Shown one piece after another: positions 1-64,000 of a stretch of DNA of 64,000 bases; position 1 is the stretch's first letter; each line of letters opens with the position of its first letter. A program made the position numbers and the translations under genes. Origin of the DNA: Caulobacter mirabilis (lineage in GTDB: Bacteria; Pseudomonadota; Alphaproteobacteria; Caulobacterales; Caulobacteraceae); the NCBI RefSeq assembly GCF_002749615.1, contig NZ_CP024201.1:558001-622000 (forward strand), given 5' to 3'. Under the pieces are notes generated by a model. The model made no database searches. It was not told the DNA's origin and saw nothing but the letters and a program-made list of their open reading frames with translations.

Positions 1-214
1 GATAGGTCTTGTCGTCCTTGCCCTGGATCTCGACCGTGTTGCCGCGAAACACCGCGGACTTCACGTCGCCGGAGCCCACGCGCTGCAGCAGCGTGCTGTA
101 GCTGATCTCGGCGGCCGGACCGGACGCGGCGCCGCCGCCCCGATTCATCATGCTCCAGACGCCGGCCGCCACGACGACGATAACGGCCCAGATGGCCAGA
201 TTACGCAGGTTCAT
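1..214 (-). CDS. ftsH: FtsH, ATP-dependent zinc metalloprotease (N-terminal fragment)
   Basis: Only the first 71 codons are in the window; the gene runs off the left edge. The protein starts MNLRNLAIW, has one membrane segment (about residues 5-21), then the start of the periplasmic domain with the family-typical pattern ISYSTLLQRVGSGDVKSA and a VEIQGKD strand. FtsH is a hexameric inner-membrane AAA+ protease that degrades membrane and short-lived regulatory proteins. It lies 70 bp downstream of tilS on the same strand, the common tilS-ftsH order of proteobacteria. The AAA and protease domains cannot be checked here. Confidence 0.9.
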   Translation of the reverse strand, partial: MNLRNLAIWAVIVVVAAGVWSMMNRGGGAASGPAAEISYSTLLQRVGSGDVKSAVFRGNTVEIQGKDDKTY

Positions 215-284
215 CCGCTCAAAGTTCCTGTGTTGCCGTCCAAAGATAGGACGGCGGCGTCCATTTCGCCACGCGCGCGATTCG

Positions 285-1487
285 TCACACGGCAGGTTCT
301 ATGTCAACGGCGCCCGTCGCCGCCTCGAAACGAGGCGATACGAGAGCGTGGACGCGAACCGGCGGGAGCGCTGCAAGGATCGGGCAACTTGGACCCTCGG
401 GGCCGATGATCGCGGGCAAGGCGGGGCGGGCCGCGGCGGGGACGCTCCGCAGGGCTTCCTGTTCCGCCGCGGGCAGGCCTGCGGCGAGGCCGGCGAGGGG
501 GCGGACCGTCAGCGCGGCGGTCGCGGCGGTCAGTTCGAAGCGGCCGTCCCACACGGCCGTTTCTCCCGGAACGAGACGGATCGGCGCCAGACCGCCGCGG
601 GCGGCCTCGCCGGCTTCCCGCGTAAACAGCACCTGATCGTCCAGGGCTTCGACGCGGGCGCCGGCCAGGGTGGCGGTGAAGGCGTCGGTCGACCTCAGGC
701 GCTCGACCAGTCGCGCCAGGCGGTCGCCGCGGGGCGGTCGCGAGGTTCCGGCGGCGCACAGGCAGGCCGCGGCGACATGGGCCGACGCCGCCGAGCGCTC
801 CAGCCGCAGAGCGCCGCCGGCCAGGGTCGCGTAGACGGGCGGCGCGATCGCCGCTGACGGCGCGGTTGGCGGTGAAGGCGCCTGCAGCCGCGCCCGCGCT
901 CGGGCGTACCGCACGTCCGCGTTGGCCGGATCGTCGATCCAGGTCTCACCCCGCTCCCGCAGCCAGTCGCGCAATTCGGCCCGGCCCTGCGCCAGCAGCG
1001 GCCTGAGCAGGAAGACCCCGCGGCCCGCCGGCCAGACGGGCGACGGCGACCATTCGGCGGGATCGCCGACGGTCGAGCCTTCATCCCGCATGGCGGCGGC
1101 TTCGCGCAGGTCGTCGGCCGTATGGCCCATCAGCACCACCCGGGCGCCGGCCTCGCGCGCCGCCTCGGCGAGCAGGGCGTGGCGCGCGGCCCGGGCGGCG
1201 GCGGGCAGGCCGGTCGCGGGCTTGTCCCTTTCCCAGCGCAGCGCCCGGAAGGCCAGGCCCAGCCGCTCGGCGGTCAGCGCGCAGCGTTCGGTCCAGGCGG
1301 TGCTGTCGGGGTTCAGGCCATGGTCGACCGTCAGGACCAGCAGACGCCGGCCGTGGGCGTCCGCCCAGGCGCGGGCGGCGAGCAGCAGGGCCAGGCTGTC
1401 GCCGCCGCCGGAGAAGGCGACGGCCAGCGGAGCGGCGCAGGAGCGCCGGAGGCGGCGATCCAGGGCGGGAAGGTCTAGGCCGCGCAC
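285..1487 (-). CDS. tilS: TilS, tRNA(Ile)-lysidine synthase
   Basis: ATP-dependent ligase that attaches lysine to C34 of the CAU-anticodon tRNA-Ile so that it reads AUA. The N-terminal PP-loop motif SGGGDSLALLL is near residue 24, followed by LTVDHGLNPDS and VLMGHTADDLREA, all typical of TilS; the weaker C-terminal half fits the family's tRNA-binding domains. I chose the GTG at 1487 (VRGLDLPALD), giving 400 residues; longer reading upstream only translates the end of cpoB in another frame. The start overlaps the cpoB stop by 13 bp, suggesting translational coupling. Confidence 0.9.
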   Translation of the reverse strand: MRGLDLPALDRRLRRSCAAPLAVAFSGGGDSLALLLAARAWADAHGRRLLVLTVDHGLNPDSTAWTERCALTAERLGLAFRALRWERDKPATGLPAAARAARHALLAEAAREAGARVVLMGHTADDLREAAAMRDEGSTVGDPAEWSPSPVWPAGRGVFLLRPLLAQGRAELRDWLRERGETWIDDPANADVRYARARARLQAPSPPTAPSAAIAPPVYATLAGGALRLERSAASAHVAAACLCAAGTSRPPRGDRLARLVERLRSTDAFTATLAGARVEALDDQVLFTREAGEAARGGLAPIRLVPGETAVWDGRFELTAATAALTVRPLAGLAAGLPAAEQEALRSVPAAARPALPAIIGPEGPSCPILAALPPVRVHALVSPRFEAATGAVDIEPAV

Positions 1488-2329
1488 TTCGCCTGGGTGC
1501 GGGCGGCCTGCGCCCGTCCGGCGACGGCCGGCGGCGCCTTGGGATAGCGCTTGGCCAGTTCGTCGAGCGTCTGGCAGGCGTCCGCCGGCTTCTTCAGCGC
1601 GATCAGCGAGCGCGACAGCTCCAGCGTGGCGTCCGGCGCCCAGCTGGTCTTCGGCCAACCCCGGATGGCGCCGATATAGGCGCCGGCGGCCTCGGCGTGA
1701 GCGCCGCGCACCGACAGGGTCTTGCCCAGCCAGTAGCGCGCCTCGGGCGTCTTGGCGTGGTCGGGGTAGGCTTTCACATAGGTTTCGAACGCGACCTGGG
1801 CGGAGTCGTAGTCGCCGTCGAGCATCAGCTGACGCGCCTTGGCGAAGTCGGCGGCGGGGTCGCCGGCCGCGGCGACGGGGGCGGTCGACTCGATCGGCGG
1901 CGCGACGGCGGCCGCAGCAGCGGCTTCAAGCTGGCCCGTGCGGCTCTCCAGCGTAGCCAGCCGGTCGACCAGGGCCTTGTTGGCGGCCTGGGAATCCTTC
2001 AGCGCGCGCTGGGTCTGGTCGAGTTCGAGGGTCAGGGTTTCGTTCTGGCCGTTCAGGCGGGTGAGCGAGCCTTCAAGGTCGCCGATGCGGTCGGCCAGGG
2101 CTTGCATCTGAGCCTCGGTCTCGGCCGGCTGCACGACCACCGGCTTGCCGCTGTCGCGTCCCTGGAAGACGATCGAGCGCAGCTCGCGCACCACCTTCTC
2201 CATCTTCTCCAGCCGCTTCACCGAGCGGTCGTCGAGCGGGTCGGGCATCGGCGTCTGCGCCCAGGCGGCGCCGGCGGCGGCGGCGATGGACAGGACAAGC
2301 GTGGAGGCGATGAGGGTCTTGCGCGTCAT
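1475..2329 (-). CDS. cpoB: CpoB (YbgF), Tol-Pal cell division coordinator
   Basis: Periplasmic protein that links Tol-Pal action to peptidoglycan synthesis at the division site. The start at 2329 (MTRKTLIAS) gives a 284-residue protein with a clean signal peptide ending near AWAQ; the open frame extends 34 codons further but without signal-peptide logic. A coiled-coil region (about residues 35-135) is followed by tetratricopeptide repeats (ARQLMLDGDYDSAQVAFETY, ARYWLGKTL) typical of the family. It closes the tolQRAB-pal-cpoB operon and overlaps tilS by 13 bp. Confidence 0.92.
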   Translation of the reverse strand: MTRKTLIASTLVLSIAAAAGAAWAQTPMPDPLDDRSVKRLEKMEKVVRELRSIVFQGRDSGKPVVVQPAETEAQMQALADRIGDLEGSLTRLNGQNETLTLELDQTQRALKDSQAANKALVDRLATLESRTGQLEAAAAAAVAPPIESTAPVAAAGDPAADFAKARQLMLDGDYDSAQVAFETYVKAYPDHAKTPEARYWLGKTLSVRGAHAEAAGAYIGAIRGWPKTSWAPDATLELSRSLIALKKPADACQTLDELAKRYPKAPPAVAGRAQAARTQAKCAA

Positions 2330-2454
2330 GGCTGGCAGACTAGGTCCCGCGAGGCGTCGAAATTGCGGCTCAGATAAGCAAGGCGGCCGGCGAATGGCAA
2401 AAGGGGATCGCGCGACGGCGACCCCCTCCAAGCCGTTCCCGTGACGGACGGCCC

Positions 2455-3006
2455 TTAGCGGGCGCCCGAGACGATGACCGTGTGGCCGTTGCGGTTGCGG
2501 GCCCAGGCCTCTTCGCCGGTGCCCGGATCGACCGGCCGTTCCTTGCCCCAGGAGATGGTCGCGATCCGCGAGGACGAGACGCCGCGACTGACCAGGTAGT
2601 CGCGGACGGCGTTCGCGCGGCGGGCGCCCAGGGCGAGGTTGTACTCGCGGGTGCCGCGTTCGTCGGCGTTGCCTTCGATGCGGACCTGGACATTCGGGTA
2701 GCGCTGCAGCCAGCCGGCCTGGGCGTCGAGGATCGGGGCGGCGTCGCCGCGAACCTCGTAGCTGTCCAGGTCGAAGTAGACGAAATCGCCGACGTTGATG
2801 ACGAAGTCCTGCTGCGAACCGGGCAGAACGCCTTGCTCAACCGGACCAGGGCCCGGCTGCGGCTGCGGCTGGCTCGGACCGACCGGGCCGGTCGGTCCCG
2901 GGCCGGGTTCCGGCATGGGCTTGGGCTTCGAGGCGCAGGCGGCCATCGAGGCGGTGGCGGCTAGGATCAGCGCCAGTCTAACAGCGCGCTTGGTGTCGAA
3001 GCTCAT
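2455..3006 (-). CDS. pal: Pal, peptidoglycan-associated outer-membrane lipoprotein
   Basis: 183 residues. The signal peptide ends in a lipobox (SMAAC, Cys24), followed by a Pro/Gly-rich linker (KPKPMPEPGPGPTGP) and a C-terminal OmpA-like domain (about residues 75-183). The peptidoglycan-binding signature is present: GNADERGTREYNLALGARRA. Pal anchors the outer membrane to the wall and is pulled to the septum by TolQRA/TolB. It lies 130 bp downstream of tolB; that gap may hold an extra promoter. Confidence 0.95.
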   Translation of the reverse strand: MSFDTKRAVRLALILAATASMAACASKPKPMPEPGPGPTGPVGPSQPQPQPGPGPVEQGVLPGSQQDFVINVGDFVYFDLDSYEVRGDAAPILDAQAGWLQRYPNVQVRIEGNADERGTREYNLALGARRANAVRDYLVSRGVSSSRIATISWGKERPVDPGTGEEAWARNRNGHTVIVSGAR

Positions 3007-3136
3007 GAAGCTCCCTCCTTGGTCTCAAATCCCTCCCGGGCCTTATAGGTGAAAGGTCCCGGGTCTCTGTTACGCAGGACTATGACTTTTCCTCACAATG
3101 ACGTCAGGATGAAGTCATTCGACCTCGATTCACCGG

Positions 3137-4444
3137 TCAGTTGAGGAGCGGCGACCAAGCCGGGTCCGAACCGGAGCCCTGGTAGGGCGCCGGGCGCAGA
3201 ATCCGGCCGGTGATGTCCACGGTCCACAAACGCGGAGCCCCGCCCGGCGTTTCCCGGAAGAACATCAGAACCCGCCCGTTCGGCGCCCAGGTCGGGCCCT
3301 CGTCGAGATAGCTGGTGGTCAGAATCCGCTCGTCGGAGCCGTCCGGACGCATGACGCCGATGTGGAACTGGCCGCCGGTCTGTTTGGTGAAGGCGATGAA
3401 GTCGCCGCGCGGGCTCCACACCGGGGTGGAGTAGCGGCCGCCGCCGCGCGAGATCCGCCGCGTGCCCGAGCCGTCCGAGCCCATGACGTAGATCTGCGAG
3501 CTGCCGCCGCGGTCGGAATTGAACACGATCCGCGAACCGTCCGGCGAGAAGCTGGGCGAGGTGTCGATGCCCGGGTCGGTGGTCAGCCGTGTCTGGGCGC
3601 GGCTGGTCAGGTTCATCACCCAGATGTCGCTGTTGCCGCCCCGCTCGACCGAGAAGGCGACGCGGCCGCCGTCGGGCGAGAAGCGCGGGGCGAAGACCAT
3701 CCCCGGGAACTTGCCGATCGTCTCCTGGCGCGCGGTCTCGATGTTGAACAGGTAGATGCTGGAGCCCGTCGGCCGCAGCGCCATGTAGGTGATCTCCTGG
3801 CTGGTCGAGGAGAACCGCGGGGTCATGACGATGTAGCTGCCGTCGGTCAGGCTGGAGGGGTTGGCCCCGTCCTGGTCCATGATCATCAGGCGCTTGATCC
3901 GCTTGTCGCGCGGGCCGCTCTCGGCGACGAACACGATGCGGGTGTCGAAGTAACCCTTCTCGCCGGTCAGGCGCTCGTAGACCGCGTCGCTGATCTTGTG
4001 CGCGACGCGGCGCCAGTTCTCGGGCGTGGAGGTGAACTGCAGGCCGAGCAGCTGCTGGCCGGAGTAGACGTCCCACAGGCGGAAGTCGACGCGCAGCCGG
4101 CCGTCGCCCTCGACCACCACGTTGCCGTTGACCAGGGCCTGGGCGTTGATCGTCTTCCAGGCGTCGAACCGGGGCTGGACGTTGACGTCCAGGCCGCGCT
4201 CGGGGAAGGCCGCCGGGTCGATCGGGGCGAACAGGCCGGAGCGGTCGAGGTTGGCGCTGATCACCTGGGCGATCTCGGCGCCGCGGCCCGCGCCGGTGAA
4301 GGCGGGGACGGCGATCGGCAGCGGCCGGACGTCGCCCTGGTTGACGTCGATCTCGATCTGGGCGTGAGCGGTCTGCGGCGCGGCGACGAAGCCGGCGACG
4401 GCGACCAGGGCGCAGAGGGCGGCGAGGACGGGTCTGAGGGTCAT
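3137..4444 (-). CDS. tolB: TolB, periplasmic Tol-Pal beta-propeller protein
   Basis: 435 residues, the normal family length. A signal peptide (cleavage near [12 protein letters not shown]) is followed by an N-terminal alpha/beta domain and repeated WD40-like/TolB propeller blades seen as repeated FSPDG motifs ([28 protein letters not shown]). TolB shuttles between Pal and TolA in the periplasm. The start is 19 bp after the tolA stop. Confidence 0.96.
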
Positions 4445-4463
4445 CGGGGTCTCCTGGCGGTCG

Positions 4464-5276
4464 TCACATCGAACAGGCGGTCTGGGCGTTCAGATTGAAA
4501 TTCAGCTTCTCGCCCGCCAGTTCCGGCGGGAAGTCCTTAAAGGGCTCCGAGGCGCGCGCGGCCATGATCGCGCGGGTCATCGCCGCCTTGGTGATCGGAT
4601 CGTCCTTGGCGCCGCGGATGATCTTCGGATCGCCGAGCAGGCGGCCGTTGGAGCTGATGATCAGCTGGACGGTGATGTTCACCCGGTCGCCGCCCTCGAC
4701 CTCACAGTTCGGGTTCCAGCGGCGTCCCAGGTCCTTGCCCAGATTGTTGGCGTAGCCCTTCGCGGCCTGGCTGATCTCGCCCGGACTCGCGCCCGGCGCC
4801 GGCGTGGTGTTCGGCTTCGGCGGGCCCTGGCGGCCGCCGGCGGGCTTGGCCGGTTTGGTCGACTGCACGTCGCTGAGCAGCCGGTCCAGGTCGAGCGGCG
4901 ACCGCGGCGACGGCTTGGCCGGCGTGGGCTTGGCGGGCGTCGGGGTCGGCTTCGGCGTCGGCGTCGGCGTCGGTTTTGGGGGCGTCGGCTGCGGCTGGGG
5001 CGGCGTCGGCTTGGGCTGCGGCGGAGGCGGCGCGGGTTCCGGCTCGGGCGGCAGGGGCGCGGGCTCCTCGACCTGCGGCAGCTGCTCCTCCGGCCCCTGC
5101 GGCGCCTCGCGCAGGATCGGCGGGCCCTCGGCGACCAGGGTCACGGGCACGCCGCCGCCCATCTCCATCGGCTTCTTGAAGATGCCGCCCAGGAAGATGA
5201 CCGCCAGCAGGGCGCCGACGTGGACGACGCCCGACACCACGAGGGCCGGCGCCATTCCTGTCCGCTCGCGCGCCAT
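4464..5276 (-). CDS. tolA: TolA, energy-transducing periplasm-spanning protein
   Basis: 270 residues. One N-terminal membrane anchor (about residues 10-32), a long Pro-rich extended region ([20 protein letters not shown] and [12 protein letters not shown] repeats, about residues 70-150), and a TonB/TolA-like C-terminal domain ([20 protein letters not shown] to the end). The linker is proline-rich rather than the Ala/Lys/Glu helix of enteric TolA, common in alphaproteobacteria. Only 3 bp separate it from tolR. Position in tolQRAB makes it TolA rather than TonB. Confidence 0.9.
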
Positions 5277-5279
5277 GGG

Positions 5280-5783
5280 CTATTCCGCCGCCGGCTTCAG
5301 CGCCGCCGGAGCCGAGGATGCGCCCGACGACGGGCCGCCGGTGTCGGTGATCAGGTTGATCTTGGTGAAGCCGCCGGTGGACAGCGCCGCCATCACCTGG
5401 GCCACGACCTCGTAGGAGGCCTTGCCGTCGGCGCGGACGTAGATCGGCTTGTCGTAGCCGCTGCCGGCCAGTTCATCGAGGCGCGGCTTCAGGGCGGCGA
5501 ACGGGATTTCCGTATCGCCGATGAACAACTTGCCGTCGGCCCGGACCGACAGGGTGATCGGCTCGTTCTCGTTCTGCATCGCCCCGGCTTCGGTCTTCGG
5601 CAGCTCGACCGAGACGCCGCTGGTCAGCAGCGGGGCGGAGATCATGAAGATGATCAGCAACACCAGCATCACGTCGACCAGCGGCGTGACGTTGATCTCG
5701 CTGAGCGCGCCGCGTCGCCCGCGGCGTCGCCGGCGGCGACCGCCGCCGCCCGCGGCGAAGGCGTCGTGGGTCGAAAGCGCCAT
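5280..5783 (-). CDS. tolR: TolR, proton-channel subunit (ExbD/TolR family)
   Basis: 167 residues, one membrane segment. The basic Gly/Arg-rich N-terminus ([14 protein letters not shown]) precedes [20 protein letters not shown], whose Asp is the conserved membrane proton-carrying residue of TolR/ExbD/MotB. A periplasmic domain follows. The C-terminal tail is Ala/Pro/Ser-rich. It works with TolQ to convert proton-motive force into TolA movement. It is 3 bp from tolQ and 3 bp from tolA. Confidence 0.95.
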
Positions 5784-5786
5784 GGC

Positions 5787-6482
<696 letters not shown>

Positions 6483-6572
6483 GGCGTAGGGGGTCCCCCG
6501 GTCGGTCTAGAAGAATCGCCGCCGATCATCCCGGCGGCTTTGGTGAAACTAAGGCGTGCAGGTTAACGGCCG

Positions 6573-7025
6573 TTAGCCATCAGCTTCGTGAAAGTACGGC
6601 TTGATGGCGTCCACGAGGCCCGGCGGCGGCTTCCTGGGCCGGCCGTCCATGGTGATGCAGGCCGCCGACACCTTGGCCTCGGCGATCAGCTCCTCGCCCC
6701 GCGTGATCCGCTGGGTGATGTGCAGCCGAGGGCCCTTGGCGCTGTCGTAGGTGGTCCGCACCTGCAGGGCGTCGTCGATCCGGGCGGGCTTGCGGAAGTC
6801 GATGTCGATCTTGGTCACCACGAAGGCGGCCGGATCATGCCGGTCGAGCAGCTCGGTGTGCGACACCCCGGCCAGTCGCAGGAAATCGCTGCGTCCGCGC
6901 TCGAAGTAGCGGACGTAGTTGGCGTGATAGACCACGCCGGTGAAGTCGGTGTCCTCGTAATAGACCCGCACCGGGAGGATGTGCTCCCGGCCCTCGAACC
7001 GGCCCGCGGTCGGGGTGTCGCTCAT
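6573..7025 (-). CDS. ybgC: YbgC, Tol-Pal-associated acyl-CoA thioesterase
   Basis: 150 residues of the hotdog-fold 4-hydroxybenzoyl-CoA thioesterase family. The signature YYEDTDFTGVVYHANYVRYF carries the catalytic Asp. It hydrolyses acyl-CoA or acyl-ACP thioesters in the cytosol and is conserved upstream of tolQ in many proteobacteria, as here. Confidence 0.93.
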   Translation of the reverse strand: MSDTPTAGRFEGREHILPVRVYYEDTDFTGVVYHANYVRYFERGRSDFLRLAGVSHTELLDRHDPAAFVVTKIDIDFRKPARIDDALQVRTTYDSAKGPRLHITQRITRGEELIAEAKVSAACITMDGRPRKPPPGLVDAIKPYFHEADG

Positions 7026-7122
7026 ACCGTCGTCCTCGGCGCACGCCCCCTGGCGCGCTGATCAGCGACGTCGATAGTGGATCAGGCGATCACGGTCACC
7101 GGCCCGGCCGGACACAAGCGCG

Positions 7123-7545
7123 TCAGTCGCAGACCCCGGCGCGGTACTGCACCAGGTATAGGGTCGCCCAGCGGGTCATCACCTCGACGTTCCGGCGATG
7201 CGCCTCGTTCAGGTCGCGCGTTCCGTAGGCGGATTGCTCGGCCTCCGTGACCTTGGCGATGGCCGCGTCGCAGGCGGTGACGACGGCCTGGGCGACGACC
7301 GGCGTCTCGTCCGCGCTCTTGGTCAGCCGCCAGGCATAGTGCTGGACGCAGGCCTTGGCGCCGTCGCTGGCGTCCATGGCCTGCTGCCGGGCGTAGCCGT
7401 CCTGTCCGGGAGAGATCGGGCGGGCGCCGGCCACGCCGTTCGCGTTGGCCTTGGGGGCCTCGGGCGCCTTGCAGCGACCCTTGCCGTCCCCGCAGGCGGC
7501 GAGCGACAGGGCGACGACGGCCAGAACGAGCGTGCGGACGATCAT
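7123..7545 (-). CDS. Small putative lipoprotein, unknown function
   Basis: I prefer the ATG at 7545 (MIVRTLVLAV), which gives 140 residues with a signal peptide and lipobox LSLAAC and a GGGAG ribosome-binding site 7-11 bp upstream; an upstream in-frame ATG at 7578 would bury the signal. The mature part has several Cys and an acidic-helical C-terminal half (TRDLNEAHRRNVEVMTRWAT). I recognise no domain. It sits between ruvB and ybgC on the same strand and may be co-transcribed with them. Confidence 0.7.
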   Translation of the reverse strand: MIVRTLVLAVVALSLAACGDGKGRCKAPEAPKANANGVAGARPISPGQDGYARQQAMDASDGAKACVQHYAWRLTKSADETPVVAQAVVTACDAAIAKVTEAEQSAYGTRDLNEAHRRNVEVMTRWATLYLVQYRAGVCD

Positions 7546-7598
7546 GAAAGGGCTCCCACCGAACAGCTGCGCAAACACGCAGAGGCCGGAAGGGTTCC

Positions 7599-8627
7599 CT
7601 ACTCGAACAGCCCGCCCTGCGGGTTCACGGCGGCGGGCGGGGCGGTCAGCCCCAGATGCAGGTAGCCCTTGCCGCAGGCGATGCGGCCGCGCGGGGTGCG
7701 CTGAATGAAGCCCTGTTGCATCAGATAGGGCTCGATGACGTCCTCGACGGCGTCGCGGGCCTCGGCGATGGCGTAGGCGATGGTCTCCACCCCGGCCGGA
7801 CCGCCGCCGTAATTCTCGATCAGCGCCCGCAGGTAGCGGCGGTCCAGGCTGTCGAGGCCGGCCTCGTCGACTTCCAGGCGGGCGAGGGCGCGGGCGGCCT
7901 GGCCGCGGTCGATGACCGCCGCGCCGTCGGCGGCCGCGAAGTCGCGCACCCGGCGCAGCAGGCGGCCGGCGATCCGCGGCGTGCCGCGCGAGCGGGCGGC
8001 GATCTCCTCGGCCCCGTCGTCGGACAGCGGCGTGCCCATCTTCCGGGCCGCGCCCAGCAGGACGTGCTGCAGTTCGGCGGTGGTGTAGAACTCCAGCCGC
8101 AGCGGGATGCCGAAGCGGTCGCGCAGCGGCGTGGCCAGCAGGCCGGCCCGGGTCGTGGCCGCCACCAGGGTGAACGGCGCCAGGTCGATGCGGATCGAAC
8201 GCGCCGAGGGGCCCTCGCCGATGATCAGGTCGAGGACATGGTCCTCCATCGCCGGATAGAGGATCTCCTCGACGTTGGCCGCCAGGCGATGAATCTCGTC
8301 GATGAACAGCACGTCGCGCGGTTCGAGGTTGGTCAGGATCGCCGCCAGGTCGCCGGCCTTGGCCAGCACCGGGCCGGAGGTGGCGCGGAAGTTCACCCCC
8401 AGCTCGCGGGCGACGATCTGGGCCAGGGTGGTCTTGCCCAGGCCCGGCGGGCCGAACAGCAGCACATGGTCCAGCGCCTCGCCCCGGTCGCGGGCGGCGT
8501 CGATGAAGACCTTGAGGTTGCCCTTGGCCTGTTGCTGGCCGACGAACTCCGACAGGGTCTGCGGGCGCAGCGCCTTGTCCGAGCCCTCGAACGGCGCGGC
8601 TTCGCCGGAGACGATGCGGTCGTTCAC
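7599..8627 (-). CDS. ruvB: RuvB, Holliday junction branch-migration ATPase
   Basis: AAA+ motor that drives branch migration with RuvA. The GTG at 8627 ([10 protein letters not shown]) gives 342 residues, the usual size; the open frame continues far upstream only as an out-of-frame reading of ruvA. Walker A is [12 protein letters not shown], Walker [11 protein letters not shown], sensor [10 protein letters not shown], and the C-terminal winged helix [12 protein letters not shown] is complete. The start overlaps the ruvA stop as GTGA (4 bp). Confidence 0.96.
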
Positions 8628-9238
8628 CGCCCGATCTCCTGCAGGGCCGCCTTGATCAGGGCCGGGACCTCGGCCTCTTCGCCCAGGCGCAGCACGGCCT
8701 GTTCGACCGCGCGGCGGGCGGACGGTTCGGCGATGCCCAGGCCCATCAGGCCGGCGACGGCCTCGCCGGCGGCTGAGGGCTTGGCGGGCTCGTGCGCCGG
8801 GATGGTCGCGTGGGCGACGAGCACCGGCCCGTCGGTGATGACCTTGTCCTTCAGCTCCGTGACGATCCGCTGGGCGAGTTTGGGGCCGACGCCGTTGGCG
8901 CGGCCGATCAGCGCCTTGTCCTCGCGGGCCACGGCGCCCGCCAGTTCGCCGGGCGTGGCGATGTCCAGCACCGCCATGGCGGCCTTGGGGCCGACGCCCT
9001 GGATGGCGGTCAGCACGACGAAGGCGCGCCGCTCGTCGCGGCTGGCGAAGCCGTAGAGGCGGGGCCCCTGGGCCTCGCTCCACTGGTGCTCGATGTGCAG
9101 CAGGGTCTCGTCGCCGATCGCCGGCTGGCGACCGAGGGTGCGCGAACCGCAGCGGACGACGTAGCCGACGCCGGCCACGTCGATCAGCATCTCCTCCTCG
9201 CCGATCTCGGCGACGACGCCTCGGAGCCGGCCGATCAT
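8624..9238 (-). CDS. ruvA: RuvA, Holliday junction DNA-binding subunit
   Basis: 204 residues beginning [12 protein letters not shown]. Domain I is an OB fold, domain II carries helix-hairpin-helix motifs ([15 protein letters not shown] and [16 protein letters not shown]), and a C-terminal RuvB-binding domain follows (about residues 155-204). The stop overlaps ruvB by 4 bp and the start overlaps the ruvC stop as ATGA, so ruvC-ruvA-ruvB is tightly coupled. Confidence 0.96.
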
Positions 9239-9741
9239 GCGGCGACCCCGGCCGGGCGCGCCCGGCGGGCATGGGCGTGGGCGATGGCGACGGCGAGGGC
9301 GTCGGCGGCGTCCTGGGTCGGACCGCCGGCGGCCGGCAGGAGTCGGGCGATCATGAAGGCGACCTGCTTCTTGTCCGCCCAGCCGGTGCCGACCACGGCC
9401 TTCTTGACCACCGGCGCGGAGTACTCCGCCACCAGCAGCCCGGCCTGGGCGGGAGCGATCATCGAGGCGGCGCGGGCCTGGCCCAGCTTCAGCGTCGACT
9501 GGCCGTTGTTGTTGACGAAGGTCTCCTCGACCGCCGCTTCCTGCGGAGCGTGGGCTTCGATCACCGCCTGGACGCCGTGGAACAGGTGCAGCAGCCGCTC
9601 GGACAGCGGCGCGCTCTCCGGCGGGGTGATCACGCCGTGTGCGATCCAGGCCAGACGCGAGCCCTCGATCGACACCACGCCCCAGCCGGTGCGGCGCAGG
9701 CCGGGATCGAGGCCCAGGATTCGAATCGGCGCGTTCATCAT
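9235..9741 (-). CDS. ruvC: RuvC, Holliday junction resolvase
   Basis: 168 residues with the RNase H-like fold. The first catalytic Asp is in [28 protein letters not shown] holds the second acidic position, and the last acidic residues are in [14 protein letters not shown]. It cuts the crossed strands bound by RuvAB. Two adjacent ATG codons could start it (9741 or 9738). No clear alphaproteobacterial LexA box (GTTC-N7-GTTC) was seen just upstream. Confidence 0.96.
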
Positions 9742-9783
9742 GTGTTCTACTCAATGCCCGAGTGGTGAACGAACCGCAAAGGT

Positions 9784-10494
9784 TCAGTGCGTGCGGGGCA
9801 GGATCTCGAACTCCACGACCTTGCGGTCGGCGCGCAGCAGGGCCGCCAGGGCGTCGATCTGAGCCAGGCTGGGCGCCCGCACCGTGGCGCCGTGTTCGAT
9901 GAGCAGGCCCTTCTTGGTCAGGCGGTTGCTGAACGGCGAGGGCTCCAGCTTCAGCGTGCGCAGCTGGTCGCGGACCTGGGCGGCGTCCGGGGCGCCGTCG
10001 CGCTTGTAGCGGATGATGACCTCGGCCACCTGCTGCTGGGGCAGCCAGCGGTCGACGATGCGCAGGACGGCGAGGATGAACAGGGTCGCGGCCGTGCCGG
10101 TGATGGCCACGCTCCAGAAGCCCATGCCGAACAGCACGCCCAGCGCCGAGGTGGTCCACAGCGAGGTGGCCGTGGTCAGTCCGTGGACGGTGAAGCCCTC
10201 GCGGAAGATCACGCCGCCGCACAGGAAGCCGACCCCGGTCAGGATGCCGTGGGCCATGCGGACGGGGTCGATGCGGATCACGGCCAGCGGCGCCTCGCTG
10301 GTGATCCAGTCGACCTGGTGGTTGGCGCCGACCATCAGCAGGGCGGAGGCCACCGCCAGCAGGGCGTGGGTGCGGAAGCCGGCGGGCTGGCCGCGATGGC
10401 CGCGCTCGATCCCGACCAGGCTGCCGGCGACCATCGCGCCGAGCAGCGGCAGGAAGTAGTCCGGCTTGAAGATGAGGGCGTGGGTCCAGTCCAT
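9784..10494 (-). CDS. MgtC/SapB family membrane protein
   Basis: 236 residues. Several N-terminal membrane helices carry the MgtC signature ([51 protein letters not shown]), and there is a soluble ACT-like C-terminal half from about residue 150. MgtC proteins are linked to low-Mg2+ growth and modulation of the F1Fo ATPase in pathogens; the role in a free-living bacterium is not settled. It ends 42 bp before ruvC on the same strand and is divergent from the M20 peptidase gene. Confidence 0.88.
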
Positions 10495-10623
10495 GGAGAT
10501 CGTCCCAGAGTTCGACGGGACCGCCTAGGGAACGCCGAAAGCGTTCGGGGGACAAGCGTGCTTGCATGACGCCGGGTTCGGGGTCGAAAGTGGCGCCCTG
10601 GTTTCTTTTCTGGGGGCTTTGCG

Positions 10624-12042
10624 ATGAGCGTTTGGCGGCGTAGCGCGGCGGCGGGGATCATGGCGGCGGCGTTGCCGGCGCTGGCAGGGGCGCAGGGCGC
10701 TCTCCGGCCGGACCAGACGGCCTTCCGCGAGACCTACAAGGAGCTGGTGGAGATCAACACCACCCTGTCGGCCGGCGACTGCACCGAGGCCTCGAAGGCG
10801 ATGGCCAAGCGCCTCAGCCTGGCCGGCTTCCCCGACAGCGACCTGCACATCATCGTCGAGCCGTCGCATCCCAAGGAGGGCAACCTGGTCGCCATCCTTC
10901 CGGGCAAGAATCTCAAGGCCAAGGCGATCCTGCTGCTGGCCCACATCGATGTGGTCGAGGCCAAGCGTGAGGACTGGGAGCGAGATCCCTTCAAGCTGGT
11001 CGAGGAGGACGGCTTCTTCTATGCCCGCGGGGCCAGCGACGACAAAGCCCAGGCGGCGATCTGGGTTGACACCCTGATCCGCTACAAGAAGGAGGGCTAC
11101 AAGCCGCGCCGGACCATCAAGATGGCCCTGACCTGCGGCGAGGAGAGCGACGACGCCCTGAACGGCGCCGACCTTCTGGTGACCAAGCACCGCGACCTGA
11201 TCGACGCCGGCCTGGCGCTGAACGAGGGCGCGGGCGGTCTGCTGGACGACGCCGGCAAGCCGGTCTCGTTGTCGATCCAGTCGGGCGAGAAGGTCTACCA
11301 GGACTACCATTTCGAGGCGACCAACCCCGGCGGCCACTCCAGCCGGCCGGTGAAGGACAACGCCCTGGCCCGGCTGTCGGCGGCGCTGGTCAAGGTCAAC
11401 GCCGACGACTTCCCGGTGCAGCTGAACGAGACGACCCGCGCCTATTTCACCGCCATGGCCCCGCTGGTCGACGCCGAGAGCGGCGCGGCGATGAAGGCTC
11501 TGGTCGCCGATCCGTCGGACGCCAAGGCGGCGGCGATCGTGTCGCGCAATCCGACCTGGAACAGCATGCTGCGGACCACCTGCGTGCCCACGATGGCCAA
11601 CGCCGGCCATGCGCCGAACGCCCTGCCGCAGCGCGCGCGGGCGAACGTGAACTGCCGCATCTTCCCCGGCCACACCGCCGAGGAGACGCGTCAGCGCCTG
11701 ATTCAGGTCATCGGCGACGACAAGGTGACGATCAAGGCCGACGACACCAGCCTGCGCACCCCGCCGCCGCCGCCGCTGACCCCGGCGGTCATGGAGCCGC
11801 TGAAGAAGCAGGCCGCCAAGCTGTGGCCGGGCGTGCCGATCGTGCCCTTCCAGACCACCGGCGCCACCGACGGCAAGTACACCAACGCCGCGGGCATCCC
11901 GACCTACGGCCTGACGGGGATCTTCGCCGACAACAGCGGCAACGGCGTCCACGGTCTGAACGAGCGGGTGCGGGTGAAGTCGCTCTACGACGCGCGCGAC
12001 TTCCTCTACGCCCTGGTCAAGGATTACGCGGACCAGAAGTAG
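10624..12042 (+). CDS. M20 family zinc metallopeptidase, exported
   Basis: 472 residues with a signal peptide (cleavage near AGAQGAL). Metal-ligand motifs of M20/M25/M40 peptidases are visible: [10 protein letters not shown] (His, Asp), [12 protein letters not shown] (bridging Asp), [11 protein letters not shown] (general base Glu plus ligand), and a C-terminal [17 protein letters not shown] with NGVHGLNER carrying the last His. The dimerisation domain starts near [13 protein letters not shown]. It is likely a periplasmic carboxypeptidase or aminoacylase; substrate unknown. Single gene with its own promoter region (10495-10623). Confidence 0.92.
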
Positions 12043-12043
12043 T

Positions 12044-12184
12044 TCCTCTCCTCTAGGAGAGCGGGACCACCCGAAGGGCGGTGGAGGGGCCAAAGGCGTC
12101 GGCTTGATCCGCCGATGATCGAGAGAAGTCTACCGCCGTGGGCCCTCTCCACCATGCCTGCGGCATGGTCCCCCTCTCCCGGCG
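12044..12184. repeat. Intergenic palindromic repeat (CTCTCC/GGAGAG type)
   Basis: Non-coding stretch between the convergent M20 peptidase and yebC. CTCTCCTCTAGGAGAG forms a short hairpin at the left end, and CCACCATGCCTGCGGCATGGT a second toward the right, ending in a CCCCCTCTCCC block. Similar blocks occur at 50285-50452 (inside imuB) and 59265-59315. Confidence 0.6.
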
Positions 12185-12198
12185 GAAGAGGAAAACGA

Positions 12199-12227
12199 AA
12201 AAGGGCGCGGATCGCCCCGCGCCCTTT
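12199..12227. terminator. Rho-independent terminator, probably bidirectional
   Basis: AAAGGGCGCGG and CCGCGCCCTTT form an 11-bp perfect stem with a 7-nt loop, flanked by A-rich sequence on the left and CCATTTT on the right. It lies between the convergent M20 peptidase and yebC genes. Confidence 0.8.
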
Positions 12228-12250
12228 CCATTTTCACGGCGAGGGAGGCC

Positions 12251-13006
12251 TCAGCCCAGCTTCGCCAGGTCCTCGTCGCTGATCTCCTCGTTCGAATAGA
12301 CGTTCTGGACGTCGTCGTCGTCGTCGAGGGCGTCGAGCAGCTTCATCAGGGTGGCCACGGCGTCGCCGGTCACCGGCGTGGTGGTCTTCGGCTTCCAGAT
12401 GATCTTGGTCGAGGCGGCCTCGCCGAACGCCTTCTCCAGCGCGCCGGCCACCTCGTTGAGGTCCTCGAAGGCGGTGTAGACGGTGTGGCCGGAGCCTTCC
12501 TCGTCCATGTCGCTTTCCACGTCCTGGGCGCCGGCCTCGATGGCCGCCTCCATCATCGCGTCTTCCGACGCGGCCTTGGCCGGGTAGGTGATCTCGCCGA
12601 CGCGGTCGAAGTTGAACGCCACCGAGCCGGTCGCGCCCATGTTGCCGCCCATCTTCGAGAACAGCGAGCGGACGTTGGCCGCGGCGCGGTTCTTGTTGTC
12701 GGTCAGGGCCTCGACGATGATCCCGACGCCACCCGGGCCGACGCCCTCGTAGCGGATTTCGGAATAGTCGGCGGCGTCGCCCATCTGCGACTTCTTGATG
12801 GCGCGCTCGATGACGTCCTTGGGCACCGACTCGGCCTTGGCGTTGTTCACCGCCAGGCGCAGGCGCGGATTCATGTTCGGGTCGGGCAGACCCATCTTCG
12901 CCGCCACCGTGATTTCACGCGACAGCTTGGAGAACAGCTTGGACCGCTGCGCGTCGGCGCGGCCCTTCTTGTGCATGATGTTCTTGAATTTTGAGTGGCC
13001 GGCCAT
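12251..13006 (-). CDS. yebC: YebC/PmpR family protein
   Basis: 251 residues, family length, beginning [15 protein letters not shown] and containing [20 protein letters not shown]. YebC proteins have been described as transcription regulators and, for some members, as factors aiding translation of proline-rich stretches. yebC is often found near ruvCAB; here the MgtC and M20 genes lie between them. The C-terminal acidic run ([19 protein letters not shown]) is normal for the family. Confidence 0.95.
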
Positions 13007-13045
13007 GGGTCGGTTTCAGTCTCGCAAATCTGTGGTTGGGCGCTT

Positions 13046-13654
13046 CTAGCGTCCGTTGACGGTTGTTTCCAGCGGGGCGCAGTCGATCTGCTCAACTTCG
13101 CCGCCGGTCAGTCTGAACACCGCGTCCTGCGGAACCGGCAGCTTGAGCGTCTCGATGCGGCTCAGTCCGGCGTAGAGGCCGCGGATCACCCGGCCAGTGA
13201 CGCCGTGGCTGACGGCGACCAGCGGCCTGGGCGAAGCGGCGGCCTCGGCCAGCCAGGCGCCGGCGCGGGCGGCCAGCTGTTCGTAGCGTTCGCCGTCGGG
13301 CGAGGCGAAGTACCAGTTCCAGCGGTCGGTCCCGTTGCGGGCGCCGGGATAGACGGCTTCGATGTCCTCGTCGGTCATGCCGTCCCAGCGGCCCAGGCTG
13401 ACCTCCATCAGGCGGTCGTCGAGGCGCGGCTCGGACAGGCCGGCGGCCTCCGCGACGAGGCGGGCGGTGTGCGCGGCGCGGCCGAGCGGGCTGGCGACGA
13501 GGTCCGCGCCATCCGGCAGCAGCTGGGCCAGGCGTTGTCCGATCCGGCGTCCCTGTTCGACGCCCAGCGCGGTGAGCGGCGAGTCGAGACGACCCTGATA
13601 GCGGCCGGCGCGATTGAACTCGGTCTGGCCGTGGCGGACGAGATAGAGGGTCAT
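13046..13654 (-). CDS. Histidine phosphatase family protein (phosphoglycerate mutase-like)
   Basis: 202 residues. The catalytic motif YLVRHGQTEFNRAGRYQG is at the N-terminus and the second His is in VAVSHGVTGRVIRGL. The DSPLTALGVEQGRRIG stretch is typical of the small cofactor-independent-looking branch of GpmB/CobC-type phosphatases. Exact substrate cannot be told. It starts 42 bp upstream of the BlaI-like gene's stop on the same strand. Confidence 0.88.
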   Translation of the reverse strand: MTLYLVRHGQTEFNRAGRYQGRLDSPLTALGVEQGRRIGQRLAQLLPDGADLVASPLGRAAHTARLVAEAAGLSEPRLDDRLMEVSLGRWDGMTDEDIEAVYPGARNGTDRWNWYFASPDGERYEQLAARAGAWLAEAAASPRPLVAVSHGVTGRVIRGLYAGLSRIETLKLPVPQDAVFRLTGGEVEQIDCAPLETTVNGR

Positions 13655-13696
13655 GCGGCCAGGGTGACGTCTGACCGGCGTCGCGTCCAGCCGGAC

Positions 13697-14011
13697 TCAG
13701 TCCTTCGCCAGATGGGCGGCCAGCGCGTGCGGGTCGCCGTCGAACAGCCGGTCGACCAGATCCGCCACCTCCCCGGCGACATAGGCGTCGCGATCGAGCA
13801 GCGCCCGATACAGCTGTCGGCCGTCGACCTTCTCGGAGAGGATGGCCTTCTTGTGGATCAGGCGGCTGAGCAGCGTCTTGATGGTCGCATCGCCCCAGGC
13901 CTGCCTGGCCTTTACCGCTTCGATCAGCGAGGCGGCCGACAGGGCGCCGTGGCGCCAGAGCGCGGCCATGACCACGCTCTCCGCCTCGGTGATGTGGATG
14001 CGGTCGGTCAC
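13697..14011 (-). CDS. BlaI/MecI/CopY family transcriptional repressor
   Basis: 104 residues. A winged helix occupies residues 8-75 (ITEAESVVMAALWRHGALSA, then DATIKTLLSRLIHKKAILSE), and a short C-terminal dimerisation helix follows. BlaI-type repressors bind TACA-type dyads as dimers and are released by a protease or metal. No BlaR1-like sensor protease or beta-lactamase is nearby; the partner is an ExbB-like membrane protein 5 bp upstream. The twin palindromes at 14487-14527 are the likely operators, so the pair should be self-regulated. Confidence 0.9.
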   Translation of the reverse strand: MTDRIHITEAESVVMAALWRHGALSAASLIEAVKARQAWGDATIKTLLSRLIHKKAILSEKVDGRQLYRALLDRDAYVAGEVADLVDRLFDGDPHALAAHLAKD

Positions 14012-14016
14012 GGCGT

Positions 14017-14472
14017 TCAGGCCTTCAGCACCATGCGGTCGATGCGCGCCTCGACGGCCCAGTTGGCGATGACCGCCACTGAACCGGCCAGTACGCCCAG
14101 GCCGAGGATGAACAGCGCTTCGGCGACGCCCGGGGCGATCACCTTCATCGGCACTGGGCCGGCGACGTTCGACAGGCCGATGAAGATCATCAGGCTGGTG
14201 TAGGACGCGCCCAGCAGGCCCGCCAGCGGTCCGCCCAACCGCAGCCCGGACAGGAAGGCGGAGCCGCCGGTCAACTTCGGCCCGGACGCCAGCTTCAGCG
14301 CGCAGACAACGACCGCCGCGACCGTCGCGGCGGCCAGGGCGAGGATCAGCAGTTTCATCGGCGGCGCGGCGTCGCCGAAGATGGCGAGCGGCGTCAGCGG
14401 CGCGGCTTGCGCCACGGCGGGCAGGGCGAGCGCGGCGGCGGCCGCGACGATGGCGATGGACGATCTGGACAC
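14017..14472 (-). CDS. Small MotA/TolQ/ExbB-like membrane protein
   Basis: 151 residues: a signal-like first helix (residues 1-23), then three hydrophobic segments (about 39-61, 79-100 and 112-138). The segment VIAPGVAEALFILGLGVLAG closely resembles the TolQ/ExbB core motif (compare [20 protein letters not shown] in TolQ of this window), so I place it in or near that fold. It lacks the long cytosolic loop of true TolQ/ExbB. First gene of an operon with the BlaI-like repressor (5-bp gap). No ExbD/TolR partner is adjacent. Function unknown. Confidence 0.75.
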   Translation of the reverse strand: MSRSSIAIVAAAAALALPAVAQAAPLTPLAIFGDAAPPMKLLILALAAATVAAVVVCALKLASGPKLTGGSAFLSGLRLGGPLAGLLGASYTSLMIFIGLSNVAGPVPMKVIAPGVAEALFILGLGVLAGSVAVIANWAVEARIDRMVLKA

Positions 14473-14486
14473 AGGTGTCTCCTCTC

Positions 14487-14527
14487 GAACTACGTTTGTA
14501 GTTCGATTAGATTACGCATGTAATCTA
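14487..14527 (-). promoter_or_regulatory. Two perfect palindromes: probable BlaI-type operators
   Basis: GAACTAC-GTTT-GTAGTTC (14487-14504) and TAGATTAC-GCAT-GTAATCTA (14508-14527) are perfect dyads, each with a TAC-N4-GTA core like BlaI/MecI operators. Their centres are 22 bp apart, about two helical turns, so two dimers would sit on one DNA face. They end 15 bp before the ExbB-like gene start and must overlap its promoter. Confidence 0.8.
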
Positions 14528-14545
14528 TCCTGTCAACGGAGCGTT

Positions 14546-15103
14546 CTAGACGCTCATCAGCACTTCCCAGAGGCGCGAGACGATCCGCCGTTCCCGTCGC
14601 ACCTCGAACGCATGGCTGGCCCGACCAATCTCCCGGCCGGCGGCGTCGTAGTCGACGACGGCGATCGTCGCCGTCCCCGGCTCGGGCGTCGCGGCGGTGA
14701 TCGTGGGGTGGCAATAAACCGCCGGCCGATCGGGGCCGCAGGTCCAGCGGCCGCGGGCGACATGCGGACCGCTCCGGATTTCCGCCGTCACGATCGAGCG
14801 CGCCAGCGCCGGCGGGGCGTCGGCCTGGCGCACCACCAAGACGAACCGGCTCGGGTCGCTCCGGCGGTAGTGCGTGATGTAGAAGGTCGGGTCGCTCCGG
14901 ATCGGTTCGTCGTCGGTGTAGAGGCCGAAGCGTCCGGCGTTCTGGCTGATGCTCGTGAAGTCGTCGACGATCCCGATGCCGCCCACGAACACCAGGAGGC
15001 CGGTGAACATCAGGACGCCGACGGCCGTCACGCCGCCCAGGAGCCAGGCGACGACGGCGCGGCCCGGTCGACGCCGCTTCCCTTCCGCCGGAAGCGCCGT
15101 CAC
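14546..15103 (-). CDS. Hypothetical membrane-anchored protein
   Basis: 185 residues. A basic N-terminus (GKRRRPGR) and one membrane segment (about 16-45) precede an extracytoplasmic domain with two Cys (RWTCGPDRPAVYCHPT) that could form a disulfide. No family recognised. The start overlaps the stop of the YmdB-like gene by 4 bp (ATGA), so the two are translationally coupled. It ends just upstream of the BlaI-type operators. Confidence 0.7.
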   Translation of the reverse strand: MTALPAEGKRRRPGRAVVAWLLGGVTAVGVLMFTGLLVFVGGIGIVDDFTSISQNAGRFGLYTDDEPIRSDPTFYITHYRRSDPSRFVLVVRQADAPPALARSIVTAEIRSGPHVARGRWTCGPDRPAVYCHPTITAATPEPGTATIAVVDYDAAGREIGRASHAFEVRRERRIVSRLWEVLMSV

Positions 15104-15936
15104 GCCGTGGCCAGCTCCACCACCGGTTCGGTTTGGCTCAGCCGGCCGCCGAGGCGGATCGGCTCGATGCGGCGGGCCAGGCCCGTGCGGTCGTCGGTCT
15201 CCACGAACACGCCGCAGATCGTCGCCGGCCCGGAGGCCGGCTGGTAGCGTCCCTGGCTGATCTTGGTGGTGAACCGGCGCAGCGGCTCTTCCTTCTGGTT
15301 GCCGATGACGCTGTCGTAGTCGGCGCAGGCGCCGGCGTCGGTCTGGTAGGCGGTGCCGCCCGGCAGGATCTGGGCGTCGGCCGTGGGCACGTGGGTATGG
15401 GTCCCCACCACCAGCGAGGCGCGGCCGTCGCAGTAGTGGCCCATGGCCATCTTCTCCGACGTCGCCTCGCAGTGCATGTCGACCAGCACCGCGTCGGCCA
15501 CCTGGGCCAGCGGCGCCTTGTCCAGTTCGCGGTCGGCGGCGGCGAACGGGTCGTCCATGGCGTCCATGTGCACCCGGCCGAGCAGGTTGACGACGAAGAT
15601 GGTCCGCCCGCTCTCGGTCTGGAACAGGTTGCTGCCGCGACCGGGCGCGTCCGACAGGATCGGATAATTGGCCGGTCGGATCAGGCGCGGCTCGCGCACG
15701 ATGTAGGTCAGCGCCTCCTTCTGATCCCAGCTGTGGTTGCCCAGGGTCAGGCAGTCGGCGCCGGCGTCGAACAGCTCGCGGGCCGTGTTCTCGGTGATCC
15801 CGAAGCCGGCGGCCGCGTTCTCGGCGTTGACGATGACGAATTCGAGCCCGAGGCGGCGGCGCAGCCCGGGCAGGTGGTCGGCGAGACCGTCGCGGCCTGA
15901 TTTGCCCACGACGTCGCCGAAGAAGGCGAAGCGCAT
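15100..15936 (-). CDS. YmdB-like metallophosphoesterase (TIGR00282 family)
   Basis: 278 residues. The metal-binding motifs are GDVVGKSGRD, NAENAAAGFG, LGNHSWDQKEA, DMHCEATSEKMAMG and VGTHTHVPTADAQILPGGTA, matching the YmdB/DR1281 family. Members are 2',3'- or 3',5'-cyclic nucleotide phosphodiesterases in the cytosol. The start is one base from the stop of the 5-formyl-THF cyclo-ligase gene upstream; this pairing is common in alphaproteobacteria. Confidence 0.93.
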   Translation of the reverse strand: MRFAFFGDVVGKSGRDGLADHLPGLRRRLGLEFVIVNAENAAAGFGITENTARELFDAGADCLTLGNHSWDQKEALTYIVREPRLIRPANYPILSDAPGRGSNLFQTESGRTIFVVNLLGRVHMDAMDDPFAAADRELDKAPLAQVADAVLVDMHCEATSEKMAMGHYCDGRASLVVGTHTHVPTADAQILPGGTAYQTDAGACADYDSVIGNQKEEPLRRFTTKISQGRYQPASGPATICGVFVETDDRTGLARRIEPIRLGGRLSQTEPVVELATA

Positions 15937-16539
15937 TCAGAAGTCCTTTCGGACGCCAATATACCCCGCCTCGGTCAAAATCCCATCGAGGGGCTGATCA
16001 TGCGGTTCGCGGGGCAGGTCGGCGGCTTCCTGACCGGCGTAGGCCAGGCCGACGAAGGGCGGAGGCGGCCCGGACCCGCGCAGCGCCGCCAGGGTGCGGT
16101 CGTAGTGGCCGCCGCCCTGGCCCAGGCGTCCGCCCGCGCGGTCGAAGGCCAGCAGGGGGACGATCACCAGGTCCGGCCGGACGGCCGCGGCCGAGGACGG
16201 CGGGGCCTGGATGCCCACGGCGTCGACGACCAGCGGCTCACCGGGCGTCCAGCGGCGGAAGGCCAGCGGCGCCTGCGGATCGACCGAGGCCGGCAGGGCC
16301 AGGGTCCAGCCCGCGGCGGCCAGGGCCTCGCCGAGCGGGGCGGGGTCCAGCTCCGCGCCGATCGCGGCGTAGACGGCGACGACGCCGGGCCGGTCGAGGT
16401 TCAGGGCGGCCAGCATCGCGGGGGCGCGGGTCGCGGCGGCGGCGCTCGCCTCCGGATGCTCCGCGGCCAGCTGTTTGCGCCGCGCGCGGGCGTTCCGGCG
16501 AAGCGCGGTCTTGGCGGCGGCGGGCGGAGTAGCGGTCAA
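15937..16539 (-). CDS. 5-formyltetrahydrofolate cyclo-ligase
   Basis: Converts 5-formyl-THF to 5,10-methenyl-THF with ATP. Motifs: KTALRRNARARRKQLA at the N-terminus, FRRWTPGEPLVVDAVGIQAP, and the ATP-binding RLGQGGGHYDRTLAALRG. The TTG at 16539 gives 200 residues, the family length. In-frame sequence further upstream is a palindromic repeat and then the 6S RNA, so it is not coding. The zapA - 6S RNA - cyclo-ligase order is the classic proteobacterial arrangement. The TTG start is inferred. Confidence 0.88.
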   Translation of the reverse strand: MTATPPAAAKTALRRNARARRKQLAAEHPEASAAAATRAPAMLAALNLDRPGVVAVYAAIGAELDPAPLGEALAAAGWTLALPASVDPQAPLAFRRWTPGEPLVVDAVGIQAPPSSAAAVRPDLVIVPLLAFDRAGGRLGQGGGHYDRTLAALRGSGPPPPFVGLAYAGQEAADLPREPHDQPLDGILTEAGYIGVRKDF

Positions 16540-16542
16540 ATC

Positions 16543-16676
16543 GTTGCGCCCTTCGAGACGCGATCCTGGGGGATCGCTCCTCAGGATGACGAAGTCGGAT
16601 GAAGCGCGCCCACATTCGTCATGGTGGGGAGCGAGCGCAAGCGACCCCGGACTCGATCCGGGGCTCGAACCACGCA
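16543..16676. repeat. REP-like palindromic element, family A copy 1
   Basis: Begins CGCCCTTCGAGACGCGATCC, contains TCCTCAGGATGACGAA, then CATTCGTCATGGTGGGGAGC, and ends GGGGCTCGAACCACGCA. The two halves are inverted versions of one another. Further copies are at 21245, 40781, 41017 and 46029. It separates the 6S RNA from the cyclo-ligase gene. Confidence 0.8.
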
Positions 16677-16708
16677 CGACGGCAATGTGGAAATGTGGAA
16701 AAGAAGGT

Positions 16709-16877
16709 GGCGGCGCCGCGTAGAGCCGTGAAGGACGGTTCAACCCCCTCGACCTGGATGACCAGGTGGGCGCCATGTATCCGCCCCCACGGGGACGGAC
16801 AGGGACAGCTCCCTTCGAGTGAATTAAGGTCGCTGGGATATTGTTGCCTTCGACGAGAGCCGCAGCAGGACCCGCCG
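16709..16877 (-). ncRNA. ssrS: 6S RNA (SsrS)
   Basis: About 169 nt between zapA and the cyclo-ligase gene, the conserved 6S location. On the minus strand the RNA would start near GGCGGGTCCTGCTGCGGCTC, carry the single-stranded bulge region ACCTTAATTCACTCGAAG followed by GGGAGCTGTCCCTG, and end near GGCGCCGCC before CTTCTTTT. Ends GGCGG and CCGCC can pair to close the stem. 6S RNA mimics an open promoter and sequesters housekeeping RNA polymerase. Exact ends are estimates. Confidence 0.7.
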
Positions 16878-16883
16878 GGAGCC

Positions 16884-16912
16884 AAGATAGGGCGTCGGCG
16901 GGCGCGGCTCAA
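16884..16912 (-). promoter_or_regulatory. Promoter of the 6S RNA gene
   Basis: On the minus strand, TTGAGC (16912-16907), a 17-bp spacer, and TATCTT (16889-16884). This puts the transcription start near 16877, the predicted 5' end of 6S RNA. Confidence 0.65.
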
Positions 16913-16925
16913 GCGGCAGGGCGTT

Positions 16926-17252
16926 CTAGGCCCCGGCCAGCTTCTCGATCCGCTTGGCCGCGTTCTCGAGCGCCGCGACGGCCTTGGTCTCGGTCTTGGC
17001 GTGTTCGGTCTGGAGCCGGGCGAGCTCGCCCTGGACATGGGCCAGGCGCAGCTTGAGGTCGGCCATCTCGTCGGCCAGCAGCAGGGCGCCCATCAGGAAC
17101 AGGCGGGTCTCGCCGAGCTGGCCGACGTCCTGGCTGACCTGGCGGACCTGGCTGTCGAACAGGCGGGCGATCTCGGTCAGGTGGCGTTCCTGTCCGTCCT
17201 CGCAGCCGACGCTGTAGGGCTTGCCGTTGATGTGGACGGTCACCTGGGCCAT
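16926..17252 (-). CDS. zapA: ZapA, FtsZ-ring stabilising cell division protein
   Basis: 108 residues. The N-terminal globular part (VTVHINGKPYSVGCEDGQE) and the C-terminal coiled coil (from about residue 55) match ZapA. It crosslinks FtsZ filaments in the cytosol. It follows the DUF4164 gene by 3 bp, and the 6S RNA gene lies downstream. Confidence 0.92.
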   Translation of the reverse strand: MAQVTVHINGKPYSVGCEDGQERHLTEIARLFDSQVRQVSQDVGQLGETRLFLMGALLLADEMADLKLRLAHVQGELARLQTEHAKTETKAVAALENAAKRIEKLAGA

Positions 17253-17255
17253 CGA

Positions 17256-17555
17256 TCAGCCCTCCGTTCCGGTCGAGGGGGCGGGCGCGTCGTCGCCGAG
17301 CGCGGCGCGAATCTCGGCGATGGCGCGACCCAGCGCTTCCGAGGCCTGGGCGCCGGCTTCCTCGAGCGCCTTCTCGCGGGCGCGCGAAGCGTCCAGTTCG
17401 GCGTTCAGGCGGGCGTGATCCTGGTCGAACAGGTCTCCGCCGTCGGCGTCGCTGTCCGCGGTTTTCGCCGTCATCCGGCTTTCGAGCGAAGCCACCGCGC
17501 GTTCCAGCCGGCGCACGGCCAGATCGAGGGCGCTTCCCTCGGACTCTCCCGACAT
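17256..17555 (-). CDS. Small coiled-coil protein upstream of zapA (DUF4164-like)
   Basis: 99 residues from ATG 17555 (MSGESEGSALDLAVRRLERA). Almost entirely helical and coiled-coil (AVASLESRMTAK, DHARLNAELDASRAREKALE), with an acidic C-terminus. In alphaproteobacteria a small coiled-coil DUF4164 protein is commonly encoded next to zapA, so a division role is plausible but unproven. The in-frame upstream extension overlaps the promoter region of divergent tkt and is rejected. Confidence 0.75.
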   Translation of the reverse strand: MSGESEGSALDLAVRRLERAVASLESRMTAKTADSDADGGDLFDQDHARLNAELDASRAREKALEEAGAQASEALGRAIAEIRAALGDDAPAPSTGTEG

Positions 17556-17687
17556 TCTCGGCTCCTTGATCCTGGGTCCTACTCTATAGCCCGCACCGAG
17601 GCGTGACAGGAAGGCGGGTTGAAACAAACGCGCTCACGTGCGAACGGGCGCCTGCCCACGCAATTCCAGCTTGATAAGGCCAACAAT

Positions 17688-19664
17688 ATGTCCGTCAGCC
17701 CCGTGAAGATGGCCGACGCCATCCGTGTTCTCTCCATGGATGCCGTCCATCACGCCAAGTCCGGCCACCAGGGCGCCCCGATGGGCCTGGCCGACGTGGC
17801 GACGGTGCTGTGGACCAAGTTTCTGAAGTACGACGCCAGCAAGCCGGACTGGGCCGACCGCGACCGCTTCGTGCTGTCCGCCGGCCACGCCTCGATGCTG
17901 ATCTACAGCCTGCTGCACCTGACCGGCTTCAAGGCCGTCACGATGGACCAGATCCGCAACTTCCGTCAGTGGGGCAGCGCCACGCCGGGCCATCCGGAAT
18001 ACGGCCACACCCCGGGCGTCGAGACCACCACCGGGCCGCTGGGCCAGGGCATCGCCACCGCCGTCGGCATGGCCATGGCCGAGCGCAGCCTGCACGCCCG
18101 TTACGGCGATGACCTGGTCGACCACCGCACCTGGGTGGTCGCCGGCGACGGCTGCCTGATGGAGGGCGTCAGCCAGGAGGCGATCAGCCTGGCCGGCCGC
18201 CTGAAGCTCAGCAAGCTGACGGTGCTGTTCGACGACAACAACACCACCATCGACGGCGAGGCGACCATCTCCGAGACCGGCGACCAGATGCTGCGCTTCA
18301 AGGCCGCGGGCTGGGCCGTGAAGGCCGTCGACGGCCACGACCACGGCAAGATCGCCGCGGCGCTGCGCTGGGCGACCCGCCAGAAGGTCCCCACCATGAT
18401 CGCCTGCAAGACCAAGATCTCGAAGGGCGCCGGCCCGAAGGAAGGCGACGTCCACGGCCACGGCTACTCGCTGTTCGACGAGGAAGCGACGCTGGCTCGC
18501 CAGGCCATGGGCTGGCCGTTGCCGCCGTTCGAGCTTCCCGAGGATATCGCCGCCGCCTGGTTGAAGGCCGGCCGCAAGGGGGGCTCGGCCCGCCGCAAGT
18601 GGGACAAGCGCCTGAAGAGCCACAAGGACGGCGCCGACTTCACCCGCGCCGTGAAGGGCGACCTGCCGACCGGCGCCTTTGACGCGCTGCAGGCCCATAT
18701 CGACGCCAACATCGCCAACCCGGTCGCCAACGCCACCCGCGTGCATAGCGGCTCGGCCCTGACGGCGCTGACCCCGGCGATCCCGGAAATGATCGGCGGC
18801 TCGGCCGACCTGACCGGCTCGAACAACACCTACGTCAAGGGCATGGTCCCGTTCGACGCGCCGGACTACGCCGGCCGCTACGTCCACTACGGCGTGCGCG
18901 AGCACGGCATGGCCGCCGCGATGAACGGCATGGCCCTGCACGGCGGCGTCATTCCCTACAGCGGCACCTTCATGTGCTTCGCCGACTACAGCCGCGCGGC
19001 CATCCGCCTGGGCGCCCTGATGGGCGTGCGGGTGATCCATGTGATGACCCACGATTCCATCGGCCTCGGCGAAGACGGCCCGACCCACCAGCCGGTCGAG
19101 CACCTGGCCTCGCTGCGCGCCATGCCGAACCTGAACGTCTACCGCCCGGCGGACGCGATCGAGGCGGCGGAGTGCTGGCAGTCGGCGCTGCAGCACAAGA
19201 CCACGCCGTCGATCATGGCCCTGTCGCGCCAGAAGACGCCGGTCGCCCGCACCGCCTCGGCGACCGAGAACCTGTCCGCCAAGGGCGCCTACGAGCTGGC
19301 GGCGGCCGAGGGCGGCGACGCCCAGGTGACGATCTTCGCCTCGGGCACCGAAGTCGGCGTCGCCCTCGGCGCCCGCCAGCTGCTGCAGGCCGGCGGCGTC
19401 CCCACCCGCGTGGTCTCGACCCCCTGCTGGGAGCTGTTCGAGCAGCAGTCGGCCAAGTACCGCGCCGACACGATCGGCAAGGCCAAGGTCCGCGTCGCGG
19501 TCGAGGCGGCGGTCAAGATGGGCTGGGAACGCTTCATCGGCGAGGACGGCGTCTTCGTCGGCATGACCGGCTTCGGCGCCTCGGCTCCGTTCGAGCGCCT
19601 CTACAAGGAGTTCGGCATCACCGCCGAGGGCGTCGCCGAGGCGGCTAAGGCGAAGCTGGGCTGA
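17688..19664 (+). CDS. tkt: Transketolase
   Basis: Thiamine-diphosphate enzyme of the pentose phosphate pathway. ATG 17688 (MSVSPVKMADAIRVLSMDAV) gives 658 residues, the usual length. The TPP-binding region is GDGCLMEGVSQEAISLAG with DDNNTTIDG; catalytic features are HAKSGHQGAPMGLADV and the Glu of YGVREHGMAAAMNG. The C-terminal domain is complete. It is divergent from the DUF4164-zapA operon; the upstream in-frame extension is non-conserved and rejected. Confidence 0.96.
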   Translation: MSVSPVKMADAIRVLSMDAVHHAKSGHQGAPMGLADVATVLWTKFLKYDASKPDWADRDRFVLSAGHASMLIYSLLHLTGFKAVTMDQIRNFRQWGSATPGHPEYGHTPGVETTTGPLGQGIATAVGMAMAERSLHARYGDDLVDHRTWVVAGDGCLMEGVSQEAISLAGRLKLSKLTVLFDDNNTTIDGEATISETGDQMLRFKAAGWAVKAVDGHDHGKIAAALRWATRQKVPTMIACKTKISKGAGPKEGDVHGHGYSLFDEEATLARQAMGWPLPPFELPEDIAAAWLKAGRKGGSARRKWDKRLKSHKDGADFTRAVKGDLPTGAFDALQAHIDANIANPVANATRVHSGSALTALTPAIPEMIGGSADLTGSNNTYVKGMVPFDAPDYAGRYVHYGVREHGMAAAMNGMALHGGVIPYSGTFMCFADYSRAAIRLGALMGVRVIHVMTHDSIGLGEDGPTHQPVEHLASLRAMPNLNVYRPADAIEAAECWQSALQHKTTPSIMALSRQKTPVARTASATENLSAKGAYELAAAEGGDAQVTIFASGTEVGVALGARQLLQAGGVPTRVVSTPCWELFEQQSAKYRADTIGKAKVRVAVEAAVKMGWERFIGEDGVFVGMTGFGASAPFERLYKEFGITAEGVAEAAKAKLG

Positions 19665-19669
19665 CGGCG

Positions 19670-20044
19670 ATGGGGATCACGTTCGGAGCCGTCATCCCCG
19701 TCCTGCGCATCTTCGACATCGACAAGGCGCGGGCCTTCTATGTCGACTACCTCGGCTTCGAGGTGGTCTGGGAGCACCGCTTCTCACCTAGCGCGCCGCT
19801 CTACATGGAGGTCCGGCGCGCCGGGCTGCGTCTGCATCTCAGCGAACACCACGGCGACGGTTCTCCCGGCGTCCAGGTCCGGATCGAGACGAGCGGCCTG
19901 CGCGATTATCACGCCGAGCTGCACGGCAAGGCCTATGGCTACCTGCGGCCGGGCCTGGAGCCCGGCCATGGCGGGGTGGAGCTCGGCCTCCTCGACCCGT
20001 TCGGCAACAGACTGACCCTCTACGAACCCGAAGGCGACCAATGA
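19670..20044 (+). CDS. VOC/glyoxalase superfamily protein (bleomycin-resistance-like)
   Basis: 124 residues. [20 protein letters not shown] is a classic VOC-fold start, and [12 protein letters not shown] and [14 protein letters not shown] complete the pattern. Similar short proteins are annotated as bleomycin-resistance or glyoxalase-like; the real substrate is unknown. It begins 5 bp after tkt and its stop overlaps purT by 4 bp (ATGA), so tkt-VOC-purT probably form one transcript. Confidence 0.85.
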
Positions 20045-21240
20045 AACTCGGCACTCCGCTCAGCCCCACCGCGACCAAGGTCATGCTCCTGGGCTCGGGC
20101 GAGCTCGGCAAGGAGGTGGCCATCGAGCTGCAGCGGCTGGGCGTCGAGGTGATCGCCGTCGACCGCTACGCCAACGCCCCGGCCATGCAGGTGGCCCACC
20201 GCAGCCATGTGATCGCCATGACCGACGCGGCGGCGCTGAAGGCCTTGATCGCCCAGGAGCAGCCCGATCTGGTCGTGCCCGAGATCGAGGCGATCGCCAC
20301 CGACGCCCTGGCCGAGATCGAGGCGGCCGGCGAGGTCGCCGTCATCCCGACCGCCCGCGCCACCCAGCTGACGATGAACCGCGAGGGCATCCGCCGGCTG
20401 GCCGCCGAGGACCTGGGCCTGCCGACCAGCGCCTACGCCTTCGCCTCATCGCGCGACGAGCTGGAAGCGGGCGCCGCGGCCGTCGGCTATCCCTGTTTCG
20501 TCAAGCCGGTCATGAGCTCGTCGGGCAAGGGGCAGTCCTACGTCGAGACCGCCGCCGATATCGGCGCGGCCTGGGACTACGCCCTGTCGGCCGGCCGGGT
20601 CGAGACGGCCCGGGTCATCGTCGAAGGTCGCATCGACTTCGACTTCGAGATCACGCTGCTGACGGTCCGCGCCATCGGCGCCTCCGGCGAGGTCGAGACC
20701 TTCTTCTGCGCGCCCGTCGGCCACCGACAGGTGAAGGGCGACTATGTCGAGAGCTGGCAGCCGCAGGCGATGAGCGCCGCCGCCCTGGCCTCCGCGAAGG
20801 ACATCGCCGGCCAGGTCACCGCCGCCCTCGGCGGCCGCGGCCTGTTCGGCGTCGAGCTGTTCGTGAAGGGCGACGAGGTCTGGTTCTCGGAGGTCAGCCC
20901 GCGTCCGCACGACACCGGCCTGGTCACCCTGGCCACCCAGGTGCAGAGCGAGTTCGCGCTGCACGCCCGCGCCATCCTCGGCCTGCCGGTCGACGTCAGC
21001 CTGCGCGAGCCGGGCGCCAGCGCGGTGATCTACGGCGGCATGGAGGCCGAGGGCGTGGCGTTCGAGGGCGTCGCCGAGGCGCTGAGCGTTCCTGACAGCG
21101 ACCTGCGCCTGTTCGGCAAGCCGGAAGCCTTCGAGCGCCGCCGCATGGGCGTGGCCCTGGCCCGCGCCGCCGACACCGACACGGCTCGCGCCAACGCCCG
21201 CGAAGCGGCGGGGCGGGTGAGGGTGGTTAGAGGCCGATAG
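20041..21240 (+). CDS. purT: PurT, formate-dependent GAR transformylase
   Basis: 399 residues, ATP-grasp fold. N-terminal [20 protein letters not shown] and central ATP-grasp motifs ([49 protein letters not shown]) are diagnostic. It uses formate and ATP instead of 10-formyl-THF in step 3 of purine synthesis. Translationally coupled to the VOC gene. Confidence 0.95.
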
Positions 21241-21244
21241 GCTC

Positions 21245-21362
21245 TGCGTCCTTCGAGACGCTCGCCCGAGGCTCGCTCCTCAGGATGACGAATTCAGCAG
21301 GGCGCCCCCACCTTCGTCATGGTGAGGAGCGGACCCTCAGGTCCGCGTCTCGAACCACGCAG
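21245..21362. repeat. REP-like palindromic element, family A copy 2
   Basis: TGCGTCCTTCGAGACG ... GCTCCTCAGGATGACGAA on the left half is mirrored by TTCGTCATGGTGAGGAGC ... CGTCTCGAACCACGCA on the right. It fills the space between convergent purT and the pirin gene and could act as a two-way terminator. Confidence 0.85.
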
Positions 21363-21367
21363 GGCCG

Positions 21368-22237
21368 CTAGGCCGGGATCGCCCCGAAGCGGCCGGCGTT
21401 GAAGTCCTCGATCGTCTGGACCAGCTCCTGGCGGGTGTTCATGACGAACGGGCCGTGCCAGGCGACCGGCTCCTCGATCGGCTCGCCGCTCAGGACCAGG
21501 ATCTTGGCGTCGTTGTTGGCCTCGATCGCGACCTCGCCGCCCGTGCGGTCGAGCAGCACGAACTGGCCGCCGCGCGCGACGGCGTCGCCGTTGACCTGAA
21601 CCGTGCCGGACAGCACCGCCAGACCGAGCATGCGGCCCTCGGCCGGGGCGAGCGTCGTCCGGCCGCCGGCCTTCAGGCGCAGGTCCCAGACGTCGATCGG
21701 GGTGAAGGTGCGCGCCGGACCCTTGGCGCCGTCGTACGCGCCCGCGATCACCCGCAGCGTCCCGGCGCCGTCGGCCAGTTCGACCGTCGGAATGTCGGCC
21801 GCGACCAGGGTCTGGTAGGCGGGCGGCGCCCCCTTGTCCCGGGCCGGCAGGTTCACCCACAGCTGCGCCATCTCCATCACGCCGCCACGTTTGGTGAAGG
21901 CGTCGGAGTGGAACTCCTCGTGCAGGATGCCCGAGGCGGCCGTCATCCACTGCACGTCGCCGGGACCGATATGGCCGCCGCCGCCGGAGGAGTCGCGGTG
22001 ATCGACCTCGCCCTCGTAGACGATGGTGACGGTCTCGAAGCCGCGGTGCGGGTGGACCCCGACGCCGCGCCGGCGGTCGCTCGGCGAGAACTCGGCGGGG
22101 CCGGCGTGATCGAGCAGCAGAAAGGGGCTGACCTCGCCGCCGCCCATCGCGCCGTGGGCGAACATCGAGCGGACCGGAAAGCCGTCGCCGACCCAATGGG
22201 GCTTTGGGCTATCGTAAACGCCAAGAACCTGACGCAT
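21368..22237 (-). CDS. Pirin family protein
   Basis: 289 residues from ATG 22237 (MRQVLGVYDSPKPHWVGDGF). Cupin metal-binding residues are in GVGVHPHRGFETVTIVYEG and HRDSSGGGGHIGPGDVQWM, followed by GILHEEFHSDAF. Pirins are iron-containing cupins; bacterial members include quercetinases and redox sensors. Substrate cannot be told. An in-frame extension to 22342 is not supported by conservation. Confidence 0.93.
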   Translation of the reverse strand: MRQVLGVYDSPKPHWVGDGFPVRSMFAHGAMGGGEVSPFLLLDHAGPAEFSPSDRRRGVGVHPHRGFETVTIVYEGEVDHRDSSGGGGHIGPGDVQWMTAASGILHEEFHSDAFTKRGGVMEMAQLWVNLPARDKGAPPAYQTLVAADIPTVELADGAGTLRVIAGAYDGAKGPARTFTPIDVWDLRLKAGGRTTLAPAEGRMLGLAVLSGTVQVNGDAVARGGQFVLLDRTGGEVAIEANNDAKILVLSGEPIEEPVAWHGPFVMNTRQELVQTIEDFNAGRFGAIPA

Positions 22238-22450
22238 GGGAACTCCTGGGACTGTCGTGGCGGAAGGCTTCGGCCTTCCCTTATCTGCCACATATGTAGT
22301 TACCGTTTTGTCCGGCGCCACCATGTCGCCGACCTGTAACAAAGCCTCACCGGATATGACCCCCGCGCAGGGGCCGCGGGGTTGACTTCGCGCGCCATGT
22401 CTTCAAAACCCCGCGCAATCAATAGAATTAAGCGCCGGAGCCCCACACCT

Positions 22451-23458
22451 ATGACTGTTCGCGTCGCCATCAACGGCTTCGGCCGTATCGGCCGTCTCGT
22501 CCTCCGCTCGATCGCCGAACATGGCCGCAAGGACATCGAGGTCGTCGCCATCAACGACCTGGGCCCCGTCGAGACCAACGCCCACCTGCTGCGCTACGAC
22601 AGCGTGCACGGCCGCTTCCCCGGTACGGTGACGACCGGCGAGGACTGGATCGACGTCGGCATGGGCAAGATCAAGGTCACCGCCGAGCGTGACCCGGCCA
22701 ACCTGCCGCACAAGGATCTGGGCGTCGACATCGCCTTCGAGTGCACCGGCATCTTCACGTCCAAGGACAAGGCCTCGGCCCACCTGACCGCCGGCGCCAA
22801 GCGCGTGCTGGTCTCGGCCCCGGCCGACAACGCCGACAAGACCATCGTCTACAAGGTCAACCACGAGACCCTGACGGCCGACGACATCGTCGTCTCCAAC
22901 GGCTCCTGCACCACCAACGCCCTGGCCCCGGTGGCCAAGGTCCTGCACGACCTGTTCGGCATCGAGCGTGGCTACATGACCACGATCCACGCCTACACCG
23001 GCGACCAGCCGACCCTCGACACCATGCACAAGGACCTCTACCGCGGTCGCGCGGCGGCCCTGAGCATGATCCCGACCTCGACCGGCGCCGCCAAGGCCCT
23101 GGGCCTGGTCCTGCCGGAGCTGAAGGGCAAGCTGGACGGCTCGTCGATCCGCGTCCCGACCCCGAACGTCTCGGTCATCGACCTGAAGGTCGTCGCCGGC
23201 CGTGAAGTGACCGTGGCCGAAATCAACGCCGCCCTGCAGGCCGCCGCCGATGGCCCGATGTCGGGCGTCCTGGCCACGACGACGGACCCGCTGGTCTCCA
23301 GCGACCTGAACCACATCGCCGCCTCCTCGACCGCCGCCCTGCCGCAGACCCAGGTCATCGACGGCAAGCTGGCCCGCGTGCTGAGCTGGTACGACAACGA
23401 GTGGGGCTTCGCGACCCGCATGAGCGACACCGCGCTCGTGATGGCGAAGTTCCTCTAA
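22451..23458 (+). CDS. gap: Glyceraldehyde-3-phosphate dehydrogenase, type I
   Basis: 335 residues from ATG 22451 (MTVRVAINGFGRIGRLVLRS). The catalytic Cys is in SNGSCTTNALAPVAKVLHD, and the substrate-binding stretch MIPTSTGAAKALGLVLPEL and C-terminal SWYDNEWGFATRM are present. Cytosolic glycolysis/gluconeogenesis enzyme. The 213 bp between it and the divergent pirin gene holds the promoter; TTGACT at 22382 is a candidate -35. Confidence 0.97.
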   Translation: MTVRVAINGFGRIGRLVLRSIAEHGRKDIEVVAINDLGPVETNAHLLRYDSVHGRFPGTVTTGEDWIDVGMGKIKVTAERDPANLPHKDLGVDIAFECTGIFTSKDKASAHLTAGAKRVLVSAPADNADKTIVYKVNHETLTADDIVVSNGSCTTNALAPVAKVLHDLFGIERGYMTTIHAYTGDQPTLDTMHKDLYRGRAAALSMIPTSTGAAKALGLVLPELKGKLDGSSIRVPTPNVSVIDLKVVAGREVTVAEINAALQAAADGPMSGVLATTTDPLVSSDLNHIAASSTAALPQTQVIDGKLARVLSWYDNEWGFATRMSDTALVMAKFL

Positions 23459-23480
23459 TCATCCAGGAAGCGGCGGCGGC

Positions 23481-24011
23481 GTGAGCGGATCGAACTCCAG
23501 ACTTCGCCTGCGCCGCCCCGCTTCCGACGACGCGGACATCCTGTTCGCGATCTACGGCGATCCCCGCACCAACCAGACCAACCCGGCGGGACCGTTCCCG
23601 GACCTGGAGAAGGCCGAGGCGGTGCTGGCGAGTTGGATGGCGCACTGGGACGAGCACGGCTTCGGCGTCTGGGCGATCGCCCGCGCCGAGGCGCCGGATC
23701 AGGTCATCGGCTTCGGCGGTCTCAGCCTGCGGCTCTACGGCGACGTCGAGAAGCTGAACCTAGGCTACCGCTTCGCGGTCGAGGCCTGGGGGCAGGGCTA
23801 CGCCACGGAATTCGGGCGCGCCGCCCTCGACCATGCGTTCAGCGCCCTGGGCCGGGACGAGGTCTTCGGCCTGGTCCGCCCGGCCAACACCGCCTCCATC
23901 CATGTGCTCGAGAAGCTGGGCATGACGCGGGTGGACGAACTCGACGACGTTCCGGGTGAGGCGAAGAGCTTCGTCTACGCCATCCGGAACCCCGCCGCAG
24001 CGCCGGCGTAA
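23481..24011 (+). CDS. GNAT family N-acetyltransferase (RimJ/RimL-like)
   Basis: 176 residues from a GTG at 23481, with AGGAAG about 10 bp upstream. The RimJ/L-type pattern is visible: [20 protein letters not shown] at the N-terminus, [20 protein letters not shown], and the acetyl-CoA-binding region [20 protein letters not shown], then [17 protein letters not shown]. It lies between gap and pgk (22 bp and 19 bp gaps), so it is probably co-transcribed with glycolytic genes. Target unknown. Confidence 0.88.
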
Positions 24012-24030
24012 GACACATCAGGACTCCGAC

Positions 24031-25221
24031 ATGCCCTTCCGCTCCCTCGAAACCGCCGATCTCGCCGGCAAGCGCGCCCTGGTCCGCGTGGACCTCAACG
24101 TGCCGATGGCCGACGGCAAGGTGACCGACGACACCCGCCTGCGCGCGGTGCTGCCGACCATCCGCTTCCTGTCGACCCGGGGCGCCAAGGTGGTGCTGCT
24201 GGCCCACTTCGACCGGCCGAAGGGCAAGCGCGTTCCGGAGATGAGCCTGAAGCCGGTCGTCGGCCCGCTGTCGGCGCTGCTGGAGCAGCCGGTGGCCTTC
24301 GCCGACGACTGCATCGGCGGTGAGGCCGCGGCGGTCGTGAACGGCCTCGAGAACGGCGGCGTCGCCCTGCTGGAGAACATCCGCTACCACGCCGGCGAAG
24401 AGAAGAACGACCCGGCCTTCGCGGCCGAGCTGGCCAAGCTGGGCGACCTGTACGTCAACGACGCCTTCAGCGCCGCCCACCGCGCCCACGCCTCGACCGA
24501 GGGCCTGGCCCGCCTGCTGCCGGCCTATCCGGGCCTGTCGATGCAGCGCGAGCTGGAGATGCTGGACGCGGCCCTCGGCAACCCGGTGAAGCCGGTGCTG
24601 GGCATCGTCGGCGGGGCCAAGGTCTCGACCAAGCTCGACCTGCTGAACAACCTGGTCGAGAAGCTGGACCGCCTGGCCATTGGCGGCGGCATGGCCAACA
24701 CCTTCCTGGCCGCACAGGGCCATCCGGTCGGCTCCTCGCTGTGCGAGCACGACCTGGGCGACACCGCCCGCGAGATCATCGCCAAGGCCGCCCAGGCCGG
24801 CTGTGAGCTGCTGCTGCCGGTCGACGTTGTCGTCGCCGCCGAGGTGAAGCCGAACACCGCCACGCGCGTGCTGGCCCTGGACGAGGTCAAGGACGGCGAC
24901 CTGATCCTGGACGCCGGCCCCAAGACGGTCGAGCGCCTGCTGACCGCCATGGACGACAGCAAGACCTTCATCTGGAACGGCCCGCTGGGCGTGTTCGAGG
25001 TGCCGCCGTTCGACGCCGCCACCGTGGCGGCGGCCAAGAAGGCCGGCGAACTGGCCCAGGCCGGCAAGCTGGTCGCCGTGGCCGGCGGCGGCGACACCGT
25101 CGCGGCCCTGAACCACGCCGGGGTGGCGGGCGAGATGACCTTCGTCTCGACCGCGGGCGGCGCCTTCCTGGAGTGGATGGAAGGCAAGGTCCTGCCGGGC
25201 GTCGCGGCTCTGGAAGTCTGA
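24031..25221 (+). CDS. pgk: Phosphoglycerate kinase
   Basis: 396 residues from ATG 24031 ([20 protein letters not shown]). Signature [20 protein letters not shown] with [12 protein letters not shown], the hinge [18 protein letters not shown], and nucleotide-binding [11 protein letters not shown] and [13 protein letters not shown] are present. Cytosolic glycolysis/gluconeogenesis. 19 bp after the GNAT gene. Confidence 0.97.
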
Positions 25222-25296
25222 TCAATCAGAGGCGAACGCGGCGTCGTTGACGTCGCGTCGCCAGCAATCGTGATCACGCGTCCGTGACACCAGGGG

Positions 25297-25325
25297 GTGA
25301 CGCGGGGCGCTCGTGCGACTAAACC
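25297..25325 (+). promoter_or_regulatory. Candidate promoter of fba
   Basis: GTGACG (25297-25302), a 17-bp spacer, and TAAACC (25320-25325), the pattern of other promoters in this window. It lies 43 bp before the fba GTG start, suggesting fba can be transcribed separately from gap-pgk. Confidence 0.5.
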
Positions 25326-25367
25326 AGCGCCACAACACAAAAAATACGCGCAAGAGGACCTTAGATC

Positions 25368-26453
25368 GTGGCCCGCATCACCCTTCGTCAGCTTCTCGAC
25401 CACGCCGCCGAGAATGACTACGGCCTGCCCGCCTTCAACATCAACAACATGGAACAGGGTCTGGCGATCATGGAGGCCGCCGAGGCCTGCGACGCGCCGG
25501 TCATCATCCAGGCGTCGCGCGGCGCGCGCAGCTACGCCAACGATGTCGTGCTGGCCCGCCTGATCGACGCCCTGGTCGAGCTGTACCCGAACATCCCGGT
25601 CTGCATGCACCAGGATCACGGCAACGGCCCGGCCACCTGCGCCACCGCCATCCAGTACGGTTTCACCTCGGTGATGATGGACGGCAGCCTGAAGGAAGAC
25701 GCCAAGACCCCGGCCGACTATGACTACAACGTCGATGTCACCCGTCGCGTGGTCCAGATGGCCCACAGCTGCGGCGTCTCGGTCGAGGGCGAGCTGGGCG
25801 TGCTGGGCTCGCTGGAGACCGGCATGGGCGAGGCCGAGGACGGCCACGGCTTCGAGGGCAAGCTGGACCACTCGGCCCTGCTGACCGACCCCGACCAGGC
25901 GGTCGAGTTCGTGCGCGAGACCAAGGTCGACGCCCTGGCCATCGCCATGGGCACCAGCCACGGCGCCTACAAGTTCAGCCGCAAGCCGGACGGCGACGTG
26001 CTGGCCATGAACGTGATCGAGGAGATCCACCGCCGCCTGCCCAACACCCACCTGGTGATGCACGGCTCGTCGTCGGTGCCGCAGGATCTGCAGGACATCA
26101 TCAACGAGTTCGGCGGCCAGATGCCCCAGACCTGGGGCGTCCCGGTGGAAGAGATCCAGCGCGGCATCAAGCACGGCGTGCGCAAGATCAACATCGACAC
26201 CGACAACCGCATGGCCATGACCGGCGCGATCCGGAAGCTGCTGATGGAGAAGCCGGGAGAGTTCGACCCGCGCGCCTATCTGAAGCCGGCCAAGGAAGCC
26301 ATGCGCAAGGTCTGCGAGCAGCGTTTCCGGGAGTTCTGGGCCGACGGCCAGGCCTCCAAGATCAAGCCGCTCAGCACCGCCCAGATGGCCAAGCGCTACA
26401 GCGCCGGCGAGCTGGATCCGAAGATCGGCGTCAGCAAGGCCGCCGCGGAGTAG
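25368..26453 (+). CDS. fba: Fructose-bisphosphate aldolase, class II
   Basis: 361 residues beginning at GTG 25368 (first residues read [20 protein letters not shown]). Zn-binding and catalytic motifs: [60 protein letters not shown] and [18 protein letters not shown]. The length and motifs fit the CbbA-like class IIB long form. It is the last gene of the gap-pgk-fba run and is followed by a terminator. Confidence 0.96.
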
Positions 26454-26475
26454 TTTTCCGCAGCCTCGACAATGG

Positions 26476-26507
26476 AAGGGCCGGTCGCCTCAGGCGCCGG
26501 CCCTTTT
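26476..26507. terminator. Rho-independent terminator between fba and the DUF2799 gene
   Basis: AAGGGCCGG and CCGGCCCTT form a strong stem, with inner GCC/GGC pairs and a TTTT tail on the plus side. It is 22 bp after the fba stop and 10 bp before the end of the convergent gene. Confidence 0.85.
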
Positions 26508-26517
26508 CATTGGCCGC

Positions 26518-27156
26518 CTACCAGCTGCCGTAGCGCGGGCTGAATCGGTAGCGGAGCTGGTTGACCTCGCGTTCGGCCTCGTCGCGGCGATACCGAGCCT
26601 CGCGCAGGTCTTCGTCCGCCTGGCGGCGGTCGTCCCGCAGGCGCTTGATCGCCTCCCGGATCCAGGCCCGGTCGCTGTCGGACAGCTTCGGATCGACCAG
26701 CCGATTCTCCTCGTTGCGGAGCTTGCGATCGGCCTCATCCCAGCGGCTCTGGGCCGAGGAGATGTCGCTGTCGGCGCGGTCGACCCGCTGCTGGGCGTCG
26801 TAGACGACGCGGCCATCATCGTAGCCGGTCACGAAGTCACGCTCCAGCGGGGCGGGGCAGACGCCATGGTACGTCCGCCCCTGGCGTCCTTCCGAGAAGC
26901 CGCGGTCCAGCGTGCAGTAGACCGGCAGGCCGCGCTGGCGTCCACGCATGTAGGACGCCTGGTCCGGCATGATCTGGAACTTGGTGCAGGCCTTCACATG
27001 GTCGCCGTAGCGGTCCGGCTGGCGGCCGTTGGCGCCGTCCGTGTAGCCGATGCCCTCCCAGTCGCCGGCGCGGCACTGGTCCTCGTTGAGCGTCTCGCAA
27101 CCGGCCACGAGGGCCCCGCAGGCCACGACGGCGGCCAGGATTCCAAACTTCCGCAT
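26518..27156 (-). CDS. DUF2799 family lipoprotein
   Basis: 212 residues. Signal peptide with lipobox LVAGC, then repeated DUF2799-type motifs (CRAGDWEGIGYTDGANGRQP and CTLDRGFSEGRQGRTYHGVC) and a highly charged C-terminal coiled coil (about residues 125-200). Cys-containing repeats suggest disulfides in the periplasm. Function of the family is unknown. Confidence 0.85.
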   Translation of the reverse strand: MRKFGILAAVVACGALVAGCETLNEDQCRAGDWEGIGYTDGANGRQPDRYGDHVKACTKFQIMPDQASYMRGRQRGLPVYCTLDRGFSEGRQGRTYHGVCPAPLERDFVTGYDDGRVVYDAQQRVDRADSDISSAQSRWDEADRKLRNEENRLVDPKLSDSDRAWIREAIKRLRDDRRQADEDLREARYRRDEAEREVNQLRYRFSPRYGSW

Positions 27157-27241
27157 CTTGTTCTCCGACTTGCCCTCACGAAACGGTGATCTCGGCGCGG
27201 GCCGGATGGCAAGTTGAAAAATCGCAATGAAGCAAAAGGGC

Positions 27242-27802
27242 TCAGTGGATCGTCGGCCTGTCCCGGTTTCGCCGCCACAGGTCGCCGGTCAGGACGTTGG
27301 CGAAGGCCACCCAGCCGACGTAGGGCGCGACCATGTTGGCGGCGGGCTGGTCGACCTGGCGGGCGCGCCAGGCGTAGGCGGCCGAAGTCCCCAGCGAGGC
27401 GATCGCCGTCGCCAGCTGGCCGCCCAGATGCTTGGGTCCGATCGCCATCCAGGTGGCGTTCAACGCCTGCACCACGCCCCACAGGGTCAGGGCCTGGGTT
27501 CGGGCCGGACTGGCGGGCGCGTTCCAGACGCGCAAGCCCGACAGCGTGAGCGCCAGGAACAGCGGCGGCCAGATCACGGCGAAGGCGCTCTTCGGCGGTG
27601 CGAGAGGCGTGTCGTCGAGCTTGTCGTAGGCGCGACGAATGTCGGGGTGGTCCTCGGTCGGGGCGTTGGCCCGCGCGATCAGCGCCGACGCGAGAACGGC
27701 CCCGGCGGTGATGCCGAGGCCGATCAAGAGGTGCTTCGTCGATCGCCCTTCGCTGTTGGCCAGTCCGTCGATGGCGTCCCGGGCGGTCTCGGCGATCTGC
27801 AT
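27242..27802 (-). CDS. TspO/MBR family protein
   Basis: 186 residues with about five hydrophobic helices. APPKSAFAVIWPPLFLALTL corresponds to the PP-x-FxxxWxxLY-like signature, and the C-terminal APYVGWVAFANVLTGDLWRR matches TspO. TspO binds porphyrins/tetrapyrroles and steroids. The N-terminal 25 residues are longer than usual. It is near bacterioferritin on the same strand (65-bp gap), perhaps linking heme and iron handling. Confidence 0.85.
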   Translation of the reverse strand: MQIAETARDAIDGLANSEGRSTKHLLIGLGITAGAVLASALIARANAPTEDHPDIRRAYDKLDDTPLAPPKSAFAVIWPPLFLALTLSGLRVWNAPASPARTQALTLWGVVQALNATWMAIGPKHLGGQLATAIASLGTSAAYAWRARQVDQPAANMVAPYVGWVAFANVLTGDLWRRNRDRPTIH

Positions 27803-27867
27803 GGCGGTCTCCCTACTGTCGTCGGGAAACCGCCGGATTGCTGGAGGGGTTCCCCCGCCGGCCGGCC

Positions 27868-28359
27868 TCAGTGGCCGCCTTCGTTCTCCAGTTCGCCGAG
27901 GGCGCTCTGCAGGTAGTTCTGTTCGCCGAGCGACTTCACCAGCGACAGCTGGGTCTCCAGGAAGTCGATGTGCTCCTCGGTGTCAGAGAGGATCTCCTTG
28001 AAGATCTGGCGGCTGACGTAGTCGTGGGCGTCCTCCGAGGCCTGCACGCCCTTGATCAGGTCCTTGCGGCCGCCGACCTCGACCGCGAGATCCGCGGCCA
28101 GGCATTCCGGCACGGTCTCGCCGATCTTCAGCTTATTGAGGTCCTGCAGGTTGGGCAGGCCCTCCAGGAAGAGGATGCGCTTGATGAGCTTGTCGGCGTG
28201 CTTCATCTCGCCGATGGATTCGTCGTAGGTGATCTTGCCCAGGCGGGCGAAGCCCCAGTCCTGATACATGCGTGCATGCAGGAAGTACTGATTGACCGCG
28301 GTCAGCTCATTGGTCAGCACCGCGTTCAGAAGCTTGATGATGGCAGGATCGCCCTTCAT
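27868..28359 (-). CDS. bfr: Bacterioferritin
   Basis: 163 residues from ATG 28359 (MKGDPAIIKLLNAVLTNELT). Heme ligand Met52 and ferroxidase ligands Glu18, Glu51, His54, Glu94 and His130 align with E. coli Bfr by position. Position 127, a Glu ligand in E. coli, is Thr (SDTEEHIDF). It forms a 24-mer iron-storage shell. The ferredoxin gene bfd lies upstream on the same strand with a 290-bp gap that probably carries bfr's own promoter. Confidence 0.95.
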   Translation of the reverse strand: MKGDPAIIKLLNAVLTNELTAVNQYFLHARMYQDWGFARLGKITYDESIGEMKHADKLIKRILFLEGLPNLQDLNKLKIGETVPECLAADLAVEVGGRKDLIKGVQASEDAHDYVSRQIFKEILSDTEEHIDFLETQLSLVKSLGEQNYLQSALGELENEGGH

Positions 28360-28418
28360 GGCGTGGTGCTCCTTACTGGTTTCGAGTTGGGGCGAACCTG
28401 AACCTTCGTCCTGATGTT

Positions 28419-28454
28419 CGCAACCGCTATGTCTGCAAGTGTTTCGCGGTTGCG
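28419..28454. repeat. Inverted repeat upstream of bfr
   Basis: CGCAACCGC (28419-28427) and GCGGTTGCG (28446-28454) are perfect 9-bp inverted arms 18 bp apart. A second imperfect dyad (GCGAATG / CATTTCGC arms) lies about 10-30 bp further upstream of bfr. In the 290-bp bfd-bfr gap I see no gene; these are candidate regulator sites or RNA structure. Confidence 0.45.
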
Positions 28455-28649
28455 CAGAAATCTTCGCGAATGCTTCTACATTTCGCAAAAAGTTCTGAAA
28501 ACGCCTCTCACCAGCGGTTTGAGACTTCTTTCGCGAGGTTATGGAAGCCGCCTCGTGCGAGCGCCGCCTCGACGCGCAACGGGTATCGTCGGCCGGAGCG
28601 ATGCTCGGTCGGCGTCTGGCTCGGGCAGATGAAAGGGGTGTCGGGCCGT

Positions 28650-28835
28650 CTATTCGGCGGCGAAGCGCAGGACTTCCTGGGACTGCTCGATCATGTCGCG
28701 CATCTCGCAGACGCAACGGGCGCACTGGGCCTTGCAACCGTGGGCGCGGAAGACCTCGGCCGGACGCGTCGCGCCCGCCTCGATGGCGGCGCGGACCTGA
28801 CGTTCACGGATGCCGTTGCAGTTGCAGACGTACAC
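28650..28835 (-). CDS. bfd: Bfd, bacterioferritin-associated [2Fe-2S] ferredoxin
   Basis: 61 residues from GTG 28835 (VYVCNCNGIRERQV). The four cluster cysteines 4, 6, 38 and 41 sit exactly as in E. coli Bfd (CNC ... CARC); extra Cys 34 and 43 are also present. Bfd docks on Bfr and passes electrons to release stored iron. Reading further upstream adds an Arg-rich tail with no conservation. A 19-bp palindrome lies 51 bp upstream of the start. Confidence 0.92.
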   Translation of the reverse strand: MYVCNCNGIRERQVRAAIEAGATRPAEVFRAHGCKAQCARCVCEMRDMIEQSQEVLRFAAE

Positions 28836-28885
28836 GAGCGTGTCCCGACTTGATAACGAGACGCATTTAGCGACCCGGCGTCGTC

Positions 28886-28904
28886 GTTGCAACTCAATTG
28901 CAGC
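28886..28904. promoter_or_regulatory. Palindrome upstream of bfd, candidate iron-responsive operator
   Basis: GTTGCAACTCAATTGCAGC contains a near-perfect TGCAACT-C-AATTGCA 7-1-7 dyad, the geometry of Fur-family sites. A close relative occurs at 61496-61514 upstream of fpr. It lies between bfd (minus) and the degenerate bd-oxidase-like gene (plus). Confidence 0.5.
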
Positions 28905-29003
28905 CGACTTCGGCGCTGTTACTGCGACGCGATGTCGCTAAGGCCTCAGGCTCACTCGCGCGTAAAGGGAAGTTGGGGGGCGAGCGCTGCAAGGGCGTGG
29001 TCA

Positions 29004-30187
29004 ATGGACCTGGACGCGGAACTGCTGGCTCGGCTGCGGTTCGCCTTCGTCACGGCGACGCTGGGTCTTGCGATGGGAACTGGCGCGCTCGCGATGATCC
29101 TCGAGGCGATGTGGCTGGCCACGCGCCGTCTGGTGTTTCGCGACCTCTACCGATTCTGGATCCGGATCTTCGGCCTCGCCTTCGCCCTCGGCCTTTTCGC
29201 GGGGCTGATCTCGCCCCACGCCGGGGTCCTGCTCGACCGGGGCCTGGTGGCCGGCTTCGCTCTTCAGGCCGGCGGGCTCGGCGTGACCCTGGCGGGCTGG
29301 CGAGGCACGGGTTCGCGGCTGCATTTCACGGCGACCTCGATCGCGGCGACGGGAGCCTTCCTTGCGGCGTTCTGCGTGCTGCCCGCCTACGGCTGGTTTC
29401 ATGACATCGCGCCCGGAGCCGTCCTGCCGCCCAACTTCGCGGCGCGGTTCGTCCATCTGACGCTGGCCTCGTTCCTGGCCACGGCGCTGCTGCTGGGCGC
29501 GATCAGCGCCCGGACGCTTCTCGCCGATCCGCTGCGACCCGCCGCGCGCATGGGCCTGCGCATGCGGTCGGGGTGTTCGCCATCGTGGCGCCGCTGCAGG
29601 TCATCGCCGGTCAGAGCTTTCGTGAGATAGTGCTGCGGAATCGGGACGGCCATTTCTGGGACCTGGAAGCGCTGACCAGCCTGTCTGGCGCGGCGTTCTG
29701 GGTGATGGTCCTCCTCGGTCTGGCGATGGGAGGCCTCTGCATCTGGAGCGTCGCGCTGGCCGCGCGGCGCAGGCTCGAGGCGTCCCGAGCCTATCTGAGG
29801 ATCATGGTGGTGATGGGCCCGGCCGGGTTCGTCACCCTCGCCGCCGGGCTGGTGGCGGTGCTTCCGGAAGCGGGCGCGGAGGCCGCGGCGTCGGGATCGC
29901 TGGCGGCGAGCGCGACGCCCGCGGAGATGGGGCGGCTCGTGCTCCTCGTCGTCTATCTGGCCGCGATCGGCCTTGGCGCCATCCAGATCCTGAGGCTGGC
30001 GGGGCAGGGCCAGATCGAGGACGGGCGGGCCCCGGGGACGGGGGAGACCGCCAACGCCTTCGCCGCGCCGCTGGAGGAGGACGCCTCCCTGCTGCCGGTC
30101 CGGATCGTGCGTTTCACGGCCTTGCTGGTCGCCTGCGCCATGACCGCCGCGGCCGTCGCCTATGCGATCCGGGGCGTGCTGGTGTAG
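29004..30187 (+). pseudogene. Cytochrome bd oxidase subunit I (CydA)-like, frameshifted and degenerate
   Basis: The frame from ATG 29004 and the frame ending at 30187 together read as one CydA-like protein of about 394 residues; the switch is near 29562-29566, where one missing G would restore LRMAVGVFAIVAPLQ. Similarities to CydA include RFWIRIFGLAFALGLFAG, GLGVTLAGWRGTGSRLHFTA and ARFVHLTLASFLATALLLGA, the last keeping a heme b558-type His. The first-helix His (heme b595 ligand region, here FAFVTATLGLAMGTG) is missing, and no Q-loop or CydB partner follows. It may be a decaying gene, a divergent non-oxidase homolog, or partly a sequencing error. Confidence 0.7.
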
Positions 30188-30196
30188 ACGGCGCAT

Positions 30197-30841
30197 ATGA
30201 CCGCCGACTGCCGCCTGTACCTGATCACCCCGCCGCGCCTGGACGACCTGGCCGCCTTCGGCCGCGACCTGGCCGCCGCGCTGGACGCCGGCGACGTCGC
30301 CGCCCTGCAGATCCGCCTCAAGGACGCTCCGGACGCGGTGATCGCCGCCGCCGTGGACGCCCTGACGCCGATCGCTCACGGCCGCGACGTGGCGGTGATC
30401 CTGAACGACCGGCCCGACCTGGCCGCGCGGCTGGGCTGCGACGGCGTCCATGTCGGGCAGAGCGACGCCAGCTACGCCGAGGCGCGGCGGCTCATGGGCC
30501 GAGACAAGATGGTCGGCGTGACCTGCCACGACAGCCGGCACCTGGCGATGGAGGCGGCCGAGGCCGGGGCGGACTACGTCGCCTTCGGCGCCTTCTTCCC
30601 GACCACGACCAAGGACGCCCCGACCCGCGCCGAGCCAGAGATCCTGACCATCTGGCAGGAGACGATGGAGGTTCCCTGCGTGGCGATCGGCGGGATCACC
30701 GCCGACAACGCCGCCATCGTGGCCAGGGCGGGCGCCGACTTCGCCGCCGTCAGCGCTGGCGTCTGGGCCCATCCGGACGGTCCGGCGACCGCGGTGAAGG
30801 CGCTGAACGCGGCGATTGCCGAGGGGCTGGCGGGACGCTGA
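30197..30841 (+). CDS. thiE: Thiamine-phosphate synthase
   Basis: 214 residues, TIM barrel. Motifs [68 protein letters not shown] and [20 protein letters not shown] are those of ThiE. It joins HMP-pyrophosphate and thiazole phosphate to make thiamine phosphate, the precursor of the TPP that transketolase needs. It starts 9 bp after the degenerate CydA-like gene. Confidence 0.92.
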
Positions 30842-30844
30842 TCG

Positions 30845-31144
30845 CTAGGGCGAACGGTCGGGATCGGCGAGCTGCCGGGCCGTCTTTCGATGGACCCATC
30901 CGCCGACGGTCCAAAAGGCGACGCAGAACCCTAGCCACAGCAGACCGAACCCGAGGAATTTCAAGCTCTCGAGGCCTGCGTTCGGTTGTTTCAGGATGTC
31001 GGGGAGCGATACGGCGCACAGGGCGATAAAGACCAGAGCGAGAAACACGGCCAGGCCCTGCATCAGGCGCGAAGCCGTCAGTAGATAGCCCTCGCTGAAC
31101 GTCGGCCTTGCCACATTCTGTGAGGAGGATTCGTCGTGGCTCAT
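30845..31144 (-). CDS. Hypothetical membrane protein, two helices
   Basis: 99 residues with two hydrophobic segments (about residues 28-50 and 63-85) and hydrophilic ends (SHDESSSQNVARPTFSEG, HRKTARQLADPDRSP). No family recognised. It is convergent with thiE (3 bp between the stops) and divergent from efp. Both ends seem cytosolic. Confidence 0.55.
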   Translation of the reverse strand: MSHDESSSQNVARPTFSEGYLLTASRLMQGLAVFLALVFIALCAVSLPDILKQPNAGLESLKFLGFGLLWLGFCVAFWTVGGWVHRKTARQLADPDRSP

Positions 31145-31244
31145 GGCCCTGACCTTAGCAACGGAAGCCCCGCCTTGCTAACAGGCGGCCTGATCGCTAG
31201 TTTCCGCGCCCAATTTCCAGCCCCACACCGGCGAAAACATCCTC

Positions 31245-31814
31245 ATGGCTAAGATCAACGGCAACACCATCAAGCCCGGCATGGTGCTCCAGCACGACGG
31301 CGGACTCTGGGTCTGCGTGAAGGCCGCGCACGTGAAGCCCGGCAAGGGCGGCGCCTTCGCCCAGGTCGAGCTGAAGAACCTCATCGACGGCCGCAAGCTG
31401 AACGAGCGCTTCCGTTCGGACGACAAGGTCGAACGCGTGACGCTCGAACAGCGCGACCACACCTTCCTCTACGCCGAAGGCGAGATGCTGGTGTTCATGA
31501 ACACCGAGAACTACGAGCAGATCACCCTGCACGAGGACTTCGTCGGCGAAGACCGCGTCCGCTTCCTGCAGGACGGCATGACCGTCGTGGTCGAGTTCCA
31601 CGAAGAGCGCGCCATCGGCATCGAGCTGCCGGACCATGTGGTGCTGACCATCGTCGAGGCCGACGCCGTGGTGAACGGCCAGACCGCCTCTTCGTCCTAC
31701 AAGCCCGCCAAGGCCGACAACGGCATGCGCATCCTGATCCCGCCCTACATGGAAGCGGGCGAGCGCGTCCTCGTCTCGACCGAGACCGGCGAATACGTCC
31801 GCCGCGCGGACTGA
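31245..31814 (+). CDS. efp: Elongation factor P
   Basis: 189 residues in three domains: N-terminal KOW-like, then two OB folds, ending [10 protein letters not shown]. Lys34 in [10 protein letters not shown] is the residue beta-lysylated by EpmA/EpmB in some bacteria; neither modification gene is seen here. EF-P helps ribosomes pass polyproline stretches, relevant to proline-rich proteins such as TolA. Confidence 0.97.
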
Positions 31815-31821
31815 TCCAGAC

Positions 31822-32616
31822 ATGACCGCTTCCTCGCTCATCACCTCCATGATCGACGCCGCCCGCAAGGCGGCGCGCGGTCTCGCGCGCGACTTCGGCG
31901 AGGTGACCGAGCTGCAGGTCTCCCGCAAGGGCGCGGCCGACTTCGTGTCCAACGCCGACCTCAAGGCCGAGCAGGTCCTGTTCGAGGCCCTGACCAAGCT
32001 GCGTCCGGGCTACGGCTTCCTGGGCGAGGAGCGGGGCTGGATCGAAGGCACCGACAAGACCCACCGCTGGATCGTCGATCCGCTGGACGGCACCACCAAC
32101 TTCCTGCACGCGATCCCCCACTTCGCGGTCAACATCGCGCTGGAACGCGAGGGCCAGGTCGTCGCGGCGGTGACCTACAACCCGATCAGCCACGACATCT
32201 TCTGGGCCGAGAAGGGCCGGGGGACCTGGCTGGGCAACGAGAAGCGCCTGCGCGTCGCGGCCCGCAAGCATATGGACGAGGCGCTGCTGGCCACGGGCAT
32301 CCCGTTCCTGGGCGTCCCCGGCCACGGCCAGTTCCTGAAGGAGCTGCACCAGATCAGCCAGCGCGTCGCCGGCGTCCGCCGCTATGGCGCCGCCGCGCTG
32401 GACCTGGCCTGGGTCGCGGCCGGCCGCTTCGACGGCTTCTGGGAGCGGGGCCTGAAGCCCTGGGACACCGCGGCGGGTCTGCTGATGGTCTCCGAGGCCG
32501 GCGGCAAGGTCACCGACCTGAACGGCGATCCCTACGTTCCCGGCGCTGGAAGCATCCTGGCCGCGAATCTGGAGCTGCACCCGCAGATCCTCGAGAAGCT
32601 GGACGCGGCGGGTTAA
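31822..32616 (+). CDS. suhB: Inositol-1-monophosphatase (SuhB-like)
   Basis: 264 residues. The metal-binding motifs are GFLGEERGWIEG, WIVDPLDGTTNFLHAIPHFA and GLKPWDTAAGLLMVSEAGG. SuhB acts on inositol phosphates and, in E. coli, also joins the rRNA antitermination complex. It begins 7 bp after efp, a widely conserved pair in alphaproteobacteria. Confidence 0.93.
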   Translation: MTASSLITSMIDAARKAARGLARDFGEVTELQVSRKGAADFVSNADLKAEQVLFEALTKLRPGYGFLGEERGWIEGTDKTHRWIVDPLDGTTNFLHAIPHFAVNIALEREGQVVAAVTYNPISHDIFWAEKGRGTWLGNEKRLRVAARKHMDEALLATGIPFLGVPGHGQFLKELHQISQRVAGVRRYGAAALDLAWVAAGRFDGFWERGLKPWDTAAGLLMVSEAGGKVTDLNGDPYVPGAGSILAANLELHPQILEKLDAAG

Positions 32617-32622
32617 CGCCGT

Positions 32623-32699
32623 GGGGACATGCACCGACGGTGCGTGTCCCCGTATCTGCCGGCTTTGTCAGGGGACGCGCACCCGCGGTGCATGTCCCC
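32623..32699. repeat. Two GGGGACA-type palindromes (family B, copies 1 and 2)
   Basis: At 32623-32651 a stem GGGGACATGCACC pairs with GGTGCGTGTCCCC (one G-T), and at 32671-32699 GGGGACGCGCACC pairs with GGTGCATGTCCCC. They lie head to tail between convergent suhB and a small membrane protein gene. More copies are at 35534, 40909 and 40954. Confidence 0.85.
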
Positions 32700-32706
32700 G
32701 ACAGCT

Positions 32707-33072
32707 TCAGGCCTTCGCGGGCAACAGGATGCTCGCGACCATGCCCAGCACGGCCGTGACGAAGGCCATCCCGACCAGCAGGGTCAGCACCCCGATCCCG
32801 AAGTTGCCGGCGTTGGTCGCCGCTGGCTCGACCAGCTTGCCGAAGAAGCTGCTGTACAGCATGCCCGCGTTGGCGCCCCACCCGGCCGCGAACAGGGCGC
32901 GGGTGCGCACATCCGCCGACCGCACCAGCCAGGCCCCGAGCAGCAGCAGTCCGGCGATCCAGTAGTCGTCGACCACGAACAGCCAGTGGCGGTCCGCGCC
33001 CCAGCTGCGATAGGTCTCGCCCGCGATGAGCGACAGGCCGTGGATCACGGCGATGATCCGCAGGATGAGCAT
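32707..33072 (-). CDS. Hypothetical membrane protein, four helices
   Basis: 121 residues with about four hydrophobic segments (residues 1-18, 29-50, 58-76 and 86-116). A charged loop SWGADRHWLFVVDDY separates the first two. I recognise no family. It is convergent with suhB and divergent from the glycerophosphodiesterase gene. Confidence 0.6.
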   Translation of the reverse strand: MLILRIIAVIHGLSLIAGETYRSWGADRHWLFVVDDYWIAGLLLLGAWLVRSADVRTRALFAAGWGANAGMLYSSFFGKLVEPAATNAGNFGIGVLTLLVGMAFVTAVLGMVASILLPAKA

Positions 33073-33171
33073 TGTATCGTCCTCCCCAGGCCAGGGTAAT
33101 CACGATGCGCGTCGCAGGAAAACCGCCTCGGCCTTGACGAGCCCGTCACATCGCGCGGCTAGGTCCGGAGA

Positions 33172-34233
33172 ATGGACATGACCCGTCGCACCTTCGCCGT
33201 CGCCGGCCTCGCCCTGGTCGCCGCCACGCCCGCCCTGGCCCGGACCTCCCGGCCCATCGTCATCGCCCACCGCGGGGCGAGCGGCGAGCGGCCGGAGCAC
33301 ACCGCGATGGCCTACCGGCTGGCCATCGCCCAGGAGGCGGACTTCATCGAGCCGGACCTGGTGATCTCCAAGGACGGCCATCTGGTCGCGCGCCACGAGA
33401 ACGAGATCGGCGGCACGACCGACGTCGCCTCCAGGCCGGAGTTCGCCGCCCGCAGGACGGCCAAGGTGATCGACGGCCAGAAGATCGAGGGCTGGTTCAC
33501 CGAGGACTTCACGCTCGCCGAGCTGAAGACTCTGCGCTGCCGCGAGCGGCTCCCGCAGTTGCGCCCCGACAACACGAAGTACGACGGCCAGGAGGCCATC
33601 CCGACGTTCGACGAGGTGGTCGCCATCGCCAAGGCGGCCGGGGTCGGCGTCTATCCGGAGATGAAGCATCCCGCCCATTTCGCCTCGCTCGGCCTGCCGT
33701 TCGAGCCGCGCATGGCCGAGGCGCTGAAAGCCAACGGCCTGGACGACGCCGAGGCGAAGGTCTTCGTGCAATGCTTCGAGGTCGCGCCGCTGAAGATGCT
33801 GCGCGGCCTGACCCGCGCCAGACTGGTCCAGCTGGTCGACTCGGACGGCTCGCCCGCCGATGCGCCGCGGGTCCGCTATGCCGACATGGTGACGGCCGAA
33901 GGGCTGAAGGCGATCGCGGCCTACGCCGACGGCGTGGGGCCGGACCGGTCCTATGTCGTCCCGCAGGACGGCGAGCGGCTGCTGCCGGCGACGCGCCTGG
34001 TCGCCGACGCCCATGCCGTCGGCCTCAAGGTTCATCCGTGGACGGTGCGGGCCGAGAACTACTTCCTGCCGAAGTCGCTGCAGCGAGGCCTCGCCGTGCG
34101 GCCTGATCGGCCGCGGCTGCACGGGGACGTGGCGGCGCTGCTCAAGGCGCTCTATGACGCTGGAGTCGACGGCGTCTTCAGCGACTTCCCGGGCCTGGCC
34201 GTCGAAGCCCGGGAGCAATGGATGCGCAAATGA
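33172..34233 (+). CDS. Glycerophosphodiester phosphodiesterase, Tat-exported
   Basis: 353 residues. The N-terminus MTRRTFAVAGLALVAATPAL is a twin-arginine signal. The GDPD catalytic pair is IAHRGASGERPEHTAMAY, with FIEPDLVISKDGHLVARHEN and the C-terminal VDGVFSDFPGLAVEARE. It cleaves glycerophosphodiesters to glycerol-3-phosphate and alcohol in the periplasm (GlpQ-like). Its stop overlaps the DUF885 start (ATGA). Confidence 0.92.
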   Translation: MDMTRRTFAVAGLALVAATPALARTSRPIVIAHRGASGERPEHTAMAYRLAIAQEADFIEPDLVISKDGHLVARHENEIGGTTDVASRPEFAARRTAKVIDGQKIEGWFTEDFTLAELKTLRCRERLPQLRPDNTKYDGQEAIPTFDEVVAIAKAAGVGVYPEMKHPAHFASLGLPFEPRMAEALKANGLDDAEAKVFVQCFEVAPLKMLRGLTRARLVQLVDSDGSPADAPRVRYADMVTAEGLKAIAAYADGVGPDRSYVVPQDGERLLPATRLVADAHAVGLKVHPWTVRAENYFLPKSLQRGLAVRPDRPRLHGDVAALLKALYDAGVDGVFSDFPGLAVEAREQWMRK

Positions 34234-35513
34234 TCCGTCGCCTGGCCGTCTCCCTGTTCGCCGCCGCCTCCGTGCTGGCCACGCCCGTGCTGGCCAAGTC
34301 GAGCCTGGACCCGATCGCCGAGCAGTATGTGAAGCTCAGCCTGCGGATCGGCGAGCATGAGGAAGGCTACATCGACGCCTTCTACGGTCCGGCCGAATGG
34401 CAGGCCGCCGCGAAGGGCGACAAGACCCCCTTGCCGAAGCTCCAGGCGGAGGTCGCCGCCCTGGAAGCCGCTCTGGCCGCGGCGGGCAAGCAGACGGACC
34501 CGATGGAGGCCCGGCGCGCCGAGTTTCTGCGCGGCCAGCTCAAGGCCGCCGAGACGCGGCTGCGGATGATGCAGGGCGAGAAGCTGAGCTTCGAGGACGA
34601 GGCCGAGGGCCTGTTCGGCGTCCGGCCCAAGCTGAAGCCGCTGGCGAGCTATGACCCCGTGCTGGCGGACATCGAGAAGCTGGTCCCCGGCGACGGGCCT
34701 CTGTGGCAGCGGGTAGACAGTTTCAACGAGCGGTTCGTCATTCCCGCCGACAAGCTGCGGCCCGTGTTCGACGCCGCCATCGCCGAATGCCGCAAGCGCA
34801 CCGTCGCGCACATCAAGCTGCCGGCGAACGAGCGCTTCACCCTGGAGTTCGTCACCGGCAAGTCCTGGTCCGGCTACAACTGGTACAAGGGCGACGCCCA
34901 CAGCCTGATCCAGGTGAACACCGACCTGCCGGTGCGCCTGAGCCGGGCCGTCGATCTGGGCTGCCACGAGGGCTACCCGGGGCACCACGTCTACAACCTG
35001 CTGCTCGAGGAGCACCTGTCCAAGGGCAAGGGCTGGGTCGAGTTCACCGTCTATCCGCTCTATTCGCCGCAGTCGCTGCTGGCCGAGGGCTCGGCCAACT
35101 ACGGCATCGACCTGGCTTTCCCGGGCGAGGAGCGGCTGACGTTCGAGACCTCGGTGCTGTACCCGCTGGCCGGCCTGGACGCGCAGGACGCCGGCCGGTT
35201 CCTGGGGCTGCTGGAGGCCCAGAAGAAGCTCGCCGGCTCGCGCTTCACCATCGCCGCGGAGTACCTGTCCGGCCGTATCGACCGCGAGGCGGCGATCGCG
35301 CTGACCCAGAAGTATGGCCTGGTCTCGCGCAAGCGCGCCGAACAGACGGTCAGCTTCAGCGAGCAGTACCGCAGCTACGTCATCAACTACGGCCTGGGCC
35401 AGGACATGGTCCGCGAGCATGTCGAACGCGCCGGCCCCAGCCAGGCGGCCCGCTGGAAGCGCATGGAGCACCTGCTCAGCGAACCCACCGTCCCGGCGGA
35501 TCTGGCGCAGTAG
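34230..35513 (+). CDS. DUF885 family protein, exported
   Basis: 427 residues from ATG 34230, chosen because it overlaps the upstream stop by 4 bp; an ATG at 34218 also exists. A signal peptide ends near VLAKSS. The signature [13 protein letters not shown] (about residues 245-257) is the family's presumed metal-binding HExxxGHH motif, followed by [12 protein letters not shown]. Members are predicted metallopeptidases; this one is shorter than the usual 550-600 residues. Probably periplasmic. Confidence 0.85.
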
Positions 35514-35533
35514 GCGGGGGGCGCACCGAGACG

Positions 35534-35562
35534 GGGGACACGCCCCTTCGGAGCCTGTCCCC
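35534..35562. repeat. GGGGACA-type palindrome (family B, copy 3)
   Basis: GGGGACACGCCCCTTCGGAG followed by CCTGTCCCC: the outer GGGGACA/TGTCCCC arms are conserved while the centre differs (TTCG loop). It lies in the 270-bp gap between the DUF885 gene and the exonuclease gene. Confidence 0.7.
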
Positions 35563-35599
35563 GGCGTCTCGAAGGACGCAGGGTCGCATCCCCCAACCC

Positions 35600-35690
35600 C
35601 GTCATCCTCGCGCTCGTCGCGAGGACCCATGCGTGGCGCGTCCCACGTTCTGGCGCAACCTCCCAACCGCCCGTGTTCATGGGTGGTCGG
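35600..35690. repeat. Palindromic repeat, family C copy 1
   Basis: CGTCATCCTCGCGCTCGTCG with CGAGGACCCATGCGTGGC, an inner hairpin CCTCGCGCTCGTCGCGAGG, and further on CCGTGTTCATGG. The same module, in the same order, recurs at 55379-55466. Confidence 0.75.
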
Positions 35691-35784
35691 AACAAGTCCG
35701 ACCAGGATGAAGAGGGGATTTTCGCCGACGGCTCACAGCGAACAGCGTTCGCCTTTCCCTAGAAAGGCCGCTAGAGGGCGGTCC

Positions 35785-36360
35785 ATGGCTAAACAGGAAA
35801 TCTACGTCAGCACGGACATCGAAGCCGATGGTCCGATCCCCGGTCCGCATTCGATGCTCAGCTTCGGGTCCGCGGCCTATCTCGCCGACAAGACGCTGAT
35901 CGCGACCTTCTCCGCCAACCTGGAGCCGCTGCCGGGCGCCGCGCCGCATCCCCGCACCCAGGCCTGGTGGGAACAGAACACCGAGGCCTTCGCCGCCGTG
36001 CAGATCGACCGCCAGGCGCCCGAGACGGCCATGCCGGCCTACGCCGCCTGGCTGAAGGCTCTGCCGGGCAAGCCGGTCTTCGTGGGCTTTCCGGCCTCCT
36101 ACGATTTCATGTTCGTCTACTGGTACCTGATGCGGTTCGCCGGCGAGAGCCCGTTCTCCCACGCGGCGCTGGACATCAAGACCCTGGCGATGGTGGCGCT
36201 GAAGGGCGACTACCGCGACGCGGTGAAGCGCAACATGCCCAGGGCCTGGTTCGACCATCTGCCGCACACGCACGTCGCCCTGGACGACGCGATCGAGCAG
36301 GGCGCGCTGTTCTGCAACATCCTGGCTGAGGTGCGACGGTCGCAGGATTCGGCCGTCTAG
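35785..36360 (+). CDS. DEDD-family 3'-5' exonuclease (DnaQ/RNase T-like)
   Basis: 191 residues from ATG 35785 ([20 protein letters not shown]). Catalytic acids Asp11 and Glu13 are in [16 protein letters not shown]-like context ([12 protein letters not shown]) supplies the second-motif Asp, and [13 protein letters not shown] supplies the His and last Asp of the DEDDh pattern. It is a stand-alone exonuclease of unknown target. Longer in-frame reading upstream passes through repeat sequence and is rejected. The stop overlaps the end of the PhyH gene tail to tail by 4 bp. Confidence 0.85.
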
Positions 36361-37232
36361 CCCATCACCTTGCTCGGATGCACGCCGTCGACGTAGCCCA
36401 TGAAGGGCGGGTGGATGGAGTAGCCGATCAGCTCCTGGGCCCGCTTGGGCAGGGTCCTGACCACGGCCGGCGGGACGGCCAGGCTCATGTTCTCCAGCTG
36501 TCGCGCCCAGCCGGCGCAGTACTGCGGCGTGATGATCAGGCGCGGCGCGTCGGAGCGGTTCGCGCCGCCGCGGTGCCACAGGTTGCCCTTGGCGATGGCC
36601 AGCGAGCCGGACGGCATGGTCAGCTTCACCGCGTCGGGTCGCGCGCCGGGGTCGCCGTCCTTCTCGAACGGGGTCTTGTTGGCGAAGGTGTCCAGGGTCA
36701 GGCCGCCGGCGACCTGGCTGTCCGACCACAGGTGGCTGCCGGGCAGGATCTCGGTCGCGCCGTTCAGCTCGGTGGTGTCGTCGATCGCCCAGAAGGCCGA
36801 CAGGCCATAGGCCGGGCGCGGGCGGGGCGTGCCGACGGGGCTGTCGTCGGTGTGCCAGGGCTGAACCGTCTCCCCGGGATGCAGCTTGATCGCCAGACAG
36901 GCCGACAGCAGGCAGGTAGGGCCCAGATCCGCCTCGGCGAAGGCCAGGGGCAGGGGATGGATCGCCAGGTCCGCGAACACCGGCGACTTGGCCAGCATTG
37001 CGTAGACGCGATTGGTCTTGAACCCTTCGAAGTCGTTCCGGCCCGACTTGCCGCCGTCGAGATAGGGCGCCAGGGCGTCGCGGATCGCCTGTACCTCGGT
37101 CGGCGACAGGACGTTCTCGAAGATCAGGTAGCCGCGCTCGTCGTACTCGGCCTTGGCCTCGGCGAAGCTGCGGCCCTTCAGCCAGGGCGAGGCCCGGTCG
37201 ATGGTGCTGGCGGCGGCGTCCATACGCGTCAC
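36357..37232 (-). CDS. Phytanoyl-CoA dioxygenase (PhyH) family protein
   Basis: 291 residues, Fe(II)/2-oxoglutarate oxygenase fold. Iron ligands His127 and Asp129 are in [11 protein letters not shown], and the distal His is in [14 protein letters not shown] with the 2OG-binding Arg in RLIITPQY. Substrate unknown. It could start at Met1 or Met4. It is divergent from a TetR gene across a 17-bp palindrome, so it is the likely target of that repressor. Confidence 0.9.
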
Positions 37233-37274
37233 TCCCTGGTCGCGCCTCTGGCGTCGGGCGCTTTCTTCCCATAG

Positions 37275-37291
37275 ACTGAATTGAATTCAGT
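37275..37291. promoter_or_regulatory. Palindromic operator between PhyH and TetR genes
   Basis: ACTGAATT-G-AATTCAGT is a perfect 8-1-8 dyad, AT-rich in GC-rich surroundings, 12 bp before the TetR start and 43 bp before the PhyH start. Position and symmetry fit a TetR-dimer site. Confidence 0.75.
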
Positions 37292-37303
37292 TCAGGAGTC
37301 AAC

Positions 37304-37930
37304 GTGCCTGAGGCCTCGATCGTCGATCTGCCCGCCCCGCGCCGAGGCGGCGCCCGCCAGCGGCTGCTGACGGCCCTGACCGAAGCTCTGGTCGAAAGGG
37401 TAGGCGATTTCGAGATCGCCGACGTGGCGCGCCGGGCCAGCGTGTCGGTCGGGCTGGCCTATCACCACTTCGGCTCCAAGGCGGGCCTGCTGGCCGCTCT
37501 GATCGACGATTTCCACGACCGCCACGACGCCGTCGCGAACCAGCGGCTCGACGGCGCGCTGCCCTGGGCGGAGCGGGAGCGGGCCCGGCTCGAAGCCACC
37601 ATCGTCTTCATGTACGCCGACCCGCTGGCCGCCGTGCTGATGGGGCCGCTGAGCGGCAGCGCCGAGGCTATGGCGGTCGAGGCCGCGCGCCGCCGGGCGA
37701 TGGTCGAGCTGGCCGCCCACAACATCGCGCATGGCCAGCGGATGGGCTTCATCGACCCGGCGATCGATCCGACGCTTGCCGGCGCGGCGATCATGGGCGG
37801 CATCCGCCAGGCGGTGGCGACGGCGCTGTCCTCGCCGACTCCGCCGCCGAAGGAGCGGGTCATCGCCCAGATCTGGGCCTTCATCGCCGGCGGGCTGGGC
37901 CTGCCGACGGAGGACTCCCGGGACGGATAG
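37304..37930 (+). CDS. TetR family transcriptional regulator
   Basis: 208 residues from GTG 37304, with CAGGAG 8-13 bp upstream. The N-terminal helix-turn-helix is FEIADVARRASVSVGLAYHH followed by FGSKAGLLAAL, typical of TetR. The ligand domain (about residues 75-208) is Ala-rich. It probably represses itself and the divergent PhyH gene through the palindrome at 37275-37291. Confidence 0.92.
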   Translation: MPEASIVDLPAPRRGGARQRLLTALTEALVERVGDFEIADVARRASVSVGLAYHHFGSKAGLLAALIDDFHDRHDAVANQRLDGALPWAERERARLEATIVFMYADPLAAVLMGPLSGSAEAMAVEAARRRAMVELAAHNIAHGQRMGFIDPAIDPTLAGAAIMGGIRQAVATALSSPTPPPKERVIAQIWAFIAGGLGLPTEDSRDG

Positions 37931-37969
37931 TCCCGGGACAGGGCGGGACATTCGCGGACAATCAGCCCC

Positions 37970-38461
37970 TTAGGCCAAGGCTGAAGCCGCTTCGCTCCTG
38001 GCGTTTCGACGCAGGAGAATGGCGCCCCGCAGGCCCGTGATGAACAGCAGCAGCTCCGCGGCGCTCGCGATCCTGTTGAAGACCCGCTGCGCCAGCAGCT
38101 GCCCGCTCGGCGCGTCGTACGCGGCCTTGAACTCGGCCGGCAGAATGAAGTGCGCGGTGATCGTGGTGGCCAATCCAGCGAGGGCCAGGACGATCAGCAA
38201 CGCCGGAATGAGCCGGGTCGGCTTCCGCCACTGGATGGCGCCGGCCAGCAGAAGGATCGCGGCCACCACCAACATCGAGGGCGTCAAAGGGGCCATGGCC
38301 GCGGCGGCCGGGGTTTCCATCAGTCGACTCGCGACGATCCCGACCACGATCTGGCCTGAGGCCAGGAAGGCTCCAACTGCCGCGGCCCTGGCGGCGGAGC
38401 GTTGCTCGGCGTCCGTCGGCAGCGGCAGAAGCGGATTGAGAAAGCGAAGTCGATTGATCAT
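37970..38461 (-). CDS. Hypothetical membrane protein
   Basis: 163 residues from ATG 38461 (MINRLRFLNPLLPLPTDAEQ), with GGGGGG-rich leader just upstream. Four hydrophobic segments (about 28-44, 58-72, 83-104 and 130-148). No family recognised with certainty. It is convergent with the TetR gene and lies downstream of the ABC exporter gene's 5'-3' neighbour on the opposite side, so context says little. Confidence 0.55.
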   Translation of the reverse strand: MINRLRFLNPLLPLPTDAEQRSAARAAAVGAFLASGQIVVGIVASRLMETPAAAAMAPLTPSMLVVAAILLLAGAIQWRKPTRLIPALLIVLALAGLATTITAHFILPAEFKAAYDAPSGQLLAQRVFNRIASAAELLLFITGLRGAILLRRNARSEAASALA

Positions 38462-38526
38462 GGCGGTTCCCCCCCCCCTCGGCCGGAGCTTCGAGGAGTG
38501 GCCCCGGATCGTCAATCGGTTGATCT

Positions 38527-40371
38527 CTAAGCCGCCTCCACCCCGAATTGCAGCTGCGCCAGCCGGGCGTAGAGGCCGCCCTTCTTGACCAGGGCGGCGT
38601 GCTTGCCCTCCTCGACGACGCGGCCGTTCTCCATGACCACGATGCGGTCGGCGCGCAGGACGGTGGCCAGGCGGTGGGCGATGACCAGGGTGGTCCGCTC
38701 GCCCATGGCGTTCTCCAGGGCGTGCTGGACCAGGCGCTCGTTCTCGGCGTCCAGGGCGCTGGTGGCCTCGTCGAGCAGCAGGATCGGCGCGTCGCGGACC
38801 AGGGCGCGGGCGATGGCCAGGCGCTGCTTCTGGCCGCCGGACAGGGTCTTGGCGCGCTCGCCGACGGGGGTGTCGAAGCCCTGGGGCAGGGCCTGGATGA
38901 AGCCGTAGGCCTCGGCCGCGCGGGCGGCGGCGTGGACCTCCTCGATCGTGGCGTCCTCGCGACCGAAGCGGATGTTCTCCAGGGCCGAGCCCGAGAACAG
39001 CGCCGAGTCCTGGGCGACCAGCGACATGTGCGCGCGGACCTCCTCCGGATCAGCCTCGCGCAGGTCGACGCCGTCCAGGCGTATGCCGCCCTGCTGCGGG
39101 TCGTAGAAGCGCAACAGAAGGCGCAGGACGGTGCTCTTGCCGGCGCCGGAGGGGCCGACCAGGGCGACGGTCTCGCCCGACTTCACGGTCAGGTCGAAGC
39201 CGTTCAGGGCCGGCAGGTCGGGACGGCCGGGGTAGGCGAACACGACCTTCTCGAAGGCGATCTCGCCCTTGGCCGGCGTCGGCAGGGCCTTGGGCTGGGC
39301 CGGGGCGGCGATGCCCGGCTTGGCGTCGAGCAGCTCGGAGATGCGCAGCATGGCGCCGGAGGCCTTCTGGACCTCGCCCCAGACCTCTCCGAGGGTGCCG
39401 GCCGAGGAGGCGGCGATCACCGACAGGGTCACGAACTGCAGCAGCGTGCCCGGCGACATGCTTCCCGCCAACACGGCGTGCGCCGCCTGCCACAGGATCA
39501 GGCCGACGCCGCCGAAGGCCAGCACGATGACCATGGCGGTCATCAGGGCGCGTACGAACACCCGGCGCTTGGAGGTTCGGAAGGCCAGCTCCACCGCTTC
39601 GCCGAAGCGGTTGTCGGCGGTCTTCTCCCGGCCGAAGGCCTGCACCGTCTCCAGGGCGTCCAGGCTCTCGCCGGCGTAGCCCATGGCGTCGGCGAAGCGG
39701 TCCTGGGCGCTCGTCGACAGCTTGCGGACCCGGCGGCCGACCAGGAACATCGGCGCGATCACGACCGGCGCCAGCAGCATCACGAACAGGGTCAGCGTCG
39801 GCGACAGCGTGGCCAGCATGATCGTCGCCCCGATCAGCGACAGGGTGTTACGCAGCGCCACCGAGATCGAGGTGCCGACCAGATTCTCGACGATGGTGAT
39901 GTCGGTGGTGATCCGCGACAGCACCTCGCCGGTGCGGGTCTTCAGGAAGTAGGAGGCGTCCAGGGTCAGCACATGGCGATAGACCGCCTTGCGCAGGTCG
40001 GCCACGACCCGCTCGCCCAGCACGGTGATGAAGAAGAAGCGGGCGGAGGTCGCCACGGCCAGCACCAGGATCACCGCCACCCCGCCGAGGAAGTAGAGGT
40101 TCAACGCCTGGGGCGAGGAGAATCCCTTGTCGGTGATCAGCTTGAGCGCGACGGTCAGGCCCAGGGTGGCGGCCGTCGAGAACAGCAGGAAGAAGGTCAT
40201 CGCCGCGGCGTGGCGCCAGTGGCGGAGGATGAAGGGCAGCAGCCGGCCCAGGGTCCGCACGTCGCGGCTGCGCGGCCGCCGCTGGGCGTCCTCGGTCATG
40301 GCGGACAGCAGTTCCGCGCCGACGCCGGGGCGGCCGTCGGCCACGGCTGGGTTCGCGGAAGTATCACTCAT
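38527..40371 (-). CDS. ABC transporter, fused permease/ATPase (MsbA-like exporter)
   Basis: 614 residues from ATG 40371 ([10 protein letters not shown]). Six membrane helices in residues 45-330, then an ABC domain: Walker [16 protein letters not shown], signature [16 protein letters not shown], Walker [18 protein letters not shown] and the H-loop [10 protein letters not shown]. It is a homodimeric half-exporter for lipids, drugs or peptides; nothing next to it identifies the substrate. The extension to 40455 overlaps the rpmE promoter and is rejected. Confidence 0.92.
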
Positions 40372-40383
40372 CGGACGGGGCCC

Positions 40384-40412
40384 TTGCCTTTGACGCGCCC
40401 GTTCTGTATAGC
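40384..40412 (+). promoter_or_regulatory. Candidate rpmE promoter
   Basis: TTGCCT (40384-40389), 17-bp spacer, TATAGC (40407-40412). A second -35-like TTGACG is nested at 40390. It lies 72 bp before the rpmE start. Confidence 0.55.
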
Positions 40413-40484
40413 CGCGCGTCTTCGACCGCACCGTCTTTCGGCGCCGGTCCCACACATTTTCCTCTCAGTCGGCTGGACCATCCG

Positions 40485-40712
40485 ATGAAACAAGACACCC
40501 ATCCCGACTACCACTTCATCACCGTGGTGATGACGGACGGCACCCAGTACCAAACGCGCTCGACCTACGGGAAGGAAGGCGCGGTGCTGAACCTCGACAT
40601 CGACCCGAAGACGCACCCGGCCTGGACCGGCGGCAACGCCCACCTGCTGGACCGCGGCGGCCGCGTGTCGCGCTTCAACGCCAAGTTCGGCGCCTTCACC
40701 GGCAAGAAGTAG
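40485..40712 (+). CDS. rpmE: 50S ribosomal protein L31
   Basis: 75 residues. [14 protein letters not shown] and the C-terminal [12 protein letters not shown] are L31. The Cys residues of zinc-binding L31 are absent, so this is a zinc-independent (C-minus) form, common in alphaproteobacteria. It is a single gene followed by a strong terminator. Confidence 0.95.
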
Positions 40713-40736
40713 GCGTCAGCCGCTTCCACCGACACG

Positions 40737-40769
40737 AAAGGCCGGCCGCGTCCCTGCGGCCGGCCTTTT
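40737..40769 (+). terminator. Rho-independent terminator of rpmE
   Basis: AAAGGCCGGCCGC and GCGGCCGGCCTTT form a 13-bp stem with a 6-nt loop and TTTT tail, 24 bp after the rpmE stop. Confidence 0.9.
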
Positions 40770-40780
40770 CGCGTTTGCGG

Positions 40781-40906
40781 CTCAGTGCGTGGTTCGAGAC
40801 GCATCGCGATGCTCGCTCCTCACCATGACGACTGTGGGTTGATCCAACAGACTTCGTCATCCTGAGGAGCGATCCCTCAGGATCGCGTCTCGAAGGACGC
40901 ACTGAG
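40781..40906. repeat. REP-like palindromic element, family A copy 3
   Basis: 126 bp bounded by perfect inverted ends CTCAGTGCGT and ACGCACTGAG. Inside are GGTTCGAGACG, GCTCCTCACCATGACGA and the mirrored CGTCATCCTGAGGAGC and CGTCTCGAAGGACGCA. The whole element can fold into one long interrupted hairpin. It is part of the 404-bp gene-free gap 40713-41116, which consists of a terminator and four repeats. Confidence 0.88.
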
Positions 40907-40908
40907 CG

Positions 40909-40990
40909 GGGGACATGCTCCCGAAGGGTGCGTGTCCCCGTTCGCACGGGTCGGGGGGACACGCACCGGCTTCGCCGGAGCATGTCCCCG
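40909..40990. repeat. Two GGGGACA-type palindromes (family B, copies 4 and 5)
   Basis: 40909-40939: GGGGACATGCTCCC pairs with GGGTGCGTGTCCCC. 40954-40990: GGGGGACACGCACCGGC pairs with GCCGGAGCATGTCCCC around a TTC loop. They are sandwiched between two family A elements. Confidence 0.85.
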
Positions 40991-41016
40991 CTGCGGGTTT
41001 TCGTGTCTGAGATTTG

Positions 41017-41114
41017 GTGCGCCCTTCGACACGGCGCTCCGCGCCTGCTCAGGACGACTAGCTCATAGTCATGGCGAGCAGCGGGCGCAGCCCGTGTATC
41101 GAGCCACGCAGTGC
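41017..41114. repeat. REP-like palindromic element, family A copy 4 (diverged)
   Basis: Starts GGTGCGCCCTTCGACACGGC and ends ATCGAGCCACGCAGTGCGCC, with GCTCAGGACGACTAGCTC and GTCATGGCGAGCAGC in the middle. More diverged than the other copies. It ends 3 bp before the rcdA stop. Confidence 0.75.
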
Positions 41115-41116
41115 GC

Positions 41117-41638
41117 CTACAGCTCCAGACCCCCGAACGCGCCCTTCAGGCGGTCGAGCTGGGTCAGGACGGGATTGGGCGCGGCTTCCTCGGCCTCTTC
41201 GACATACATGCGGCGGTCCAGGTGGCGCACGCGGTCGTACAGGCGGCTGGAGCGGTCGAGCAGTTCCAGCAGGGCGAGCGGCAAATCGTGCAGGGCTTCG
41301 TTGTCGGAGCGATTCTCGTCGGTCTCGATCCGGTAGCGCTCGTCGCAGGCGGCCTCAGGCGCCATGTCGCCCTCGCGGACGGCGCGTTGGACCAGCAGCC
41401 AGGACGCGACCCGCATCAGCCGGGTGGTCAGGCGCATGCTCTCCGAGGCGTAGGCCAGGGCGGCGCTGCGGGACAGCAGCTTGGAATCCTGGCGTCCGCC
41501 GCCGTCGAGATAGGCGGCGGTCTCCTCGACCAGGTCCATGCCTTCCTGGAACGTCCGGTCGAACAATTCGGAGCGCGCGAAGTCGCTGATCACGTTCGCA
41601 CGCCACGGCGCCGCGGCCGACGCACCAAAATCGCTCAT
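41117..41638 (-). CDS. rcdA: RcdA (DUF1465), CtrA-degradation adaptor
   Basis: 173 residues. The helical DUF1465 pattern is clear: SDFARSELFDRTFQEGMDLV, then SRSAALAYASESMRLTTRLM and AVREGDMAPEAACDERYRIE. In Caulobacter, RcdA works with CpdR and PopA to deliver CtrA and other substrates to ClpXP at the G1-S transition. The C-terminal tail (EEAEEAAPNPVLTQLDRLKG) is acidic and probably flexible. Next upstream gene on the strand is DUF1192. Confidence 0.88.
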   Translation of the reverse strand: MSDFGASAAAPWRANVISDFARSELFDRTFQEGMDLVEETAAYLDGGGRQDSKLLSRSAALAYASESMRLTTRLMRVASWLLVQRAVREGDMAPEAACDERYRIETDENRSDNEALHDLPLALLELLDRSSRLYDRVRHLDRRMYVEEAEEAAPNPVLTQLDRLKGAFGGLEL

Positions 41639-41742
41639 GGACCCTATAGCCCCTTGCCTGAACCTTGCGGGACGAAGCTGCCCGCTCGACGGATCGGCTG
41701 CAACGGCCGTGCCAAGCGGTCAGTGTCCGGGCGCGCTCCCTG

Positions 41743-41952
41743 TCAGTTCTTGTCGAAGTTGAAGAAGGCGTCGGCGGCCGAGCGGCCGGCGCGTTTCTTC
41801 TCGATCTGCGCCTTGGTCCGGGCGACCTCGGCCTCGAGGATCTCGATGCGCTCTTCCAGTTCGGAAACCCCGTAGAGCTCCAGATCCTCGCGCGTCGCCT
41901 GCAGCAGAGCGTCGCCGCGCTGTCCGCGAGGGCCTGCCGGTTCTTCCAGCAT
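41743..41952 (-). CDS. DUF1192 family small protein
   Basis: 69 residues. DLELYGVSELEERIEILEAE followed by VARTKAQIEKKRAGRSAADA is the DUF1192 pattern: a coiled coil with a conserved C-terminal AADAFF. Function unknown. It is commonly close to rcdA in alphaproteobacteria and lies 104 bp upstream of it here. Confidence 0.88.
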   Translation of the reverse strand: MLEEPAGPRGQRGDALLQATREDLELYGVSELEERIEILEAEVARTKAQIEKKRAGRSAADAFFNFDKN

Positions 41953-42036
41953 CTGGGGGCCTCCCTATCGCCGTCGCCGTGTTTCACTTATCTGACGCCT
42001 GCCGGCGTTCAGGCGCAACCCTGCGGAGCTTACACC

Positions 42037-43014
42037 ATGTCCGAGACGATGACCGCCATTGCGATCGAGGGCGGCAAGGGGCCCGCCGAGGCGCTTAAGC
42101 CGGCGACCCTGCCGATCCCGACGCCGGGCGAGGGCGAGATCCTGGTCCGGGTGAAGGCCGCGGGCGTGAACCGGCCGGACATCGTTCAGCGGCTGGGCGC
42201 CTATCCGCCGCCGCCGGGCGCGCCGGAGACCCTGGGCCTGGAGATCGCCGGCGAGGTCGTGGTCGGCGCCGGGCGCTGGAAGGCCGGGGATCTGGTCTGC
42301 GCCCTGGTTGGCGGGGGCGGCTACGCCGAGTACGCCGTGGTCGACGCCCGCCATGCCCTGCCGATCCCGCGGGGGCTGGACCTCGTCCACGCCGCCGCGC
42401 TGCCGGAGACGGTGTTCACGGTCTACGCCAACGTGTTCGAACACGGCGGACTGAAGACAGGCGAGACACTGCTGATCCACGGCGCGACGTCCGGCATCGG
42501 GACAACGGCGATCCAGATGGCCAAGGCGGCCGGCGCCAAGGTCATCGCCACCGGCCGCGGCGCCGACAAGGCGCGGCAGGCGCGCGACCTGGGCGCCGAC
42601 GTGGCCATCGACACGACCGCCGAGGACTTCGCCGCCGTCGCCAAGGCCGGGGGCGGCGTCGACGTCGTGCTCGACATGGTCGGGGCGTCCTACTTCGACG
42701 GCAACCTCGACGCGCTGAAGCATCGGGGGCGCATCGTCTACATCGCGGCCCTGGGCGGCGGCGTGCTGAACGTGCCGGTGTTCCGGATCATGCAGAAGCA
42801 GGCGGTGATCACCGGCTCGACCCTGCGTCCGCGCTCCGCCGACGAGAAAGCCCGCCTGGCCGCCGAGATCGAGCGGGTGGTCTGGCCCTGGGTCGCCGCC
42901 GGCCAGGTGGCCTCGGTCGTCGACGCGACCTTCCCCCTGGCCGAAGCCGCCAAGGCGCACGCGCACCTGGAGGCCGGCGCGCATGTGGGCAAGGTGGTGC
43001 TGGTCGCGGACTAG
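42037..43014 (+). CDS. NAD(P)H-quinone oxidoreductase, zinc-independent MDR family (PIG3-like)
   Basis: 325 residues from ATG 42037. N-terminal GroES-like domain (EGEILVRVKAAGVNRPDIVQ), then a Rossmann domain with LLIHGATSGIGTTAIQMAKA. GVNRPDIVQRLGAYPPPPGA matches the PIG3/TP53I3-like quinone reductase group. No structural Zn-binding Cys cluster. It reduces quinones or enones with NADPH. It is divergent from DUF1192. Confidence 0.9.
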   Translation: MSETMTAIAIEGGKGPAEALKPATLPIPTPGEGEILVRVKAAGVNRPDIVQRLGAYPPPPGAPETLGLEIAGEVVVGAGRWKAGDLVCALVGGGGYAEYAVVDARHALPIPRGLDLVHAAALPETVFTVYANVFEHGGLKTGETLLIHGATSGIGTTAIQMAKAAGAKVIATGRGADKARQARDLGADVAIDTTAEDFAAVAKAGGGVDVVLDMVGASYFDGNLDALKHRGRIVYIAALGGGVLNVPVFRIMQKQAVITGSTLRPRSADEKARLAAEIERVVWPWVAAGQVASVVDATFPLAEAAKAHAHLEAGAHVGKVVLVAD

Positions 43015-43031
43015 AGGCGAGAGGACAAGGC

Positions 43032-43526
43032 GTGATGGCGCACGCGGGTCTGATGCTGATCGCGGTTCTGGCGCTGCCGGCGTCCTCGGCGGCGGGCCAG
43101 GCGTCGCCGCCTCCGCCGCGCTACGAAGCCTTCGACCCGGTCTTCTACTTTCGGTCCGGCGGGGTGGAGATCGATCCGCCGAACGAAGAGGCCTGGCGGA
43201 AGATCGAGAGCGCCATGAGCCGCGACGCGCCGGATTGGGTCGAGGTCACCGCCCATACCGACTCGGCGGGAACCCCGGAGGAGAACATGCAGCTGTCGGC
43301 CCGGCGGGGTCAGGCTGTCGCTCGGCGTCTGGCGGCGATCGGCGTCCGTCCCGCGGCGATCAGGATCGTCGCCTGCGGAGAGCATCACCTGGTCGTGGGG
43401 ACGGGCGACGGCGTCGCCGAACCGCTGAATCGTCGCGCGACGGTGGACTGGGGAAGGGGCAAGAGGGAGCTGTGGACGGACCCGTCCTGCCGAGCTCTGG
43501 GGGCCGGGACCAACGGCCGCGATTGA
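43032..43526 (+). CDS. OmpA-like periplasmic protein
   Basis: 164 residues, starting at GTG 43032 or the adjacent ATG 43035. A signal peptide (to about AAGQA) is followed by a short Pro stretch and an OmpA-C-like domain: VEVTAHTDSAGTPEENMQLS with ARRGQAVARRLAAIGV. It is probably wall-binding and either secreted or membrane-associated; there is no lipobox or beta-barrel. It begins 17 bp after the quinone reductase gene. Confidence 0.78.
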   Translation: MMAHAGLMLIAVLALPASSAAGQASPPPPRYEAFDPVFYFRSGGVEIDPPNEEAWRKIESAMSRDAPDWVEVTAHTDSAGTPEENMQLSARRGQAVARRLAAIGVRPAAIRIVACGEHHLVVGTGDGVAEPLNRRATVDWGRGKRELWTDPSCRALGAGTNGRD

Positions 43527-43576
43527 ACCTCGTTTCCTTTGTCCGTGATCGGCTCTATATGTGATTTCCAACACCC

Positions 43577-43598
43577 CGCCCGGCCGAAAGGCCGGGCG
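43577..43598 (+). promoter_or_regulatory. Leader hairpin with GAAA tetraloop before the DUF1013 gene
   Basis: CGCCCGGCC-GAAA-GGCCGGGCG is a perfect 9-bp stem closed by a GNRA tetraloop, ending 21 bp before the ATG. There is no U tract, so it looks more like a leader or RNA-stability element than a terminator. A TTTCCT-17-TATATG promoter candidate ends about 15 bp upstream. Confidence 0.6.
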
Positions 43599-43619
43599 CC
43601 GTCGTATCTGGAGCACGAC

Positions 43620-44300
43620 ATGTCCGATCAAATCCTGATGCCGAAGGCGACCGCCGTCTGGCTGGTGGACAACACTTCGCTCACCTTCGAGCAGATCGCC
43701 GCCTTCTGCGGCCTGCACCCGCTGGAAGTCCGCGGCATCGCCGACGGCGAGGTGGCGCGCGACATCCGCGGCGCCGACCCGATCGCCAACGGCCAGCTGA
43801 GCCGTGAGGAACTGGACAAGGCCGCGGCCAGCCCGGCCTACCGCATGGTCGCGCAGAAGAGCCGTCACGCCGAGCTGCTGAAGCCGGTGAAGAAGGCGCC
43901 GCGCTACACGCCGGTGTCGCGCCGCCAGGACCGCCCCGACGCCATCAAGTGGTTCGTGACCCACCACCCGGAAGTCACCGACGCCCAGATCGCCAAGCTG
44001 CTCGGCACCACCAAGGCGACCATCGAGTCGGTCCGTGACCGCACGCACTGGAACAGCGCCAACATCAAGGCCGTCGATCCGGTGACCCTCGGCCTGACGA
44101 CTCAGATCGACCTGGACGGCGTGGTCCGCAAGGCCGCCGACAAGAAGGCCAAGGACGACGCCAAGCGCGGCATCGTGCCGACCGACGAAAGCCTGCGTCC
44201 GGCCGCCGAGACGGTGGTCGAGGACGAGCCGGAGCACGAAACCGACGACTCGAACGTGTTCAGCAACTTCGGCGGCGCGGACGCCGACGACGAAGACTGA
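43620..44300 (+). CDS. DUF1013 family protein, putative cell-cycle transcription regulator
   Basis: 226 residues from ATG 43620 (MSDQILMPKATAVWLVDNTS). Two helix-turn-helix-like regions are apparent (LTFEQIAAFCGLHPLEVRGI and DAQIAKLLGTTKATIESVRD), with a strongly acidic C-terminus. The family is alphaproteobacterial; I recall a Caulobacter-group member (TrcR) described as an RNA-polymerase-associated cell-cycle regulator, but cannot verify the assignment here. It has its own terminator. Confidence 0.85.
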   Translation: MSDQILMPKATAVWLVDNTSLTFEQIAAFCGLHPLEVRGIADGEVARDIRGADPIANGQLSREELDKAAASPAYRMVAQKSRHAELLKPVKKAPRYTPVSRRQDRPDAIKWFVTHHPEVTDAQIAKLLGTTKATIESVRDRTHWNSANIKAVDPVTLGLTTQIDLDGVVRKAADKKAKDDAKRGIVPTDESLRPAAETVVEDEPEHETDDSNVFSNFGGADADDED

Positions 44301-44328
44301 TCCCGACCGAGGTCAGTGGAAGGAAGAA

Positions 44329-44362
44329 AAAGGGCGCTCCGGCCTGGCCGGGGCGCCCTTTC
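44329..44362. terminator. Rho-independent terminator after the DUF1013 gene
   Basis: AAAGGGCGC and GCGCCCTTT form the outer stem, with GGCC pairs within. It sits between the DUF1013 gene and the convergent small DUF465 gene and may serve both. Confidence 0.85.
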
Positions 44363-44366
44363 TCAT

Positions 44367-44540
44367 TCAGTGAACCCGCATTCGCAGGTTCTCGATCTCT
44401 TCTTTCAGGCGGAGCTTCTGTCGCTTCAGCTCCTTCAGGCGGATGTCATCTGAAACCGGCCGGCTCATCTCGTCCTCGATCAACCGTTCCAGTGTCTGAT
44501 GACGGTTGCCGAGTTCGCGAATGCGGGCATCCAGAGCCAT
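44367..44540 (-). CDS. Small DUF465 (YdcH-like) protein
   Basis: 57 residues from ATG 44540 to a TGA at 44367: MALDARIRELGNRHQTLERL, then IEDEMSRPVSDDIRLKELKR, then a coiled coil ending NLRMRVH. The RLKELKRQKLRLKEEI pattern is characteristic of DUF465/YdcH, small helical-hairpin proteins of unknown function. GAGGAGG lies about 10 bp upstream of the start. Confidence 0.85.
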   Translation of the reverse strand: MALDARIRELGNRHQTLERLIEDEMSRPVSDDIRLKELKRQKLRLKEEIENLRMRVH

Positions 44541-44676
44541 ACGATCGCCTCCTCTTCTAGGGCTGTTCGAGGAGTGAACACCCGCGACGCCGACGAGTCA
44601 GATCACATATCGTTGCACCGGGCCGCCACTTGATCGGCGCCTTTCCGTGACAGGGGCGACCGCGTTAGGAATGCGT

Positions 44677-45279
44677 ATGGATGAAACTCCGCGACAAAGA
44701 CTGGTGGTCGGGATCTCCGGCGCTTCGGGCGTGGCCTACGGCCTGCGCGCGCTGGCCGCTTGCCGCGACCTGGGCGTCGAGAGCCATCTGATCCTCTCCA
44801 AGGCGGCGGCCCTGACCCTCGCCCAGGAAACCAGGCTGACGGTGGCGGAGGTGTCGGCGAAGGCCGACGTGGTCCACAAGGTCGGGGATGTCGGGGCGGC
44901 GGTGTCGTCCGGTTCGTTCCGCACGCTGGGCATGCTGATCGCGCCTTGCTCGATCCGCACCATGAGCGAGATTTCGACCGGCGTGACCGCATCGCTGCTG
45001 ACCCGGGCCGCCGATGTGACGCTGAAGGAGCGCCGGCCGCTGGTCTTGATGGTGCGCGAGACGCCGCTGCACCTGGGCCATCTGCGGACCATGGTCCGGC
45101 TGGCGGAGATGGGGGCGGTCATCGCCCCGCCGCTGCCGGCCTTCTACGCCGCCCCCCAGACGCTGGAGGAGATGGTCGACCAGTCGGTCGGGCGCTGTCT
45201 CGACCTGTTCGGCCTGAGCTGGGAGCCGGTGAAACGCTGGGGCGAGGATATCGCCCCGATCCTCGGCGGAGGGCTGTAG
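44677..45279 (+). CDS. ubiX: UbiX, flavin prenyltransferase
   Basis: 200 residues. I chose ATG 44677 because TAGGA ends 6 bp before it; GTG 44647 and ATG 44671 are also in frame. Motifs VVGISGASGVAYGLRAL, MLIAPCSIRTMSEISTGVTA, LVLMVRETPLHLGHLRTM and APPLPAFYAAPQTLEEMVDQ are UbiX. It makes prenylated FMN for the UbiD decarboxylase of ubiquinone synthesis. The TIGR02444 gene follows 2 bp later. Confidence 0.95.
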   Translation: MDETPRQRLVVGISGASGVAYGLRALAACRDLGVESHLILSKAAALTLAQETRLTVAEVSAKADVVHKVGDVGAAVSSGSFRTLGMLIAPCSIRTMSEISTGVTASLLTRAADVTLKERRPLVLMVRETPLHLGHLRTMVRLAEMGAVIAPPLPAFYAAPQTLEEMVDQSVGRCLDLFGLSWEPVKRWGEDIAPILGGGL

Positions 45280-45281
45280 GC

Positions 45282-45722
45282 TTGAGTCTCTGGGACTGGA
45301 CCCTCGAGGTCTATGCGCGGCCGGGCGTGCCGGAAGCGACGCTCGAGCTGCAGGACGAGCACGGCCTGAACACCTCGCTGCTGCTGTGGGCGGTCTGGGC
45401 CGATCCAGACCCCGACGCCCTGGCCAACGGCGTGCAGACGACCGTGCGCTGGGACGAGACCGTGCTCTGGCCGCTGCGCAACGTGCGGCGGACCCTGAAG
45501 ACCGGAGGGCCGCCGTTTCCCGACGCGGCCCGGGAGGGTCTGCGCGAGGATGTGAAGGCGGCCGAGCTGAGGGCGGAGCGGGTGCTGATGGAGGCGCTCG
45601 AAACCCTGGCCGGCAAGGCTTCCGAGCCCGATGTGCTGGGCGCCCTGACCCGAGCGTCCTGGGCCTGGAACAGCGCTCCGCCGGGCGAAGCTCTGCGGCG
45701 CCTCGCGAAGGCCATGGCGTAG
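45282..45722 (+). CDS. TIGR02444/DUF2390 family protein
   Basis: 146 residues from a TTG at 45282 immediately after ubiX (only GC in between). LSLWDWTLEVYARPGVPEAT and LQDEHGLNTSLLLWAVWAD are typical of the TIGR02444 family, whose function is unknown. No ATG or GTG gives a conserved start; upstream in-frame codons lie in ubiX. The TTG is therefore inferred. Probably co-translated with ubiX. Confidence 0.8.
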   Translation: MSLWDWTLEVYARPGVPEATLELQDEHGLNTSLLLWAVWADPDPDALANGVQTTVRWDETVLWPLRNVRRTLKTGGPPFPDAAREGLREDVKAAELRAERVLMEALETLAGKASEPDVLGALTRASWAWNSAPPGEALRRLAKAMA

Positions 45723-45770
45723 CGTCAACGGCGGCTGTATTTTCTGCGTCGTTTCGGGGAGGCCGTGTAC

Positions 45771-45998
45771 ATGAACGACGACGACGACGGGCTGATCGCG
45801 TTTCCCGACGTGGAACTGCGCGCCCGTCTCCTGCAGTTCCGGCAGCAGCACCAGGACCTCGATGCGGCCGTGGCGGCCCTTGAGGAGCAGCCGCAGCCGA
45901 ACCAGCTCCAGATCGCGCGCCTGAAGAAGCAGAAGCTGGTCCTGAAGGATCAGATCAGCAAGCTCGAGGCCCAGCTGAAGCCGGACATCATCGCCTAG
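45771..45998 (+). CDS. DUF465 (YdcH-like) small protein
   Basis: 75 residues from ATG 45771, with GGGGAGG 9 bp upstream; GTG 45765 is also possible. MNDDDDGLIAFPDVELRARL leads into two helices (EEQPQPNQLQIARLKKQKLV, then LKDQISKLEAQLKPDIIA). The family is a helical hairpin of unknown role. A second member lies at 44367-44540 on the other strand. Confidence 0.82.
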   Translation: MNDDDDGLIAFPDVELRARLLQFRQQHQDLDAAVAALEEQPQPNQLQIARLKKQKLVLKDQISKLEAQLKPDIIA

Positions 45999-46028
45999 GG
46001 AGCGGGTCGGCGCCGGGCGGCCGCTCAT

Positions 46029-46133
46029 TGCGTCCTTCGAGACGCTCGCCTAAGGGCTCGCTCCTCAGGACGACGAATTCAGAGCGCGTCATGGTGAGGA
46101 GCCGGGCCTCCGCCCGGCGTCTCGAACCACGCA
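46029..46133. repeat. REP-like palindromic element, family A copy 5
   Basis: TGCGTCCTTCGAGACGCTCG with CTCCTCAGGACGACGAATTC, then CGTCATGGTGAGGAGCCGGG and CGGCGTCTCGAACCACGCA: the two halves are inverted. It lies between the convergent DUF465 and acyl-CoA carboxylase genes. Confidence 0.85.
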
Positions 46134-46141
46134 AGATCGCC

Positions 46142-49100
46142 TTACCAGCTATCCACCCAGCGTCGCGCCGGCTTGCTGCGCGTCCGGCAGCTGTCCAGGC
46201 CGCGCAGGATCCAGCGGCGGGTGTCGGCCGGGTCGATGACCGCGTCGATCTCCAGGGCCGCGGCCATGCTGGTCGCCTTGCCGGCGGCGTAGAGCCGGCC
46301 GACCAGCTGGTCGAACAGCGCCTTGTTCTTTTCCGGATCGGTCTCGGCCGCCAGCTCCTTGCTGTAGCCGAGGCGGACGGCGCCCTCGAGGCCCATGCCG
46401 CCGAACTCGCCGGTCGGCCAGCTGGCGATGAAGAAGGGCGAATGGAAGCCGCCGCCGGCCATCGCCTGGGCGCCCAGGCCGTAGCCCTTGCGCAGCACGA
46501 TGGTGAAGAGCGGCGTCCCCAGCTTGGCGCCGGCGATGAACATGCGGCTGACGCGGCGCACGGCGCCGGCGGCCTCGCTGTCGGGCCCCACCATGAAGCC
46601 GGGCGTGTCGCACAGGCTCAGCACCGGCAGGTCGAAGGCGTCGCACAGCTGCAGGAACCGGGCGGCCTTCTCGGCGCCGTCGCAGTCGATGGCCCCGCCC
46701 AGGTGACGCGGGTCGTTGGCGATCAGGCCCAGCGGTCGACCCTCGATCCGCACGAAGCCGGTGATCATCCCCGGCGCGAAGCCCCGGCGCAGCTCCAGGA
46801 ACGAACCGGCGTCGACCAGGGCCTCGATCAGCGGCCGGATGTCGTAGACTCGCAGGCGGTTCTCGGGAATCGACTGGCGCAGCAAGCGCTGGTCGGCGGA
46901 CGCCCAGTCCGTGACCTTGCCTTGGAAGGTCGACATCGCCTTCTTGGCCAGGGCGGTGGCTTCCGCCTCGTCCTCGGCCAGGATGTCGATGACGCCGTTG
47001 CCCCACTGCACGTCGCTGGGGCCGATGTCCTCGGGCTTGAACACGCCGAGGCCGCCGCCCTCGACCATGGCCGGTCCGCCCATGCCCAGGTTCGAATCCT
47101 TGGTGGCGATGATGATCTCGGACAGGCCCGCGATGGCGGCGTTGCCGGCGAAGCAGCGGCCGGCGACGACGGCGATCTTGGGGACCTCGCCGGAGAGCTG
47201 GGCGAACTTGCCGAAGGTGGTGACGTCCAGCCCGGCCACGCCCGTGCCGTCGGTGTCGCCCGGACGGCCCCCGCCGCCCTCGGCGTACCAGACCACCGGC
47301 AGCTTCTGCTCCTCGATGACGTGCAGAAGCCGGTCGGTCTTCTTGTGGTTCATATGGCCCTGGGTGCCGGCCAGGACGGTGAAGTCGTAGCTGAGGGCCG
47401 CGACGCGGGTCCGGTCCGGCGGGAACAGGGCGCCGTTGATCGCGCCGACCCCGGCGATCAGGCCGTCGGCCGGCGTGGCCTTGATCAGGTCCTCGACCGT
47501 CCGGCGGCGGCGCTGGGCGGCGATGGTCAGCGCGCCGTACTCGATGAAGCTGCCCGGATCGAGCAGGTCTTCGATGTTCTCGCGCGCCGTGCGGTGGCCC
47601 GTCCGGCGACGCTTGGCGACCGCCTCGGGGCGGTTCTCGTCCAGCGTGAAGCCATGGCGATCGATGACTTCCTGCAGGTCGGGCCGGATATGGTCGAGGT
47701 CGACCGCGACCTCCGTCGCCGCGACGGCCTCGCCGGCCTCGCCGGCCTCGGCGGGTTCGAGGAACAGGATCGGCTGTCCCTTGAGCAGGGTCTCGCCCTT
47801 GTGCGCGGCCAGGCGCAGGACGCGGCCGCCCTCGGTCGCCGAGACGACGTGCTCCATCTTCATCGCTTCGAGGATGGCGACCGTCTGGCCGGGCCGGACC
47901 AGGTCGCCCTCGGCCACCTCGATGGTTCCGACCGTCGCCTGCAGCGGGGCCACGACCTCGGCCGCGCCGTCGAGATGTTCAAACGCGGGCGCGGCGGGAT
48001 CGGCCGGATTCTCGCCGTCCGCCGTCGTCTCCGGCGCGAAGGTGGCGGCGACTTCCAGCAGCCTGGCCAGGTTGTCTTCCAGGAAGCGGGTGGTGACCGC
48101 GCCCTTCAGCACCGCCGGCTGCTCCAGGATCGCCCGCAGCAGGTCGGCGTTGCTCTGGACGCCTTCCAGGCGGAACTCGGCCAGGGCCCGGTCGGTGCGG
48201 CGGCAGGCGGCTTCCATCGTCGGGCCGCGGCCGATCACCTTGGCCAGCAGGCTGTCGTAGGCGGGGCTGGTGACGTAGCCGCCGTAACCGAAGCCGTCGA
48301 CGCGGACGCCGGGGCCGCTGGGCGGCTCGTAGGCGGTCAGGCGGCCGCCGCCCGGCTGGGTCGCGCCGTCGGCGGTCAGGGTCTCCAGATTCACACGGGC
48401 TTGAACCGCGAAGCCGCGCGCCGGCGGCGTTTCGGCCAGGCCGACCTGGCTCAGGGTGCGGCCGGCGGCCAGCTCGATCTGGGCGCGGACCAGGTCGACG
48501 CCGGCGACCTCCTCGGTGACGGTGTGTTCGACTTGGAGACGGGCGTTGGTCTCGATGAAGGCGAAGCCGCCCTTGCCGTCGACCAGGAACTCGACCGTGG
48601 CCAGGGTGCGCAGCTTGGCGGCGGCGCACAGGCGTTCGGCGGCCTCGTGCAGCGACTTGCGCAAGGCGTCGGGCAGGATGGCCGGGGCGCTCTCGACCAG
48701 CTTCTGGTTGCGGCGCTGGACCGAGCAGTCGCGGTCGCCGACTGCCACGACGGCGCGGCCGTCGGCGGCGACCTGGACCTCGATATGGCGGGCCTGGTCG
48801 ACCAGCCATTCGGCATAGACCTGGCCGTCGCCGAAGGCCGCCTGAGCCTCGCGCGAGCAGGCGGCGAGGGCGAACTCGATCTCGGCCTCGGTGCGGACCA
48901 CGCGCATGCCGCGCCCGCCGCCGCCGGCCACCGCCTTGAGCATCATCGGGCCGTTCTTCTTGAAGAAGGCCTTGGCGCCGGCCAGATCGATCGGCCCCGT
49001 GCCGGCCAGCACCGGAACCTTGGCCTTGGCCGCCAGGGCGCGGGCCTTGGCCTTGTCGCCGAAGGTCTCCAGCGCCTCCGCCGAGGGGCCGATGAAGGCG

Positions 49101-49399
49101 ATCTTGGCCTTGGCGCAGGCGCGGGCGAAGGCGGCGTTCTCGGACAGGAAGCCGTAGCCGGGGTGGATGGCGTCGCACTTGGCCGCCTTGGCCGCGGCGA
49201 TCACCGCGTCGATGTCGAGATAGACCTTGGGGCCCGAGCCGCGCAGCGCCACCGCGTCGTCGGCCGCCCTGACGTGCAGCGAGGTCGCGTCGTCTTCGGC
49301 GTAGATCGCGACGCTGGCGACCCCCAGGTCGGCCGCCGCCCGGGCGATGCGGATGGCGATCTCGCCGCGGTTGGCGATGAGGATGCGCTTGAAACTCAC
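46142..49399 (-). CDS. Single-chain biotin-dependent acyl-CoA carboxylase (BC-BCCP-CT)
   Basis: 1085 residues from GTG 49399 (VSFKRILIANRGEIAIRIA). Biotin carboxylase about 1-440 (AVAGGGGRGMRVV, VEFLVDGKGGFAFIETNARL, EVAGVDLVRAQI), biotin carrier with the biotinyl-Lys motif ILEAMKMEHVV near residue 535, and a fused alpha/beta carboxyltransferase about 590-1085 (GRPLGLIANDPRHLGGAIDC, LCDTPGFMVGPDSE, GGGFHSPFFIASWPTGEFGG). This is the all-in-one layout of long-chain/promiscuous acyl-CoA carboxylases rather than multi-subunit acetyl-CoA or propionyl-CoA enzymes. Substrate not determinable. The ATG-based start upstream reads non-conserved sequence. Confidence 0.9.
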   Translation of the reverse strand: MSFKRILIANRGEIAIRIARAAADLGVASVAIYAEDDATSLHVRAADDAVALRGSGPKVYLDIDAVIAAAKAAKCDAIHPGYGFLSENAAFARACAKAKIAFIGPSAEALETFGDKAKARALAAKAKVPVLAGTGPIDLAGAKAFFKKNGPMMLKAVAGGGGRGMRVVRTEAEIEFALAACSREAQAAFGDGQVYAEWLVDQARHIEVQVAADGRAVVAVGDRDCSVQRRNQKLVESAPAILPDALRKSLHEAAERLCAAAKLRTLATVEFLVDGKGGFAFIETNARLQVEHTVTEEVAGVDLVRAQIELAAGRTLSQVGLAETPPARGFAVQARVNLETLTADGATQPGGGRLTAYEPPSGPGVRVDGFGYGGYVTSPAYDSLLAKVIGRGPTMEAACRRTDRALAEFRLEGVQSNADLLRAILEQPAVLKGAVTTRFLEDNLARLLEVAATFAPETTADGENPADPAAPAFEHLDGAAEVVAPLQATVGTIEVAEGDLVRPGQTVAILEAMKMEHVVSATEGGRVLRLAAHKGETLLKGQPILFLEPAEAGEAGEAVAATEVAVDLDHIRPDLQEVIDRHGFTLDENRPEAVAKRRRTGHRTARENIEDLLDPGSFIEYGALTIAAQRRRRTVEDLIKATPADGLIAGVGAINGALFPPDRTRVAALSYDFTVLAGTQGHMNHKKTDRLLHVIEEQKLPVVWYAEGGGGRPGDTDGTGVAGLDVTTFGKFAQLSGEVPKIAVVAGRCFAGNAAIAGLSEIIIATKDSNLGMGGPAMVEGGGLGVFKPEDIGPSDVQWGNGVIDILAEDEAEATALAKKAMSTFQGKVTDWASADQRLLRQSIPENRLRVYDIRPLIEALVDAGSFLELRRGFAPGMITGFVRIEGRPLGLIANDPRHLGGAIDCDGAEKAARFLQLCDAFDLPVLSLCDTPGFMVGPDSEAAGAVRRVSRMFIAGAKLGTPLFTIVLRKGYGLGAQAMAGGGFHSPFFIASWPTGEFGGMGLEGAVRLGYSKELAAETDPEKNKALFDQLVGRLYAAGKATSMAAALEIDAVIDPADTRRWILRGLDSCRTRSKPARRWVDSW

Positions 49400-49453
49400 G
49401 ACATCGGTCTCCGAGTCATACGGTCGTTCGGTGAGGCACCATAACGGCAAGGC

Positions 49454-49493
49454 TTGACTCTCCAACCCCGCGGAGCGAGAACAAAAGTGGAAC
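49454..49493 (+). promoter_or_regulatory. imuA promoter with LexA (SOS) box
   Basis: TTGACT at 49454-49459 is a good -35. GAAC-AAAAGTG-GAAC at 49479-49493 is the alphaproteobacterial LexA box (GAAC-N7-GAAC, complement of GTTC-N7-GTTC), overlapping the -10 region and ending 13 bp before the imuA start. Confidence 0.88.
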
Positions 49494-49506
49494 ATTGGAG
49501 ATCGTC

Positions 49507-50286
49507 ATGCCGGGGTCGCGTCAGGCGCGTCTTACGGCCTTGAAAGGCCAGGTCGCCGCTCTCGAAGCGGGGACTCGGACTCCAACCTCCGTCTTGCCGT
49601 TCGGCGATCCGCGCGTCGACGACTGCCTGCCGGGCGGCGGCCTGCCGCTGGGCCGTTGGCACGAACTGGCGAGTGCGGGGATGGAGATCGAGACGGGCGC
49701 GGTCGCGGCGGGCTTCGCCGCGATGCTGGCCCGGTCGATGGCTGGCCAAGGCGCGGTGATCTGGGTGATGCGGCGCGACGATCTCTATGCGCCGGGGCTG
49801 GCCGGGCTGGGCCTGTCGGCGTCGCGGCTGATTCAGGTGAAGACCCCGGACGAGGTCCAGACCCTGATGGCGCTGGAGGACGCCCTGGGCTCGGCGGGCG
49901 TGGCCGCGGTGATCGGCGAGGTCGAGGACGTCGACCTGACCGCCGGACGACGGCTGCAGCTGGCCTGCGAGCGGCACGGCGCGACGGGATTGGTGATCCG
50001 CCGACGGCCCTGGGGGGGAACGGGGCGCAAGCCGGACACGGGCTCGGCGGCGGCCACCCGCTGGCGGGTCTCCGCCGCTCCCAGCGATCCGGTCGGCGAG
50101 CCCGGCCTGGGCCCGCCCCGCTGGCGGGCGGCGCTGGAGCGGAGCCGAGGCGGACGTCCCGGCGAATGGATATTCGAAGGGAGGCAGGAGGCCGACCATG
50201 ACGCGCATCCTCTCCGTGTGGTTTCCGGACTGGCCGATCACGGCCTGGACGCGGCGAACGACCTGCCTGTCAGGCGACGGGCATGA
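49507..50286 (+). CDS. imuA: ImuA, RecA-like SOS mutagenesis protein
   Basis: 259 residues from ATG 49507 (MPGSRQARLTALKGQVAALE) with GGAG at 49497. VLPFGDPRVDDCLPGGGLPL and GRWHELASAG begin a RecA-like domain typical of ImuA, without a normal Walker A. It is needed with ImuB and DnaE2 for SOS mutagenesis. The C-terminus (WIFEGRQEADHDAHPLRVVS) overlaps imuB by 89 bp in another frame. Confidence 0.92.
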   Translation: MPGSRQARLTALKGQVAALEAGTRTPTSVLPFGDPRVDDCLPGGGLPLGRWHELASAGMEIETGAVAAGFAAMLARSMAGQGAVIWVMRRDDLYAPGLAGLGLSASRLIQVKTPDEVQTLMALEDALGSAGVAAVIGEVEDVDLTAGRRLQLACERHGATGLVIRRRPWGGTGRKPDTGSAAATRWRVSAAPSDPVGEPGLGPPRWRAALERSRGGRPGEWIFEGRQEADHDAHPLRVVSGLADHGLDAANDLPVRRRA

Positions 50287-51895
50287 CCCTCTGGCGCTCC
50301 CTCCCCCTCGCGGGGAGGGCGGATCGGCGAACCGCAGGCGAAACGAGACAGGGGGGGCGAGCGGCGATCGCGGGTCAACGTCGAACGCCTCGCTCCACCC
50401 TGCTCCGCTGCGCGAACCTGTCCCTCCTCACGAAGGGAAGGGAGGGCGGCGCCCCCTCGCCCTGCTGACCACCGAGGCGGGCGTCCGTCGTCTCTACGCC
50501 GTGGACGCGGCGGCGCGGGCGGTCGGGCTCTTTGCGGGTCAGAAGGCGACCGACGCGGCGGCGCTGGTTCCGGAGCTGCGCGCCGAGGAGGCCGATCCGC
50601 CCGCCGACGTTCAGGCGCTGGAGGCCGTCAGCGACTGGTGCGTCCGCTACTCGCCGGCCGTGGCGGTGGACGGCGTCGACGGGCTGTTCCTCGACATCAC
50701 CGGCGTCTCGCACCTGTGGGGCGGCGAGGCGGCCATGGCCGACGATCTGCTGGCCCGGCTGGCGACGAACGGCATTCCCGCCCGCGCGGCCGTCGCCGAC
50801 ACGGCCGGCGCGGCCTGGGCCCTGGCGCGTTTCGGCGGGGAGGGGCGGGTCATCGCCGATCCGGGCGGACAGGCCCCGCGGTTGGCCCCGCTGCCGATCA
50901 CGGCGTTGCGGCTGGACGAGGTCTCGGCGGCGCAGCTGCCGCGGCTGGGCCTGACCCGCATCGAGCGGCTGCTCGGCCTCCCGCGGGCGCAGTTGACCCG
51001 GCGGTTCGGGCCCATGGTGCTGCGCCGGTTGGACCAGGCCCTGGGCCGGGCCGAGGAAGCCCTGACCTTCCGGCGGCCGCCGACGCCCTGGTTCGATCGC
51101 CTGACCTTCGCCGAGCCGATCAGCGTCCTCGACGACCTGGTCCGCGCCGCCGGGGACATCACCGAGCGGCTCTGTCGGCGGCTGCAGGTCGAAGGGCGGG
51201 GCGCACGGAGGTTCGAGCTGACCTTCCACCGCCTCGACGGCAAGGCCTTCCCGACCCAGGCGGGCCTGTCGCTGGCGGGACGCGACGCCCGTGTTCTGAC
51301 CCGGCTGTTCGCGCCCAAGCTGGAAATGATCGATCCCGGCTTCGGCATCGAGGTGGTCACGCTGTCCGCCGGCGGGGTCGAGAGGCTGTCGGCCGCCCAG
51401 GGCAGTCTCGATTCCAGCCGCGCGGCCCTGGCCGAGGAGGAGGTGGCCGCCCTGGTCGATCGCCTGGCCAATCGCCTGGGAGAAAGCGCCGTCTGGCGCG
51501 CCGAAACCTTCGAGAGCCATGTGCCCGAACGCGCCGTTCATCCCGCGTCGGCGGTCGGGCCGGCGAGGCCCGACGGTTGGGATCCCGACAAGCCGCGGCC
51601 GATCCGCCTGTTCCCGCATCCCGAGGCGATCGCCGCCGTCGCCGAGCTGCCCGACGAACCGCCGGTCGCCTTCACCTGGCGCGGCCGTCGCCACCGGGTG
51701 AAGCGCGCCGAGGGACCCGAGCGCATCGCCGAGGAATGGTGGCGCAAGCCGATCGACAAGGTCGGTCCTGCTTTCGTGCGCGACTACTACCGGGTCGAGG
51801 ACGACACGGGCGCGCGGTTCTGGCTGTTCCGCGCGGGCCTCTATGGCGACCCCGAGACGCCGCCGCGCTGGTGGCTGCACGGAGTGTTCGCGTGA
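50198..51895 (+). CDS. imuB: ImuB, inactive Y-family polymerase-like protein (with in-frame insertion)
   Basis: 565 residues from ATG 50198, preceded by GGAGGCAGGAGG. MTRILSVWFPDWPITAW is the ImuB start, and TTEAGVRRLYAVDAAARAVG resumes the Y-family-like body, with VAVDGVDGLFLDITGVSHLW and SLAGRDARVLTRLFAPKL; the C-terminus WWRKPIDKVGPAFVRDYYRV is ImuB. Between about residues 28 and 85 an unrelated Pro/Gly/Arg-rich block is present, encoded by repeat-like DNA. ImuB is a beta-clamp-binding hub that is thought to lack polymerase activity. It follows imuA with 89 bp overlap and is 49 bp upstream of dnaE2. Confidence 0.9.
   Translation: MTRILSVWFPDWPITAWTRRTTCLSGDGHDPLALPPPRGEGGSANRRRNETGGASGDRGSTSNASLHPAPLREPVPPHEGKGGRRPLALLTTEAGVRRLYAVDAAARAVGLFAGQKATDAAALVPELRAEEADPPADVQALEAVSDWCVRYSPAVAVDGVDGLFLDITGVSHLWGGEAAMADDLLARLATNGIPARAAVADTAGAAWALARFGGEGRVIADPGGQAPRLAPLPITALRLDEVSAAQLPRLGLTRIERLLGLPRAQLTRRFGPMVLRRLDQALGRAEEALTFRRPPTPWFDRLTFAEPISVLDDLVRAAGDITERLCRRLQVEGRGARRFELTFHRLDGKAFPTQAGLSLAGRDARVLTRLFAPKLEMIDPGFGIEVVTLSAGGVERLSAAQGSLDSSRAALAEEEVAALVDRLANRLGESAVWRAETFESHVPERAVHPASAVGPARPDGWDPDKPRPIRLFPHPEAIAAVAELPDEPPVAFTWRGRRHRVKRAEGPERIAEEWWRKPIDKVGPAFVRDYYRVEDDTGARFWLFRAGLYGDPETPPRWWLHGVFA
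50285..50452. repeat. Palindromic repeat block inside imuB
   Basis: Starts right at the imuA stop. CCTCCCC-CTCGC-GGGGAGG is a clear hairpin near the left end, and CCCTCCTCACGAAGGGAAGG with GGAGGG a weaker one near the right end. In this frame it is translated without a stop as about 57 residues absent from the ImuB pattern. Related blocks are at 12044 and 59265. Confidence 0.65.
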
Positions 51896-51944
51896 GGACC
51901 TTCTGGCTCCGCTTGAGGGGAGATGATGCTCGGGGGCGGCCGTC

Positions 51945-54900
51945 GTGACCCGTTACGTCGAGCTCCAGGCCACGACCAACTATAGCTTCCTGCGCGGGGC
52001 CTCGCAGCCGGGCGAGCTGGCGGCGACGGCGCATGCGCTGGGGATCGAGGCCCTGGGGATCACCGACCGCAACAGCCTGGCCGGAGTGGTGCGGGCCTGG
52101 GCCAAGGCCAAGGCGCTGGGAGCCCGCAGCCTGACCGGTTGTCGGCTCGACTTCGACGATGGGACGCCCAGCCTGCTCTGCTACCCCTCCGACCGGGAGG
52201 CCTACGCCCGCCTGACCAAACTGCTGACCATCGGACAAAGCGGGGCGGAGAAAGGCGACTGCATCCTGTTCCGCCAGGATTTCCTCGACCACTCCGAGGG
52301 GCAGCTGGTCCTGATCGCGCCGCCGGCCCGGCTCGACGCCGCCTTTGAAGAGCATGTCGTGCGGCTGCGCGGCGAGCTGGGCGACCGCGTCTGGCTGGCC
52401 GCGTCGCGAGGTTACGCCGCCCAGGACGCCAAGCGGCTGCACCAGCTGGCGGCGCTGTCGGACCGAACGCTGACGCCGATGGTCGCCACCGGCGACGTTC
52501 TCTACCACGGCCCTGAACGTCGGCCGCTGCAGGATGTCCTGACCTGCATCCGTGAAGGGTGCACGATCGCGGAAGCCGGCTTCCGGCTGGAGGCCAACGC
52601 CGAACGGCATCTGAAGTCGCCCGAGGAGATGGCCCGCCTGTTCAAGGCTTGGCCCGGCGTCGTGGAACGCTCCGTCGAGATCGCCGACCGGATCGCCTTC
52701 GATCTGGGCAAGCTGAAAGAGGAGTATCCGGACGAGCCGGTGCCGCCGGGCAAGACGGCGATCCAGCACCTGCGCGACCTGGCCTTCGCCGGCGCCCGGA
52801 GCCGCTACCCGAAAAGTCGCTACCCCGACGGCGTCCCGACCAAGGTCGTGAAGAACCTGCGGATGGAGCTGAAGCTGATCCGCAAGATGGACTACCCCAA
52901 CTACTTCATCACCGTGCACGATATCGTCGCCGAGGCGCGACGGATGGGCATCCTGTGCCAGGGGCGGGGATCGGCGGCCAACTCGTCGGTCTGCTACTGC
53001 CTGGGCGTCACGGCTATCGACCCGACCAAGCACCGGCTGCTGTTCACCCGCTTCATTTCCGAGAACCGCGGCGAGCCGCCCGACATCGACGTCGACTTCG
53101 AGCACGAGCGGCGCGAGGAGGTGATGCAGTACGTCTACCGGCGCTACGGACGGCACAAGGCGGCGATCTGCGCCACGGTCATCCACTATCGGCCGCGCAG
53201 CGCCATCCGCGAGGTCGGCAAGGTGTTGGGCCTGACCGAGGACATCACCGCCGCGCTGGCCAACACGGTCTGGGGCAGCTGGGGCGGCGAGATCGCCGAG
53301 GACCATATCCGGCAGGTCGGGCTCGACCCGAAGAACTCCGAGATCCGGCGGGCCGTGGCGATCGCCACGGAGCTGCTGAACTTCCCCCGGCACCTGTCAC
53401 AGCATGTCGGCGGCTTCGTGCTGACCAAGCGCCGGCTCGACGAGACCGTGCCGATCGGCAACGCCGCGATGGAGGATCGCACCTTCATCCAGTGGGACAA
53501 GGACGACATCGACGCCCTGGGGCTGATGAAGGTCGATGTGCTCGCCCTGGGCATGCTGACCGCCCTGCAGCGCGGCATGACCATGCTGCGTCAGGACCAC
53601 GGCCAGCCGATCCGGGACCTGGTCGACATCCCGGAGGAGGAGAAGGGCGTCTACGACATGCTGTCGAAGGCCGACTCCCTGGGGGTGTTCCAGGTCGAGA
53701 GCCGGGCGCAGATGTCGATGCTGCCCAGGCTGCGGCCCGAGAAGTTCTATGACCTGGTGATCGAGGTCGCGATCGTCCGGCCGGGGCCGATCCAGGGGAA
53801 GATGGTCCACCCCTATCTGCGTCGCAAGCAGGGACTGGAAGACCCCGTCTATCCTTCGCCTCATCCTGACCACGGTCCGGCGGACGAACTGGAGCAGGTG
53901 TTGGGCAACACCCTCGGTGTGCCGCTTTTCCAGGAACAGGCGATGAGTTTGGCCATCGAGGCGGCCAAGTTCACGCCGGACGAGGCCGACGGCCTGCGCC
54001 GGGCGATGGCGACATTCCGCAATCTCGGCGACCCGGCGCAGTACCGTGGCCGTTTCGTCGGCGGCATGGTCGCGCGAGGCTACGAGCATGAGTTCGCCGA
54101 GCGCTGCTTCAAACAGATCGAGGGCTTCGGCTCCTACGGTTTCCCGGAGAGCCACGCCGCCAGCTTCGCCAAGCTGGTCTACGTCTCGGCCTGGATGAAA
54201 TGGAAATGGCCAGATGTCTTCTGCGCCGCTCTGCTGAACTCCCAGCCGATGGGCTTCTACCAGCCGGCGCAACTGGTCCGGGACGCCCGCGACCATGGCG
54301 TCGAGGTCCGTGCGGTCGACCTGATGCATAGCGACTGGGACTGCACCCTGGAGCCGGCGGCCGATCCGGCGGCGACGCTCAAGGCGGTGCGGCTCGGCTT
54401 TCGCGAGATCAAGGGCTTGAAGAAGGACGAGATGAATCGCCTGGTCGCGGCGCGCGAGGCCGGGGGCCAGACCCTGCTCGACCTGGCGCGGGCGGCGCGG
54501 CTGCCGCGCCGGGCGCTGGAGCTGCTGGCCGAAGCCGACGCCTTCCGGTCGCTGGGCATGGACCGCCGGGCGGCGCTCTGGGCCGTCAAGGGCGAGGCGG
54601 CCGAGGTCGCGGCGGATCGGGACACGATGTTGGACGGCCTGCCGTTGTTCGAGGCCCCGGCGGCGCTGCCTCAGATGACCCTGCCGCAGCATGTGGCCGA
54701 GGACTACCGGACCACCGGCCTGTCCCTGAAGGCCCACCCCTGCGAATTCTACCGGCCGATGCTGGACGAGATGGGCTGCGTCCGGGCGAGCGACCTGCCG
54801 AAGCTGAAGAGTGGAACGCGGGTGTCGCTGGGCGGCCTGGTGCTGATCCGCCAGCGGCCGAGCACGGCCAAGGGCGTGGTCTTCGTCACCCTGGAGGACG

Positions 54901-55163
54901 AGACCGGGCCGGCCAACGCCGTGGTCTGGGAGGACGTCTTCAAGGCCAACCGGCGTGTGGCGATGAGCGCTTCCTTCATGGTGGTGCACGGGCGCATCCA
55001 GCGCGACCATGACGGGCGCAAGGAGGGCGAGGTCATCCATATCGTGGTGGAGCGGTTCACCGACCTCACCGCCGAACTCGGCCGCATGCGCGAGGAAGCG
55101 CGCCCGACCCGGCCCAGCGAAGAGGTCCGCACCCGGCTGGTTCGCAGCCGGGACTTCCACTAG
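51945..55163 (+). CDS. dnaE2: DnaE2, error-prone DNA polymerase III alpha-like
   Basis: 1072 residues from GTG 51945. N-terminal PHP domain ([31 protein letters not shown]). Polymerase catalytic Asp motif [20 protein letters not shown], then [20 protein letters not shown] and [14 protein letters not shown]; a C-terminal OB fold follows ([20 protein letters not shown]). Works with ImuA/ImuB for translesion synthesis and SOS mutagenesis. Shorter than replicative DnaE (about 1150), as expected. Probably co-transcribed from the LexA-controlled promoter at 49454. Confidence 0.95.
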
Positions 55164-55202
55164 GGCCGATCGGTATTTGTAGAAGCGTGCGGAAATTTAC
55201 CC

Positions 55203-55300
55203 GAATGCCCTCGCGAAAGCGGGGGCCCAAGCCGCCTGTGCCGCTTCACCGCCGATGGCGGACTGGAATCTCAGCTTGGGTTCCCGCCTTCGCGGGAACA
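55203..55300. repeat. Palindromic repeat, family D
   Basis: GCCCTCGCGAAAGCGGGGGC with CCAAGC on the left is answered by GCTTGGGTTCCCGCCTTCGC and GGGAA on the right, giving an interrupted hairpin. The 358-bp gap between dnaE2 and the kinase gene is made of this, a family C element and no gene. Confidence 0.7.
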
Positions 55301-55378
55301 CTCGGAGGAAAACAGGCCAAGCTGCCCGAATGTCGATACGACCTAGGGGACCGCGACGCGTCGTGCTTCCTCTCCCTC

Positions 55379-55466
55379 CGTCATCCTCGCGCTCGTCGCG
55401 AGGACCCATGCGTGGCGGGGCGGGCTGGTCGGCGCACCATCACCGCCGTCCGTGTTCATGGGGCCT
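55379..55466. repeat. Palindromic repeat, family C copy 2
   Basis: CGTCATCCTCGCGCTCGTCG with CGAGGACCCATGCGTGGCG and, 30-odd bp on, CCGTGTTCATGG. Matches copy 1 at 35600-35690 in its first 38 bases and in its CGTGTTCATGG end, with a variable middle. Confidence 0.75.
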
Positions 55467-55521
55467 CGCGACAGGCGCGAGGGTAGAGGCGCGAGGCTGA
55501 CGAGAAAGGAGAGGCCCCCGC

Positions 55522-57354
55522 TCAAGCGGCGTCCGACGCCGCCGCGCCGCCGGGGGCGGCGTTCTGCGTGGCGGCCTGGGCCAGGGCGGCGAACAGCTCG
55601 TCCAGGGCGATCGGCTTGCAGATCACCCCGTCGGCGCCGGCCGCGCGATAGCGGGAGACGTCCTCTTCAAAGACGTTGGCGGTCAGCATCCAGACCGGCG
55701 TGGCCGATCCGGCGGCCCGGATCGTCCGCAGCGCCGTCAGACCGTCCATGACCGGCATGTTGGCGTCCATCAGCACCATGTCGAAGGGCTGGCCGGCCAT
55801 CGCCTCCACGGCCTGGGCTCCGTCGACGACCAGGGTCAGGTCGACGGGCAGGGCCTCCAGCAGAACCTGCAGAACGTGGCGGTTTCCCGCATTGTCCTCG
55901 GCGGCCAGGACGCGCAGCCGGCGGCCGTCGTCGAGCGCGGCGATGGGTTCGGCTTCCGGCTTCGGCGCGGGCAGGGCGCAGGTCTGCGAGGAGAAGGCGA
56001 TGCGGAACAGCGCGCCGCCGCCCGGCGCCGTCTCCACGGTGATCGTCCCGCCCATCAGGGCGAGGTTGCCGGCGCAGATGGCCAGGCCTAGGCCGGCGCC
56101 GCCCAGCGCCCGGCCCCCGTCGGCCTGCTCAAAGGCCTCGAAGATGCGGGCGCTGTCCTCGGGCGAGACGCCGGGCCCCTGGTCGGCGACCTCGAGCCGG
56201 ACCGTGGCCGGCCCGCCCTCCAGGCCAGGTTCAAGCGCGGCCCGGATCACGACCACGCCGCCTGGCGGGCTGAACTTCACCGCGTTGGAGACCAGGTTGA
56301 ACAGCATCTGCTCGACCTTGGGGCCGTCGGCGAGCAGCCCGCAGGGCGCCGGCAGATCGGCGAGGTCCAGCTCAAGCCGCAGCCCGTTCTCCTCCGCCCG
56401 CGGCGCCCAGGTGAAGGCGAGGGTTTCCACGGCGTGGCGCAGATCGAACGGGGCGAGCGAGAGCGCCATGCGGCCAGCCTCGATGCGGCTGATGTCGAGC
56501 ATCGAATCGAGCAGCCGCTTCAGCAGGGCGCCCGCCTCGACGACCCCGCGCGCCATGCCGGCCTGCGGCTCGGCCAGTCGAGAACGGTGCAGGGCCTCGG
56601 CGAGGCCCAGAACGGCGTTCAGCGGGGTGCGGATCTCATGACTGGTCATAGCCAGAAAGTCCGACTTGGCCCGATTGGCGGTCTCGGCCTGGAGACGAGC
56701 GGCCTCCGCCTCGCTGACCAGGCGGCCCAGTTCGAGGTTCTTTTCCTCCAGCGCCAGCTTGGTGTCGCGCAGGATCAGATCGGTCGACAGCTGGCGCCAG
56801 GTCATCGCGACCACGCCGACCACGAACAGGCAGACCACGGCGAGGAAATGCGGATTGGCCCCGGCTTGCTGGTTGATGGTCAGCCAGAGCAGCGAGCCGA
56901 CCGCCGGGGCGACGCCGAGAAGGTAGCCGAAGCGGCTCATATGCGCCTGGGTGGCCACGAACATCAGCATGCCGATGATGGCCAGTCCGGCCTCCATGCG
57001 GATCACTGGGCTGTCCGCCGCGGCGCGCACCTGCAGCGCAATCCAGCAGACGTGAAGCGTCAGCAGGGCGGTGACCAGGGCGGTCCGCCAGGTCAAGGCT
57101 TCCAGCCGGGCGGCGGCGGCGCCCGGACCACGGGCCGCTGCCTCGACCACCCCGTAGAACAGGCCATAGAGCGCCAGATGCGTCAGCCCGAAGAACAGCG
57201 CATAGCCGAGCGGGGCGACCGTCGCCAACATGACGGTGAGGCCCAGGGTCAGCAGGAACCGCACCAGGACCGTGCTCCGATACTGCCGGACGAAGGCGTC
57301 CAGCTTCAGGGCGGCGGGCGCGGGGACGGGCTGAGCCATGCCTTGATGAACCAT
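55522..57354 (-). CDS. Hybrid sensor histidine kinase/response regulator
   Basis: 610 residues (or 605 from Met6). Six hydrophobic helices in residues 30-185 form a membrane sensor. HisKA with phospho-acceptor His239 in AMTSHEIRTPLNAVLGLAEA; the HATPase part has VSNAVKFSPPGGVVV, ADQGPGVSPE and GGAGLGLAICAGN. A C-terminal receiver domain has DMVLMDANMPVMDG (phospho-acceptor Asp) and the Lys in ICKPIAL. There is no separate output regulator nearby. Divergent from the GH5 gene with only 38 bp between starts. Confidence 0.92.
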   Translation of the reverse strand: MVHQGMAQPVPAPAALKLDAFVRQYRSTVLVRFLLTLGLTVMLATVAPLGYALFFGLTHLALYGLFYGVVEAAARGPGAAAARLEALTWRTALVTALLTLHVCWIALQVRAAADSPVIRMEAGLAIIGMLMFVATQAHMSRFGYLLGVAPAVGSLLWLTINQQAGANPHFLAVVCLFVVGVVAMTWRQLSTDLILRDTKLALEEKNLELGRLVSEAEAARLQAETANRAKSDFLAMTSHEIRTPLNAVLGLAEALHRSRLAEPQAGMARGVVEAGALLKRLLDSMLDISRIEAGRMALSLAPFDLRHAVETLAFTWAPRAEENGLRLELDLADLPAPCGLLADGPKVEQMLFNLVSNAVKFSPPGGVVVIRAALEPGLEGGPATVRLEVADQGPGVSPEDSARIFEAFEQADGGRALGGAGLGLAICAGNLALMGGTITVETAPGGGALFRIAFSSQTCALPAPKPEAEPIAALDDGRRLRVLAAEDNAGNRHVLQVLLEALPVDLTLVVDGAQAVEAMAGQPFDMVLMDANMPVMDGLTALRTIRAAGSATPVWMLTANVFEEDVSRYRAAGADGVICKPIALDELFAALAQAATQNAAPGGAAASDAA

Positions 57355-57392
57355 GGGTTTGTGAAGATGTGGCTAAACGCTAGGCTGCCGGC

Positions 57393-59261
57393 ATGACCCA
57401 GCCCGACATCCGCGTTCACGGCCCGCTGTTCCTCGATCGTCATGGCCGGCAGGTGATCCTGCGCGGCGTCAATCTCGGCGGGGATACCAAGGTGCCCTGG
57501 CCGGGCGGCGGCACCGAGGTTCCGTCGGACTTCTCCGATCACCGGACGGTCTCCTTCGTCGGGCGGCCGTTCCCGCTGAACGAGGCGGATGATCACCTGG
57601 CCCGCATCGCCGGCTGGGGCTTCAACGTGCTGCGGCTCCTGACCACCTGGGAGGCGGTCGAGCACGCCGGGCCGGGCCGCTATGACGAGGAGTATCTCGA
57701 CTACCTGGTCCAGGTGGCCGCCAAGGCGGGCGAGCATGGCCTGCAGGTCTTCATCGACTTCCACCAGGACGTCTGGGCCCGGATGAGCGGCGGCGACGGC
57801 GCGCCCGGCTGGACCTTCGAGGCTGTCGGCCTGGATTTCCGGCGGTTCCACGCCGCCGAGGCGGCTCTGGTGATGCAGAACGCCTATGACTACGGCTCGG
57901 GCGAACGCCGCCAGACCGCCTATCCGCAGATGGTCTGGAGCAGCAACTACCGCCTGCCCGCCAACGGCGTGATGTGGAGCCTGTTCTGGGGCGGCCGCTT
58001 CTTCACGCCCGACTTCGAGATCGAGGGGCGGAACGTCCAGGACTTCCTGCAGGGACGATACCTTGGGGCCATGGACGCCGTGGCGCGCCGTGTGAAGGAT
58101 CTGCCCAACGTGATCGGCTTCGACACCCTGAACGAGCCGGGCTTCGGCTGGTTCGGGACGGGGCTGAGCTATCGCCACCTGCGCAAGACCGAAGCCAACC
58201 GACTGTTGCCGCAGGACGGCCCGGCGCTGTCGCCCGGCGACCAGCTGGCCATGCTCGCGGGCCGGGCGGTGACGGCGCCGGTGATCAAGGGCGGCGAGGT
58301 GGTCGGCGAGCGGACGATGAACCCCGGCGGCGTCCGCGTCTGGATCGGCGAGGATCCGTTCGAGCGGCATCTGCGCGAGGACCTCTTCACCCATTTCGGC
58401 GGGCACGAGCTGTCGCTGTCCGAGGACGGCTATGGGCCGTTCTTCCAGCGCATGGCTGACACGATCCGGGCGCACAATCCGGACTGGGCGGTGTTCGCCG
58501 AGATGGACCCCTACGCCGCCTTCGCCAAACGGGGCTTCCCGTTGCAGCTGCCCGAGCGGACCGTGAACGCCAGCCATTGGTACGATGTGCGCCTGCTGCA
58601 CACCAAGGACTACGACGCCAAGACCGATCCGGCGGAGACGGCGGCGCGATATGCCCGTCAGCTGGGTCATATCAAGCGGGAGGCGGAGGCGTTCGACGCC
58701 GGCGCGCCGGCGCTGGTCGGCGAGTTCGGCACGCCCTACGACCTCGACGGCGGCGAGGCCTACGCCGCCTGGGCGCGCGGCGAGCGGGACGGGGTCTGGG
58801 CCAAGCACGAGGCGGCCCTGTCGGCGATGTACGACGCCATGGACCAGCTGCAGCTGCACTCGACGCAGTGGAACTACACCGCCAGCAACCGCAACGACCT
58901 GCGGATCGGCGACCGCTGGAACCAGGAGGATCTGTCGATCTATTCGGCGGACCAGGAGGTCGGCGGAAACGACGGCGGACGAGGGACGGCCGGCTTCTGC
59001 CGCCCCTATGCGCGGGCGGTCCAAGGGCGGCTGGTCGAGGTCGCCTTCGATCGGATGGCGGGGACGTTCCGGCTGGCCTGGGACGCCGACCCGGCCATCG
59101 CAGGGCCGACCGACGTCTATATCCCGACGCTGCAGTTCCCCAACGGCGTGGAGATGGCGGTCGAGGGCGAACCGCTCGACATCGGCGACCTCGCGGGTCA
59201 GCGCCTGACGCTGACGGCCGCGACGGCAGGGCGGCGGGTCCTGACGCTGAGGCGGAAGTAG
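57393..59261 (+). CDS. GH5 family glycoside hydrolase, glucosylceramidase/steryl-glucosidase-like
   Basis: 622 residues, no signal peptide. GRQVILRGVNLGGDTKVPWP, DHLARIAGWGFNVLRLLTTW and FIDFHQDVWARMSGGDGAPG match the GH5 branch of fungal EGCrP-type glucocerebrosidases and sterylglucosidases (GH5_12-like, from memory). The catalytic acid/base is Glu248 (DTLNEPGFG), the nucleophile Glu444 (LVGEFGTPYDLDGG). The C-terminal domain is beta-rich. Such cytosolic enzymes hydrolyse glucosylated lipids; Caulobacterales make glycosphingolipids. Function remains an inference. Confidence 0.82.
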   Translation: MTQPDIRVHGPLFLDRHGRQVILRGVNLGGDTKVPWPGGGTEVPSDFSDHRTVSFVGRPFPLNEADDHLARIAGWGFNVLRLLTTWEAVEHAGPGRYDEEYLDYLVQVAAKAGEHGLQVFIDFHQDVWARMSGGDGAPGWTFEAVGLDFRRFHAAEAALVMQNAYDYGSGERRQTAYPQMVWSSNYRLPANGVMWSLFWGGRFFTPDFEIEGRNVQDFLQGRYLGAMDAVARRVKDLPNVIGFDTLNEPGFGWFGTGLSYRHLRKTEANRLLPQDGPALSPGDQLAMLAGRAVTAPVIKGGEVVGERTMNPGGVRVWIGEDPFERHLREDLFTHFGGHELSLSEDGYGPFFQRMADTIRAHNPDWAVFAEMDPYAAFAKRGFPLQLPERTVNASHWYDVRLLHTKDYDAKTDPAETAARYARQLGHIKREAEAFDAGAPALVGEFGTPYDLDGGEAYAAWARGERDGVWAKHEAALSAMYDAMDQLQLHSTQWNYTASNRNDLRIGDRWNQEDLSIYSADQEVGGNDGGRGTAGFCRPYARAVQGRLVEVAFDRMAGTFRLAWDADPAIAGPTDVYIPTLQFPNGVEMAVEGEPLDIGDLAGQRLTLTAATAGRRVLTLRRK

Positions 59262-59264
59262 ATC

Positions 59265-59315
59265 GCATAGCCTCTCCCGCCGCATGAACCTCTCCCCCGA
59301 AGGGGAGGAGAGCGA
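59265..59315. repeat. Short CTCTCCC palindromic repeat
   Basis: GCATAGCCTCTCCCGCCGCA with CCTCTCCCCCGAAGGGGAGG. CTCCCC and GGGGAG form a hairpin with a short loop. Between the convergent GH5 and moeA genes. Confidence 0.65.
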
Positions 59316-59318
59316 GAG

Positions 59319-60548
59319 CTAACCGCGCTCCAGCGGCAGCACATCCACCGTGTCGCCGACCTCGGCCGCCTCCGCGCCAGGCAGTCGGCGCAAGAGGCAA
59401 TCCGCCGCGGCGAAGACGGTGACCAGCGAGCTGTCCTGGTCGGGGAAGGGGACGACGCCTTCGGCCGTCGTGCGGGCGCGCATCCAGTGTTCCCGCGGCC
59501 CGTTGGCGGGCAGCGGCGCGGCCAGGCGGGCGGTCGACAGGCGATGCGGCGCGGCCGCGCCCTGCAGGGCCAGGACCAGCGGCTTCAGGAACAGCTCGGC
59601 GCAGACGAAGGCCGAGGCCGGGTTGCCGGGCAGGCCCAGCACAAGCCGCCCGTCCGCCAGCCGTCCGAACCAGGTCGGCTTGCCCGGGCGGACGTTGACG
59701 GTCTCGACATCCAGCGCCAGGCCCAGCTGGGCCATCGCCGGCTTGACCAGGTCGTAGTCGCCGACCGAGGCGCCGCCGACCGTGACGATGACCTCAGCCT
59801 CGACATTGCGGACCGCCGCGACGATGGCGTCGATGTCGTCGCCGGCCGGGGCCAGTCGCGTCGGGGCGGCGCCCCAGCGCGCCAGCATCGGCAGCAGGGC
59901 GGCGGAGCCGGATTCGTAGATCTGATAGGGGCCGGCCTCGCCGCCGGGCGCCGCCAGTTCCTCGCCGGTGGCCAGGACGGCGACCTTGGGGCGCCGGGCG
60001 ACGGCCAGGGTCGCGCGACCCGCGGCGGCGGCCAGCGACAGCCGCCAGGGATCCAGGCGCGTCCCGGCCTCGAGCAGCACGTCGCCGGCGCGGAAGTCCC
60101 CGCCTCTAGGACGCAGATGCGAACTCCGGCCAGCCGGGCCTACGCGCAGCGTGTCGCCGTCGCGCTCGGCCTCTTCCTGGATGACGATCAGATCGGAGCC
60201 GTCGGGCGCGGGCGCGCCGGTGAAGATGCGGACGGTCTCGCCGGCTCTAAGCACGGCGTCGTAGCCGCGTCCGGCCGCGCTCTCGCCGACGATGCTCAAC
60301 ACGGCGCCGTCGGACCCGAGGTCGCCGCGACGGACGGCCCAGCCGTCCATGGCCGAAGCCGCGAACGGCGGCTGGTCGCGCACGGCCGTCACCGACTCCG
60401 CCAGCACCCGGCCGTCGGCGTCGCTCAGCGGGGCGGTTTCGGCGGACAGGGCGACCGCCCGCGCCAGCATCCGGGCCCGCGCCTTTTCGACGCTCAGGCC
60501 CTTCAGCGTCCGATCGGCGTCAGCCGACGAAGGCGCGTTCGAGGACAT
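59319..60548 (-). CDS. moeA: MoeA, molybdopterin molybdenumtransferase
   Basis: 409 residues from ATG 60548, overlapping the end of fpr by 29 bp. VEKARARMLARAVALSAETA, PPFAASAMDGWAVRRGDLGS, RIFTGAPAPDGSDLIVIQEE and VIVTVGGASVGDYDLVKPAM, with LGLPGNPASAFVCAELFLKP, are MoeA. It inserts molybdate into adenylated molybdopterin. The first 15 or so residues look poorly conserved, so the real start could be a little later. The moaA-E genes are not in this window. Confidence 0.93.
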   Translation of the reverse strand: MSSNAPSSADADRTLKGLSVEKARARMLARAVALSAETAPLSDADGRVLAESVTAVRDQPPFAASAMDGWAVRRGDLGSDGAVLSIVGESAAGRGYDAVLRAGETVRIFTGAPAPDGSDLIVIQEEAERDGDTLRVGPAGRSSHLRPRGGDFRAGDVLLEAGTRLDPWRLSLAAAAGRATLAVARRPKVAVLATGEELAAPGGEAGPYQIYESGSAALLPMLARWGAAPTRLAPAGDDIDAIVAAVRNVEAEVIVTVGGASVGDYDLVKPAMAQLGLALDVETVNVRPGKPTWFGRLADGRLVLGLPGNPASAFVCAELFLKPLVLALQGAAAPHRLSTARLAAPLPANGPREHWMRARTTAEGVVPFPDQDSSLVTVFAAADCLLRRLPGAEAAEVGDTVDVLPLERG

Positions 60549-61338
60549 AGTCGCCCGGTTCGGCGTTGGAACCCTCGATCAGGCCATGGCTCTCGATCAG
60601 CGCGCCCATGTCCTTGATGAAGTCCATGCTGCCGCAGAGCATGATCCGATCCTCGTCGGCGTTGAACTTTTCCCCGTCCAGGCCGAGATCGCGGAACAGC
60701 CGGCCGGAGTTGATCAGGTCGGTGAACCGGCCCTGGCGTTCGAACGGCTGCCGCGTGACGGTCGGATAGTAGGACAGCTGGGCCTTGGCCTCGTCGCCGA
60801 CCAGCGGATCATCATGGATGTCGGCTGTGTAGAAGTCGCGATAGGCCAGTTCGTCGACTTCGCGCACGCCGTGGCAGACGATGACCTTCTCGAAGCGGCT
60901 GAAGGCTTCCGGATCGCGGGCGACCGACAGCCAGGGGGCCAGACCGGTGCCGGTGCCGATCAGGAACAGGCGCTTGCCGCCCTTCAGCGCGTCCAGCACT
61001 AGGGTGCCGGTCGGCTTCTTGCCGAGCAGCACGGTGTCGCCCGGCTGGATCTTCTGCAGGCGGCTGGTCAGGGGGCCGTCCTCGACCTTGATCGAGAAGA
61101 ACTCCAGCTCCTCCGCCCAGGACGGCGAGGCGATCGAATAGGCGCGCAGCACCGGCTTGCCGCCGTCCTCGCCGGGCAGGCCGATCATCACGAACTCGCC
61201 CGAACGGAAGCGGAAGCTCTCGGGCCGTGACAGGCCGAAGCTGAACAGGCGGTCCGTCCAGTGTTTCACCCACAGCACCTTCTCCTCGAAGAAGGGGCTC
61301 GCCTTGACCGGCGCGTCCTGGACCGCAGCTGACGTCAT
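60520..61338 (-). CDS. fpr: Ferredoxin-NADP+ reductase
   Basis: 272 residues from ATG 61338 (MTSAAVQDAPVKASPFFEEK). FRFRSGEFVMIGLPGEDGGK with LRAYSIASPSWAEELEFFSI binds FAD, and LFLIGTGTGLAPWLSVARDP binds NADP; the C-terminus DYVLERAFVG is typical of the bacterial type subclass. It can reduce ferredoxins such as Bfd for iron release. The in-frame extension to 61476 is non-conserved. Confidence 0.94.
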   Translation of the reverse strand: MTSAAVQDAPVKASPFFEEKVLWVKHWTDRLFSFGLSRPESFRFRSGEFVMIGLPGEDGGKPVLRAYSIASPSWAEELEFFSIKVEDGPLTSRLQKIQPGDTVLLGKKPTGTLVLDALKGGKRLFLIGTGTGLAPWLSVARDPEAFSRFEKVIVCHGVREVDELAYRDFYTADIHDDPLVGDEAKAQLSYYPTVTRQPFERQGRFTDLINSGRLFRDLGLDGEKFNADEDRIMLCGSMDFIKDMGALIESHGLIEGSNAEPGDYVLERAFVG

Positions 61339-61495
61339 TCCGTTGATTTCCTTGAAGACCCGAACGAGGGCCCGCCGCGTACTCCATGTGATGGCGGGCG
61401 CGAGTATGTCAACGCGAGGAAGTCTCGGACGGCGTTCAGGGATGCTGGCTCCCCGAGGGCGACGCGCCCGTCGCATTGCGGGAGGGCGTATCCTT

Positions 61496-61514
61496 GTTGC
61501 GAGTCGATTGCAAC
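61496..61514. promoter_or_regulatory. Palindrome upstream of fpr, related to the bfd palindrome
   Basis: GTTGCGAGTCGATTGCAAC has arms GTTGC/GCAAC and matches the bfd-upstream palindrome GTTGCAACTCAATTGCAGC at 14 of the first 17 positions. It is 158 bp upstream of the fpr start. Confidence 0.45.
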
Positions 61515-61586
61515 AGCGGCGTCGCCCCTCGCGGCCCCGCCTGCAGGGAGGGCCGCAAAACCTGACGAGGATCGGCGTCGGGCTGC

Positions 61587-61615
61587 TTGCCGCGACGACG
61601 GGTCCCTGCTAAACG
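61587..61615 (+). promoter_or_regulatory. Promoter of tRNA-Trp-secE-nusG
   Basis: TTGCCG (61587-61592), 17-bp spacer, TAAACG (61610-61615), giving the GCTAAACG form seen at Caulobacter housekeeping promoters. It is about 100 bp before the tRNA and closely resembles the rplK promoter at 62829-62857. Confidence 0.7.
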
Positions 61616-61713
61616 GCGCGCTTCCGGTGATCGACAGACTGCGCCGGCGGGCATCTCCGCCAACGGTTCGCTGTTCGGTTTCCGGCGACAGACGTCCGCG
61701 AGGGCCGAAGTCT

Positions 61714-61789
61714 AGGAGTGTAGCTCAGCTGGTAGAGCATCGGTCTCCAAAACCGAGGGCCGGGGGTTCGAGTCCCTCCACTCCTGCCA
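61714..61789 (+). tRNA. tRNA-Trp (anticodon CCA)
   Basis: 76 nt cloverleaf: acceptor AGGAGTG pairs with CACTCCT, D-arm GCTCAGCTGGTAGAGC, anticodon arm CGGTCTCCAAAACCG with CCA in the loop, TpsiC arm GGGGGTTCGAGTCCCT, discriminator G and encoded CCA. tRNA-Trp upstream of secE is a conserved arrangement. Confidence 0.97.
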
Positions 61790-61856
61790 AGTTCGACCTA
61801 TGTACGGTGCGCGATGGTCGCGCACCGACCTGTTGAAAGAGCTTCAGACCCGTCCG

Positions 61857-62171
61857 ATGGCCAAGAAAACGGGCAACCTCGCTGCGATGAAGCAGCGCGC
61901 CGCCAAGAGCGCCGCCGCCGTCGCCACGTCTGGCGGGCCGCCCTCCTCGACGTCCGAGGACACGCCGAAGAAGCCGTTCAACCCGATCCAATTCGCTCAG
62001 GAGGTCCGGGCCGAGGGCCGTAAGATCACCTGGACCAGCCGCAAGGAGACCTGGATCACTTCGGTGATGGTCTTCATCATGGTCGTGATCGCGGCGCTGT
62101 TCTTCTTCGGCGTGGACACCTTCCTGTCCTTCGTCGTCGGCCAGCTGCTGAAGTTCTCGACCGCCGGATAA
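61857..62171 (+). CDS. secE: SecE, preprotein translocase subunit
   Basis: 104 residues from ATG 61857 (MAKKTGNLAAMKQRAAK). A Ser/Ala-rich N-terminal tail leads to the core NPIQFAQEVRAEGRKITWTS and RKETWITSVMVFIMVVIAAL, one membrane helix, the short SecE form. It is part of SecYEG in the inner membrane. The upstream in-frame stretch runs into the tRNA region and is rejected. nusG follows after 5 bp. Confidence 0.95.
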   Translation: MAKKTGNLAAMKQRAAKSAAAVATSGGPPSSTSEDTPKKPFNPIQFAQEVRAEGRKITWTSRKETWITSVMVFIMVVIAALFFFGVDTFLSFVVGQLLKFSTAG

Positions 62172-62176
62172 AGCCT

Positions 62177-62746
62177 ATGACGACCGAAGCCGAAACCCGC
62201 CCCGCGTCGAACCCGCGCCACAAGTGGTACATCGTCCACGCCTACTCGAATTTCGAGAAGAAGGTGGCCGAGCACATCCGTGAGCAGGCCAAGGCCCAGG
62301 GCCTGGAAGACTCCTTCTCCGAAATCCTGGTTCCGACCGAGGACGTCGTCGAGATCCGCCGCGGGCGCAAGATCAACTCCGAGCGCAAGTTCTTCCCGGG
62401 CTACGTCCTGGTGAAGATGGACCTCTCGGACGAGGCCTATCACCTCATCAAGAACACCCCGAAGGTCACCGGCTTCCTCGGCTCGGGCTCCAAGCCGATC
62501 CCGGTCTCCGAAAAGGAAGTCCAGCGCATCGTCGGCGCCATCGAAGAGAGCGTCGAGCGTCCGAAGTCGACGGTCACCTACGAGATCGGCGAGCAGGTGC
62601 GCGTCACCGACGGTCCGTTCGCCAGCTTCAACGGCACGGTCGAGCAGGTCGACGAGGCCCGCGAGCGCCTGCACGTCGCCGTGTCGATCTTCGGCCGCGC
62701 GACCCCGGTCGAGCTGGAATACAATCAGGTCGAGAAGGTCGCGTAA
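62177..62746 (+). CDS. nusG: NusG, transcription elongation/antitermination factor
   Basis: 189 residues. The NGN domain (KWYIVHAYSNFEKKVAEHIR, then RKFFPGYVLVKMDLSDEAYH) and C-terminal KOW domain (GEQVRVTDGPFASFNGTVEQ) are complete. It couples RNA polymerase with Rho or the ribosome. The secE-nusG pair ends in a strong terminator, so rplK has its own promoter. Confidence 0.97.
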   Translation: MTTEAETRPASNPRHKWYIVHAYSNFEKKVAEHIREQAKAQGLEDSFSEILVPTEDVVEIRRGRKINSERKFFPGYVLVKMDLSDEAYHLIKNTPKVTGFLGSGSKPIPVSEKEVQRIVGAIEESVERPKSTVTYEIGEQVRVTDGPFASFNGTVEQVDEARERLHVAVSIFGRATPVELEYNQVEKVA

Positions 62747-62772
62747 GACCGTCTTCACCGATCTCTCTCTGG

Positions 62773-62806
62773 AAAGGGCGCGGATCACTCCGCGCCCTTT
62801 TCGTTT
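62773..62806 (+). terminator. Rho-independent terminator after nusG
   Basis: AAAGGGCGCGG-ATCACT-CCGCGCCCTTTT, an 11-bp stem with T-rich tail, 26 bp after the nusG stop. Confidence 0.9.
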
Positions 62807-62828
62807 GACGCGGGATGACGTGCGGCGG

Positions 62829-62857
62829 TTGTCCGCCGCGGCCTTCTCTGCTAAACG
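62829..62857 (+). promoter_or_regulatory. Promoter of rplK-rplA
   Basis: TTGTCC (62829-62834), 17-bp spacer, TAAACG (62852-62857), with the same TGCTAAACG box as the tRNA-Trp/secE promoter and similar sequence after it. Confidence 0.7.
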
Positions 62858-62959
62858 CCGCCGCTTCCTCGGCTCGCCGGGGGCTAAATCCGTGGGAGGG
62901 GTCTGCCCGCACCACGGCCGCATAGGCGCTTTAAGTAGCGCCGCTTAACGGAGACAGAG
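62858..62959 (+). promoter_or_regulatory. rplK 5' leader, candidate L1-binding/autoregulatory RNA
   Basis: About 100 nt of structured leader. CGTGGGAGG with CCACGGCCG can pair around GTCTGCCCGCA (62891-62919), and GGCGCT with AGCGCC forms a second hairpin at 62925-62942, just before the ribosome-binding site. In many bacteria the rplKA messenger leader mimics the 23S L1-binding site; this is a candidate on position and structure alone. Confidence 0.4.
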
Positions 62960-63391
62960 ATGGCCAAGAAGATTCTGGGCTACATCAAACTGCAGGTGCC
63001 CGCGGGCTCCGCCACCCCGTCGCCGCCGATCGGCCCGGCGCTGGGTCAGCGCGGCGTCAACATCATGGGCTTCTGCAAGGAGTTCAACGCCCGCACCGAA
63101 AAGGAAACGAAGGGTACGCCCCTGCCGACCGTGATCACGGTCTACCAGGACAAGTCGTTCACCTTCGTCACCAAGACCCCGCCGGCGACGCACTTCATCA
63201 AGCAGGCGTTGAACCTGAAGTCGGGCTCGAACAAGCCGGGCCGCGAGTCGGCCGGCCAGATCACCCGCGCTCAGCTGATCGAGATCGCTGAGAAGAAGAT
63301 GAAGGACCTCAACGCCAACGACGTTGACGCCGCCGCCCGCATCATCGAGGGCTCCGCCCGTTCGATGGGCCTCAAGATCGTGGAGGCCTAA
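62960..63391 (+). CDS. rplK: 50S ribosomal protein L11
   Basis: 143 residues with [20 protein letters not shown], then [20 protein letters not shown] (the thiostrepton/GTPase-centre region) and a C-terminal RNA-binding domain including [20 protein letters not shown]. Binds 23S rRNA at the GTPase-associated centre. ACGGAG lies about 10 bp before the start. It is 4 bp upstream of rplA. Confidence 0.97.
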
Positions 63392-63395
63392 GACC

Positions 63396-64000
<605 letters not shown>

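Follow-up and report, generated by a model that had tools for sequence, protein, structure and literature searches.

What is a block of palindromic DNA doing inside the coding sequence of imuB in Caulobacter mirabilis, and why does it lie where it does? The window analysed here is a stretch of 64,000 nt from a single-contig genome of 4.58 Mb, and it contains a three-gene cassette (Table 1). The middle gene, imuB, is a single open frame of 565 codons in the ORF list. Its product has the Pfam domains IMS (residues 86–208), IMS_C, and DUF6504, and the 50 PDB entries listed as matches to its AlphaFold model belong to the Y family of polymerases. The first gene, whose product had no match in a Pfam search, is taken to be imuA from its position upstream of imuB and dnaE2 and the usual gene order, while the third is presumably dnaE2, to judge by its sequence and location. 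In C. crescentus, DnaN foci are retained when imuB is missing, the same as when dnaE2 is missing (PMC8102061).

Table 1. Features of the cassette and in-frame repeat copies in other genes (window positions unless a contig is given).
Feature	Genome	Position	Strand	Basis or remark
imuA	window	49495..50286	+	ORF list; stop codon 50284-50286 inside imuB
imuB, Y-family polymerase homolog, 565 aa	window	50198..51895	+	Pfam IMS/IMS_C/DUF6504; AlphaFold model matches
imuA/imuB overlap, 89 nt	window	50198..50286	+	ORF list
dnaE2 (presumed), third gene of cassette	window	51945..55163	+	ORF, 1072 aa
Decayed palindromic repeat element, in frame, ImuB residues 34-82	window	50297..50444	+	match to G028 insert, fold z, low pLDDT
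Outer inverted repeat, left arm, with CCCTCCCC/GGGGAGGG hairpin	window	50294..50319	+	inverted-repeat comparison
Outer inverted repeat, right arm	window	50422..50447	+	inverted-repeat comparison
Hydantoinase/oxoprolinase (L216)	G000 (window's own genome)	C1:1459391-1459493		in-frame copy between A and B domains
Lhr-type helicase	G010			in-frame copy
Methyltransf_28 protein	G031			in-frame copy
Asparagine synthase	G011, G025, G026			in-frame copy

The conserved ImuB pattern stops near R19 and picks up at P86. Between these points lies an element of 148 bp that starts 10 nt after the imuA stop codon and is read in the imuB frame. Terminal inverted repeats were found, 26 nt long and 81% matched, the left one including a perfect 8-bp hairpin (50299–50306 with 50312–50319). 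The fold of 150 nt at 50290–50439 has a z of -2.2 against dinucleotide shuffles, four of 200 shuffles being as good; one stretch of the ImuB core, folded as a control, gave -0.4. The corresponding values are -3.6 for the ImuB insert of a relative, G028 (148 nt of the insert), and -8.5 for that of C. vibrioides. The G028 insert is also a counterpart in sequence, with 76% identity to the block over 157 nt (E 2.8e-25). An earlier, sequence-only reading of this DNA had proposed a palindromic repeat in frame within imuB, which the single 565-codon frame, the hairpins, and the G028 match bear out, and it had placed the resumption of the ImuB pattern near residue 86, just where it is found. Its further statement that the block begins exactly at the imuA stop has to be corrected by the 10 nt given above.

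The AlphaFold model of ImuB (45 sequences) has a mean pLDDT of 84.6, with 362 of 565 residues at 90 or above. Values below 50 are found at residues 34–75 and 78–81 (also at 406–411), and this low-scoring insert sits between a helix at 12–24 and a strand at 87–93. AlphaFold puts it in a predicted disordered loop of the palm.

Copies of the element were sought in the window's genome and in relatives. Searching the window's genome with the block at E ≤ 10 returned, among the best 40 of 80 candidates, the block itself and 39 partial matches of 15–34 nt, all with E of 0.008 or more; the G028 element at E ≤ 0.001 gave no second copy among the best 40 of 50. As far as seen among the candidates scored, the imuB copy thus appears to be both lone and decayed, and the only in-frame occurrence seen of its own family is in ImuB. 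Its sister elements are multicopy. Among the matches listed, full-length copies besides those in ImuB number nine in G028 (81–88%) and eight in G035 (80–88%), and related copies at ~71–75% occur in G026, G025, and G029. At E ≤ 0.001 the G028 insert has at least 33 matches in G028, 30 in G035, 69 in G026, 52 in G025, 34 in G029, three in G011, and one in the window's genome, each number being a minimum, with the best 40 candidates at most scored per genome and with partial and opposite-strand matches included. Counted in the same way, with queries of 110–157 nt throughout, the insert of C. vibrioides DSM 9893 has at least 79 matches in its own genome, and that of G011 at least 86 in G011 and at least 114 in the window's genome. 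In G028, G001, and G011 the insert is therefore a repeat within the genome that carries it. The sequence-only reading had counted two findings against a captured repeat. One, a conserved homologous segment in close relatives, was not found: relatives have different families, remnants, or nothing at the site. The other, no further copy in the genome, is literally what the best 40 of 80 and 40 of 50 candidates gave, but with full-length copies in sister genomes that test proves too strict.

The same reading likened the block to the intergenic spacers at 12044 and 59265. The resemblance holds for architecture, the first folding into a long hairpin and the second into a short one. Kinship in sequence finds no support, as no match was listed at either spacer among those candidates. 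Other repeats are also present in the window. Dispersed palindromic repeats with CGTCAT starts, 74–93% alike and on both strands, lie at 16541–16601, 21270–21368, 40814–40909, and 46021–46140. A 53-nt repeat (GTCATCCTCGCGCTCGTCGCGAGGACCC) occurs at 35586–35638 and 55365–55417 with 89% identity, and at 12199–12230 and 62770–62801 lie two inverted copies, 88% alike, of a terminator-like hairpin whose stem is GGGCGCGG/CCGCGCCC.

The site is variable throughout the genus. Among 61 relatives, ImuB was found in 52. The N-terminus could be read at 28 of 30 loci, and in these the segment ranges from almost nothing (L054, L055) to ~70 residues and varies widely in sequence. These 28 segments and six more from named records were compared as DNA; the 34 fall into clusters of 23, four, two, and two, plus three singles without a full element, one of which (L064) retains a small remnant. 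In sequence, the inserts represent several unrelated repeat families. In a broader survey of 75 genomes there was a match in 71 and a usable ImuB core in 68 (those left out being G015, G020, and G089, with partial or paralogous matches only, and the four without a match). Forty-two of the 68 have 25–67 extra codons at the site, in frame in all cases but one. Another 23 have no long insert (from five codons fewer to 10 more than the query); eight of these have a divergent form of ImuB at 42–45% identity, and at least two (G009, G035) have remnants. The last three have no N-terminal match on the same contig. The one frame exception is G031 (L049), where around 1174–1560 the imuB N-terminus and core are in different frames with partial palindromic elements between them, either a natural frameshift or an assembly error. 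Phenylobacterium ImuB mostly has 27–34 residues before the core, and a few (L068, L073, L080, and L082 among them) have inserts that are repeat-like in peptide, as judged by eye from peptides only.

The position of the repeats relative to stop codons suggests why this site should recur. Of 74 copies outside imuB, just six are inside genes. The others have 82 neighboring gene 3' ends, at a median of 11 nt and with 67 of the 82 within 30 nt, and 52 neighboring 5' ends, at a median of 42 nt and with 20 within 30 nt; these copies are the best-scoring ones, some of them orthologous, and are not a random sample, and the gene calls are heuristic. Across 40 spacers between co-directional genes, the copy is closer to the 3' end in 26 and equidistant in one (binomial p 0.053, Wilcoxon p 0.002). 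The usual address of these repeats seems to be just 3' of a stop codon. At the imuB locus itself, a stem-like motif of the element follows the imuA stop by 1–13 nt (median 7) in 32 of 34 loci, although the stem was located by scanning behind the stop for any of a set of short C/T-rich motifs, a procedure that favors small distances. Measured at 34 Caulobacter loci, the distance from the imuB start to the imuA stop is 74–86 nt in 31 and greater in the other three. Because imuA overlaps imuB, the stop-codon address falls inside imuB. In the three exceptions (L050, L053, and L063) the stop is 113, 128, and 170 nt past the imuB start and adjoins the start of the element (TAGATCC), which appears to provide it; part of the insert is consequently read in both genes.

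Capture in frame is not improbable in itself, since more frames are open in the elements than in shuffled versions: over the 74 copies, three families have means of 2.9, 4.9, and 3.1 open frames of six, against 2.2, 3.2, and 2.9. Two sister families are also found in frame in four further protein genes (Table 1; one representative of each was examined with Pfam). The oxoprolinase is the least clean of these cases, as the linker of its relatives at that point is of similar length and variable, and several are repeat-like by eye.

The block is very probably a decayed dispersed palindromic repeat, MITE- or REP-like, that lies behind the imuA stop and, through the gene overlap, in a loop of ImuB where it is disordered and tolerated. 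The Caulobacter copies examined mostly adjoin gene 3' ends, and this one sits just 3' of the imuA stop codon; the overlap with the start of imuB places this address in the palm loop that leads from helix 1 to strand 2. Elements that insert there, lose internal segments, or replace one another would persist while the imuB frame remains open, and the added peptide would be disordered and tolerated. On this account the element presumably came as mobile DNA, not through recombination between strains; it would be translated, the protein would work with the insert in place, and the element would have no function of its own. Putative tolerated parasitic DNA is the likeliest description.

Comparisons between alleles show how the insert changes. 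The alleles of G026 and G011 are close, with 15 differences in 372 nt upstream of it and 1114 identical columns of 1209 downstream; their elements are unrelated, and their imuA stop codons differ as well. G035 looks like a G028-like allele from which the middle of the palindrome may have been deleted. On a tree of 39 rows, the five insert labels require at least eight changes against a shuffled mean of 14.8, so inheritance accounts for part of the label's distribution and turnover for the rest. Eleven pairs were run for dN/dS, and two with replaced or deleted inserts were put aside; the insert exceeds the core in dN/dS in each of the nine with alignable inserts. In seven of the nine, which have members in common, dS is lower in the insert. 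Among six C. vibrioides-type inserts, two of the 43 fold pairs are changed on both sides and eight are broken in at least one sequence. Low insert dS and the changes in fold pairs could reflect a nucleic-acid constraint or conversion by other copies. In two related genomes, G028 (L060, own ImuB residues 209–268) and G029 (L059, 206–268), ImuB has a further palindromic insert, unlike the first but also in frame, at another loop of the model, with fold z of -5.6 and -9.5, respectively, against mononucleotide shuffles.

The low dS in seven of nine pairs and the two compensated fold pairs would also fit a palindrome kept for a role of its mRNA hairpin or its peptide, such as uncoupling imuB-dnaE2 expression from imuA, as would the presence of a long insert in 42 of the 65 resolved Caulobacter genomes and the fact that related alleles have different families at this one position. 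Such a role is nonetheless distinctly unlikely: the 23 genomes without a long insert include near kin of carriers (L054, L055, and L064), the copy in the window has decayed (its z of -2.2 compares with -3.6 and -8.5 in relatives), and the sequences of the families differ. Nor is it at all likely that translation of ImuB begins behind the insert, leaving the repeat truly intergenic. The G031 locus, with its core frame still open although the N-terminus is in another, is what would be expected of a downstream start, but residues 1–20 are conserved and continuous with the core in insert-free species, in the model they make up the palm's first strand and helix, and the frame is kept by 41 of the 42 long inserts. 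Least credible of all is an ordinary fast-evolving Pro/Gly/Arg-rich ImuB linker with a palindrome that is a by-product of GC-rich composition; disordered linkers are free to vary, a long insert is missing from 23 of the 68 usable Caulobacter genomes, and ImuB of other taxa has 26–67 residues before the core, but in relatives the insert DNA, beyond the peptide, matches tens of sites in the same or sister genomes and folds with z of up to -8.5, and for the window's copy the 76% identity to the G028 insert contradicts this explanation.

Protein-coding palindromes have a precedent. The title of a 2002 article by Ogata et al. calls them a unique but recurrent feature of Rickettsia, and the same group reportedly described the Rickettsia palindromic elements in 2000 and 2002 and counterparts in Wolbachia in 2005. 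The Rickettsia elements (RPE) are palindromes of ~100–150 bp that occupy intergenic positions but also occur as in-frame fusions within unrelated protein genes (PMC10969869, PMC2229807). The element in the window is within this size range, and the Caulobacter repeats, counting sister families, are likewise in frame in several unrelated protein genes. They differ in that the host is a free-living Caulobacter, that several families occupy one gene position, and that this position is explained by an overlapping upstream gene. By analogy the Caulobacter element would work as an RPE does, in another lineage, at one recurrent site and with exchangeable families; membership in the RPE families is not claimed.

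Two other kinds of repeat were considered. The CIR elements of Caulobacter (Chen and Shapiro, 2003) are described in two reviews as two-armed palindromes of ~110 bp with GANTC (CcrM) sites and as strictly intergenic (PMC10969869, PMC2229807). The window's element shares the two-armed palindrome and the genus with CIR as described but is inside imuB, and identity with CIR was rejected on those descriptions, GANTC not being a constant feature: there is none in the window's segment, 26 of the 34 ImuB loop segments lack it (in the other eight, some sites are outside the element), and among 13 other C. vibrioides-type copies three have it. REP/BIME elements, which are associated with RAYT transposases, are GC-rich palindromes present in high copy near gene ends. 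The Caulobacter elements are also GC-rich, in high copy in sister genomes, and near gene ends, but the Y1 transposase family (Y1_Tnp, PF01797) was detected neither in the window's genome (G000) nor in seven of the nine others searched, leaving two of 10 with it. As several genomes with abundant elements do not have it, Y1_Tnp was rejected as their transposase.

No description of palindromes captured in frame, in Caulobacter or in ImuB, turned up among the titles and opening lines of abstracts listed in a literature search, and absence is claimed at that level. The recurrence across the genus, the exchangeable families, and a position that follows from the imuA/imuB overlap all go beyond the sequence-only reading. 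A bolder proposal takes integration right behind stop codons as the rule for Caulobacter palindromic elements: the overlap of imuA and imuB would put that address inside the next gene and turn a protein of the SOS mutasome into a permanent target, and hairpin and loop would in this way alter the expression or action of imuB/dnaE2 and, with them, the induced mutation rate of each species. It is offered tentatively and is unlikely to hold.

The pattern suggests that parasitic DNA has been repeatedly taken into a protein in a free-living bacterium. Here a free-living genus, one with a laboratory model among its species, has protein-coding palindromes as exchangeable families at one gene position, and this makes an old question testable, namely whether in-frame capture of a repeat is merely tolerated or alters the protein. 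The placement rule is a simple one that can be checked in other genomes: the repeats adjoin stop codons, and where genes overlap that address becomes coding.
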